Source of the DNA: Halorubrum coriense DSM 10284
GTDB lineage: Archaea; Halobacteriota; Halobacteria; Halobacteriales; Haloferacaceae
Direction: 5' to 3'
Length of the DNA: 35,951 bases
Assembly (NCBI RefSeq): GCF_000337035.1
Contig: NZ_AOJL01000043.1
Span: 1 to 35,951 of the forward strand
Shown here: positions 1-35,951 of the stretch, piece by piece
Layout of the letters: the number at the start of each line of letters is the position of its first letter
Position numbering within the stretch: the stretch's first letter is position 1
Program-made: the position numbers and the translations under genes
Notes under the pieces: generated by a model
Databases searched by the model: none
What the model was told of the DNA's origin: nothing
Seen by the model: only the letters and a program-made list of their open reading frames with translations

Positions 1-2168
1 CCCGGATCGGCTGCTCGGCCACCGTCGAACCGCTCGATGGGATCGCCTCGTTCCTCGTGGGACGCGAGCGCGACGCGGGCGCGGTCGGCGAGTTCGAGGG
101 GTTCGAGACGCGCCCCTGCGAGGTGGTCGACGCCCGGTTCGCCCGCGAGTTCGACCTCGAACTCCGGACGCCCGCGGCCGACCTCGTCCACACCCCGCGG
201 TCGACGGTGACCGACCGGTTCTACGAGTCGCTTCACGACCTCGTCGAGGCCCACGAGAACACGCTCGTGTTCACCAACTCCCGGTCGGGGGCCGAGCGCA
301 CGCTCCAGGAGCTCCGCCGGCGGTTCGACTACGACGAGTCGGACTCGGGCGTCCACCACGGGAGCCTCGGCGAGGCGCAGCGAACGCGCGTCGAGGAGGG
401 GCTGAAGTCGGGCGCGCTCGACGTGGTCACCACGTCAACGAGCCTCGAGCTCGGCATCGACATGCCCCACCTCGATCTGGTGGTCCAGGTCGGCTCGCCG
501 AAGTCGGTCGCGGCGCTGCTCCAGCGCGTCGGCCGCGCGGGCCACAGCCCGGGCGAGACCGTCGAGGGGCGGGTGTTCGCGCTCGACCGCGACGAGCTGA
601 TCGAGTGCGCGACGCTGCTCGCCCGCGCCGAGGAGGGGTTCGTCGATCGGGTGTTCCCGCCCGAGGGGGCGTACGACGTCGCCGCCCAGCAGGTGTACGG
701 GATGGCGATAAACCGGATCCGCCCCGACCGCGAGGTCCGGGAGGTGTTGCGCCGCGCGCACCCGTACCGCGGCTTCGACGACGAGGCGTACGAGCGGCTG
801 TTCAGGTACCTCACCGGCGACTACGACGGTCTGGAGGAGAAGAACGTCTACCCGAAGGTGTGGCGCGACGACAACGACCCGCCCGACGGCGAGCACCACC
901 ACTCGGAGTTCCCGGTCGGCGAGACGCTCGTCGGGAAGCGCGGGCGGCTCGCGCGGGTCATCTACATGACGAACGTGGGGACGATCCCCGACTCGTTCAC
1001 CTGCGACGTGTTCACGCGGAACGACGAGTGGGTCGGGACCCTCGACGAGTCGTACCTCGACACGCTGGAGTCGGGCGACGTGTTCGCGCTCGGCGGCGAG
1101 CGGTTCGCGTTCCGCTACCGCCGCGGCTCGAAGGTGTACGCCGACCGGACGAGCGAGCGCCCCACGGTCCCCTCGTGGTTCGCCGAGCGCCTCCCGCTCT
1201 CCGCGGACCTCGCCCGCGAGGTGTTGGCGTTCCAGGCCGAGCTGCTCGACCGGCTGGCCGGCGACGATCCGAGCGCCGGCCCCGCCGCGGTCCGCGCGTG
1301 GCTCCGCGAGTTCCCCTTAGACGGGAACGCCGTCCGCGCGCTCGCCCGGATGTACGACGAGCAGGTCAGGTACGCCGGCCCCGAGGCCGTCTCGACGCCC
1401 GACCGCCTCGTCGTCGAGGAGGAGCTCGACCGGAGCGAGTACAAGCGCCGCTTCTACGTCCACGCCACCTACGGCCGGCGGTTCAACGACGGGCTCTCGC
1501 GGCTCGTCGCCGCCGCGGTCGCCGACCGGACGGACGCCAACGTCGCGGTCGCGGTCGCGGACCGCGGCTTCAGCCTCGCGCTCCCGCTGAACCGCAAGGT
1601 CGACGTGGCGGGTATCCTCGCCGACCTCGGCCCGCAGACGGTCCGAGAGGACCTCCGCGAGGCCGTCCAGGGGACCGACCTGCTCCAGCGCTACTTCCGG
1701 ATCAACGCCGGGCGCGCGCTGCTCATCCTGAAGCGGTACAAGGGCTACGAGAAGTCGGCGGCCGAACAGCAGGTCTCCGCCGAGATGCTGCTGTCGTTCG
1801 CGGCCGATCTGGAGGAGTTCGCCGTGTTGGAGGAGACGTACCGCGAGCTGTTGGAGGACCGCCTCGACGTCGCGGGGATCCGCGAGGTCGTCGGACGGAT
1901 CGCGGGCGGCGACCTCGCGGTCGAACACCGCGTCGTCGACTCCCCGAGCCCGCTCGCGTTCGGCCTCGCGACGCTCGTCGACTCCGACACGGTCATCGCC
2001 GACGACGAGTCGGCCGTCCTCCGCGAGTTCCACGCCCGCGTCATGGAGGAGATCGGCGACGCGCCCCGGAGCGCCGAAGACGGCCGCGGCGGCGGGAGCG
2101 CTCCGCCCGAGGGCGACGGAGACGGCGACCGCGACCCCGAGTCGCCCGCGGACCGGGAGGGCGACTGA
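1..2168 (+). CDS. Lhr-type DEAD/DEAH-box ATP-dependent helicase, C-terminal part
   Basis: The reading frame is open from base 3, so the gene begins before the window. A helicase motif III (SAT in GCSATVEPLD) lies at the left edge, followed by the second RecA domain: the LVFTNSRSGAE strand, the HHGSL segment, TSLELGIDMP (motif V) and QRVGRAGH (motif VI). The long region after this matches the winged-helix and beta-barrel architecture of the Lhr family, which are DNA 3'-5' helicases linked to repair. The last 35 or so residues are a Gly/Asp/Glu-rich tail. The Walker A and DEVH motifs must lie upstream; full-length haloarchaeal homologues are roughly 900 residues, so about a quarter is missing. 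The stop is one base before the next ATG, so the two genes are probably cotranscribed. Confidence 0.93.
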   Translation, partial: RIGCSATVEPLDGIASFLVGRERDAGAVGEFEGFETRPCEVVDARFAREFDLELRTPAADLVHTPRSTVTDRFYESLHDLVEAHENTLVFTNSRSGAERTLQELRRRFDYDESDSGVHHGSLGEAQRTRVEEGLKSGALDVVTTSTSLELGIDMPHLDLVVQVGSPKSVAALLQRVGRAGHSPGETVEGRVFALDRDELIECATLLARAEEGFVDRVFPPEGAYDVAAQQVYGMAINRIRPDREVREVLRRAHPYRGFDDEAYERLFRYLTGDYDGLEEKNVYPKVWRDDNDPPDGEHHHSEFPVGETLVGKRGRLARVIYMTNVGTIPDSFTCDVFTRNDEWVGTLDESYLDTLESGDVFALGGERFAFRYRRGSKVYADRTSERPTVPSWFAERLPLSADLAREVLAFQAELLDRLAGDDPSAGPAAVRAWLREFPLDGNAVRALARMYDEQVRYAGPEAVSTPDRLVVEEELDRSEYKRRFYVHATYGRRFNDGLSRLVAAAVADRTDANVAVAVADRGFSLALPLNRKVDVAGILADLGPQTVREDLREAVQGTDLLQRYFRINAGRALLILKRYKGYEKSAAEQQVSAEMLLSFAADLEEFAVLEETYRELLEDRLDVAGIREVVGRIAGGDLAVEHRVVDSPSPLAFGLATLVDSDTVIADDESAVLREFHARVMEEIGDAPRSAEDGRGGGSAPPEGDGDGDRDPESPADREGD

Positions 2169-2169
2169 G

Positions 2170-2958
2170 ATGGCGCGGTCCGGGTCGTCGACGGCGGCGT
2201 CCCCGCGCTCCCGGCTCCGCCTCCGGTTGGTCGGCGTCGCGGCCCTCGGCGCGCTCGGACTCGCCGCGCTGTGGCGCACGTTCGGGACCGCGTGGGTCCT
2301 CGCCGCGGCCGCGCCCGGCGCGTGTCTGGCGGGGTACGCGTGGATCAACCTCCCGGCGAACCATCGCCCCGGCGACGGCGCTCCGCAGCCGCGGCTCGGC
2401 CCGGCGAACGCGATCACGCTGTTCCGCGGCTGGCTCGCGTCGGTCCTCGCCGGCGCGCTGGCGGCCGCCCCGCCGCACCCGTGGGTCCCCGTCGCGCTGT
2501 TCGCGGGCGCGGTCGGCCTCGACGCGGTCGACGGGGCGGTCGCCCGCCGGACCCGGGAGACGGTCCTCGGCGCTCGCCTCGACGGCGCGACGGACGCGCT
2601 GGCCGTCCTCGTCGGGGCCGCGGTCGCCGTCGCGCTCGGGGCGCTCCCGGCGTGGTACCTCCTCGCCGGCGGCGTCTGGTACGCCTACGCCGGGTCGCTG
2701 TGGCGACGGCGGCGGACCGGCGCGCCGGTGTACGAACTCCCGCCGAGCCGGCTCCGCCCGTTCGTCGGCACCGCGCAGTTCCTCGTCGTCGCGGTCGCGC
2801 TCGTGCCGGGCGGCCCGGGCGGTTCGCCACCGCTCACCGCGGTCGCGGCGACCGCGCTCGCGGCGCTGCTGGCGAGCTTCGCCCGCGACTGGGCGGCCGC
2901 GACGGGGCGGCTCGGCCGCGACGACCCGCCGCTCGCTGCCGGCCGGAGCCGCGACTGA
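2170..2958 (+). CDS. CDP-alcohol phosphatidyltransferase family membrane protein
   Basis: The 262-residue protein carries the CDP-alcohol phosphotransferase signature as D118-x2-D121-G-x2-A-R-x7-G-x3-D138-x3-D142. The four Asp residues bind two metal ions and the CDP-lipid donor. The rest is hydrophobic, with about five or six membrane segments (for example residues 20-58, 82-115 and 142-170, plus two near the C terminus). Such enzymes attach a polar alcohol (glycerol phosphate, inositol phosphate, serine) to CDP-archaeol in the membrane; the acceptor cannot be told from the sequence. The ATG is one base after the helicase stop, suggesting translational coupling. The last 20 residues are charged and probably cytoplasmic. 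Confidence 0.85.
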   Translation: MARSGSSTAASPRSRLRLRLVGVAALGALGLAALWRTFGTAWVLAAAAPGACLAGYAWINLPANHRPGDGAPQPRLGPANAITLFRGWLASVLAGALAAAPPHPWVPVALFAGAVGLDAVDGAVARRTRETVLGARLDGATDALAVLVGAAVAVALGALPAWYLLAGGVWYAYAGSLWRRRRTGAPVYELPPSRLRPFVGTAQFLVVAVALVPGGPGGSPPLTAVAATALAALLASFARDWAAATGRLGRDDPPLAAGRSRD

Positions 2959-3065
2959 CCGCACCTGTGACGCGGGGGACGGCGACGGACGCCGGGCGAG
3001 CGACGACGGCACCGACAGCGAGCGGCGAGTCACCGAGAATCTCCGCCGTCAGCGCGCGGAGGACC

Positions 3066-3446
3066 TCAGGACTCTCGGTACAACAGGACCGCGAGGACGG
3101 CGATCAACGCGACCTGCGCGACCTTGTCGACGGCGCCGTACACGCCGATGTCGGCCGGGAACGAGTAGGTACCGAAGACGAAGTTGATGAGGTACCACAG
3201 GACGATCTGCCCGGCGGTGAACGGGATTCCGAGCGCGTACACGAGCCGGCGGCGGTACCCCGAGACGATCGCCGTCACGCCCGCGCCGAATCCCAGGGTC
3301 GCGAAGAAGAACGAGGCTCCCAACGCCCCCCCGACCAGAAAGCCGAGAACGACGTGGACGATTCCGGACACGGTCGCGGCGAGGATCCCGATCCAGTGGA
3401 GGGGGGTCAGCGATTCGACGTCGACGCCGGCGTCGGTGCGTGCCAT
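3066..3446 (-). CDS. Small four-helix membrane protein, conserved haloarchaeal type
   Basis: The 126-residue protein starts at MARTDAG and has four hydrophobic segments in the regular spacing of a four-helix membrane protein, with Arg-rich loops (GYRRRL near the middle). It resembles uncharacterised haloarchaeal membrane proteins (DUF7475-like, from memory). A GTG five codons upstream (3461) keeps the frame open, but ATG 3446 is preferred because a TATA-like element (cttatgt on the plus strand, 3474-3480) lies about 31 bases upstream, as for a leaderless transcript. It stands alone, convergent with the phosphatidyltransferase gene. Function unknown. Confidence 0.8.
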   Translation of the reverse strand: MARTDAGVDVESLTPLHWIGILAATVSGIVHVVLGFLVGGALGASFFFATLGFGAGVTAIVSGYRRRLVYALGIPFTAGQIVLWYLINFVFGTYSFPADIGVYGAVDKVAQVALIAVLAVLLYRES

Positions 3447-3537
3447 GAATGTCCGACCCACGGACTCGGTCGGCTTATGTCTACTCCCGGCCCCGAATCG
3501 ACGGCCGACGGGAGGACGCCGGCCGTCGCCGCCGTGG

Positions 3538-3545
3538 GTTTATGA
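3538..3545 (+). promoter_or_regulatory. TATA-like box of the dehydrogenase-pterin operon
   Basis: The element gtttatga is a good haloarchaeal TATA candidate in GC-rich surroundings. It is about 72 bases from the GTG of the dehydrogenase but only 27-28 bases from an ATG at 3569, which opens a 15-codon frame ending in that GTG. Confidence 0.5.
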
Positions 3546-3568
3546 CGGATCGGTCCGTGTAGTCGCCA

Positions 3569-3616
3569 ATGCCACACCGTCTCAGTCGTCGACCGCGGAC
3601 GGGTGAGTTCGCGTGA
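3569..3616 (+). other. Candidate leaderless mini-ORF coupled to the dehydrogenase gene
   Basis: ATG 3569 opens a 15-residue frame, MPHRLSRRPRTGEFA, whose TGA (3614-3616) overlaps the GTG start of the next gene as GTGA. The ATG sits where a leaderless transcript from the TATA-like box at 3538-3545 would begin. The peptide has four Arg and one acidic residue, unlike normal haloarchaeal proteins, so translation rather than the product may matter. No Shine-Dalgarno is seen before the GTG. This is inference; four similar cases occur in the window. Confidence 0.4.
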
Positions 3617-4671
3617 GCGACCGCGACGCCGGACGGGCGGTCGAGTTCGTCGGCCCGGAGCGCGTCGAGGTCGTCTCGACGGAGGATCCCGTCCCCGCCC
3701 CCGACGAGGTGGTCGTCGACGCGTCCGTCTCGGCCGTGAGCGCGGGGTCGGAGCTGCTGGCGTACCGCGGCGAACTCGACCCCGAGACGGTCGCCGACGA
3801 GGAACTGGCCGCGCTCGACGGGGACCTCTCGTACCCGCTCCGGTACGGCTACGCGGTCGTCGGCCGAGTGACCGCGGTCGGCGACGCGGTCGACCCGGCG
3901 TGGCGCGGCCGGACCGTCTTCGCGTTCAACCCCCACGAGAGCCGGTTCGCCGTCGCCCCGGACGCCCTCCGACCGGTTCCCGACGGGGTCGACCCGGAGG
4001 CCGCGACGCTGTTCGCGAACGCCGAGACCGCGGTCACGCTGACGCTCGACGCCGCCCCGCGGCTCGGCGAGCGCGTCGCGGTGTTCGGCGAGGGCGTGGT
4101 GGGGCTGCTCACCACCGCGCTGCTCGCGCGGAGCGGCGCGGAGACGGTCGTCGCGGTGGAACCGAGGGAGCGACGCCGGTCGCTCGCGGCCGAGTTCGGA
4201 GCCGACGCCGTCGTCGATCCGAGCCGGTACGACGGCCGGGCGGGCGTCGTCGACGCCGTGCGCGAGCACACCGGCGGCGTGGACCTCGCGGTCGAGGTGT
4301 CTGGCCACCCCGAGACGCTCGAGACCGCCGTCGAGACGACGCGGTTCGACGGGCGAGTCCTCGTCGGGTCGTGGTACGGGACCAAGCGCGCCGACCTCGG
4401 CTTCGGCGACCACTTCCACCGCGGACGGGTCACCGTCCGCAGCAGTCAGGTGTCCACCATCGCCCCGGAGCTCCGCGGGCGCTGGGACCACGAGCGCCGC
4501 CGCGAGACCGCGTGGCGCGAACTGCGCCGGCTCGACGACGACCTCGACGTGACGGACCGGCTCGTCACGGACCGCGTCCCGGTCGGTCAGGCGACGAGCG
4601 CGTACCGCCGGCTCGCCGACGAGACCGAACCGACCCTCCAGCTGCTCTTCACCTATCCATGTACGAACTGA
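3613..4671 (+). CDS. MDR-family (zinc-type alcohol dehydrogenase-like) oxidoreductase without the zinc cysteines
   Basis: The 352-residue protein has the two-domain layout of medium-chain dehydrogenases: an N-terminal GroES-like domain, then a Rossmann domain with G159-E-G161-x2-G164 followed by AVEPRERRRS, whose basic run suggests NADP(H). The catalytic-zinc Cys of classical alcohol dehydrogenases is absent; the site reads SAGSELLAYRGE, like the BchC-type branch. It is probably a soluble oxidoreductase for an unknown substrate. It heads an operon in which the pterin synthase homologue overlaps by 13 bases, followed by GT4 and methyltransferase genes, so its substrate may be a pterin or sugar intermediate. 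The GTG start has no Shine-Dalgarno and is overlapped by a short upstream frame. Confidence 0.87.
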   Translation: MSDRDAGRAVEFVGPERVEVVSTEDPVPAPDEVVVDASVSAVSAGSELLAYRGELDPETVADEELAALDGDLSYPLRYGYAVVGRVTAVGDAVDPAWRGRTVFAFNPHESRFAVAPDALRPVPDGVDPEAATLFANAETAVTLTLDAAPRLGERVAVFGEGVVGLLTTALLARSGAETVVAVEPRERRRSLAAEFGADAVVDPSRYDGRAGVVDAVREHTGGVDLAVEVSGHPETLETAVETTRFDGRVLVGSWYGTKRADLGFGDHFHRGRVTVRSSQVSTIAPELRGRWDHERRRETAWRELRRLDDDLDVTDRLVTDRVPVGQATSAYRRLADETEPTLQLLFTYPCTN

Positions 4672-5030
4672 CCGTCACCGAGTCGTTCGTCGCACAGCAC
4701 TACCTCACCGTCCCGAACCCGCCGGCCGACGAGGCGGAGCTCCACTCGCACGTCTTCACCGCGGAGGCGACGTTCCGCGGCCCCGAACTCGGCGAGTACG
4801 GCTACCTGCTCGACATCGACCTCGCGCTCGACGCCCTCGACGACGCGGCGGACCGCTACCGCGACGAGACGCTCAACGACCACTTGGAGGGCAATCCGAG
4901 CGCCGAGCGCCTCGCCCGGGCGCTGTTCGACGCGCTCGCGACCGTCGACGCCCCGTCCGCGACGGAACTGACGGTGAGCGTTCGGGAGGACGAGGTCGCG
5001 CGCGTCTCCTACACCGGCGAACTGCGGTGA
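4659..5030 (+). CDS. 6-pyruvoyltetrahydropterin synthase / QueD family protein, PTPS-III-like
   Basis: The 123-residue protein has the metal ligands of the family: H14 in FVAQH, and H29 and H31 in LHSHVF. It also has YGYLLDIDLALDAL and LNDHLEGNPSAERLA, the dimer and substrate-binding segments. In QueD and PTPS the nucleophile is a Cys four residues before the first His of the HxH pair (C-x3-H-G-H). Here that place is Glu25 (E-x3-H-S-H) and the protein has no Cys. That substitution marks PTPS-III, which cleaves the dihydroneopterin triphosphate side chain to a 6-hydroxymethyl pterin. The gene overlaps the dehydrogenase by 13 bases and is followed after 7 bases by a glycosyltransferase. A pterin substrate is likely; the product is inferred. 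Confidence 0.88.
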   Translation: MYELTVTESFVAQHYLTVPNPPADEAELHSHVFTAEATFRGPELGEYGYLLDIDLALDALDDAADRYRDETLNDHLEGNPSAERLARALFDALATVDAPSATELTVSVREDEVARVSYTGELR

Positions 5031-5037
5031 CCGTCCC

Positions 5038-6249
5038 GTGCGCGTCGCCCTCGTCCTCGCCGGCGACATCGAGTCCGAGTCCGGCGGCTTCTACTACGAC
5101 CGCCGGCTCCGCGACCGCCTCCGCGAGCGCGGGCACGCGGTCGAGGTCGCCTCGCTCCCGCGGGGGTCGTACCGCCGCCGGCTCGCCCCGAACCTCCGCG
5201 CCCGACGGCTCGCGGAGCGGCTGTCGGGGTTCGACGTGGTCGTCGAAGACGGGCTGGCGCACCCGTCCGTGCTGCTCGCGAACCGGCGGATCGACGCGCC
5301 GGTCGTCGCGCTCGTCCACATGATCGCGTGGCGTGCGCGGGCGGCGACGGGGGAGAGCCCGGACGCGTCGGGCACCGTCGAGCGCGCCCGCTCGGGGCTC
5401 TCGCGTCGCTTGGCCGCGGCGGTCGAGCGACGGTTCCTCCGGAGCGTCGACGCCGCGGTGTACAACGCCGAGGAGACCCGCCGGGACGCGGCCGGGCTGG
5501 GCGGCCCGCGGCGGAGCGCGGTCGCGCCGCCGGCCGGCGACCGATTCGATCCGCTCGTCTCCGCCTCCGAGATCGAAGCGCGAGCGCGGGACGGCCCGCT
5601 CGAAGTGACGTTCCTCGGGAACGTCGTCCCGCGGAAGGGGCTCGACGTGCTCGTCGACGCCCTCGCGCGGCTCGACAGAAGCGAGAGCGACTGGCGGCTG
5701 ACGGTCGTCGGCGACCGGACGATCGCGCCCGACCACGTCGAGCGCGTCGCAGACGCGGTCGCGGCGGCCGGGGTCGGCGACCGAGTCCGATTCGTCGGTC
5801 GACTCGACGACGACGCGGTCGCGACGCGGCTCCGAGAGACCCACGTGCTGGCGGTCCCGTCGCGCTACGAGCCGTTCGGCATGGTGTACCTGGAGGCGAT
5901 GGGGTTCGGCTGCGTCCCGCTGGCGACGACCGCCGGCGGCGCGGGGGAGTTCGTCCGCGACGGTGAGTCGGGGGTCCTCGCGCCCCCGGGCGACTCGCGC
6001 GCCGTCGCCGCGGCGCTCCGGGACCTCGACGACCGAGACCGGCTGGCACGGATGGGCGTCGCCGCGCGGCGCGACTACGAGGCGCGACCGGGGTGGCCCG
6101 AGACGCTCGACCGCGCGATCGACTTCCTCGCGGCGGAGCACGCCCGGAGCGGGGACGGTGGGTGTCGCGGCGGCGACGGGAACGAGCGCCGCGGGGGCGA
6201 CGGGAGCGACCGCCGCCGCGGCGGGGGCCGACGGGGTGAGCGGGCGTGA
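5038..6249 (+). CDS. GT4-family glycosyltransferase with a Gly/Arg-rich tail
   Basis: The 403-residue protein is a GT-B-fold glycosyltransferase. The N-terminal Rossmann domain begins MRVALVLAGDIESESGG. The donor domain has the FLGNVVPRKGLDVLVDAL strand-helix and the retaining-enzyme E-x7-E motif in EPFGMVYLE, followed by TTAGGAGEFV. No membrane segment is seen. From about residue 370 the domain gives way to a 34-residue Gly/Arg/Asp tail with RRGG and RRRGGG runs, encoded by an imperfect short tandem repeat. The GTG start lies 7 bases after the pterin gene, and the stop overlaps the methyltransferase GTG. GT4 includes the cyanobacterial tetrahydrobiopterin glucosyltransferase, so a pterin acceptor is possible, though a lipid or glycan acceptor is equally open. 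Confidence 0.88.
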   Translation: MRVALVLAGDIESESGGFYYDRRLRDRLRERGHAVEVASLPRGSYRRRLAPNLRARRLAERLSGFDVVVEDGLAHPSVLLANRRIDAPVVALVHMIAWRARAATGESPDASGTVERARSGLSRRLAAAVERRFLRSVDAAVYNAEETRRDAAGLGGPRRSAVAPPAGDRFDPLVSASEIEARARDGPLEVTFLGNVVPRKGLDVLVDALARLDRSESDWRLTVVGDRTIAPDHVERVADAVAAAGVGDRVRFVGRLDDDAVATRLRETHVLAVPSRYEPFGMVYLEAMGFGCVPLATTAGGAGEFVRDGESGVLAPPGDSRAVAAALRDLDDRDRLARMGVAARRDYEARPGWPETLDRAIDFLAAEHARSGDGGCRGGDGNERRGGDGSDRRRGGGRRGERA

Positions 6250-7019
6250 CCGACCACGCGGCGTACCTCGACGCGAAGCGCGCGCTCGACGACCGCTCGC
6301 TCGACCGCGAGGTGCTCGACCGGTTCGCCGCCGAACTCCCGCCGGAACCGACGGTCCTCGAAGTCGGTGCCGGCACGGCGACGATGGTCGAACGCCTCGT
6401 CGACTGGGGCGTACTCGACGGCGGTCGCTGGGTCGCCGTCGACGCTCACGAGGCGGCGCTCGCGGCGGGCGAGGCGCGGATCGGCGACGCCTGCGGGGAC
6501 GTCACCGTCGAGTACCGCGTCGCAGACGCCTTCGACTTCGCTGCGGAGGCGGCCGCCGCGGGCGAGCGGTTCGACGCGGTCGTGGGGTGCGCGTTCTTCG
6601 ACGTGGTCGACGCGGCACCGGCGGTCGACGCCCTCGCGGACGTCGCCCCGGTCGCGTACGCACCGATCACCTACGACGGCGAGACGCGCTTCGCGCCCGC
6701 CGATCCTGACGACGAGGCCGTCCTCGACCGCTACCACCGGCACATGCGGGAGTTCAGGGCCGGGGGCCCCGACGGCGCGGCGGCCGTGGCCCGCGAGGCG
6801 ACGGTGATCGCCGAGGGACCGTCGCCGTGGGTGATCGAACCGCCGTACGAGTCCGGGGAGCGGACGGTCCTCTCGCACCTCCTCGACACGGTCGCGGACG
6901 CGGTCGGCGAGACCGGACTCGACGCGAGCGGCTGGGCGGAGCGGCGACGGGAGGCGCTCGGCGACGGGCGGCTCCGCTACGAGGCCGCGAATCGGGACCT
7001 GCTGGTCCGCCTCGGGTGA
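6246..7019 (+). CDS. Class I SAM-dependent methyltransferase
   Basis: The 257-residue protein has a Rossmann methyltransferase core: motif I VLEVGAGTATMVERL (about residues 37-51), an acidic end to strand 2 (VAVDAHEAAL), VADAFDF, and FDAVVGCAFFDVV as motif IV. The C-terminal half is a longer helical region typical of small-molecule methylases. The GTG start overlaps the glycosyltransferase TGA (GTGA), so it is translated from the same message. Its position suggests that it methylates the product of the pterin/glycosyl pathway, but the acceptor cannot be read from the sequence. Confidence 0.85.
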   Translation: MTDHAAYLDAKRALDDRSLDREVLDRFAAELPPEPTVLEVGAGTATMVERLVDWGVLDGGRWVAVDAHEAALAAGEARIGDACGDVTVEYRVADAFDFAAEAAAAGERFDAVVGCAFFDVVDAAPAVDALADVAPVAYAPITYDGETRFAPADPDDEAVLDRYHRHMREFRAGGPDGAAAVAREATVIAEGPSPWVIEPPYESGERTVLSHLLDTVADAVGETGLDASGWAERRREALGDGRLRYEAANRDLLVRLG

Positions 7020-7077
7020 GGGCGGCGGTCGACGGCGCGGGTCGGGGCCGCCGCGATCGCGCCGGCCGAGCGGCGGA

Positions 7078-7266
7078 CTACGGGCCGATCGGTTCGGTCG
7101 GAAGCGGCTCCGGAAGGCCCCCCAGCACGAGCGTCGTGTAGTGGAGGAAGACCGCCAGCGCCGCGATCGATAACAGCAGCAGGAACAACAGGATCATCCG
7201 CTCGTCGCTGCGGACGAGCCCGGAGGTGTCCGCGAGGAATCGGGCCCAGACGCGGCGCTCGGTCAT
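7078..7266 (-). CDS. Small single-span membrane protein, haloarchaeal
   Basis: The 62-residue protein has a basic N terminus (MTERRVWARF), one strongly hydrophobic helix (about residues 24-48) and a short Pro-rich tail ending EPIGP. The positive residues predict an N-in topology. A TATA-like ttaaaa on the plus strand (7293-7298) lies about 29 bases upstream of the ATG, supporting this start and leaderless transcription. It resembles short conserved proteins of haloarchaea with no known function. It is convergent with the methyltransferase operon. Confidence 0.75.
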   Translation of the reverse strand: MTERRVWARFLADTSGLVRSDERMILLFLLLLSIAALAVFLHYTTLVLGGLPEPLPTEPIGP

Positions 7267-7334
7267 CGTCGAGACGTTGCGCCCGTGGTCGGTTAAAAGT
7301 AGCCGGCGGTCCGGGTCGGCGCGGTGCCGCCCGC

Positions 7335-8315
7335 TCAGTCGTCCGTGAGCGACGGGCGGGACCGGGTGAGCGGCTCGCCGTCGACGGGCTCGTCGGGGTT
7401 CGCGTCGACGGCGGCTCGGGAGAGCCCAAGCCGGGCGTCGACGGCGACATCCTCGCGCACGTGGACGGTGCCCCGGTGGACCGCGATCGCGTCCGCGAGG
7501 TGGAGCCGCACCGCGTCGAGTAACACCTCGGCCTCCAGCGGCTGGCCGCGGCGCTTGATCTCGTCCACGTCAGCCCCCGGCGGCACGTCGAAGGCGCGCT
7601 GGGCGATCACTGGCCCCTGGTCGAGGTCCGTCGTGACGTAGTGCGCGGTGACGCCCGCGACCCGGACGCCCGCGTCCTTCGCCTGCCGGTACGCCTCCGC
7701 GCCCGGGAACGCCGGGAGCAGAGACGGGTGGACGTTGACGATCCGGCCCTCGTACCGGAAGACGACCTCGGGCGAGAGGATGCGCATGTAGCGGGCCAAG
7801 GCGATCAGGTCGATCTCGTACTCGGCCAGCAGGTCGAGCAGGCGGTCCTCGTCGGTGTTGCCCTTGCCGTCGCCCACGTCGTAGAACGGCTTGTCGTAGC
7901 GCTCCGCGAGCGACCGGAGGTCGCCGCGGTTACCGATGACGACGGGGATCTCCGCCTCCGCGCCGTCGTCGGCCAGCTCCCCGCTGGCCTCGGCCTCCAA
8001 GAGCGCCTCCGGCGCGTGCGTCTCCTTCGTGACGAGGAGCGCGACGCGGCGCGCGTCGCGGTCGCTCGGGAACCGGACCTGGATGTCGACGTCGAGCTCG
8101 CGGCCGAGCTCGGCGAGCGCGCGGCGCAGCTCGCCGCGAGACGTCTCCATCTCCGCGGCGTCGACGCGGGTCGTCATCCGGAAGACGCCCTCGCGGACGG
8201 CCTGGTCGAGGTCCTCGATGTTGATCCCCCGCTCGAACAGCAGAGAGGTGACCCGGGCGATGAGTCCGGTCTTGTCTCCTCCGACGACCGTGATCTCGGT
8301 CAGTTCGCGGGTCAT
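7335..8315 (-). CDS. purU: Formyltetrahydrofolate deformylase
   Basis: The 326-residue protein has an N-terminal ACT domain (about residues 5-85, beginning TEITVVGGDKTGLIARVTSL) and a C-terminal formyltransferase-fold domain with the catalytic trio N194, H196 (NVHPSLLPAF) and D232 (DLDQGP). It hydrolyses 10-formyl-tetrahydrofolate to formate and tetrahydrofolate, the formate serving purine synthesis; ACT domains usually sense glycine or methionine. About 40 residues extend beyond the usual C terminus. The frame is open far upstream, but ATG 8315 begins the ACT homology and has a TATA-like gcatatacc (8347-8355) upstream. It diverges from purS-purQ, consistent with a one-carbon/purine role. The upstream frame also contains a GTG 8326 mini-ORF of four codons overlapping this ATG. 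Confidence 0.93.
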   Translation of the reverse strand: MTRELTEITVVGGDKTGLIARVTSLLFERGINIEDLDQAVREGVFRMTTRVDAAEMETSRGELRRALAELGRELDVDIQVRFPSDRDARRVALLVTKETHAPEALLEAEASGELADDGAEAEIPVVIGNRGDLRSLAERYDKPFYDVGDGKGNTDEDRLLDLLAEYEIDLIALARYMRILSPEVVFRYEGRIVNVHPSLLPAFPGAEAYRQAKDAGVRVAGVTAHYVTTDLDQGPVIAQRAFDVPPGADVDEIKRRGQPLEAEVLLDAVRLHLADAIAVHRGTVHVREDVAVDARLGLSRAAVDANPDEPVDGEPLTRSRPSLTDD

Positions 8316-8346
8316 GCGACGATCACCTCCGCGGGTTCGAACGGCT

Positions 8347-8355
8347 GCATATACC
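8347..8355 (-). promoter_or_regulatory. TATA-like box for purU
   Basis: On the minus strand this reads ggtatatgc, centred about 36 bases before the purU ATG, giving a leader of roughly 8-10 bases. It lies in the 180-base divergent region between purU and purS. Confidence 0.45.
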
Positions 8356-8466
8356 GCTTTCAACAGCCGGAGGGGTTTGCCCCTTTCGTTCCGTGCGGTC
8401 CCTGCCTCCCGCACGAACGACCGATCTATATCCACGAATATGCGTATAAACGGCGTTCCAAAACGG

Positions 8467-8474
8467 TTTTTACA
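8467..8474 (+). promoter_or_regulatory. TATA-like box for purS-purQ
   Basis: The run tttttaca is centred about 25 bases before the purS ATG, the spacing of a leaderless haloarchaeal promoter. A second AT-rich patch (8425-8452, tatatcc and gtataaac) lies just upstream and could be a regulator site for the divergent purine genes. Confidence 0.5.
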
Positions 8475-8495
8475 CACGACTCCGCACCAACAGGC

Positions 8496-8747
8496 ATGAC
8501 CGCATACACGGCGACGGTGACGGTCCGGCTGAAGCGGGGCGTCCTCGACCCGGAGGCCGAGACGACCCAACAGGCGCTCGAACGGCTCGGGTTCGAGCTG
8601 TCGGACCTCCGGTCGGCCGACCGGTTCGAGGTCGACCTCGACGCCGCCGACGCCGACGAGGCGGCCGACCGCGCCGACGAGATGGCCGAGCGGCTGCTCG
8701 CGAACCCCACGATCCACGACTACGACGTGGCGGTCGCGGAGCGATGA
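8496..8747 (+). CDS. purS: Phosphoribosylformylglycinamidine synthase subunit PurS
   Basis: The 83-residue protein matches PurS, the small dimeric subunit bridging PurL and PurQ in the FGAM synthase complex (fourth step of purine synthesis). It shows YTATVTVRLKRGVLDPEA at the N terminus, then ALERLGF, and VDLDAADADEA before the C-terminal helix LLANPTIHDY. Start ATG 8496 follows a TATA-like box by 25 bases. Its TGA is overlapped by an ATG (ATGA), where purQ would be expected to start, but purQ lies 92 bases further on (see the direct repeat at 8745-8850). No purL is present in the window. Confidence 0.95.
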   Translation: MTAYTATVTVRLKRGVLDPEAETTQQALERLGFELSDLRSADRFEVDLDAADADEAADRADEMAERLLANPTIHDYDVAVAER

Positions 8748-8839
8748 CGGTCGCCGTCCCCGAGACGACGCCGATCGTCACCGGCGCGCCCCGCCCAGAC
8801 GCGTCGGTCGCGGCCGCCCCCGCGGGGTGGGCGGCGTGA
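8744..8839 (+). other. Candidate 31-codon relay mini-ORF between purS and purQ
   Basis: ATG 8744 overlaps the purS stop as ATGA. The frame runs 31 codons and stops at TGA 8837-8839, which overlaps the purQ GTG (8836) as GTGA. Its first five residues, MTVAV, equal the start of PurQ because the DNA is repeated; the rest is an Ala/Pro-rich stretch with no recognisable domain. It would carry ribosomes from purS to purQ without a Shine-Dalgarno. Whether the peptide matters is unknown. Confidence 0.45.
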
Positions 8840-8850
8840 CGGTCGCCGTC
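8745..8850 (+). repeat. 14-base direct repeat flanking a 78-base spacer at the purS-purQ junction
   Basis: The sequence tgacggtcgccgtc occurs at 8745-8758 and again, identically, at 8837-8850, a period of 92 bases. The first copy is preceded by A (ATG) and the second by G (GTG, the purQ start). The arrangement looks like an insertion or duplication that copied the original purQ start and moved the gene away from purS. Confidence 0.7.
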
Positions 8851-9513
8851 GTCCAGTTCGGCGGCTCGAACTGTGACCGCGACGCGGTCCGCGCGCTCGA
8901 CCACCTCGGCGTCGACGCCGAGCGCGTCTGGCACGCGGACGGCCTCCCGGCCGACACCGAGGGGATCGTCCTCCCCGGCGGGTTCTCCTACGGCGACTAC
9001 CTCCGCGCCGGCGCGATGGCCGCCCGCGACCCGATCCTGAACGAGGTCCGCGACGCGGCCGAGGCCGGCGTCCCCGTGATCGGGGTCTGTAACGGCGCGC
9101 AGATCGGCTCGGAGTCCGGGCTCACGCCCGGCGCGTTCACCACCAACGCCTCCGCGCGCTTCCAGTGCGAGCCGGTCCACCTGCGCGTCGAGCGCGCCGA
9201 CACGCCGTGGACCGCGGCCTACGACGAGGGAGACGTGATCGAGATCCCCATCGCGCACGGCGAGGGGCGCTTCGAGATCGGCGAGGACGCCCGCGCCGAC
9301 CTCGTGGGCGACGACCGCGTCCTCTTCCGGTACTGCGACGCTCGGGGAAACGTCACCGACGCCGCGAACCCGAACGGGTCCACCGACAACGTCGCGGGCG
9401 TCCTCGGCGAGCGCGAGACGGTCGCCGTGCTCATGCCCCATCCCGAACGCGCCACGCTCCCGGACCTCGGTCGGAGCACGGACGGGGCGGGGATACTCGA
9501 AGCGTTCGCCTGA
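8836..9513 (+). CDS. purQ: Phosphoribosylformylglycinamidine synthase subunit PurQ (glutaminase)
   Basis: The 225-residue class I glutamine amidotransferase begins MTVAVVQFGGSNCDRD. It has the oxyanion segment LPGGFSYGDYLRAG, the nucleophile C85 in GVCNGAQIG, and the catalytic His/Glu in MPHPERA near the C terminus. It releases ammonia from glutamine for the PurL synthetase. GTG 8836 is chosen over an in-frame GTG at 8827 because it matches the family N terminus and overlaps the stop of the short frame before it. It is cotranscribed with purS and convergent with the SHOCT gene. Confidence 0.95.
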   Translation: MTVAVVQFGGSNCDRDAVRALDHLGVDAERVWHADGLPADTEGIVLPGGFSYGDYLRAGAMAARDPILNEVRDAAEAGVPVIGVCNGAQIGSESGLTPGAFTTNASARFQCEPVHLRVERADTPWTAAYDEGDVIEIPIAHGEGRFEIGEDARADLVGDDRVLFRYCDARGNVTDAANPNGSTDNVAGVLGERETVAVLMPHPERATLPDLGRSTDGAGILEAFA

Positions 9514-9527
9514 CCGGATTCCCGAAC

Positions 9528-9899
9528 CTACCGCGCCCGCTCCGCTTCCTTCGCCAGATCGGGCTCGCCGACTGGTCCCGTGCCGGTTTCGGTCGCCCCG
9601 TCGCTTCCTAGTTCGCGCTCCAGCGCCCGCTCGAACTCCGATTCCGTGAGTTCGCCCTCCGCGTACCGCCGCTGGAGGCGCTCGACCGCGGTCTCGGCCG
9701 GTTCCTTCGAGCTCCGTCTCTCTCCGGAGCCGCCGGCTAACGTCCAGATGCCGACGACGCCCCCGACGAGCAGCGCCGCGAGGGCGAGAACGGCGATGAA
9801 TGGGACGAGGCCCATCGCGCCGCCCATGCCGCCCGCCATCTCCGGCCCCGCCATCCCGCCCGTGAGCGGTGTCGCCGCGAGGGGTTCGAGTACGAACAT
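9528..9899 (-). CDS. SHOCT-domain membrane protein
   Basis: The 123-residue protein has a Gly/Met/Ala-rich N terminus, one membrane helix (about residues 30-55), a Ser/Arg linker, and a short C-terminal SHOCT domain (ERLQRRYAEGELTESEFERAL, about residues 72-92), followed by an acidic tail. SHOCT domains are short oligomerisation modules found at the ends of many prokaryotic membrane proteins; the specific role is unknown. A TATA-like cataag on the plus strand (9922-9927) lies about 26 bases upstream of the ATG. It is convergent with purQ. Confidence 0.85.
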   Translation of the reverse strand: MFVLEPLAATPLTGGMAGPEMAGGMGGAMGLVPFIAVLALAALLVGGVVGIWTLAGGSGERRSSKEPAETAVERLQRRYAEGELTESEFERALERELGSDGATETGTGPVGEPDLAKEAERAR

Positions 9900-10052
9900 G
9901 CGTGAGTCTCACACGTCTACTCATAAGTGCGCCGCGGGCGTTCGCAGTTCGCAGGACCGCGTCGCGGTCGCAGGCCGCCCCGCCCCCGCTCGGACGCGAG
10001 CTGGCGACGCGCCGCCCAACGACTTTTGCGCCCGGCGGTCGAATCCCCGTCC

Positions 10053-10445
10053 GTGAAGGCACGCCACATCGACCACGTCAATCTCCGCATTCCCGAGGAC
10101 GGTGCCGACGACGCCCGCGAGTTCTACGGCGAGGCGCTCGGGTTCGGCATCGAGGACGCGCTGTGGGCGGCCGGGGAGAAGCCCTTCTTCGACGTGCGGC
10201 TCTCGGCGACCGCGGTGATCCACCTCTGGCCGACCGACGAGTTCGAGCGGCCGACGAAAACGAACTACGACCACGTCGCGGTCGTCGTCGAGGAGTCGGT
10301 CCAGGCGATCGAAGCGGAGCTGGCCGACGCAGGCGTCGAAGTCGAGAAGACGCTCGACTCGCCGCTCGGCGCGACCGGCGAGGCGGGCGCGGTGTACGTC
10401 CGCGACCCCTTCGGCTATCGGGTGGAGCTGAAGGCCCGGGTGTGA
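10053..10445 (+). CDS. VOC-family (glyoxalase/dioxygenase fold) protein
   Basis: The 130-residue protein has two beta-alpha-beta-beta-beta modules. Candidate metal ligands are H8 in HIDHVNL, the His of VIHLW, the His of YDHVAVV, and the Glu of YRVELK near the C terminus. The segment REFYGEALGFG is typical of the fold. Members include glyoxalase I, methylmalonyl-CoA epimerase and extradiol dioxygenases, and the reaction here cannot be assigned. GTG 10053 is preferred because the fold begins there and an AT-rich cttttg lies about 27 bases upstream. It stands alone and converges with aglF. Confidence 0.82.
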   Translation: MKARHIDHVNLRIPEDGADDAREFYGEALGFGIEDALWAAGEKPFFDVRLSATAVIHLWPTDEFERPTKTNYDHVAVVVEESVQAIEAELADAGVEVEKTLDSPLGATGEAGAVYVRDPFGYRVELKARV

Positions 10446-10477
10446 GCCGCCGGCGACAGTTTGAACCGCGACCGCCG

Positions 10478-11230
10478 TCAGTCGCCGGACGGGTCGCTCT
10501 CCGTCACCGGCTGTTCGTCGTCGGCTCGGAGGCGGCGTTCGGCGCGGTCGCGGTCCTCGGGATAGCCGACGTCGATCCGCCAGCCGTCCATCGGGACCGC
10601 CTCGATCGTCCGGCCGGACTCGAGCAGGAGGTCGATGGTGTCCGGGAGTTCGTACTCGCCGCGGTCGGAGGGTTGGACGAGGTGACAGGCGTGAAATATT
10701 GCCGGCGAGAAGGCGTAAAAACCCGTCATCACGAGGTTCGAGGGCGGATCGTCCGGCTTCTCGACCACCTCGACGATCTCGCCGTCCGCGGTCGTCTCAC
10801 AGACCCCGTACCGGGAGGCCTCCTCGATCGGGACTTCTTCGACGAGGAAGGCCGCGTCCACGTCGCCCCGACGTTGGCGATCGATGACGTCCTGTAAGTT
10901 GGCACTGAACACGTTGTCGCCGAGCATCAGTGCGAACTCCTCGTCGACGTACGGCTTGGCCTGTAAGAGCGCGTGAGCGAGGCCGAGCTGCTCGCGCTGG
11001 TGAGCGTACGTGATCGGCACGCCCCGGAAGCTGTCGCCGTAGCGGTCGATGATCTGGCCTTTCCGGTGGCCGACCACCACGACGAACTCCGAGATTCCCA
11101 CCCCGATGAGCTGCTCGAAGACGTGCTCCAGCAGCGGTTGGCCGGCCACTTCGACAAGGGCTTTCGGGCGGTCGTCCGTCAGCGGTTTGAGTCGCGTTCC
11201 TTTGCCCGCCGCGAGTATGACTGCTTTCAT
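10478..11230 (-). CDS. aglF: Glucose-1-phosphate uridylyltransferase-like nucleotidyltransferase AglF
   Basis: The 250-residue protein begins MKAVILAAGKGTRLKPLTDD, the G-x-G-T-R signature of sugar-1-phosphate nucleotidyltransferases, and has the metal-binding LGDN at 103-106. EKPDDPPSNLVMTGFYAF and the GWRIDVGYPED end closely match, as I remember it, AglF of Haloferax volcanii, which makes the UDP-sugar for the hexuronic acids of the S-layer N-glycan. It is cytoplasmic. ATG 11230 fits the family start and lies about 29 bases after a TATA-like element. It marks the left end of the glycan locus. Other nucleotide or sugar specificity (for example dTDP-glucose) is possible. Confidence 0.9.
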   Translation of the reverse strand: MKAVILAAGKGTRLKPLTDDRPKALVEVAGQPLLEHVFEQLIGVGISEFVVVVGHRKGQIIDRYGDSFRGVPITYAHQREQLGLAHALLQAKPYVDEEFALMLGDNVFSANLQDVIDRQRRGDVDAAFLVEEVPIEEASRYGVCETTADGEIVEVVEKPDDPPSNLVMTGFYAFSPAIFHACHLVQPSDRGEYELPDTIDLLLESGRTIEAVPMDGWRIDVGYPEDRDRAERRLRADDEQPVTESDPSGD

Positions 11231-11254
11231 ACAGCCCCCTAGCCGGAACACGAT

Positions 11255-11262
11255 CTAAAGTA
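11255..11262 (-). promoter_or_regulatory. TATA-like box for aglF
   Basis: On the minus strand this reads tactttag, centred about 29 bases before the aglF ATG, consistent with leaderless transcription separate from the upstream glycosyltransferase gene. Confidence 0.45.
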
Positions 11263-11423
11263 TGAGTAGCCTTACTCAACGGCTGCCGGGAGTAAGACGC
11301 TGTTAAAGCCGAATACCGTCGAGCCTCGACGCACACGCGGCGAGGGCTCCCCGCGGTCTCACGCGTCGCGACGAACGAGTCGCTTCGGACCTCGTTTCCC
11401 GCGGGTCGGCGTCTCGGTGCGCA

Positions 11424-12176
11424 TTAGTCGGTCGGGGACGCGTGGTGGCGGCGCATCCCCCGAACGCGGCCGGCGATCCGGGCCAGCGTCCCGGCGGCGT
11501 AAACCAGGCTCGTTCGCAGCGGGAACCCGATGTAGTTCGTGGGCGTGATCGCGTCGCCGAGGATCGTCAGCCACTGCTCCCGCTCGCTCCGTCCCTCCTT
11601 GGTCCACAGGTACGGCTGCTGGACCTCCTGCTGGTATTTCTTCGTGAGGAAGTCCGACACCGAGTCCGCGTAGGGGTGATCGACCACCAGGTCCGGGTCG
11701 TAGTATATCGGTGAGGTGGTGAGGACCCGTTCCGCGAGTTCGACCTCCTCGTGGCCCCACGGTATCCCCTCGTCCCAGCCGCCGACCTCGTCGAACACCT
11801 CTCGTCTGACTCCCATGTTACAGCCCCAGAACCGCGTGACGTAGCGCGGCTCGTCGCCCCAATCGTAGTGGTTGGTGAGACTCCCGGAGAAGATGTCGTC
11901 GCGGGGGTGGACCGTCCTGCCCGCGACGGCCGACTCGTCTTCGAGCAGCTCGGATATCCGAGAGAGATACCCGTCGCGCGGTCGCGAGTCGTCGTCGAGG
12001 AACACCAGCTTGTCCGACTCCGCGCGCTCGATACCGGCGTTTCGGGCTGACGTCGCCGTGGGCTCGCTCTGGAGACAGACCTCGTAGTCGGAAAACGAGC
12101 CGGACTCCAAGTAGTCGATACACTCGACCTCGTCCCGAGGTTTCAGCGTGGGAATAATAACACTGACATCGGTCAT
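11424..12176 (-). CDS. GT2-family glycosyltransferase (Agl-type)
   Basis: The 250-residue protein has a GT-A fold: VSVIIPTLKPRDEVE at the N terminus, SARNAGIERA, the DxD-type metal site D61-D-D63 in VFLDDDSRP, then WGCNMGVRREVFDEVGGWDEGIPWGHEEVELAERV, whose HEEVELA supplies the usual catalytic acid. A hydrophobic stretch near residues 205-235 may anchor it to the membrane. It resembles haloarchaeal N-glycan glycosyltransferases that add sugars to dolichol phosphate. ATG 12176 is preferred to an upstream GTG (12200) because the fold begins there and a TATA-like box lies 30 bases upstream. It is read toward aglF. Confidence 0.88.
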   Translation of the reverse strand: MTDVSVIIPTLKPRDEVECIDYLESGSFSDYEVCLQSEPTATSARNAGIERAESDKLVFLDDDSRPRDGYLSRISELLEDESAVAGRTVHPRDDIFSGSLTNHYDWGDEPRYVTRFWGCNMGVRREVFDEVGGWDEGIPWGHEEVELAERVLTTSPIYYDPDLVVDHPYADSVSDFLTKKYQQEVQQPYLWTKEGRSEREQWLTILGDAITPTNYIGFPLRTSLVYAAGTLARIAGRVRGMRRHHASPTD

Positions 12177-12183
12177 ACGCCTC

Positions 12184-12197
12184 AGAACGTGAGTTCT
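12184..12197. promoter_or_regulatory. Inverted repeat between TATA box and start of GT2 gene (candidate operator)
   Basis: AGAAC-GTGA-GTTCT is a perfect 5+5 dyad. It lies between the TATA-like box and the ATG of the leftward GT2, exactly where a bound repressor would block a leaderless transcript. The short length makes chance possible. Confidence 0.35.
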
Positions 12198-12201
12198 CAA
12201 T

Positions 12202-12210
12202 TTCGTTATA
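12202..12210 (-). promoter_or_regulatory. RTAACRAW-type promoter box for GT2 (11424-12176)
   Basis: On the minus strand this reads tataacgaa, centred 30 bases before the ATG, the spacing of a leaderless promoter. It shares its core with other boxes in the glycan locus. Confidence 0.55.
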
Positions 12211-12427
12211 GATTACTTACCACCCGTTTCGACGGGGCCCGCGGTCCCTCCGCTCCCGAACAAGCCGGGGCGCTCGACCCGCGTCGGAGTGGCGCGACGC
12301 CGACCGGATCGACTCGCGCGGTCGGTCCCGCAGGTCGTGCGGTCGTGCGGCTCGCGTTCGACGCGTCGCCGGCGCTCGCGGTCGCGTTTCGCGGCAGTAA
12401 CGTCGCCTTACTCGCGGATATGTGGAT

Positions 12428-12436
12428 CGTAACTAG
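12428..12436 (+). promoter_or_regulatory. RTAAC-type box 29 bases before the mini-ORF at 12461
   Basis: The sequence cgtaactag resembles the box before the secreted-protein gene (cgtaacaaa). It is centred 29 bases upstream of ATG 12461 and too far (127 bases) from the AAC(3)-like start to serve that directly. Confidence 0.4.
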
Positions 12437-12460
12437 GCAGTCGACCCCCGACGGCCCCGT

Positions 12461-12556
12461 ATGATCGTCTTACGTGTCCCCCGGCGTCGGACCGGGAACA
12501 CCGGAACTGAGGGACTTCGCCGGCCCGGCGAGGCGGACGGACCCGTCGGGAACTGA
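12461..12556 (+). other. Candidate leaderless mini-ORF before the AAC(3)-like gene
   Basis: ATG 12461 opens a 31-residue frame beginning MIVLRVPRRRTGNTG and stopping at TGA 12554-12556, two bases before the ATG of the next gene. It lies 29 bases after an RTAAC-type box. The peptide is Arg-rich (six Arg, three acidic residues), unlike real haloarchaeal proteins. It may act by delivering ribosomes to the downstream start, which has no Shine-Dalgarno. Confidence 0.35.
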
Positions 12557-12558
12557 CC

Positions 12559-13377
12559 ATGTCGTTCGAACCGCTGTCGGACGCGAGCAGAGCCGCCAAC
12601 CTGGTCAAACATCAGGCGCTCAAGCGGCTCAACCGGCGACGGAACGCCTTCCCCGTCCCGGCCGCGCGGTTCGAGGAACTGCTCGACCGCCACGGCGGCG
12701 GGCACTCGAAGGCGTTCGTCCACGTCGGGTTGAGCGACGTGAAACGGGCGTTCGAGACCGACCCGTACGCGTTCCTCCGGTCGACGCTGGGCGACCGCTT
12801 CCGGAGCGTGCTCGCGCCGGGGTTCACGGACTACTTCGCCACGTCCGGGGTGTATCACAAGGCGTACTCCCGACCGAAACACGGGACGTTCGGGACGTTG
12901 TTCCTCCGAGACGCGGACTACCGGACCGACGACGCGATGAAGTCGATCCTGGTCGAGGGGCCGTACCGCTTCGACGGCTGCCGCCACTCGGACAGCTATC
13001 ACGAGGACGGCTGTTTCGCCCGCCTCGTCGAGGAGGACACCCTGATGCTGGACGTCGGAACGCCGTGGATCACCTGCTCGCACCTCCATTACTTCGAGAG
13101 CCGTCTGGGCCTGGACTACGTCGCCGAGGAGACCTTCGAGGGAGTGAGATGTACCGAAGAGGACGGCTGTGTGCCGGTCGAGCAGACCTGCGGGGTCCGG
13201 ACCTCGCCGTTCTACTCGTGGAACAAGCCGAAACTGACCAGACGGCTGGAACGCGACGGCGTGCTCCACAGGTACGACCTGAACGGGCTCAAGGTCCTCT
13301 TTTTCACCTTGGGCGACCTGAAGTCCTCGCTCGTCCCCCGTCTGAAGGAAGACCCGCAGTACTTGGTGACGCTGTGA
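12559..13377 (+). CDS. AAC(3)-fold acetyltransferase-like protein, Cys-rich
   Basis: The 272-residue protein shows the landmarks of the AAC(3) aminoglycoside acetyltransferase fold: AFVHVGLSDVKRAF (the phosphopantetheine-binding VH-S start), APGFTDYF in place of TPTFT, RPKHGTFGTLFL, and SHLHYFE, the family's T-x-LHYxE signature. The match is distant. Such homologues occur in polysaccharide clusters, where they may acetylate amino sugars; a drug-resistance role is not suggested. It has six Cys in the second half (about residues 140-215), unusual for a haloarchaeal cytoplasmic enzyme and possibly a metal site. It is transcribed toward the GT4 gene, with a 143-base gap before that gene's own promoter and mini-ORF unit. 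Confidence 0.65.
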   Translation: MSFEPLSDASRAANLVKHQALKRLNRRRNAFPVPAARFEELLDRHGGGHSKAFVHVGLSDVKRAFETDPYAFLRSTLGDRFRSVLAPGFTDYFATSGVYHKAYSRPKHGTFGTLFLRDADYRTDDAMKSILVEGPYRFDGCRHSDSYHEDGCFARLVEEDTLMLDVGTPWITCSHLHYFESRLGLDYVAEETFEGVRCTEEDGCVPVEQTCGVRTSPFYSWNKPKLTRRLERDGVLHRYDLNGLKVLFFTLGDLKSSLVPRLKEDPQYLVTL

Positions 13378-13486
13378 CCGCGAGCCCTCGCGCTCGGTGC
13401 GCCCGGTCCGCGGCGACGGAAACGGTGCGGTCCGCGACGCCGAACCCGTCCGGCGGTCACCGGGGCGGCGACGTCGGTAGCCGACG

Positions 13487-13495
13487 GATAACAAA
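13487..13495 (+). promoter_or_regulatory. RTAACRAW-type promoter box before the GT4 mini-ORF
   Basis: The sequence gataacaaa is centred 30 bases before ATG 13521, not before the glycosyltransferase ATG 13556 (65 bases). The spacing indicates that the message begins at the short frame. Confidence 0.5.
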
Positions 13496-13520
13496 GCCGA
13501 TCTCCGTGAAGGAAACCGAC

Positions 13521-13559
13521 ATGAACGGCGAAGCCGCGTCCGGTCGGGGGACGAGATGA
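13521..13559 (+). other. Candidate leaderless mini-ORF coupled to the GT4 gene
   Basis: ATG 13521 opens a 12-residue frame, MNGEAASGRGTR, whose TGA (13557-13559) overlaps the GT4 ATG as ATGA. It lies 30 bases after the box at 13487-13495. No Shine-Dalgarno is evident before the GT4 start. Confidence 0.4.
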
Positions 13560-14740
13560 GCGTCGTTGACGGGGCGGAAGCCGACGCCGGTGACGGCGAC
13601 GGGGGGGCGGCGAAGGCGGCGACGTCACCCGCGGCGACGGTCCCCTCGTCGACGGCGGTCCTCGTCGTCGGTCCGGCGGGATACCGGACGGAGGGTACGG
13701 GCGGAATCGGTCGGTACATCGCCGAACAGCGGCGGTACCTCGAGGACCGAGTGTCGCTGAACGTCGTCGACACCGCCGTTCGAACCCCCGAGCGGCCGGT
13801 CGAGTACCTCCGGACCGCGGTGACCGTCCTCCTCGTGTGGCTCGGGTTCCTCGCACGCCGGCGGCCGGACGTCGTCCATGTCCACACCTCCCACTCGTTC
13901 TCGTTTTACCTCTCGGCGCCGTACGTCCTCGTCGCCCGTTTGCTGTGGCGGCGGCCGGTGATACTCCACGTCCACGGCTCGTCGTTCGACGCGTTCATCG
14001 AGGACGCCTCGGTGCCGGCCGCCCGCTTCCAACGAGCGGTGTTCGACGCCTGTACCGCGGTCGTCGCCCTCTCGGAACAGTGGCGCGAGGTCCTCTCGGC
14101 CCGCGTCCCGCCGGAGCGTATCGCCGTGATCCCGAACGCCGTCGACCCGGACCAGTACGACCCCGACCCCGTGGCCGACCCGCCGCACCTCGTGTTCGTC
14201 TCCAACCACATCCGGCGGAAGGGAATCGTCGAGGTGACGAGGGCCATCGGCGAGCTCCGAGACGCCGGGGTCTGGTTCCGAGCGACCATCGCCGGGAGCG
14301 GCCCGCTGTCGGACCACGCCGAGGCCGTCGCCGACGCGCACGACGGGGTGGAGTACGTCGGGTTCGTGTCCGAAGAGCGGAAGCGCGACCTCCTCAGTGA
14401 GGGGAGCGTCTACGTCCTCCCGACGAGCGCGGAGGGGCTGCCGATCGCCGTGCTCGAGGCGATGGCCGGCGCGAACGCGATCGTCTCGACCGACGTCGGG
14501 GGCATCCCCTCTATCGTCGACGAGGCGAACGGCGCGCTCGTCGCTCCCGGGGACGGCCGCACGCTGACGGACGCCCTCGGGACGCTGCTCGCGGACCCGG
14601 AGACGACCGAACGGATGGGGCGGGTCAGCCGCCGCCGCATCGAGGAGTCCTACGCGTGGCCCGACGTCGTCGAAGAGCTGCTCTCGCTGTACGCTCGCGC
14701 GCTGGACGGCGCCGCCGCGACCGCCGACGCCGACGGGTGA
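13556..14740 (+). CDS. GT4-family glycosyltransferase
   Basis: The 394-residue GT-B-fold enzyme has a low-complexity Ala/Asp/Gly N terminus (residues 1-33) before the first strand TAVLVVGPAGYRTEGTGGIGRY. The VVHVHTSHSFSFYL and VILHVHGSSFDAF segments mark the acceptor domain; LVFVSNHIRRKGIVEVTRAI opens the donor domain, and E-x7-E is present in EGLPIAVLE, followed by STDVGGIPSIV. It retains the anomeric configuration and transfers from a nucleotide sugar, probably onto a lipid-linked glycan at the inner membrane face. A hydrophobic patch near residues 85-100 may touch the membrane. Its ATG overlaps the stop of a 12-codon upstream frame. Confidence 0.92.
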   Translation: MSVVDGAEADAGDGDGGAAKAATSPAATVPSSTAVLVVGPAGYRTEGTGGIGRYIAEQRRYLEDRVSLNVVDTAVRTPERPVEYLRTAVTVLLVWLGFLARRRPDVVHVHTSHSFSFYLSAPYVLVARLLWRRPVILHVHGSSFDAFIEDASVPAARFQRAVFDACTAVVALSEQWREVLSARVPPERIAVIPNAVDPDQYDPDPVADPPHLVFVSNHIRRKGIVEVTRAIGELRDAGVWFRATIAGSGPLSDHAEAVADAHDGVEYVGFVSEERKRDLLSEGSVYVLPTSAEGLPIAVLEAMAGANAIVSTDVGGIPSIVDEANGALVAPGDGRTLTDALGTLLADPETTERMGRVSRRRIEESYAWPDVVEELLSLYARALDGAAATADADG

Positions 14741-14814
14741 ACCGTCCCTCTCCGGAGGCGCCGCGTCCGTCGAAAGTCCGGCCAGAAGGCTGTACCTGTG
14801 TCGGGGTATGAGCC

Positions 14815-14825
14815 GTATAATAATC
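14815..14825 (+). promoter_or_regulatory. TATA box for the Nudix-wHTH pair
   Basis: The sequence gtataataatc is a strong TATA candidate centred 31 bases before ATG 14851. A Shine-Dalgarno-like ggagg touches the ATG with one base between them, too close for normal use, so leaderless initiation is more likely. Confidence 0.55.
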
Positions 14826-14850
14826 AACACGGGTCCTGTCGGTAGGAGGT

Positions 14851-15378
14851 ATGCGAAATCACCCTTCCGAGGGCGTCTTCCGGTGGGTACGCGACGAGCG
14901 AGGGACCCCGTCTCCTCCGAACCTGTCGGAGGGTGACTCCCAGCGTCGGGAGCTCCGGTTCGGAGCGAAAGCCCTCGTTACGAACGACGACGGGGTCCTT
15001 CTCGTCAGGGAACGCCACGACGACGGCTCGCCGTTCTGGACGCTCCCGGGCGGCGGCGTCGAGTCCGGGGAGTCGCTCACGGAGTGTCTCACCCGCGAGA
15101 TCGACGAGGAGATCCGGTGTCGCGCGTCCGTCGGGAAGCGGATCGGTCGCTGCGTCTACCGCCACACGAGTCGGCCGGCGACGACCGTCTACGCCGTGTT
15201 CGATGCGACGCTCGAATCGGAGCCCGAGCCGAACCCGTCGGAGCGCATCTTCGACCACGCCTGGCTGAAACCCGCCGAGCTCATGTCGACGACTCTCGAG
15301 CCCGTCGAGCGGTTCATCGAACGGTCGGTGGCGGAGACGGACGGAGAACCGTGGCGCCGCCACCGAGCCACAAGATGA
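14851..15378 (+). CDS. Nudix hydrolase
   Basis: The 175-residue protein has the fold start GAKALVTNDDGVLLVRERHD and a Nudix box G-x5-E-x7-R-E-I-x-E-E followed by I-R-C, so the usual Gly of EExGU is Arg. The catalytic REIDEE core is intact. Nudix enzymes hydrolyse nucleoside diphosphates linked to another moiety, including NDP-sugars; the substrate is unknown, but its place in a glycan locus suggests a nucleotide-sugar or NDP role. Its TGA overlaps the next ATG (ATGA), so it is translated with the membrane-bound wHTH protein. Start ATG 14851 fits the TATA box. Confidence 0.88.
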   Translation: MRNHPSEGVFRWVRDERGTPSPPNLSEGDSQRRELRFGAKALVTNDDGVLLVRERHDDGSPFWTLPGGGVESGESLTECLTREIDEEIRCRASVGKRIGRCVYRHTSRPATTVYAVFDATLESEPEPNPSERIFDHAWLKPAELMSTTLEPVERFIERSVAETDGEPWRRHRATR

Positions 15379-15905
15379 CGGAAACTCGGGAAAACGAGTT
15401 GAGCCAAGACGAGCTGTTCAGTCTCCTTAGCAATCCGCGACGGCGGTTCATCCTTCAGTACCTGAACAAGAACCCGGAGAGCATCCGACTACAGGCCCTC
15501 GCGACCGAGGTCGCGGCGTGGGAGAACGAGACCGACCCCGAGGAGCTGACGGACAAAGAACAGAAACGGCTCTACGTCTCCCTCCACCAGACGCACATCC
15601 CGAAGCTCGAAGCGGCCGGCATCGTCGAGTACGACGGCGACACGGGCGAGATCCGGCTCACGGACCGCGGTAGCGACGTCAACCGCTACCTCGACGCCGG
15701 CGCGTCGAGCGGCGACGAATCGAGGCGCTGGGGACGATACTACCTCCTGATCGCGCTGTTCGGACTCTTGGTGTACGGACTGGTCACGCTCGGCGGCGGA
15801 TCGGTCGACCAGACCGGGGTGATTCTGATCGGCGTCGCGTGGGTCCTGCTCGTCGCGATCGCGTTGTTCCAGTACGTCCAGACCGAGCGCCGCGGTCGGG
15901 ACTGA
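15375..15905 (+). CDS. Winged-helix DNA-binding protein with two C-terminal membrane helices
   Basis: The 176-residue protein starts with a winged-helix domain (about residues 10-105): ELFSLLSNPRRRFILQYL, a helix-turn-helix around RLQALATEVAAWE, LYVSLHQTHIPKLEAAGIV as the recognition region, and a wing ending RLTDRGSDV. It is of the haloarchaeal DUF7344 type. Two hydrophobic helices follow (about 120-142 and 148-170), so it is probably membrane-tethered, and an envelope-sensing regulator is possible. It overlaps the Nudix gene by four bases. Its target is unknown; the shared promoter boxes of this locus are candidates. Confidence 0.87.
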   Translation: MTETRENELSQDELFSLLSNPRRRFILQYLNKNPESIRLQALATEVAAWENETDPEELTDKEQKRLYVSLHQTHIPKLEAAGIVEYDGDTGEIRLTDRGSDVNRYLDAGASSGDESRRWGRYYLLIALFGLLVYGLVTLGGGSVDQTGVILIGVAWVLLVAIALFQYVQTERRGRD

Positions 15906-15966
15906 GACGCCACCGCCGGAGGCCCGTCGGTCGCATCGAACGGCCGACCGCGCGAGGAACCGCCCG

Positions 15967-16536
15967 TCACTTCGAGCGCCGGAACGACCGGGGCACGGTG
16001 AATCCGGGCCTCCCGTCGCGGAGCCAGAGCGCCACGGTCCCGCACAGGAGGAGCGCCTGAAGCAGGAAGTACGTCCGCCCCATCTCGCCGCCGAGGAGGG
16101 CCTGACTGTCCAGCAGCAGTTGTACCGTCTTCGCGCCGAGGCCGGGGGCGTCCGAAACGGGCGTCGTGTAGACCGGCCAGAGGAACGAGGGGAGGACCGG
16201 TGGGCGACTGAACAGGACGGCGAAGAGGATGTCACCCAGCACGTGGCTCCCGTAGCCGATCGCGACGCCCGCGCCCAACTCCGGGAAGCCCTTGAACCGG
16301 AGGGCGACGGCGACGGCGAGCGCGACGGGGACGCCGACGATCAGGGAGTGTGCGACGCCGATGCCGTTGCTCAACAGTCCGAACTGCCAAGCGAGGGGCT
16401 TGTCGATGAGATCGGGGAGCTGCGTGGCGACCGCGAGGACGACCGCCGCCCGGTGGCTCGGTCGACGCCGCAACGCGACCCGGACGAACGCCGAGAACGC
16501 GACGTACCCGACTGCGAGGTGGCTCCACGGCCACAT
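15967..16536 (-). CDS. YdjM/LexA-binding-type membrane metal-dependent hydrolase
   Basis: The 189-residue protein has the family features: H6 near the start in WSHLAVGY, the LPDLIDKP motif after the first helix, AHSLIVG, and GYGSHVLGDILF, which supply His/Asp metal ligands. Four to five membrane helices surround them. The family is annotated as inner-membrane metal-dependent hydrolase with unknown substrate. It starts three bases after the DUF1616 gene stop, so the two are cotranscribed. Haloarchaea often carry such genes in surface-glycan loci. Confidence 0.82.
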   Translation of the reverse strand: MWPWSHLAVGYVAFSAFVRVALRRRPSHRAAVVLAVATQLPDLIDKPLAWQFGLLSNGIGVAHSLIVGVPVALAVAVALRFKGFPELGAGVAIGYGSHVLGDILFAVLFSRPPVLPSFLWPVYTTPVSDAPGLGAKTVQLLLDSQALLGGEMGRTYFLLQALLLCGTVALWLRDGRPGFTVPRSFRRSK

Positions 16537-16539
16537 CGC

Positions 16540-17499
16540 TCACTCACCGCTCGCCGGGGACGGCTGGACGTCGAACCAGACGTAGGTCGTCCTGTAGGCC
16601 GTGTCCGCCGTCGGGTTCTCGGGCGGGTCTCCCCGGTAGAGGTGCGCCACGAAGCGCACGTTCTCGCCGGCGAGCGTCGCCCGGAACTCCTCGGACTCGC
16701 GCCAGCTCTCCCCCTGCGCCAGCTCGAAGCCGTGCTGGTCTATCCGGCGTTTGTCGGTGACGACGACGGAGCGACCGTCGAGCCGGACGCGTTGGAGCTC
16801 CGTGACGACCGTGTACTCGACCGACCGGTGCTCGTCGTTGGTCACGCCGACGGTGATGGCCGCCGACTCGTCCTGTGTCAGCGCGCTCGGGTACTCGTTC
16901 GCGACGAGTCGCCCCTCCTGTTCGGTCAGCAGGTGGAGATCCGTCGCCGTCTCCCCGTCGGCGGGGACGGTCACCGCCGCGCCCAGCGCTCCGACCGCGA
17001 GGATCATACTCACCGCGAGGACGGCGGTGAGCGGGGTCAGACTGCCGGGGAAGGGACCGGACGACGACCTCCCGGTACGGGATCTCGCCGGTCCGGCCCA
17101 GTGGTCGCTGCCCCCGGAGCGGCCGGCGCGACGCACGGTCGTGGCCCCGGCGACGACGACGACGTACCCGGCGACGAGCCCGACGAGCCCCCACGTAGTC
17201 AGCGCCCCGACCGCGAGGTAGACGACGATGGCGAGCAGGGGCAGTATCGCCAGACTGCCGCCGAGCGCGAGCGCGAACCGTTCGACGAGGGTGGTGAACG
17301 TCCACGGCTCGCGCTCGCGCTCGGCGTACGCGAACGCCGCGGTCACGTACCCGGGGAGCACGAGGAGGAGGAGAACGGCGGGCGGGAGCCGGACGACGCC
17401 GTTCGTGCCGACCGCGATGGTCACGACCGAGACCGCGACCAGTCCCCCGACGGCGAGGAGGTCGCGGCTCTCGAAGAGTTCGTCGGCTATCGAACTCAT
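16540..17499 (-). CDS. DUF1616 membrane protein
   Basis: The 319-residue protein has four hydrophobic helices in the first half (about residues 15-35, 38-58, 72-95 and 98-120), a Ser/Arg/Gly linker, another helix (about 150-172) and an extracellular C-terminal beta domain of about 145 residues, with QEGRLVANEYPSALTQDES and TVGVTNDEHRSVEYTVV. This is the DUF1616 layout, common near archaeal N-glycosylation genes; its biochemical role is not known. The ATG overlaps the TGA of a 53-codon upstream frame. It forms an operon with the membrane hydrolase downstream. Confidence 0.85.
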   Translation of the reverse strand: MSSIADELFESRDLLAVGGLVAVSVVTIAVGTNGVVRLPPAVLLLLVLPGYVTAAFAYAEREREPWTFTTLVERFALALGGSLAILPLLAIVVYLAVGALTTWGLVGLVAGYVVVVAGATTVRRAGRSGGSDHWAGPARSRTGRSSSGPFPGSLTPLTAVLAVSMILAVGALGAAVTVPADGETATDLHLLTEQEGRLVANEYPSALTQDESAAITVGVTNDEHRSVEYTVVTELQRVRLDGRSVVVTDKRRIDQHGFELAQGESWRESEEFRATLAGENVRFVAHLYRGDPPENPTADTAYRTTYVWFDVQPSPASGE

Positions 17500-17657
17500 C
17501 GCTGCCCGGTGTGCGAGCGGCCGGTTCCGAGACGGGCGCTCCTTACGGCGACCGATGCGAGACGGCGAGCGTGCGACGCGGGGCGACCGCGCCGTGCGGG
17601 GTGACGGCCGCGCGACGGGGAGTCGCGGCCGCGCGAGACGGGGTGGCGATCACTCAT
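17496..17657 (-). other. Candidate leaderless mini-ORF coupled to the DUF1616 gene
   Basis: ATG 17657 (minus strand) opens a 53-residue frame beginning MSDRHPVSRGRDSPSRGRH. Its TGA (17498-17496) overlaps the DUF1616 ATG as ATGA. The ATG lies 32 bases after the box at 17685-17693. The peptide has 14 Arg and only two Asp, a composition foreign to haloarchaeal proteins, and contains repeated S-R-G-R units from a short DNA repeat. A basic DNA- or RNA-binding peptide cannot be excluded, but a translational relay is the simpler reading. Confidence 0.4.
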
Positions 17658-17680
17658 TCGTGGTTCTCTCCGTCGGGTCG

Positions 17681-17694
17681 CCATATCGTTATGG
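17681..17694. promoter_or_regulatory. Inverted repeat overlapping the DUF1616-unit promoter
   Basis: CCATA-TCGT-TATGG is a perfect 5+5 dyad lying on the promoter box of the leftward transcript. The adjoining 10-mer gttatggaga (17688-17697) recurs exactly at 28442-28451, at the promoter of the sugar operon. It could be a regulator site shared by the two units. Confidence 0.4.
17685..17693 (-). promoter_or_regulatory. RTAACRAW-type box for the DUF1616 unit
   Basis: On the minus strand this reads cataacgat. It is centred 32 bases before ATG 17657 of the mini-ORF and 190 bases before the DUF1616 ATG. Confidence 0.45.
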
Positions 17695-17835
17695 AGAGCA
17701 TATTCCGGCCCTCGGAGGCGCCGTCCGATCGCTCCGCGGACCGGTAAGCCCGCGTTACCGCCTGACTCCGCGCCGATTCGCGGCGGCCGGGCCGACGGTA
17801 CCGCGGCGCTCCGGTCGCGGTGAACAATCTCCACG

Positions 17836-17844
17836 CCTTATGCC
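17836..17844 (+). promoter_or_regulatory. TATA-like element for the wHTH gene at 17867
   Basis: The sequence ccttatgcc is centred 27 bases before ATG 17867, consistent with a leaderless transcript. Confidence 0.4.
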
Positions 17845-17866
17845 CGTACGGCAGGTAGTGCGTCCG

Positions 17867-18166
17867 ATGGAGAACGAGCGGAACGAAGACCCCACTGACT
17901 GGGATCAGATCGGGTTCATCATCAGCTCGAAGTACCGAACGGCGGTGCTCGAACAGCTCGTCGACGGCCCGTCGATCCCCTCGTCTATCGCGTCCCGGAC
18001 CAGTCTCCCGATCACGCACGTCTCGCGGGCGCTGCGCTCCCTCCGCGAGCGCTCGCTCGTCGAGCTGCTCGTCTCGAAGGAGAAGCGAAAGGGCCGCATC
18101 TACGGCGTCACCGAGGAGGGGAAGCGGCTCTGGGAACGGATCGAGGCCGAGGGGATGGTCGACTGA
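17867..18166 (+). CDS. Winged-helix transcriptional regulator
   Basis: The 99-residue protein is a single winged-helix domain: GFIISSKYRTAVLEQLVDGP (helix 1), SIPSSIASRTSLPITHVSRALRSLRERSLVELL (the helix-turn-helix, with ITHVSRALRSL as recognition helix), then RIYGVTEEGKRLWE as the wing. It resembles small MarR/ArsR-like regulators of haloarchaea. The frame is open upstream, but ATG 17867 fits both the domain and a TATA-like box. Its last 67 bases overlap, tail to tail, the end of the large membrane-protein gene. Sitting between two divergent glycan units, it may regulate them. Confidence 0.85.
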   Translation: MENERNEDPTDWDQIGFIISSKYRTAVLEQLVDGPSIPSSIASRTSLPITHVSRALRSLRERSLVELLVSKEKRKGRIYGVTEEGKRLWERIEAEGMVD

Positions 18167-20280
18167 GCCCGGACGCGAGGCTCGACGCCGGTCGCCCCGC
18201 GCCACCCGCCGGAAGCGATCCGTTCGCGGTCGTCGGCCGCGTTCGCGGACGGGTCCGCCCCGCTGTCGACGAAGTAGATCGTTAGCTCGCCGTTGTCCCT
18301 GACTTTCCCGACGTCCGGCTGGGCCGCCACGGCCTCGAAGCTCTCCGCGGAGTACCGCAGTTCCCGGTACGCCCCGACCTCCCGCTGGCGGTCGGCCTCC
18401 GCGACCACGAAGTAGTGGTCGCGCCTGACGATCTCCTCCGGATGGTTCTCGTAGTACGCCGGCAACCCGTCCAACATCGCCTGCGCCGGCACCGGTGAGC
18501 TCTTCTTCGGAGACGGGTTCACCTGACGGTCCCACGGCGCCCCCGCCGCCCCGTACAGCGCGACCTCGTAGCGGTCGGACGTGTGACGCACCCCGCCGAA
18601 CCACACCGGCGACCCGCCCGACTGGGTCGCGAACGCCCGCTCGTAGCCGTCCATCTCCCCCTCCGGGACGTGCGAGCCCGACAGGTAGACGAACGGGGAG
18701 GGGAAGGCCGTCGCCAGCGACAGCGACAGGACGAGCACGACGGCCGCGACCGCCGCCATCGTCTTGGCGTCGGGGAGCGACGCCGCGATCCGCCGTCCCG
18801 CCGACCGGCCCTGGGGTTCGGCCCACGGGTAATCGACGTCGCTCACGGACGACTCCTCGTCGAGCAGGTACCGGACGCCGACCGCCCCGAATATCGTGGC
18901 GAGCATCATGAGGAACCCGACGTGCCGGAAGAGGTACGTCGAGATGGACCCCACGAAGTGAGCCGCGAAGAACGGGAACAGGAGCAGACACCCGGCGAAG
19001 AACAGCGCGGTGACGTCCTTCGCGGTGTCGGGCGTGGACCGCATCGATCCGCCCCCGGCCAGCGGGCCGAGGTAGCCGGTCAGCCGCCCCACCACCACTC
19101 CCGCCGCGAGCACGGAGTAGATCGCCGCGACCCCGAACAGTTTGACGAACAGCTCTTGGATGCTCGCCCCGATCGACGACGCGGACTCGCCTTGCCTCTC
19201 CACGCGGGGCGTCGTGCTGCCGTCGCCGGTGACGAAGTCGCTCACCGACTCGATCATCGCCTCCGCCGTGTTGACGAACTGCCACTCGTGGGTGGCGATC
19301 CAGACCGCGAACGCCACCACGAGGAAGACCGTCTGGAGCGTGACCAACCGGTACCCGGCGAGCGAATGGTTCGGGCTGAACCGCCGGAAGGCGTGCTGTG
19401 CGACCGCTATCCCGGAGAGCAGGAACATGACGTTCAACGCGATCTGGGGGTGGACCAACACGATGGCGACCAAGACCGGCGGGAGGAGGTAGCTCGTCGG
19501 CACCGGTCGCCGCAGTTCCACGTCGAAGGCGGCGGTGTCGTCGAACCCCAGCCCGGCCCGGTCGATCGCGCCGCGTCCGTCGGCGACCCGCTCGACGAGC
19601 CGTTCGCGCCCGTCGCCGCCGATCAGGTGCGAGAACACGAGGTACAACACGAAGGGAACGAACAGCATCCCGATCGAGTACGTGTGGAAGTGGAGGTACG
19701 TGCTGACGTTGTTTACCGGGAGGAGGAGGAACGCGGAGAACGCGCCGACCCCGAGCGCCCGGCGATCGGGCACCAGAAACCAGACGCAGAGCGCGACGCT
19801 CGCGAAGAACAGGAGCGTGTACGCCCACATGACGAGCATCATGGCCCGAGGCACGTCCACGGCCGCGACCTTCGCGAGCCCGGTCGCGATGAGGTGGCTC
19901 CCCGGGTAAAACAGCTGAAGCGGGTCGTTTCCGACGCCGATCGAACGCGCGAGTCCGAGGTGGACGAGCGAGTCGCTCCGACCGTAGAAGTGGTAGCTCC
20001 GGATCAGCGGGAGCCCGGCGACCGTCGCGGCACCGAGTCCTCCGAGCAGCACCGCCGGTGCGAGGTATCGCTCGACGAACAGGAAGACGGTGACCGATAT
20101 CACGGCCACGACGGCGAGCGCCGCCCACGTCGCCGCCGGCGTCGCCGCGTATATCGACAGCTCGTACCCCGTCGCCGGCGCGGTGTAGGAGGCGACGACC
20201 GCCGCCGCGAGCGCGAGGTAGCCGACCGCGAGTCCCGCTTCGGCGAACTGCTCGTCTCCCCACCGGATCGACGTCCTCAC
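18100..20280 (-). CDS. Large polytopic membrane protein, possibly GT-C-type glycosyltransferase
   Basis: The 726-residue protein has about 13-14 hydrophobic helices up to residue 540 or so, followed by a soluble C-terminal domain of about 150 residues. The first extracellular region after three helices contains FYGRSDSLVHLGLARSIG, with an acidic residue where GT-C enzymes place the catalytic Asp, and a later loop has FYPGSHLIATGL. This suggests a lipid-linked-sugar glycosyltransferase acting outside, but I see no defining family motif. The GTG start is required by an in-frame TGA three codons upstream and overlaps the stop of a short frame. The last 20-40 residues turn basic and run into the antisense of the wHTH gene, as if an earlier stop had been lost. 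Confidence 0.78.
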   Translation of the reverse strand: MRTSIRWGDEQFAEAGLAVGYLALAAAVVASYTAPATGYELSIYAATPAATWAALAVVAVISVTVFLFVERYLAPAVLLGGLGAATVAGLPLIRSYHFYGRSDSLVHLGLARSIGVGNDPLQLFYPGSHLIATGLAKVAAVDVPRAMMLVMWAYTLLFFASVALCVWFLVPDRRALGVGAFSAFLLLPVNNVSTYLHFHTYSIGMLFVPFVLYLVFSHLIGGDGRERLVERVADGRGAIDRAGLGFDDTAAFDVELRRPVPTSYLLPPVLVAIVLVHPQIALNVMFLLSGIAVAQHAFRRFSPNHSLAGYRLVTLQTVFLVVAFAVWIATHEWQFVNTAEAMIESVSDFVTGDGSTTPRVERQGESASSIGASIQELFVKLFGVAAIYSVLAAGVVVGRLTGYLGPLAGGGSMRSTPDTAKDVTALFFAGCLLLFPFFAAHFVGSISTYLFRHVGFLMMLATIFGAVGVRYLLDEESSVSDVDYPWAEPQGRSAGRRIAASLPDAKTMAAVAAVVLVLSLSLATAFPSPFVYLSGSHVPEGEMDGYERAFATQSGGSPVWFGGVRHTSDRYEVALYGAAGAPWDRQVNPSPKKSSPVPAQAMLDGLPAYYENHPEEIVRRDHYFVVAEADRQREVGAYRELRYSAESFEAVAAQPDVGKVRDNGELTIYFVDSGADPSANAADDRERIASGGWRGATGVEPRVRAQSTIPSASIRSQSRFPSSVTP

Positions 20281-20360
20281 GCCGTCTCACTCCGTGTTCG
20301 GTCTCGCGGACCGCGACTCGTCCGCGTCGCCGCGGTCCTGACGCCCTGTTGAGCGAGCAC
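20277..20360 (-). other. Candidate leaderless mini-ORF coupled to the large membrane-protein gene
   Basis: GTG 20360 (minus strand) lies 30 bases after the box at 20386-20394 and opens a 27-codon frame reading as M-LAQQGVRTAATRTSRG and on. Its TGA (20279-20277) overlaps the GTG start of the membrane-protein gene as GTGA. The peptide has seven Arg. The pattern equals that at the DUF1616, GT4 and dehydrogenase genes. Confidence 0.4.
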
Positions 20361-20385
20361 TACCCTATCGAACCCTCTGGCGGCT

Positions 20386-20394
20386 ATTGTTATA
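20386..20394 (-). promoter_or_regulatory. RTAACRAW-type box for the large membrane-protein unit
   Basis: On the minus strand this reads tataacaat, 110 bases before the annotated GTG but 30 bases before GTG 20360 of the mini-ORF. The eleven bases ataacaatagc also occur at 33611-33621 before a GT2 gene. Confidence 0.5.
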
Positions 20395-20460
20395 CATCGG
20401 TTACCGGCCCCCGGACCCCCCCGTTTCCCCGACGGTCGGGGGCCGGGACGGTAAGCGAGC

Positions 20461-20469
20461 CATTACAAT
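20461..20469 (+). promoter_or_regulatory. TATA-like box for the DUF354 gene
   Basis: The sequence cattacaat is centred 31-32 bases before ATG 20497, fitting leaderless transcription. It differs by one base from the cataacaat box of the sugar operon. Confidence 0.5.
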
Positions 20470-20496
20470 CAGATCAGGTCGCCGAACTCGGGGTAC

Positions 20497-21621
20497 ATGC
20501 GATTCGTCTTCTTCACGAACACGCCCGCCCACGTCCACCTGTACAAGCACGCCGTCGACCGGCTGGAACGGGGCGGTCACGACGTTCTCGTCTTGGGCCG
20601 GGACTACGGCTGTACGGTCGCGCTGCTCGACCGATACGACCTCCCGTATCGGCTCTACGGCTCCTGCGGAACGACGAAAGGGTCGCTGTTCCGGAACCTG
20701 CCCCGGCACTACGCCCGTATCGCTCCCGCGGTCCGGTCGTTCGACCCGGACGTGATATTCGGGGTCGGCGCGTACGCCGCCCACGCCGGACTGGTCGGCC
20801 GCGCTCCGGCGGTGTTGATCCTCGACTCGGAGCCGACGTCGCTCGATCACGCCGTCTCTCGACCGTTCGCCGCGGCGTTTCTCACGCCTCACGCCTTCGG
20901 AAAGGACCTCGGCGAGAACCACTACCAGTTCCGCGGCTTCTGCGAGACGGCGTACCTCCACCCGGACGCCTACCGGCCGAACCCCGCGATACGCGAGGAC
21001 TTGGGTCTCGCCGACGACGAGGCGTTCGTCCTGTTGCGCTTCAACGCGTTCGGCTCGCACCACGACGTCGGCCAGTCGGGATTCACCCCCGACCAGCGCC
21101 GGCAATTGGTCGAGACGTTCGCGGACCACGCCACGGTGTTCGTCTCGGACGAGGGCGGGACGCTGGACCTCGACTCGCTGCCCGCCCGCGAGTTCGACAT
21201 CCACCCCGCGCTGCTTCACGACGCCCTGTCGGCGGCGCGGCTCGTCGTCACCGACACGCAGACGGTCTGTACCGAGGCCGCCCTCCTCGGAACGCCGGTC
21301 GTCCGGTCGAACTCCTTCGTCGGCGACGAGGACATGGGGAACTTCACCGAGCTGGAGAGACGGGGACTGGTCGTCAACACCCCCGACTTCGAGGAGGTCG
21401 TCTCCACGGGCGTCGGCGTCCTGCTCGACGACTCGATCGGCGACGCGTGGCGACGTCGACGCGACGAGTACGTCGGCGGACTCGTCGACCTCACGGAGGT
21501 GATCGTCGCGGTCGCCGAAGCGGGCGGCGAGACGGCGGTCCCGGGCCTCGAACGGTGGCGCCGGGGGACCGAGCGGGCGACTCCCGATCGGTCGACGCCA
21601 CTCACAGACAAGTCGACGTGA
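20497..21621 (+). CDS. DUF354-family glycosyltransferase-like protein
   Basis: The 374-residue protein has a GT-B-like layout of the DUF354 family: MRFVFFTNTPAHVHLYKHAVDRL at the N terminus, IFGVGAYAAHAGLVGRAPAVLILDSEPTS, a linker, then FVLLRFNAFGSHHD and the donor-site region LVVTDTQTVCTEAALLGTPVVRSNSF, reminiscent of MurG and the non-hydrolysing UDP-GlcNAc epimerase fold. DUF354 proteins occur in archaeal surface-polysaccharide loci and are thought to transfer or modify sugars, but no activity is established to my knowledge. It is divergent from the large membrane-protein gene and convergent with the sugar operon. Confidence 0.88.
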   Translation: MRFVFFTNTPAHVHLYKHAVDRLERGGHDVLVLGRDYGCTVALLDRYDLPYRLYGSCGTTKGSLFRNLPRHYARIAPAVRSFDPDVIFGVGAYAAHAGLVGRAPAVLILDSEPTSLDHAVSRPFAAAFLTPHAFGKDLGENHYQFRGFCETAYLHPDAYRPNPAIREDLGLADDEAFVLLRFNAFGSHHDVGQSGFTPDQRRQLVETFADHATVFVSDEGGTLDLDSLPAREFDIHPALLHDALSAARLVVTDTQTVCTEAALLGTPVVRSNSFVGDEDMGNFTELERRGLVVNTPDFEEVVSTGVGVLLDDSIGDAWRRRRDEYVGGLVDLTEVIVAVAEAGGETAVPGLERWRRGTERATPDRSTPLTDKST

Positions 21622-21718
21622 CCGCGTCCGGCGTCGGGGGATGAACGTACGCCGACCCGCCGTCCGCCTCGCACCTCTCGACGGACGACCATCACAACGG
21701 GTTCGTGTCGGAGTCCCT

Positions 21719-21734
21719 CCGCCGATAACGGCGG
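21719..21734. terminator. GC hairpin between convergent genes
   Basis: CCGCCG-ATAA-CGGCGG is a perfect 6-base stem with a 4-base loop in the 281-base gap between the convergent DUF354 and epimerase genes. It could end or stabilise either transcript; archaeal terminators are usually T-runs, and none follows here. The rest of the gap shows nothing. Confidence 0.25.
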
Positions 21735-21902
21735 TGACGGGCGGTATGCTACCGGAACGACCGGTCCGACACGCGACGGATCACGCTGATGCGCCGGTGT
21801 CAGTCGTGGACTGCGTTCGCGCTCGGCGAGTGCCGAAGGCCCGCGAGCGCGGGACCGAAGCGAGTGACGGCGGGCGGCGGCACGGCCGCGCGTCTCCTCG
21901 TG

Positions 21903-22985
21903 TCAGTCGTCCGCCGCGTCGGAGAGCGTCGTCTCGATGGCAGCCACGGTCAGATCGGCCGCGTTGCCACCGCCGTACAGTTCGGGCTTCGGCGGAAGCT
22001 CCGATCGGTCGAACAGCGCGCGGGAGATGCGCTCCGGGTCGCTCCCGACCAACACGTTCCACCCCGATTCGACGGTCTCGACCCACTCCGTCTCGTCGCG
22101 GAGTGTGACGCAGGGCGTGTCGAGGTAGAACGCTTCTTTCTGGACCCCGCCCGAGTCGGTGGCGACCTTCGACGCGTTCGCGAGCAGCTGGAGGAACTCG
22201 ACGTAACCGACCGGATCGACGAGACGTATCTCCGCCGCGGCGCGGTCGTACAGGCCGTGCTCTCGGAGTGCGTTCTCCGTCCGCGGGTGGAGCGGCAGGA
22301 CGACCGGGGCGTCGACCGCGGTCAGGCCGTCGAGGATGCCCGCCAACCGGCCCGGGTCGTCGGTGTTCGACGCCCGGTGGACCGTCGCCAAGGCGTACTC
22401 GCCGGGGTGGAGTCCGGGGATCGGGAGGGCGGTGTCCCCGTCGAGCACTCGGTCGCGAACGGCGAGGACGGCGTCGTACATCACGTCGCCGGTCACGACC
22501 ACGTCGCCCCGGATCCCGTCGGCGCGGAGGGTCTCCGCGGCGTTCTCCCCGGGCGTCAACAGGAGGTCGGAGCAGTGGTCGGTGAGGACGCGGTTCACCT
22601 CCTCGGGCATCGACCACTTGCCGCTCCGGAGGCCGGCCTCGACGTGCGCGAGGACCGGGTCGCGTTTCGCCGCGACCAGCGCGGCCGCGAGCGTCGAGTT
22701 CGTGTCGCCGTAGACGAGCACGGCGTCCGGCGACTCCGCCTCGATCACCTCGTCTATCAGTCGCATCATCTCGGCCGTCTGCGGGGCGTGGTCCCCCGAG
22801 CCGACGCCGAGGTTGTACTCCGGTTCGGGGATGTCGAGCTCCTCGAAGAAGACCCCGGACAGCGACTCGTCGTAGTGCTGCCCGGTGTGGATCAGCACCT
22901 CCTCGTGGTCCGCGCGGAGCCGCCGGGAGACCGGGAACGCTTTGACGAACTGCGGGCGCGCGCCGACCACCGAACAGACCCGCAC
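21903..22985 (-). CDS. wecB: Non-hydrolysing UDP-GlcNAc 2-epimerase family (WecB/WbpI)
   Basis: The 360-residue protein is a full-length GT-B-fold epimerase: VGARPQFVKAFPVSR, HTGQHYDESLSGVFF, D94 in YGDTNSTLAAA, E116 in HVEAGLRSG, E129 in MPEEVNRVLTDH, H203 in TVHRASNTDD, and TDSGGVQKEAFYL near the end. The commonly conserved Glu of HRxEN is Ser206 here. The family inverts C2 of UDP-GlcNAc to UDP-ManNAc. In this operon, with C3-amination enzymes, the substrate may instead be the 2,3-diacetamido glucuronate, as for WbpI. The GTG start is three bases after the GT2 stop, the last gene of the operon. Confidence 0.92.
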   Translation of the reverse strand: MRVCSVVGARPQFVKAFPVSRRLRADHEEVLIHTGQHYDESLSGVFFEELDIPEPEYNLGVGSGDHAPQTAEMMRLIDEVIEAESPDAVLVYGDTNSTLAAALVAAKRDPVLAHVEAGLRSGKWSMPEEVNRVLTDHCSDLLLTPGENAAETLRADGIRGDVVVTGDVMYDAVLAVRDRVLDGDTALPIPGLHPGEYALATVHRASNTDDPGRLAGILDGLTAVDAPVVLPLHPRTENALREHGLYDRAAAEIRLVDPVGYVEFLQLLANASKVATDSGGVQKEAFYLDTPCVTLRDETEWVETVESGWNVLVGSDPERISRALFDRSELPPKPELYGGGNAADLTVAAIETTLSDAADD

Positions 22986-22988
22986 GGG

Positions 22989-24290
22989 TCAGTCCTCCCG
23001 CCCGGCCGCGTCGTCCGTCGTCGCGATCCCCGACCGCTCGTCTCCGGTCGCGCCGTCGGCCGCGGCGAGGTCGAACTCTCCGGGGAGGTCGGCGGGTTCG
23101 ACGCGGACCTCCAGGTCTGCGTCGGCTCGCCGCTCGGCCGCGACGCCCGTGAGGAACGACGCGAGCCCGAACAGCGCGAGGACGCCGCCGGCGGCGACCG
23201 CGCCGGCCGACCCCGCGAGGACCGACCCGGTCGCGAGCGCGACCCCCCCGACGAGCAGCCCCATTCCGAGCAGCTGCGCGACGGACCGGGGCGCTCCGAT
23301 CCCGCGGTCGCCGTCGTCGAGCAGGCGACCGAGGTAGCTCCGGAACAGGAGCACCGAGAGCGTCGGGACGAACGAGCCGTACCGGATGTGGCTGGTCTCG
23401 TCGCCGTACACCGCCCGCATCGGCACGTCGGCGATGCGAAGTCCGCGCTTGTTCAGGCGAACGAGCAGGTGGTTACAGAACCCGTAGTCCTCGTACAGCG
23501 ACTCGAACTCGACGCGGTCGAGCGCCCGCCGGGAGATCGCGGTGTACCCGTTCTGGGGATCCAACATCCGCCAGTACCCGCTGGCGATCCGGGTGAGCCC
23601 CGTGAGGAGGACGTTGCCGAACGTCCGCCACGTCGACATCTGTCGCCGGTACTCCGCGTGTCGCAGGCGGTTCCCCTTGGCGTAGTCGGCCTCGCCGCGG
23701 ACGACGGGGCCGATGATCCGGTCGAGTATCGCCGGGTCCATCTGCCCGTCGCCGTTCATCACCGCCACGACGTCGATGTCGGCGTCGTCGGCCATCGCGT
23801 TGCGGTAGCCCGTCTTTATCGCGCCGCCCACCCCGGTGTTCTCGCGGTGTCGCAGTCCGACGACGATCCGGTCGGGCAGCGCGGTCCCGGTGCGCGCGTC
23901 GCGGGCGACGATTCGGTCTCTCCAGGCCGGCCCCGCACCGTCGCTGGCCGCGGCGGCGCCGGCCACAGAGCCGGACCCGTCCGTCACCGACCCCGATCCC
24001 CCCGCGGGCGACTCCGATCCGTCCGCGACCGATCCCGCGGCGCTCGTGACCGGCCCCTCGGTTGTCGACCGCGACCCGCCGGCGGTCGGTCGCAGGCTCC
24101 CGCCCGGTCGCTCCGATCCCTCGAGCCCGGCGAGCGTCTCGCGTATCTCCGCCCACGTGTCGTCGGTCGATCGGTCGTCGACCACGTACACGCGGTCGAC
24201 GAACCCGGGGACGGTCTCGACGACCTCGCCGACGAACCCCTCCTCGTTGTACGCGGGGATCACGGCGGCGACCGTCGCGCCTTCGAACAT
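22989..24290 (-). CDS. GT2-family (DPM1-like) glycosyltransferase with Gly/Ser-rich insert and two membrane helices
   Basis: The 433-residue protein has VAAVIPAYNEEGFVGEVV, VVDDRSTDDTW, the HRENTGVGGAIKTGYRNA segment and the metal site NGDGQMDP, as in dolichol-phosphate-sugar synthases, then a DPQNGYTAISRRAL region and two hydrophobic helices (about residues 330-375). Between DDRSTDDTW and the next strand, residues 57-122 form a low-complexity Gly/Ser/Thr/Asp insert (positions 23925-24122) with repeated DGS and GSV units, where relatives have only a short loop. ATG 24290 shares one base with the upstream stop (TGATG) and is preferred over an upstream GTG. It probably loads the operon's sugar onto a polyprenyl carrier. 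Confidence 0.9.
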   Translation of the reverse strand: MFEGATVAAVIPAYNEEGFVGEVVETVPGFVDRVYVVDDRSTDDTWAEIRETLAGLEGSERPGGSLRPTAGGSRSTTEGPVTSAAGSVADGSESPAGGSGSVTDGSGSVAGAAAASDGAGPAWRDRIVARDARTGTALPDRIVVGLRHRENTGVGGAIKTGYRNAMADDADIDVVAVMNGDGQMDPAILDRIIGPVVRGEADYAKGNRLRHAEYRRQMSTWRTFGNVLLTGLTRIASGYWRMLDPQNGYTAISRRALDRVEFESLYEDYGFCNHLLVRLNKRGLRIADVPMRAVYGDETSHIRYGSFVPTLSVLLFRSYLGRLLDDGDRGIGAPRSVAQLLGMGLLVGGVALATGSVLAGSAGAVAAGGVLALFGLASFLTGVAAERRADADLEVRVEPADLPGEFDLAAADGATGDERSGIATTDDAAGRED

Positions 24291-25684
24291 CAGTCCCACC
24301 CCCGTCCGACGGTGTAGACGTCATGTGCCGTCTCCGAGAGGTCCAGCGCCTGCCGCCCGTCGACGACGGGGACGCCGCGTCGGCTCCCGTCCGCCCCCTC
24401 GCGTTCGAGGGCGCTCCAGTCGACGCGCCGGAACTCGTCGTGCGCGGTGACCAGGACGGCGGCGTCGACGTCGCGGTCCGGTATCTCGTCGATCGCGACG
24501 CGCTCCGCCGGCATCGCCGGCAGTTCGTCGAGGACCGGGTCCACCGCGAGGACGGTCGCCCCGAGCCGGTCCAACCGGCGAGCGATGTCGACGGCGGGCG
24601 AGGCCCGCGTCTCGGGAACGCCCGCGCGGTACGCCACGCCGAACAGCGCGACCGTCGCGCCCTCGATCGGTCGGTCGGCCGCCAGCCCGTCGACCAGCGT
24701 CTCGACGACGAACCCGGGCATCCGCTCGTTGACGGACCTCGCCGTCCGGATCAGCGGTGCGGGGTCCGTCACCCCGTCGAGCAGGAAGTACGGGTAGTAC
24801 GGGATACAGTGGCCGCCGACCCCCGCACCCGGGGTGAGGATGTCGCAGTACGGCTGCGTGTTCGCGGCCTCGATGGTCTCGATCACGTCGACGCCGAACG
24901 CGCCGGTGAGCGTCGCCAGCTCGTTGGCGAGCGCGATGTTGACGTCCCGGTAGACGCCCTCGAAGAGCTTGACGCACTCCGCGGTCCTCGCGTCGCTGGT
25001 CCGAACGACCTCGTTGTCGGTCAACTCGCCGTAGACGAGCGCCGCCACCCGTCCGCTCTCCGCGTCGACCCCGCCGACGACCTTCGGGTACGACCCGCGG
25101 ATGTCCCGGAGCGCGCGGCCGCTGGCGGTTCGTTCGGGCGCGTGCGCGAGTCCGAACTCGCCCGGCTCCCGGTCGCCGGCGGTGAGGATCGGCTCGACGA
25201 CGTCAGCGCAGGTCCCCGGGGGAACGGTCGACTCCACGAACACCGTGTCGCCCGGATCGAGGCCCGACCGGACGGTCTCGACGGCCGCCTCGAGCGCGGA
25301 GAGGTCCGGATCGCTGTCGCCGTCGATCACGGTCGGAACCACGATCACGTGGACCCGGGCCGCCGCCGCCGCGGCCTCGCCGTCGGTCGTGGCGGCGAAC
25401 CGGTCGTCTGCGACCAGTTCCGGTAGCAGCGATGACACGCCCGGCTCGTGATCGAGTGGATTGGTCCCGTCCGTCAGCGCCGCGACGCGGTCGGGGTCGA
25501 CGTCGACGCCGGTCACCGCGCCGGTCGTCTCAGCGTACACCAACGACAGCGGCAGCCCGATCTTTCCCATCCCGTACACCGCGACGGGGACGCGCCCCTC
25601 GCGGAAGGCCGCCCGCTGCTCGTCCGGAGACGCGTCGGTTCCGTACAGCCCGATCGTCTCCGTCGCGGAGGCGTTCCGGGTCAT
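24290..25684 (-). CDS. Nucleotide-sugar dehydrogenase (UDP-GlcNAc/ManNAc 6-dehydrogenase, WbpA/WecC type)
   Basis: The 464-residue protein has all three domains of the family: an NAD-binding start after 32 extra residues (VAVYGMGKIGLPLSLVYA, GMGKIG at 38-43), EST at 151-153, the central-helix Lys239 in ECVKLFEGVYRDVNIALANELA, and the catalytic Cys293 in GAGVGGHCIPYYP, where VDP is more usual. It oxidises C6 of a UDP-sugar to the uronic acid with 2 NAD+. With an aminotransferase and acetyltransferase next to it, UDP-GlcNAc is the likely substrate (WbpA reaction). Its ATG overlaps the oxidoreductase stop (ATGA), and its stop overlaps the GT2 ATG. Confidence 0.93.
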   Translation of the reverse strand: MTRNASATETIGLYGTDASPDEQRAAFREGRVPVAVYGMGKIGLPLSLVYAETTGAVTGVDVDPDRVAALTDGTNPLDHEPGVSSLLPELVADDRFAATTDGEAAAAAARVHVIVVPTVIDGDSDPDLSALEAAVETVRSGLDPGDTVFVESTVPPGTCADVVEPILTAGDREPGEFGLAHAPERTASGRALRDIRGSYPKVVGGVDAESGRVAALVYGELTDNEVVRTSDARTAECVKLFEGVYRDVNIALANELATLTGAFGVDVIETIEAANTQPYCDILTPGAGVGGHCIPYYPYFLLDGVTDPAPLIRTARSVNERMPGFVVETLVDGLAADRPIEGATVALFGVAYRAGVPETRASPAVDIARRLDRLGATVLAVDPVLDELPAMPAERVAIDEIPDRDVDAAVLVTAHDEFRRVDWSALEREGADGSRRGVPVVDGRQALDLSETAHDVYTVGRGWD

Positions 25685-26667
25685 CGGCTCCCCGTCTTCG
25701 CGACCGCCGCCTCGGGACCGTCGAGCGCCTCGCCGATCTCGCGGACCAGCTCGATCACCCGGAGCCCGTCGTGACCGGATACCTCGGGAGGGATCCCCTC
25801 GTTCACGGCCGAAACGAACGATTCGATCTCGCCGCGGAGCGGCTCGCCGCTGTTGACCTGCGGTCGCTCGACGACGCTCTCGGAGCGATACCGGACGTCG
25901 CCGTTCGACTCGACGTAGCCGGGCAGCGAGTGCCGGTGAATCTTCACCGACTGCGTCAGGTAGTTCACCGTCACCCGACACTCCCGGCCGGTGACCGCGA
26001 GTTCGCGGACCTTCTGGTGGGTGATCCGGCTCGCCGTCAGCGTCCCCAACACGCCGTTGTCGAGCTTGAGCGTCGCCGTGACGTGGGGGTCGCCGTCGAT
26101 CCCCGCCGCGTACGTCTCGTCGACCCCGGCGTCGAACAGCGACAGGAGGATGTCGAGGTCGTGGATCATCAGGTCCTCGACCACGCCGTCGGTGTTCTCG
26201 CGGTCCACCGGGGGGCCGAGCCGGCGGGCGTCGACCGCGAGGACGTCCATCTCCGGCAGGACGTCCGAGAGGGCCCGTACCGCCGGATTGAACCGCTCGA
26301 TGTGGCCGACCTGGAGCCGGAGGTCCTTCCGGTCGGCGAGCGCGATCAGGTCCCGCCCGGTCGCCGGGTCGTCGACGAACGGCTTCTCGACCAGCACGTG
26401 CGTGTCGGCCTCCAGCGCCTCCCGCACGACCGGCGCGTGGAACTGCGTCGGGACGACGACCGAGACGGCGTCGACCGCCTGAAGCAGCGTGCCCCGGTTG
26501 AGCGCGCGCGTCCCGTGCTTCTCGGCGATCTCCGTCGCCCGGTCCCAGTCGTCGTCGGCGACGCCGACCAGGTCCACCGCGGACGAGCCGGCGTACACGC
26601 GGGCGTGGTGTGCGCCCATGCTCCCGACGCCGATGACCCCGACGCGGAGCGCCGCGTCGTCAGTCAT
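25681..26667 (-). CDS. Gfo/Idh/MocA oxidoreductase (WbpB/WlbA type)
   Basis: The 328-residue protein has the Rossmann start VGVIGVGSMGAHHARVY (GVGSMG at 13-18), the E94-K95-P96 motif in VLVEKPF, GHIERFNPAVRAL, and the catalytic-region MIHDLDILLSLFDAG. It is an NAD-dependent dehydrogenase; WbpB and WlbA oxidise C3 of UDP-GlcNAcA, giving the 3-keto sugar for the next enzyme. Its start overlaps the aminotransferase gene by eight bases and its stop overlaps the dehydrogenase ATG. The same chemistry on a different sugar cannot be excluded. Confidence 0.92.
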   Translation of the reverse strand: MTDDAALRVGVIGVGSMGAHHARVYAGSSAVDLVGVADDDWDRATEIAEKHGTRALNRGTLLQAVDAVSVVVPTQFHAPVVREALEADTHVLVEKPFVDDPATGRDLIALADRKDLRLQVGHIERFNPAVRALSDVLPEMDVLAVDARRLGPPVDRENTDGVVEDLMIHDLDILLSLFDAGVDETYAAGIDGDPHVTATLKLDNGVLGTLTASRITHQKVRELAVTGRECRVTVNYLTQSVKIHRHSLPGYVESNGDVRYRSESVVERPQVNSGEPLRGEIESFVSAVNEGIPPEVSGHDGLRVIELVREIGEALDGPEAAVAKTGSR

Positions 26668-27787
26668 TCGCGGGCACCTCCGCCTCCGGCAGCCCGTAGT
26701 GATCGCGCACGGCGTCGGCGATCCGGTCGAGCTCCTCGTCGACGAGCCCGGGGTGGACCGGCAGCGACACGACCTCGTCGACGAGACGACGCGCCGTCGG
26801 GACCGACGCCTCGTACCCGTCGTAGGCGGGCTGGTCCGGGATCAGCGTCGGGTAGTAGACGGCCGTGTCGACGCCGCGCTCGTCGAGGTGGTCCCGGAGC
26901 GCAGCCCGGTCCGGACAGCGGACCGTGTACTGGTGGTAGACGTGCCGGCGCTCCGGCGGCTCCACCGGCAGCGTCAGCTCCGAGACGTCTTCGAGCGCCG
27001 CCGAGAGCCGCGCCGCGTTCTCGCGGCGGCGCGCGTTGTACGACGGGAGCTTCCGGAGCTGTTCCACCCCGATAGCGGCCGAGAGGCTCGTCAGCCGGAG
27101 GTTGTGGCCGACGGACACGTGGTCGTAGCCGCGGTCGGCCGCGTCCGACCGCCCGTGGTTGACGAAGCGGGCGGCGCGCTCGGCGACCCCCCCGTCGTCG
27201 GTGACGACCATCCCGCCCTCGCCGGTCGTCATGTTCTTCGTCGGGTAGAACGAGAAGCAGCCGGCGTCGCCGAAGGTGCCCACCGGCGTCCCCTCGTAGG
27301 CCGCCCCGTGTGCCTGCGCCGCGTCCTCTATCAGCGCGACGTCGTGCTCCTCGGCGATCGCGGTCAGCCGGTCCATCTCCGCGGGCAGCCCGTACAGGTG
27401 GACCGGAAGGATCGCGGCCACGTCGTCCGTCGCCTCGATCGCCGCCTCGACCGCGTCGGGGTCCAGCGTGTACGTCGCCGGGTCGACGTCGGCGAACACC
27501 GGGCGCGCCCCGCAGAGCCGGACCGCGTTCGCGCTCGCGACGAACGAGAACGGCGTCGTGACGACCGCGTCGCCCTCGCCGATCCCGACGGCTTCGAGCG
27601 CGGTCTGTAGGGCGGCGGTCCCGTTGGCGGCCGCGACCCCGCGATCGGCGCCGCAGAACGCCGCGAACTCCCGTTCGAACTCGCGGACGACCGGGCCGTC
27701 CGCCAGTCGACCGCTCTCCAGCACCTCGCGGACCCGTTCGAGCTCCCGTTCGCCGACGTCGGGGTCGGCGATGGCGACCCGGCTCAT
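26660..27787 (-). CDS. DegT/DnrJ/EryC1/StrS sugar aminotransferase (WbpE/WlbC type)
   Basis: The 375-residue PLP enzyme has NGTAALQTALEA (phosphate cup), D155 in ALIEDAAQAHGA (pyridine-N partner), and Lys184 in CFSFYPTKNMTTGEGGMVVT (Schiff base), plus the family end GVDTAVYYPTLIPDQPAY. It would aminate the 3-keto group of UDP-3-keto-GlcNAcA with glutamate as donor, as WbpE does. ATG 27787 overlaps the acetyltransferase stop (ATGA) and fits the family start; the frame is open upstream but not homologous. It is in the middle of a tightly packed operon. Confidence 0.93.
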   Translation of the reverse strand: MSRVAIADPDVGERELERVREVLESGRLADGPVVREFEREFAAFCGADRGVAAANGTAALQTALEAVGIGEGDAVVTTPFSFVASANAVRLCGARPVFADVDPATYTLDPDAVEAAIEATDDVAAILPVHLYGLPAEMDRLTAIAEEHDVALIEDAAQAHGAAYEGTPVGTFGDAGCFSFYPTKNMTTGEGGMVVTDDGGVAERAARFVNHGRSDAADRGYDHVSVGHNLRLTSLSAAIGVEQLRKLPSYNARRRENAARLSAALEDVSELTLPVEPPERRHVYHQYTVRCPDRAALRDHLDERGVDTAVYYPTLIPDQPAYDGYEASVPTARRLVDEVVSLPVHPGLVDEELDRIADAVRDHYGLPEAEVPAND

Positions 27788-28404
27788 GCTATCGTGTTCG
27801 AGCCGTCGAGCGGCTCCGGGAGCTCGCGGTGTTCGGCGGGGACGCCGGCGGCGAGCGTCTCGGGCGGGACGTCGTCGGTGACGACGGCGCCGGCGGCCAC
27901 GAACGCCCGCTCGCCGACGGAGACGCCGGGGAGGACGGTCGCGTTGGCGCCGACGGAGACCGAGTCGGCGAGCGTGGGGCCCTCGAGGTCGACGTCCTGA
28001 CGGACGGGATAGGCGTCGTTCGTCAACACCGCCCCCGGTCCGACGAACACGTCGTCGCCTATCGCGGTCTCCCGGGGGACGTACACGTTCGTCTGGAGGC
28101 TCACGTTCGAGCCCACCGTCGTCGCCCCGTCGATGACGCTGTTGGTGCCGACGAGGACGTCGTCCCCCAGATCGGTGCGCTCCCTGACGAGGGCGTTGTG
28201 TCCGGTCGTGAACCCGTCTCCCGCGCGCACGTCCGCGTAGACGATCGACCCCGCCCGGACCGTCGCGTCGGCGCCGAGGACGGTCGCACCGGCGTCCTCG
28301 GCGTACTCGTATCCGACCGTCGCGCGTTCGCTCACCGTCGCCCGCGCACCGAGTTCGACGTCCGCGACCGTCGAGGCCGGAGCGTTCCGTTGTAAGTCTC
28401 CCAT
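27784..28404 (-). CDS. Hexapeptide-repeat acyltransferase (WbpD/WlbB-type N-acetyltransferase)
   Basis: The 206-residue protein is a left-handed beta-helix. Imperfect hexads ([LIV]-G-x4) run through VGYEYAEDAGATVLGADATV, LGDDVLVGTNSVI, IGDDVFVGPGAVL and VGANATVLPGVSVGERAFVAAGAVV, with a catalytic-type His in TTGHNALV, and it ends AAGVPAEHRELPEP, typical of sugar N-acetyltransferases. With the flanking aminotransferase, it likely acetylates the 3-amino group with acetyl-CoA (WbpD). ATG 28404 is preferred to the longer open frame because the repeats begin soon after and the promoter box is 39 bases upstream. It is the first gene of the operon. Confidence 0.92.
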   Translation of the reverse strand: MGDLQRNAPASTVADVELGARATVSERATVGYEYAEDAGATVLGADATVRAGSIVYADVRAGDGFTTGHNALVRERTDLGDDVLVGTNSVIDGATTVGSNVSLQTNVYVPRETAIGDDVFVGPGAVLTNDAYPVRQDVDLEGPTLADSVSVGANATVLPGVSVGERAFVAAGAVVTDDVPPETLAAGVPAEHRELPEPLDGSNTIA

Positions 28405-28438
28405 GTCTGATTCGTGTAGCGATGGGGCCGGTCCGAAC

Positions 28439-28447
28439 ATTGTTATG
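28439..28447 (-). promoter_or_regulatory. RTAACRAW-type promoter box of the diamino-sugar operon
   Basis: On the minus strand this reads cataacaat, 39 bases before the acetyltransferase ATG, predicting a leader of about ten bases. It drives six overlapping or abutting genes as far as 21903. Confidence 0.55.
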
Positions 28448-28716
28448 GAGATGCTTGTCACGGTACGATCGGCATACTCGGGCGTCTCGCCCCGGCGAGC
28501 GGGGTCGGCACGCCCGACCGCGGCCACGGGGCGACGGACGCACCCGGAAGGGGGGTCCGCGATCTCGGCGGCGGAGTAAGGAGAGGTTCCCCGACTTTCG
28601 CCTCCCGTTACTCGTCTCGTGGCTCGCGTTACTCGCCCCGCGTCCGCGACGGGTCCGTTGTCGGGGCGCTAGCGCCGATCGGTCCGTTCCGGGGCTCTCC
28701 CCCGAGGTATGCTCAT

Positions 28717-28725
28717 CGTAACAAA
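28717..28725 (+). promoter_or_regulatory. RTAACRAW-type promoter box of the secreted-protein gene
   Basis: The sequence cgtaacaaa is centred 29 bases before ATG 28750, the leaderless spacing. Confidence 0.55.
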
Positions 28726-28749
28726 GTCGATAATCGCGAACGTCCACGT

Positions 28750-30522
28750 ATGCAGATAACCGGCATACACGCGGTGGTCGCGGTGCTGCTCGTCGTCAGC
28801 GGGACCGTCGGTGCCGCGTCCGTCGCCGACCTCGGCGGCGGCGCGTCCGTGACCGTCGAGAGGACGGAGACGGTGAAGCCGAGCACCGGCGACGCCGCCT
28901 TCGAGGTACGGGCGACGCTCAACAACAGCGACGCCGCGAACGCGACGCGGTCGTTCGACCTGGTCGTCGAAGGCGAGGACGGCTCCTCGGTCACCGTCGA
29001 CGAGCGGACGCTGACGCTGTCGGCCGGAGAGGCGCGACGGGTCACGCTCTCGGCATCGAGGGACGCGTTGGCGCCGGGGCGGTACAACTACACGCTCGGC
29101 GACGACTCGGGGGCGCTAGCGACGGGTACCGTCACCCTCGATCCGCCCGCGTTCGCCCTCTCCGACGCCCGCGCGGACCGGGTCGTTCGGGGAGACACGG
29201 GGACCGTCGCCGTGACCGTCCGCAACGACGGCGACTTCCGCGGGCTGCGGAACGTCGACCTCTACGTCGACCGGGACGGCGACGGCGCGTACGACGCCGA
29301 CGAAGCGGTCGCCGCGAGTGCGCCGATGCTGGAGGCCGGAACCGACGCCGCGGTGACGTTCCCCGTCGAGACCGGCGGGCTCGAACCGGGGACCTACGAC
29401 TACCGCGTCGAGGCGTCGTCGAGCGCGCGGGAGGGGACGCTGGTCGTCCTCCGCCCGGCGACGGTCCGGGTCGCGGGGTCGACGATGACCACCGACGCCG
29501 TCAGGGGCGACCGGTTCAACGGGTCGGTGACGCTGACGAACGTCGGCGACGTCCCCGGCACGGAGACGGTCCGGCTCGACGGCCCGGCCGAGTCGTTCGA
29601 CTGGAACCGGTCGGTGACGCTCGGCGGGAACGAGACGGCGACGTTCGAGTTCGACGCGCGGACGGCGAACCTCACTCGCGGGAACTACTCGGTCGCCGTC
29701 TCGACGGCGAACGACTCGGCCACGGCGGCGCTCCGCGTCCGCGAGAGCTTCCTCAAGATCGACGAACTCGACGGACCGCGGTCGGCCGACGTGGACGACG
29801 ACGTCGAGTTCGCCGCGCGGGTGTCGAACATCGGCGACGCGGCCGCGAACGAGACCGTCCAACACCGCATCGATCTGGACGGCGACGACGACCCGGAGAC
29901 GGTGACAACGAACCGGACCGTGACCCTCGCGCCGGGCGAGCGGACGACCGTCGAGTTCGTGCTTCCGGCCGACGACCGCGACCGGTTCACCGACGGCGAC
30001 CTGCTCGGCACGCACGTCTACGGCGTGTACAGCGGGGACACCAACGCGACCGGCGTCGTGGTCGTCCGGGACTACCGCTCGGGCGGTGGCGGCTCCTCGT
30101 CGTCCTCGTCGGACGACGAGCCGGAGACGGTCTCGAAGGACGTGATCACGCAGGAGAAGTACGGGACCGACTACGACGAAGTCAGCGGGGAGACGCAGTC
30201 GCAGGTCGACGAGATCCACGAGCGGCAGCCGTTCGCGGACGGGCTCGCGATCACCGAGGTCCTGACCCGCGAGGAGATCGCGCGACAGGAGTTCGGGCTC
30301 GACGTCGGGCGGAACGACGCGTTCAACTTCACCGCCATCGACGTCGAGACCCAACAGGAGATCGAGGCCGCCTTCGACGACCAGTTCGAGTCGCAGGACG
30401 GCGACCGGATCGAATCGTGGGACGAACTGGCTCGGGAGGAGTTCGACAGCGAGTACGAGGCGCTCGACGGGGAGCAGAAAGAGACGATCCGCGAGCGGTA
30501 CCGGGCGCAGTTCGACTCCTGA
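28750..30522 (+). CDS. Secreted sequon-rich protein with CARDB-like domains and three C-terminal repeats
   Basis: The 590-residue protein has a Sec-type signal peptide (about residues 1-23, ending VGAAS). Four Ig/CARDB-like beta domains follow, each with the pattern VTVRN-D or VTLTNVGD, then LxPGxY or APGERTTVEF. A Gly/Ser/Asp linker near residue 450 leads to three imperfect repeats of about 35-45 residues centred on ITQEKYGTDYDEVSGE, IARQEFGLDVG and LAREEFDSEYEALDGE. I count 13 N-x-S/T sequons (NNS, NAT, NYT, NGS, NRS, NET, NLT, NYS, NDS, NET, NRT, NAT, NFT). There is no C-terminal membrane anchor or PGF motif. It may be a surface or secreted glycoprotein served by the adjacent glycan genes; this is inference. 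Confidence 0.85.
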   Translation: MQITGIHAVVAVLLVVSGTVGAASVADLGGGASVTVERTETVKPSTGDAAFEVRATLNNSDAANATRSFDLVVEGEDGSSVTVDERTLTLSAGEARRVTLSASRDALAPGRYNYTLGDDSGALATGTVTLDPPAFALSDARADRVVRGDTGTVAVTVRNDGDFRGLRNVDLYVDRDGDGAYDADEAVAASAPMLEAGTDAAVTFPVETGGLEPGTYDYRVEASSSAREGTLVVLRPATVRVAGSTMTTDAVRGDRFNGSVTLTNVGDVPGTETVRLDGPAESFDWNRSVTLGGNETATFEFDARTANLTRGNYSVAVSTANDSATAALRVRESFLKIDELDGPRSADVDDDVEFAARVSNIGDAAANETVQHRIDLDGDDDPETVTTNRTVTLAPGERTTVEFVLPADDRDRFTDGDLLGTHVYGVYSGDTNATGVVVVRDYRSGGGGSSSSSSDDEPETVSKDVITQEKYGTDYDEVSGETQSQVDEIHERQPFADGLAITEVLTREEIARQEFGLDVGRNDAFNFTAIDVETQQEIEAAFDDQFESQDGDRIESWDELAREEFDSEYEALDGEQKETIRERYRAQFDS

Positions 30523-30587
30523 AGCCGCCGTCTCGGCGTCTTCGTCGTCGCGTCGAACCGCCCCGTCTCCCCGCTCCTGACGCCGAG

Positions 30588-30872
30588 TCAGATCCTATTG
30601 GGGTCCACGCCGCCGTCGGGCATGTCGGCCCGGACCGACGCCGTACAGACCATCGACGTCTCGCCGGGTTCGATCACATCGGGACCGTCGTCGGTCTGCC
30701 GCCGGGCGTCCGCGGGCGATGCCCGTTCGCCGTCGGGTCCGTCGGCGACCGTCGCTCCGTCACCGAGGTCCGCGGAGCCGGTCGTCTCGTGGACGACGGC
30801 GACGATCCCGCCGAGCGCTAGCAGGCAGGCGGCGATCAGTACGACGAGCAGCTTCGTTGGTCTCCCGGACAT
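30588..30872 (-). CDS. Small membrane-anchored extracellular protein
   Basis: The 94-residue protein starts MSGRPTKLL, has one hydrophobic helix (about residues 8-27) and an acidic, Gly/Ala/Asp-rich outer part ending PDGGVDPNRI. A single-span anchor or uncleaved signal peptide is likely. An ATG at 30896 would add eight residues, but the TATA-like box (attacaacg on the minus strand, 30902-30910) is 34 bases from ATG 30872 and only ten from 30896, so the shorter form is preferred. I do not recognise a family. It is convergent with the secreted-protein gene. Confidence 0.65.
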   Translation of the reverse strand: MSGRPTKLLVVLIAACLLALGGIVAVVHETTGSADLGDGATVADGPDGERASPADARRQTDDGPDVIEPGETSMVCTASVRADMPDGGVDPNRI

Positions 30873-30901
30873 GAGTTGGCGGACACGTGACCGCATCAAC
30901 A

Positions 30902-30910
30902 CGTTGTAAT
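30902..30910 (-). promoter_or_regulatory. TATA-like box for the small membrane protein
   Basis: On the minus strand this reads attacaacg, 34 bases before ATG 30872. A second candidate, gtattaccc, lies about 20 bases further upstream and would fit ATG 30896 instead. Confidence 0.35.
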
Positions 30911-31036
30911 TCGGGACGTAGCGAGGGTAATACCCCCGTAGCGCGATCGACCGAGCGGTACCCACGCCTTACTCGCCCGCCGACGGTCGAACGCGACCCG
31001 CCGGTCGGAGTCGGCCGCCGAGCCCGGGTTCGCTCG

Positions 31037-32254
31037 TCACCGATCGGGAGCCGACGCGTCCACCGCGGACGCCTCGTCGGCGAGCCGGGGCAGCGCCTCG
31101 GGCGGGACGCGGATCACCGACCCGGCGTCGCTGCGCGCGTTGAACGGGTTGACGAACAGTCCCAGCCGCTCGTCGGCGGCGAGGAACACGTACGCGCTGG
31201 CGGTCGGGACGCCCGGGAGGCGCTCCCCCAGCGGCCGGCGGCGACGGAACGCGGCCAGCTCGTACCACGTCTCGTACGACGACGCCGAGGAGGCGACCAA
31301 GACCCGCGCCGCGTCGCCGCTGCGGTTCCCCCGTCCCGCGGGAGCGGTGCTGTCCTCGCCGACCTCCGCCGCGGTCGCGACGGCGACCCAGAGCTCGCCG
31401 TCGACCGGCAGTGTCGCCGCGTAGTACGCCGACGCGTCGGTGCGCCCGACCGTCTCCGGCTCGGCGGGGCCGCCGCGTCGCAGCCGCAGGAGCTCCACGC
31501 TGGCCGCGTACGAGCAGTCCATCCCCCACAGCACGGCCGTCGGCGTGAACGCGAGTCCGACCGCCCGCCACCGCTGGCTCCCGCTCCCGGCGCGGACGAA
31601 CTCGCCGTCGGCGAGCCGGCCGACCGCGCTCTCGTCGTCGGCGTCGCCGGCCGTCGCCCACACCACGTCCCGGTAGGGGTCGCGGAAGACGCCGTGGAAG
31701 TGACGGACTGCGGTCGTCTCGACGTGCGTCTCCCACGTCCGACCGTCGTCCTCGCTCCGGAGGATCCGAGCCGGGTCGTCACCGAGCGTGTACTCCGCGA
31801 GGTAGACGTCGCCGCCGTGGAGACAGACGGAGGTCGGGAGCGTCCCCATCGGCCCCGACGAGTCCGGGAGCCGACGGACCGGCGCCCACGACCGGCCGTG
31901 GTCGCCGGACCGGAACACCCGCCGTCCGACCGTCGCGAGCAGCGTGCCGTCGCGCAGCGGCCAGAGGTTCGTCGTCGTCCACGAGCCGACGACGGGACGC
32001 AGGGCCGCCTTCGCGAACCGGCCGTGTCGCAGGCGAAAGGCTGCGTCCGGGCGCTCGTCTCCCGGCGTCGGGAGCGTGCCGAGCGCGACCCGTCCCCCGG
32101 ACGGCGTCCAGAAGCCGACCGTCCGCCCGCGCGTCCAGTAGAGGCGTCCATCTCTGACCCCGCCGATCCGCGCCTCCGGACCGAGGTCGAGCGGGTCGCC
32201 CCGCGCCCCGCTAACGCCGCGTTCGGTCGCCCGATCGGGGTGGCGTCGGGTCAT
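31037..32254 (-). CDS. BNR/Asp-box beta-propeller protein (sialidase-like fold)
   Basis: The 405-residue protein shows two clear Asp boxes, S-x-D-x-G-x-[ST]-W, at 116-123 (SGDHGRSW) and 167-174 (SEDDGRTW), within regularly spaced beta sheets typical of a six- or seven-bladed propeller. No signal peptide is present, so it is probably cytoplasmic. Sialidases and other glycan-binding or glycan-cleaving proteins share this fold, but I do not see the Arg triad of a true sialidase. It starts ten bases after the stop of an oxidoreductase gene, so the two form an operon. It may bind or process a glycan intermediate; function unassigned. Confidence 0.75.
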   Translation of the reverse strand: MTRRHPDRATERGVSGARGDPLDLGPEARIGGVRDGRLYWTRGRTVGFWTPSGGRVALGTLPTPGDERPDAAFRLRHGRFAKAALRPVVGSWTTTNLWPLRDGTLLATVGRRVFRSGDHGRSWAPVRRLPDSSGPMGTLPTSVCLHGGDVYLAEYTLGDDPARILRSEDDGRTWETHVETTAVRHFHGVFRDPYRDVVWATAGDADDESAVGRLADGEFVRAGSGSQRWRAVGLAFTPTAVLWGMDCSYAASVELLRLRRGGPAEPETVGRTDASAYYAATLPVDGELWVAVATAAEVGEDSTAPAGRGNRSGDAARVLVASSASSYETWYELAAFRRRRPLGERLPGVPTASAYVFLAADERLGLFVNPFNARSDAGSVIRVPPEALPRLADEASAVDASAPDR

Positions 32255-32264
32255 CGAGGGCGCG

Positions 32265-33473
32265 TCACCGGTCGGGGGCCGACCCGTCGTCGGCCCCGTT
32301 TCCGGGGGCGGCGGCGGACGCCGCGCGGTCGGCCGCGGGGCCCAGCCACCCGGCGTCGATCATCGCGACGAGCGGGTTGTCGTCGACGTCGAGCGGGAGG
32401 TCGATCCGCCCCCGACGCCTGGCCGACTCCCAGGCGGCGAAGACCACCTCCGTCGCGCGGAGCGCGTTCCGGCCGGACAGCTCCGGCTCCGCCCCCGTCT
32501 TCAGCCCCTCGACCGCGTCCGCGATCGCCCGCTCGATGAACACCGGCGCCGCTCGGTCCTCGGTCGAGCGCAGCGGCAGTCGCCGCCGGACCGTCCGGAG
32601 CGCGGCGCCGAGGTAGCCGGGGGACTCGAAGCCGTGGAGGTTCTCGCCGTCCGTGCCGACGGATCTCCAGCCGCCGTCGGCCGTGCGATACCGGAGCGTC
32701 GCCCCGCCGTCGACGCCGAGTTCGATGTCGCCGTCCGCGCCGGCCAACCGGAGGTAACACGCCCCTTCGGGCCTCGACTCGCCGGTGGTGGCGAGCCCCA
32801 CCGTCCCGTCGGCGTAGCGCCACTGGACGAGCGCCTGCGTGGCGTTCGGCGTCCCGAACCACCGGTTCTCCTCGCGGTAGTCGACCTGCGCCAGCACCCA
32901 CTCGACGTCGGCGCCGTCGGTGAAGTACCGGGCGAGGTCGACCTGATGGATCCCGGCGTCGAACAGCGTCTCGTTCGCGAACTCGATCCGCCTGAGCGAC
33001 CCGATCGCCCCGTCGTCGAGCAGCTCCTTGGCCTTCCGGAACGGCGCGCCGAACCGGCGCTGGTGGTTGATGGTGAGCTGGACCCGGTTCCGGTCGCAGG
33101 TCCGAACCATCGACCGGCAGTCGCCCCAGGTGTCGGCCATCGGCTTCTCGCAGTGGATCGCCGAGACGCTCCCGCTCTCGGCGCAGTCCTCGACGATATC
33201 GGCGTGGATCCCCGGCGGAACGCAGACGCTCACGAGGTCCGGCTCGACCGCGGCGAGCATCGTCTCGTAGTCCTCGTAGGCGGTGCCCTCGCGCAGGTCG
33301 AACTCGCGGGCGAACGCTCGCCCGTTCTCGAGGACGATGTCCGCGCACGCGACCAGTTCGCAGTCCTCGTTGCTCTCGTAAGCGTGCCCGTGGCGGTACC
33401 CCATCGCGTACCCGTCCCGATCGGGATCGGAGGGGTCGGGGCCCGTGCCGATGACCGCGACGTCGTAGACCAT
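32265..33473 (-). CDS. Gfo/Idh/MocA-family oxidoreductase
   Basis: The 402-residue protein begins YDVAVIGTGPDPSDPDRDGY, a dinucleotide-binding loop with an insert after the GTG, then ACADIV, the EKP motif in HCEKPMADTW, and NHQRRFGAPFRKAKELL. FDAGIHQVDLARYF is the region of the catalytic His-x3-Asp. The C terminus is an Ala/Gly/Asp tail of about 25 residues. It is an NAD(P)-dependent sugar oxidoreductase of unknown substrate, distinct from the paralogue at 25681-26667. A TATA box (gtataaac on the plus strand, 33506-33513) lies about 36 bases upstream. It is cotranscribed with the propeller gene. Confidence 0.9.
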   Translation of the reverse strand: MVYDVAVIGTGPDPSDPDRDGYAMGYRHGHAYESNEDCELVACADIVLENGRAFAREFDLREGTAYEDYETMLAAVEPDLVSVCVPPGIHADIVEDCAESGSVSAIHCEKPMADTWGDCRSMVRTCDRNRVQLTINHQRRFGAPFRKAKELLDDGAIGSLRRIEFANETLFDAGIHQVDLARYFTDGADVEWVLAQVDYREENRWFGTPNATQALVQWRYADGTVGLATTGESRPEGACYLRLAGADGDIELGVDGGATLRYRTADGGWRSVGTDGENLHGFESPGYLGAALRTVRRRLPLRSTEDRAAPVFIERAIADAVEGLKTGAEPELSGRNALRATEVVFAAWESARRRGRIDLPLDVDDNPLVAMIDAGWLGPAADRAASAAAPGNGADDGSAPDR

Positions 33474-33505
33474 CTCGGGCGGAAGAGGCCACCCCCGACA
33501 GAAGG

Positions 33506-33513
33506 GTATAAAC
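33506..33513 (-). promoter_or_regulatory. TATA box for the oxidoreductase-propeller operon
   Basis: On the minus strand this reads gtttatac, a consensus haloarchaeal TATA box about 36 bases before the ATG, predicting a leader of roughly ten bases. It is of a different type from the RTAACRAW boxes. Confidence 0.6.
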
Positions 33514-33609
33514 CGCCTACTTCACGCGACCGAGCCGGACCGGGGGCGGCGAGCCGCCCCTCGCGGCGCGTTCCGAACGGCCGTCGAGCGAAGCCGCCGG
33601 TACGCTTCC

Positions 33610-33618
33610 AATAACAAT
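33610..33618 (+). promoter_or_regulatory. RTAACRAW-type promoter box for the GT2 gene at 33644
   Basis: The sequence aataacaat is centred 30 bases before the GTG start and followed by agc, as in the box at 20386-20394. Confidence 0.55.
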
Positions 33619-33643
33619 AGCTCCGCTCTCGGATACCACGGTC

Positions 33644-34654
33644 GTGGCCCCCAACCCGAGCCCGGCGACCGGCGATACCCGCCCCGAGGAGTCGAGCGAC
33701 AGCGCCGACGCCGCCGGAGACGGACTACCGCTCGTCTCGGTCGTGGTCCCCGTGTACAACGACCCGGACGGGATCGAGGCGACGCTCGACGCGCTCAGGA
33801 GACAGACCGCGCCCGGCGAGCGGTACGAGGTGATCGTCGTGGACAACGGCTCGACCGACGAGACGCGCGACGTCGTCCGCGAACACCTCGCCGGCGGGAC
33901 GTTCGACGGGCTCCGGCTGTTCGTCGAGGACGACGTACAGAGCTCGTACGCCGCCCGGAACGCGGGCATCTCCGCCGCGTCGGGGTCGGTGGTCGCCTTC
34001 GTCGACGCCGACATGGTCGTCGATCCGGGGTGGGTCGAGACCGTGGCGCGGGAGATGGCCGCGACAGACGCGGAGTACCTCGCCTGCGACGTGCAGCTGT
34101 TCACGACCGGCGAAGAGGGGACGGTGGCCAAGTACAACCGGCTGAAGGACCTCAACGTCGAGCGGCTCGTCGAGGAACTCTCTTTCGGACCGACGTGCTC
34201 GCTGGTCGTCACCCGAGCGCTCCTCGAGGACGTCGGCGGATTCGACGCGCGGATTCAGTCGAGCGGAGACCTCGAGTTCGGGAACCGCGTCGCGGCGAGC
34301 GGTCGCGAACTCCGATACACGACGGACGTCGTCGCGTATCACCCGACTCGCACGACGCTCGGTGCGCTCCTGCGGAAGTCCAGACGGCTCGGACGCGGGA
34401 AAACCCAGCTCCGACGATACCACCCCGAGCGCTACGGGCGGCCGATCCTCGCCGCGCTCAACCCCGCCGCCTTCCTGCCGCCGCGGCCGAGTTTCATGCG
34501 CCGGTCGGTGCGCGACTGGACGGAGCTCCCCGTCCGCCAGCAGGTCGTGTTCCTCCTCTTGAGCTACGTCGCGTCGCTCGCGAAGGCGTACGGGCAACTG
34601 CTCGAACTCGCGTCGCCGACGGACACGGGCGCAGACGAGCCATCTCACGACTGA
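33644..34654 (+). CDS. GT2-family glycosyltransferase
   Basis: The 336-residue GT-A enzyme has about 28 acidic/Ala-rich residues, then VSVVVPVYNDPDGIEATLDAL, VIVVDNGSTDETRDVV, ARNAGISAASGSVVAFVDADMVVDPGW (DAD metal site), and GGFDARIQSSGDLEFGNRVAASG, with the catalytic acid in the GDLEF region. A basic segment near RKSRRLGRGKTQLRRYHPER precedes a C-terminal hydrophobic stretch (about residues 300-320) that may bind the membrane. It resembles haloarchaeal Agl glycosyltransferases. The GTG start fits a promoter box 30 bases upstream. It is the last glycan gene in the window. Confidence 0.9.
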   Translation: MAPNPSPATGDTRPEESSDSADAAGDGLPLVSVVVPVYNDPDGIEATLDALRRQTAPGERYEVIVVDNGSTDETRDVVREHLAGGTFDGLRLFVEDDVQSSYAARNAGISAASGSVVAFVDADMVVDPGWVETVAREMAATDAEYLACDVQLFTTGEEGTVAKYNRLKDLNVERLVEELSFGPTCSLVVTRALLEDVGGFDARIQSSGDLEFGNRVAASGRELRYTTDVVAYHPTRTTLGALLRKSRRLGRGKTQLRRYHPERYGRPILAALNPAAFLPPRPSFMRRSVRDWTELPVRQQVVFLLLSYVASLAKAYGQLLELASPTDTGADEPSHD

Positions 34655-34695
34655 CGCGCTCGGGGCGAGCTACGACCGACGGGGCCGCCGCCGTC

Positions 34696-34923
34696 TCAGG
34701 ACTCGTCGGCCTCCTCGAACGCCTCGACCCCCGGGAGGTCGGAGACGCCCTCGTGTTGGCCGACGTACGCCGCCGACCCCGTCGCCGTCTCGAAGGTCTC
34801 CTCGTCCGGGTACTCGCGGACGGTCAGCACGCGACCGTCGTCGACGGCGAACACGATCTCCACGGACCCGTCGTCATGTCGGTACTGTGCGGCCTTCGTC
34901 GGCGAGTCGCCAGAGTCTGCCAT
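34696..34923 (-). CDS. Small acidic haloarchaeal protein
   Basis: The 75-residue protein starts MADSGDSPTKAAQYRHDDGS and is very acidic, with an EIVFAVDDGRVLTVREYPDEETF beta-hairpin region and a tail GVEAFEEADES. It has no membrane segment. It resembles short conserved haloarchaeal proteins of unknown function. A weak TATA-like gggtaagc (minus strand, about 34948-34955) lies about 28 bases before the ATG. It is convergent with the GT2 gene. Confidence 0.75.
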   Translation of the reverse strand: MADSGDSPTKAAQYRHDDGSVEIVFAVDDGRVLTVREYPDEETFETATGSAAYVGQHEGVSDLPGVEAFEEADES

Positions 34924-35009
34924 TCGACTCTGTTCGGGTTTCAGGGGCTTACCCGTTTCGCCCGTGATCGGGACGTGAACCGGTCTGCGACCGCGAACTC
35001 GGCCGGTCC

Positions 35010-35228
35010 CTACCTGTTTTCGAGCAGGTCCGCGACGGCCGTCGGCGCGGCGACGACGAACGCTTCCTTCCGGAGCAGGTCCTCGTCGTCCGGGAGGTAC
35101 AGGAACCGCTCCGATTCGGCTCCCGTCGCCCGTATCCGTTCCCAGTCGCCGAGGTCGTACCCGAGGTCGTCGCTCGCCGGGTCGTCGGGCTGTGCCTCCC
35201 ACTCGACCTCGAGCGAACTCCGGGTCAT
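35010..35228 (-). CDS. Small acidic haloarchaeal protein
   Basis: The 72-residue protein begins MTRSSLEVEWEAQPDDP and has WERIRATGAESERFLYLPDDEDLLRKEAFVVAAPTAVADLLENR, a mixed alpha/beta acidic protein without a known motif. Its ATG overlaps the TGA of a 34-codon frame that bridges the gap from the preceding repetitive-protein gene; a G-rich run also precedes the ATG. It is probably cotranscribed with that gene. Function unknown. Confidence 0.75.
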   Translation of the reverse strand: MTRSSLEVEWEAQPDDPASDDLGYDLGDWERIRATGAESERFLYLPDDEDLLRKEAFVVAAPTAVADLLENR

Positions 35229-35329
35229 GCTCCCCCCGCCGGGCGGTCGGCTGCGGTCGCGACGGACGCGGCGTGCCGGTGTCCCGGCCCGACCGACGGC
35301 CTGTCGAGAGTCGTGCGGTGTGGCGCCAT
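35225..35329 (-). other. Candidate relay mini-ORF with perfect Shine-Dalgarno between two genes
   Basis: ATG 35329 (minus strand) lies four bases after GGAGGTGA (35341-35334), which is fully complementary to the archaeal anti-Shine-Dalgarno and includes the TGA of the preceding gene. The frame is 34 codons, begins MAPHRTTLDRPSVGPGH, and its TGA (35227-35225) overlaps the next ATG as ATGA. The composition is basic and low in acidic residues. Confidence 0.45.
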
Positions 35330-35333
35330 CAGT

Positions 35334-35951
35334 TCACCTCCGGAAGCTGAGCGACGCGTCGCCGTCGATCTGTAGCCGCGAGACGTCGCCGGAGAAGCCG
35401 AAGGTGTCGCGGTCGCCCGAGACGGTCCCGCTGGCGACGCCGCCCGTCGCGGCGTCCGACGCCTCGGCGCCCCAGCCGCCGGCGCGCTTCGCGACCGAGC
35501 CGGTCGTCTCGACGAGGTAGCTCGCCTCGGCGCCGTCGCCGTCGACGACGAGCTCGTGGGGCAGGTCGTGGCCCCCGTCCAAGGTCGCCGGGTCGACGGT
35601 CTCGCCGTCCACGCGGACGGTGACGTCACCCTCGACTTGGAAGTTCGTGAACTCGCCGGTGACGAGGAACGAGTCGATCCCGCCCTCGACCTGTCCGGAG
35701 ACGGTCGCGCCGTCGATCTCGTCGTTGGGGTTCGCCTGCGGACCGGGCTCGACGCTCCCGTCCACCGTGAACGTGTACGCGAGCAGGTCGGCCGTGTGGC
35801 TGCCGTCGACCTCGACCGTGCGGGTGGGGTCGACGACGAGCTCGGACGGCTCGACGGTCTCGCCGTCCAGGCGGACCGCGGCGTCGCCGTCGAGTTGGAA
35901 GTCGGTGAACTCGCCGGTGACGAAGAACGAGTCGATCCCGCCCTCGACCTG
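35334..35951 (-). CDS. Secreted repetitive beta-domain protein, C-terminal part
   Basis: The frame is open to the right edge, so the start lies outside; 205 residues are visible. They contain three copies of a beta unit: QVEGGIDSFFVTGEFTDFQL and QVEGGIDSFLVTGEFTNFQV, 86 residues apart, and a diverged last copy TVSGDRDTFGFSGDVSRLQI. Each is followed by DGD-A/T-x-V and, in the first two, DGETV-x-P. Similar units end many secreted haloarchaeal proteins, including polysaccharide-degrading enzymes (from memory). The catalytic or main domain, if any, is outside. The underlying DNA repeat is about 69 bases, at 35625-35693 and 35883-35951. Confidence 0.8.
   Translation of the reverse strand, partial: QVEGGIDSFFVTGEFTDFQLDGDAAVRLDGETVEPSELVVDPTRTVEVDGSHTADLLAYTFTVDGSVEPGPQANPNDEIDGATVSGQVEGGIDSFLVTGEFTNFQVEGDVTVRVDGETVDPATLDGGHDLPHELVVDGDGAEASYLVETTGSVAKRAGGWGAEASDAATGGVASGTVSGDRDTFGFSGDVSRLQIDGDASLSFRR
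35625..35951 (-). repeat. Direct DNA repeat, period 258 bases, within the repetitive secreted protein
   Basis: The stretch coding for QVEGGIDSF-x-VTGEFT is nearly identical at 35625-35693 and 35883-35951, ending in the same cctcgacctg. The period is 258 bases (86 codons), pointing to a recent internal duplication that may extend beyond the window. Confidence 0.75.

Follow-up and report, generated by a model that had tools for sequence, protein, structure and literature searches.

In the window analysed here (35,951 nucleotides of contig NZ_AOJL01000043.1 from Halorubrum coriense DSM 10284, RefSeq assembly GCF_000337035.1), a gene for a protein of the PTPS fold lies among genes for a dehydrogenase, a glycosyltransferase and a methyltransferase, raising the question of what these genes make together. 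The original prediction proposed a glycosylated, methylated pterin. We consider it about an even chance that the genes serve a conserved cross-domain pathway leading to a GTP-derived 2-amino-4-oxopyrimidine or pterin-type compound that is methylated, usually glycosylated and probably lipid-linked.

A conserved gene set in archaea and bacteria

The run begins with an MDR-superfamily dehydrogenase (ADH; 3613-4671, forward strand, GTG start; Pfam ADH_zinc_N, 3e-20) and continues on the same strand with a PTPS-fold (COG0720) protein (4659-5030, ATG at 4659; Pfam PTPS PF01242, 1e-17), a GT4 glycosyltransferase (5038-6249; Pfam Glycos_transf_1, 6e-33) and a class I SAM-dependent methyltransferase (MT; 6246-7019; Pfam Methyltransf_25, 3e-6). 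Inspection of open reading frames and sequence placed the PTPS start within the last ADH codons (13-nt overlap), with a gap of 7 nt between PTPS and GT4 and an overlap of 4 nt between GT4 and MT. Open reading frame coordinates and Pfam thus bear out the prediction that the four genes share a strand and either overlap or adjoin. As an account of the pathway, these four were incomplete: a CDP-alcohol phosphotransferase (CDP-OH; phosphatidyltransferase family; 2170-2958, forward strand; Pfam PF01066, 2e-11), more constant than the GT4, had been missed. The unit reaches upstream to this gene and probably also takes in a small membrane protein of DUF7475 type (3066-3461, reverse strand), which is present in 54 of 81 haloarchaeal neighbourhoods and scores above the Pfam cut-off in homologues but below it in the window copy (27.1 against 31.3 bits).

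No GTP cyclohydrolase, RibD or deformylase was found beside the window operon. The same genome carries another ADH-PTPS-MT cluster, this one accompanied by a GTP cyclohydrolase III (GCH III), as well as a further GCH III that is unlinked. A recurrent unlabelled ORF family, with no Pfam match and partly overlapping other genes, was also seen in four loci.

Across 292 haloarchaeal genomes, ADH was found in 169 of 171 PTPS-positive genomes and in none of 121 PTPS-negative ones. The original prediction had laid itself open to GT4 and MT genes distributed independently of the pterin gene; among 97 haloarchaeal genomes, both instead tracked it, MT occurring in 58/59 PTPS-positive genomes and GT4 in 46/59, against 0/38 PTPS-negative genomes in each case, as did CDP-OH (55/59 against 0/38). 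Co-occurrence holds also for genomes in which the genes lie on different contigs or far apart; the genome co-occurrence P-values include no phylogeny correction.

Gene order is conserved as well. Most of the neighbourhoods compared, 81 haloarchaeal and 69 bacterial, show ADH-PTPS-GT4-MT, with GT4, where present, placed between PTPS and MT, and the order is found again in Actinomycetota, Pseudomonadota, Acidobacteria and Gemmatimonadetes. Genes linked to PTPS in the 81 haloarchaeal loci were ADH (71), MT (68), CDP-OH (54), GT4 (50) and GCH III (27). The corresponding core counts in the 69 bacterial loci were ADH 69, MT 69, GT4 67 and CDP-OH 60, accompanied by RibD_C (46), an LPG_synthase_TM-type protein (44), RibA (40), creatininase (34) and a sulfatase-superfamily protein (23). 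Recurring order, together with genome-wide co-occurrence of linked and unlinked genes, makes the association far stronger than chance, and the four genes are one conserved functional unit. Its core consists of ADH, a PTPS-IV-type T-fold protein, MT and CDP-OH, with GT4 in most cases; since GT4 is absent from 13 of 59 PTPS-positive genomes, glycosylation is not universal. The MT family is specific to the PTPS-IV pathway; the window MT model (pLDDT 93) gave only generic small-molecule methyltransferases as Foldseek matches.

Identity of the PTPS-fold protein

The PTPS-fold protein had been labelled PTPS-III-like, which is contradicted at motif level by a residue other than Glu at the PTPS-III Glu position and by Glu at the QueD Cys position (ExxxHSH). 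PTPS-III, the folate-type COG0720 enzyme, has the motif ExxHGH (PMC5041015). This is absent here: the window protein reads DEAELHSH, with Ala at −3, and the haloarchaeal consensus is EgxxHSH, with Glu at −4. Also rejected were PTPS-I (QueD), as the Cys position of CxxxHGH is Glu and the catalytic His of LDH is gone (LDH-xx-LN becoming RDE-T-LN), PTPS-II (biopterin-type, CxxxxxHGH), as the protein has no Cys, and a QueD/archaeosine role, as a separate canonical QueD adjoins a QueE-like radical SAM ORF in the same genome. A canonical PTPS-III route would convert dihydroneopterin triphosphate to a hydroxymethyl pterin, to be glycosylated and methylated in turn; it accords with the PTPS fold and with a message that also encodes GT4 and MT, but the missing motif and catalytic Cys and His, the linkage to cyclohydrolases II and III rather than I and the unexplained CDP-OH make it extremely improbable.

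In alignments, the catalytic Cys and His are lost, while three Zn-type His and the pterin-anchor Glu (E110, invariant) are kept; out-of-frame rows L013, L018 and L026 of the first alignment were disregarded. The AlphaFold model (pLDDT 89) had as its top PDB match in Foldseek 3d7j, SCO6650 of Streptomyces coelicolor, a protein reportedly inactive on the PTPS substrate. In a tree, the haloarchaeal proteins and PTPS-IV stood apart from QueD-type and other paralogues with 98/92 support, a placement that carries a long-branch warning. A profile built from bacterial PTPS-IV only gave haloarchaeal members 30-68 bits and haloarchaeal QueDs 4-9 bits, although some other bacterial paralogues reached 57. 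The PTPS-IV signature FGPAQ (PMC5445326) is present in the bacterial homologues and absent from the window and haloarchaeal proteins. On these sequence characters, we assign the protein as the archaeal counterpart of PTPS-IV and not as a signature-bearing member, because it groups with PTPS-IV and appears to work like it, yet without FGPAQ. PTPS-IV proteins occur in many Streptomyces and in more than half of the sampled haloarchaeal species. Literature searches on SCO6650 and on HVO_1281-1283 returned nothing relevant, and SCO6651-6655 received incidental mentions only.

According to a review citing unpublished work, PTPS-IV is involved in F420 synthesis (PMC5041015). That statement, and the part played by GCH III or II and RibD in making riboflavin and F420 precursors, would suit a side-branch of F420, deazaflavin or riboflavin synthesis. 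However, of 11 bacterial genomes with the cluster that were checked, eight lack an F420 ligase, and GT4, MT and CDP-OH play no part in F420 synthesis. PTPS is, moreover, missing from 121 of 292 haloarchaeal genomes, despite the widespread use of F420 in haloarchaea, and we judge a side-branch of this kind very unlikely.

Precursor, modification and the lipid question

Related clusters hold a GTP cyclohydrolase of type II or III, a reductase resembling RibD and a likely deformylase of the creatininase family, so the precursor is probably a riboflavin-branch diaminopyrimidine rather than a product of GTP cyclohydrolase I. Published PTPS-IV neighbourhoods include PF00925 and PF01872 (PMC5445326), and a creatininase-annotated enzyme, BrbF, was shown experimentally to be a formylaminopyrimidine deformylase (PMC9478397). 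In 30 of 44 cluster RibA proteins, the position of E. coli Tyr105 is occupied by Met, His or Cys; creatininase is linked in all 30 of these loci, against 3 of 14 with Tyr. The RibD examined comprises the reductase domain only, and RibA and creatininase occur with no RibD within the flank in 18 of 69 bacterial loci. What stands of the original prediction, besides the conserved four-gene unit, is the GTP-derived, pterin-type character, resting on the linked GTP cyclohydrolases and the pterin-anchor Glu; the PTPS-III identity and the argument from GT4 fell away.

That latter argument had leaned on the cyanobacterial pterin glucosyltransferase. The GT4 has an intact E-x7-E motif in its C-terminal Rossmann domain (E278 and E286 invariant), and the enzymes nearest to its profile are of the sucrose-phosphate synthase-like, MshA and PimB kinds. 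The pterin glucosyltransferase BGluT (5ze7) scored 32 bits, against 74 for the sucrose-phosphate synthase-like Tll1590 and 53 for MshA/PimB-like enzymes, and was not among the profile's best 16 matches. A specific pterin glucosyltransferase was accordingly rejected, with BGluT outscored by many other GT4 enzymes.

Several of the enzymes nearest to the GT4 profile act on inositol or phosphatidylinositol. With the PTPS catalytic triad lost and CDP-OH a constant presence, the genes might then make a glycophospholipid and no pterin, the PTPS-fold protein serving only as a regulatory or nucleotide-sensing subunit; a PTPS-IV protein without the known triad, SCO6650 being reportedly inactive on the PTPS substrate, could be a binding protein. 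Against this, GTP cyclohydrolases II/III, RibD_C and creatininase are linked repeatedly in unrelated lineages, and the association of RibA residue with creatininase indicates a real GTP-derived intermediate. We therefore hold a pathway without a pterin to be improbable.

The CDP-OH retains every position of the DxxDGxxARx8GxxxDxxxD motif, as do its haloarchaeal and bacterial counterparts, and the pathway compound is probably lipid-linked. The same gene evidence also fits a soluble, charged, cytosolic pterin, glycosylated, methylated and containing a phosphodiester, in which CDP-OH would join two soluble alcohols. Some CDP-OH enzymes do yield soluble phosphodiesters (di-inositol phosphate synthases), and charged, modified pterins have been reported from haloarchaea, of which this product would possibly be one; our literature search on halopterins returned synthetic chemistry only and nothing relevant. 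Such a product appears unlikely: the LPG_synthase_TM-type (44/69) and sulfatase-superfamily (23/69) proteins of bacterial loci fit a product that is exported or sits in the membrane, the cluster showed no cytidylyltransferase dedicated to it, and the distribution extends far beyond haloarchaea.

For the GTP-derived, lipid-linked compound, neighbouring genes and family knowledge suggest an opening in which GTP cyclohydrolase III in archaea, or a variant of GTP cyclohydrolase II in bacteria, would convert GTP to a formylaminopyrimidine nucleotide. ArfB or an enzyme of the creatininase family would then remove the formyl group, and RibD_C/ArfC would reduce the ribosyl chain without deamination, retaining the 2-amino group. 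ADH and the PTPS-IV protein may next take the diaminopyrimidine polyol phosphate as substrate. Perhaps the ribityl 2'-OH becomes a ketone, whose condensation with the 5-amino group would form a pterin ring with no GTP cyclohydrolase I involved; this step is speculative and we think it doubtful. By family membership, GT4 would add a sugar, MT a methyl group and CDP-OH would couple the polyol to the phosphate of a lipid; the LPG-synthase-TM-type protein of bacteria may carry the compound across the membrane. The fullest version, a widespread pathway in archaea and bacteria in which a pterin ring made without GTP cyclohydrolase I is methylated, glycosylated and anchored to a membrane phospholipid, is a tentative proposal that we would not expect to hold in its entirety.

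The analysis provides the whole gene set, its near-perfect haloarchaeal co-distribution, and a predicted precursor branch and probable lipid step. If the reading is true, archaea and bacteria would have in common a previously unrecognised class of membrane molecule derived from GTP, and the misleading annotation '6-carboxytetrahydropterin synthase, queuosine biosynthesis', carried by hundreds of proteins, would come to an end.

Relation to known systems

Like BchC (bacteriochlorophyllide hydroxyethyl dehydrogenase; NCBIfam TIGR01202, 65 bits), the ADH is an MDR protein without zinc ligands, but it falls far under the equivalog cut-off of 291 and has no bacteriochlorophyll context. It failed the catalytic-zinc-ligand test for zinc-dependent MDR alcohol dehydrogenases: SAGSE and YGYAVVG replace the CGTD and GHExxG of zinc MDRs, and it carries an invariant SWxG...FH...QV signature. 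Its annotation is zinc-binding alcohol dehydrogenase, though the usual catalytic-zinc ligands are missing.

The GT4 shares its fold and a weak sequence match (E 5e-7) with BGluT, UDP-glucose:tetrahydrobiopterin glucosyltransferase, but shows no specific relation to it, with better matches to Tll1590 (1e-19) and to MshA-like and PimB-like enzymes (1e-13). The CDP-OH has archaetidylinositol phosphate synthase as its best NCBIfam match, far under the cut-off, and shares a complete catalytic motif; it nevertheless forms a family separate from known CDP-alcohol phosphatidyltransferases, 29-40% identical across domains and phyletically tied to PTPS-IV.

Bacterial PTPS-IV (3d7j, SCO6650) and the haloarchaeal proteins have in common their fold, clade and neighbours ADH, GT4, MT and CDP-OH. 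They differ in that the haloarchaeal proteins have ExxxHSH, three Zn-type His and no FGPAQ, whereas bacterial PTPS-IV has HGA(T), and in the partner cyclohydrolase, GCH III in haloarchaea (27/81) and GCH II in bacteria (RibA, 40/69), where RibD is also a neighbour (46/69). With the archaeal entry to riboflavin and F420 (ArfA, ArfB, ArfC) and bacterial BrbF, related loci share GCH III, a likely creatininase-family deformylase and RibD_C; the loci examined, however, show neither lumazine synthase nor riboflavin synthase nor a deaminase domain, and ADH, PTPS-IV, GT4, MT and CDP-OH come next instead.

The operon and its distribution in haloarchaea

The operon lies in haloarchaeal sequence (contig C43 of a 3.65 Mb genome; G+C of the window about 65–80%), where open reading frames and Pfam matches bear out the four genes as originally described: an MDR dehydrogenase (ADH; 3613–4671), a PTPS-fold protein (4659–5030), a GT4 glycosyltransferase (5038–6249) and a class I methyltransferase (MT; 6246–7019), all on the plus strand, with a 13-nt ADH/PTPS overlap, a 7-nt gap between PTPS and GT4 and a 4-nt GT4/MT overlap. 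Directly past the methyltransferase, a 62-aa ORF on the opposite strand (7078–7266, minus) has a single hydrophobic stretch (MTERRVWARFLADTSG...), and the region just 3′ of the operon (7335–9513) holds ORFs that by eye resemble PurU-type formyltetrahydrofolate deformylase, PurS and PurQ. As ORFs 3′ of the operon are conserved mainly in four same-genus loci (L035–L038), this proximity may be due to chance. A second GT4 gene (13556–14740) overlaps by 4 nt a 361-aa ORF that gave no match in a Pfam search; this pair (12474–14740) is unrelated to the operon.

Gene linkage was scored in the window and 80 further haloarchaeal neighbourhoods, using profiles built from annotated members (trained partly on loci that they then score). 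Anchored on PTPS (81/81), these neighbourhoods contained ADH in 71/81, MT in 68/81, a CDP-alcohol phosphotransferase and a DUF7475 membrane protein in 54/81 each, GT4 in 50/81 and GTP cyclohydrolase III (GCH III) in 27/81, frequencies that are not unbiased estimates, as the neighbourhoods were picked from listed matches. Genome-wide, ADH occurred in 169 of 171 PTPS-positive versus 0 of 121 PTPS-negative haloarchaeal genomes; among 97 haloarchaeal genomes, MT was present in 58/59 PTPS-positive versus 0/38 PTPS-negative genomes, GT4 in 46/59 versus 0/38 and the CDP-alcohol enzyme in 55/59 versus 0/38 (Fisher p-values 4e-16 to 1e-81, uncorrected for phylogeny and with score thresholds that we set ourselves). 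The predicted co-occurrence across haloarchaea is thus upheld, and the unit is wider than first drawn, taking in the CDP-alcohol phosphotransferase (2170–2958, plus strand). G077 is the sole PTPS-positive genome in which MT was missing; as ADH, GT4 and the CDP-alcohol enzyme are absent from it too, its PTPS match is probably another paralogue. Cluster members lie far apart or on separate contigs in several genomes (e.g. G008, G066, G075, G078), which argues that co-presence is not merely a by-product of linkage. ADH-PTPS-GT4-MT and the co-distributed genes form a real unit.

Bacterial counterparts and second copies

The conserved gene set spans archaea and bacteria. Its ADH-PTPS-GT4-MT order is matched in Streptomyces fungicidicus, Methylosinus trichosporium OB3b, Candidatus Thiodictyon and Agrobacterium plasmids, and Palleronia has ADH-PTPS-MT without the glycosyltransferase. 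Six bacterial PTPS sequences compared with 84,980 species genomes yielded 576 or more relatives. The 80 best of these come from Gamma-, Beta- and Alphaproteobacteria, Actinomycetota, Acidobacteria, Gemmatimonadetes and one Nannocystaceae bacterium. Counts were made on 69 loci flanked by 6 kb or more on each side, drawn from the best 80 as ranked by similarity to Thiodictyon, so that frequencies are not unbiased: ADH and MT 69/69 each, GT4 67/69, CDP-alcohol enzyme 60/69, RibD_C reductase 46/69, GTP cyclohydrolase II 40/69, creatininase 34/69 and, under their Pfam names, an LPG_synthase_TM-type membrane protein 44/69 and a sulfatase-superfamily protein 23/69. Streptomyces-type loci often had no RibD within the flank.

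The window genome also carries a second, divergent ADH-PTPS-MT cluster on contig C20 (~57.5–60.6 kb; L034 4994–8062). It has its own GCH III, with another, unlinked GCH III on contig C26, and no GT4 or CDP-alcohol enzyme genes were found within the surrounding 14-kb stretch. On a Natrarchaeobaculum plasmid (L059 7240–10458), a ‘GTP cyclohydrolase IIa’ lies immediately 5′ of ADH, and next come a hypothetical ORF and an IS5 transposase, a layout that may reflect disruption of the cluster.

The PTPS-fold protein and the probable pathway precursor

The AlphaFold model of the PTPS-fold protein (pLDDT 89) best matched SCO6650 (3d7j) in the PDB, with E. coli QueD next. The window protein contains no Cys; alignments of haloarchaeal PTPS gave the consensus E-x-x-x-H-S-H, with Glu where QueD has its catalytic Cys, retention of three Zn-type His and of Glu E110, and no conservation of the QueD-type catalytic His. 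Across the PTPS family, the Glu equivalent to E110 holds the pterin by its 2-amino group. The ExxHGH motif of PTPS-III is absent, so the PTPS-III-like label originally given needs correction; in a tree, window-type PTPS instead clusters with bacterial PTPS-IV (support 98/92, with a long-branch warning), QueD and other paralogues falling separately. The Gemmatimonadales genome of locus L147 has two more PTPS homologues (L210 and L228), ~1.7 kb apart, and L228 sits on a long branch beside the PTPS-IV/haloarchaeal clade.

PTPS-IV has been presented in the literature as having no assigned function or, on the strength of unpublished work, as an F420 protein (PMC5041015); F420 ligase was absent from 8 of the 11 cluster-bearing bacterial genomes checked. 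PF00925 and PF01872 are reported among PTPS-IV neighbours, the former named GTP cyclohydrolase I/FolE2 (PMC5445326); by its Pfam name PF00925 is GTP cyclohydrolase II, not I, which changes the reading of PTPS-IV.

Where a cyclohydrolase is linked to the cluster, it is GTP cyclohydrolase II in bacteria and GCH III in haloarchaea. At the position of E. coli Tyr105, cluster GTP cyclohydrolase II (RibA; n = 44) has Met in 20 copies, Tyr in 14, His in 9 and Cys in 1, and a creatininase is linked to 30/30 non-Tyr versus 3/14 Tyr copies (loci L056–L149). Met at this site in S. coelicolor SCO6655 reportedly halts the reaction at formylaminopyrimidine, and the residue is a possible annotation rule for GTP cyclohydrolase II forming that compound. 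BrbF, annotated as a creatininase, was shown to deformylate the formylaminopyrimidine intermediate, at which archaeal GCH III likewise ends (PMC9478397). The strongest chemical clue is that the cluster is accompanied by two different cyclohydrolases yielding the same intermediate. In the cluster RibD that was inspected, the reductase domain stands alone (Pfam), so the 2-amino group should remain, as a pterin-type product requires. Even with no linked copies the precursor could be supplied, since a single-copy RibD_C/ArfC and four creatininase-family genes lie away from the operon in the window genome.

A candidate pathway and its downstream enzymes

The pathway singled out by the original prediction is real and had no prior assignment. 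Its steps differ in support: which genes belong to it, how they are conserved and co-distributed, and the state of their motifs are direct observations. In the favoured model, GTP would be converted to formylaminopyrimidine, deformylated and then reduced. More speculatively, ADH, which is BchC-like and has no zinc ligands in the alignment, might oxidise the ribityl 2′-OH back to a ketone, the one normally generated by GTP cyclohydrolase I via Amadori rearrangement, and the T-fold protein might close the pterin ring.

The product would be glycosylated and methylated, the methyltransferase being of small-molecule type by predicted fold. A phosphodiester would also be formed, probably with CDP-archaeol or CDP-diacylglycerol; the CDP-alcohol enzyme retains a complete catalytic motif in archaea and bacteria alike, and three proteins of this kind, itself included, were found in the window genome. 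One alternative is a soluble charged pterin as product; another is a glycolipid pathway in which PTPS-IV serves as a binding subunit. For a glycosylated, methylated pterin, the argument from cyanobacterial pterin glucosyltransferase has to be given up: the GT4 protein, in which the E-x7-E motif is preserved, is nearer to sucrose-phosphate synthase-like, MshA and PimB enzymes than to that glucosyltransferase.
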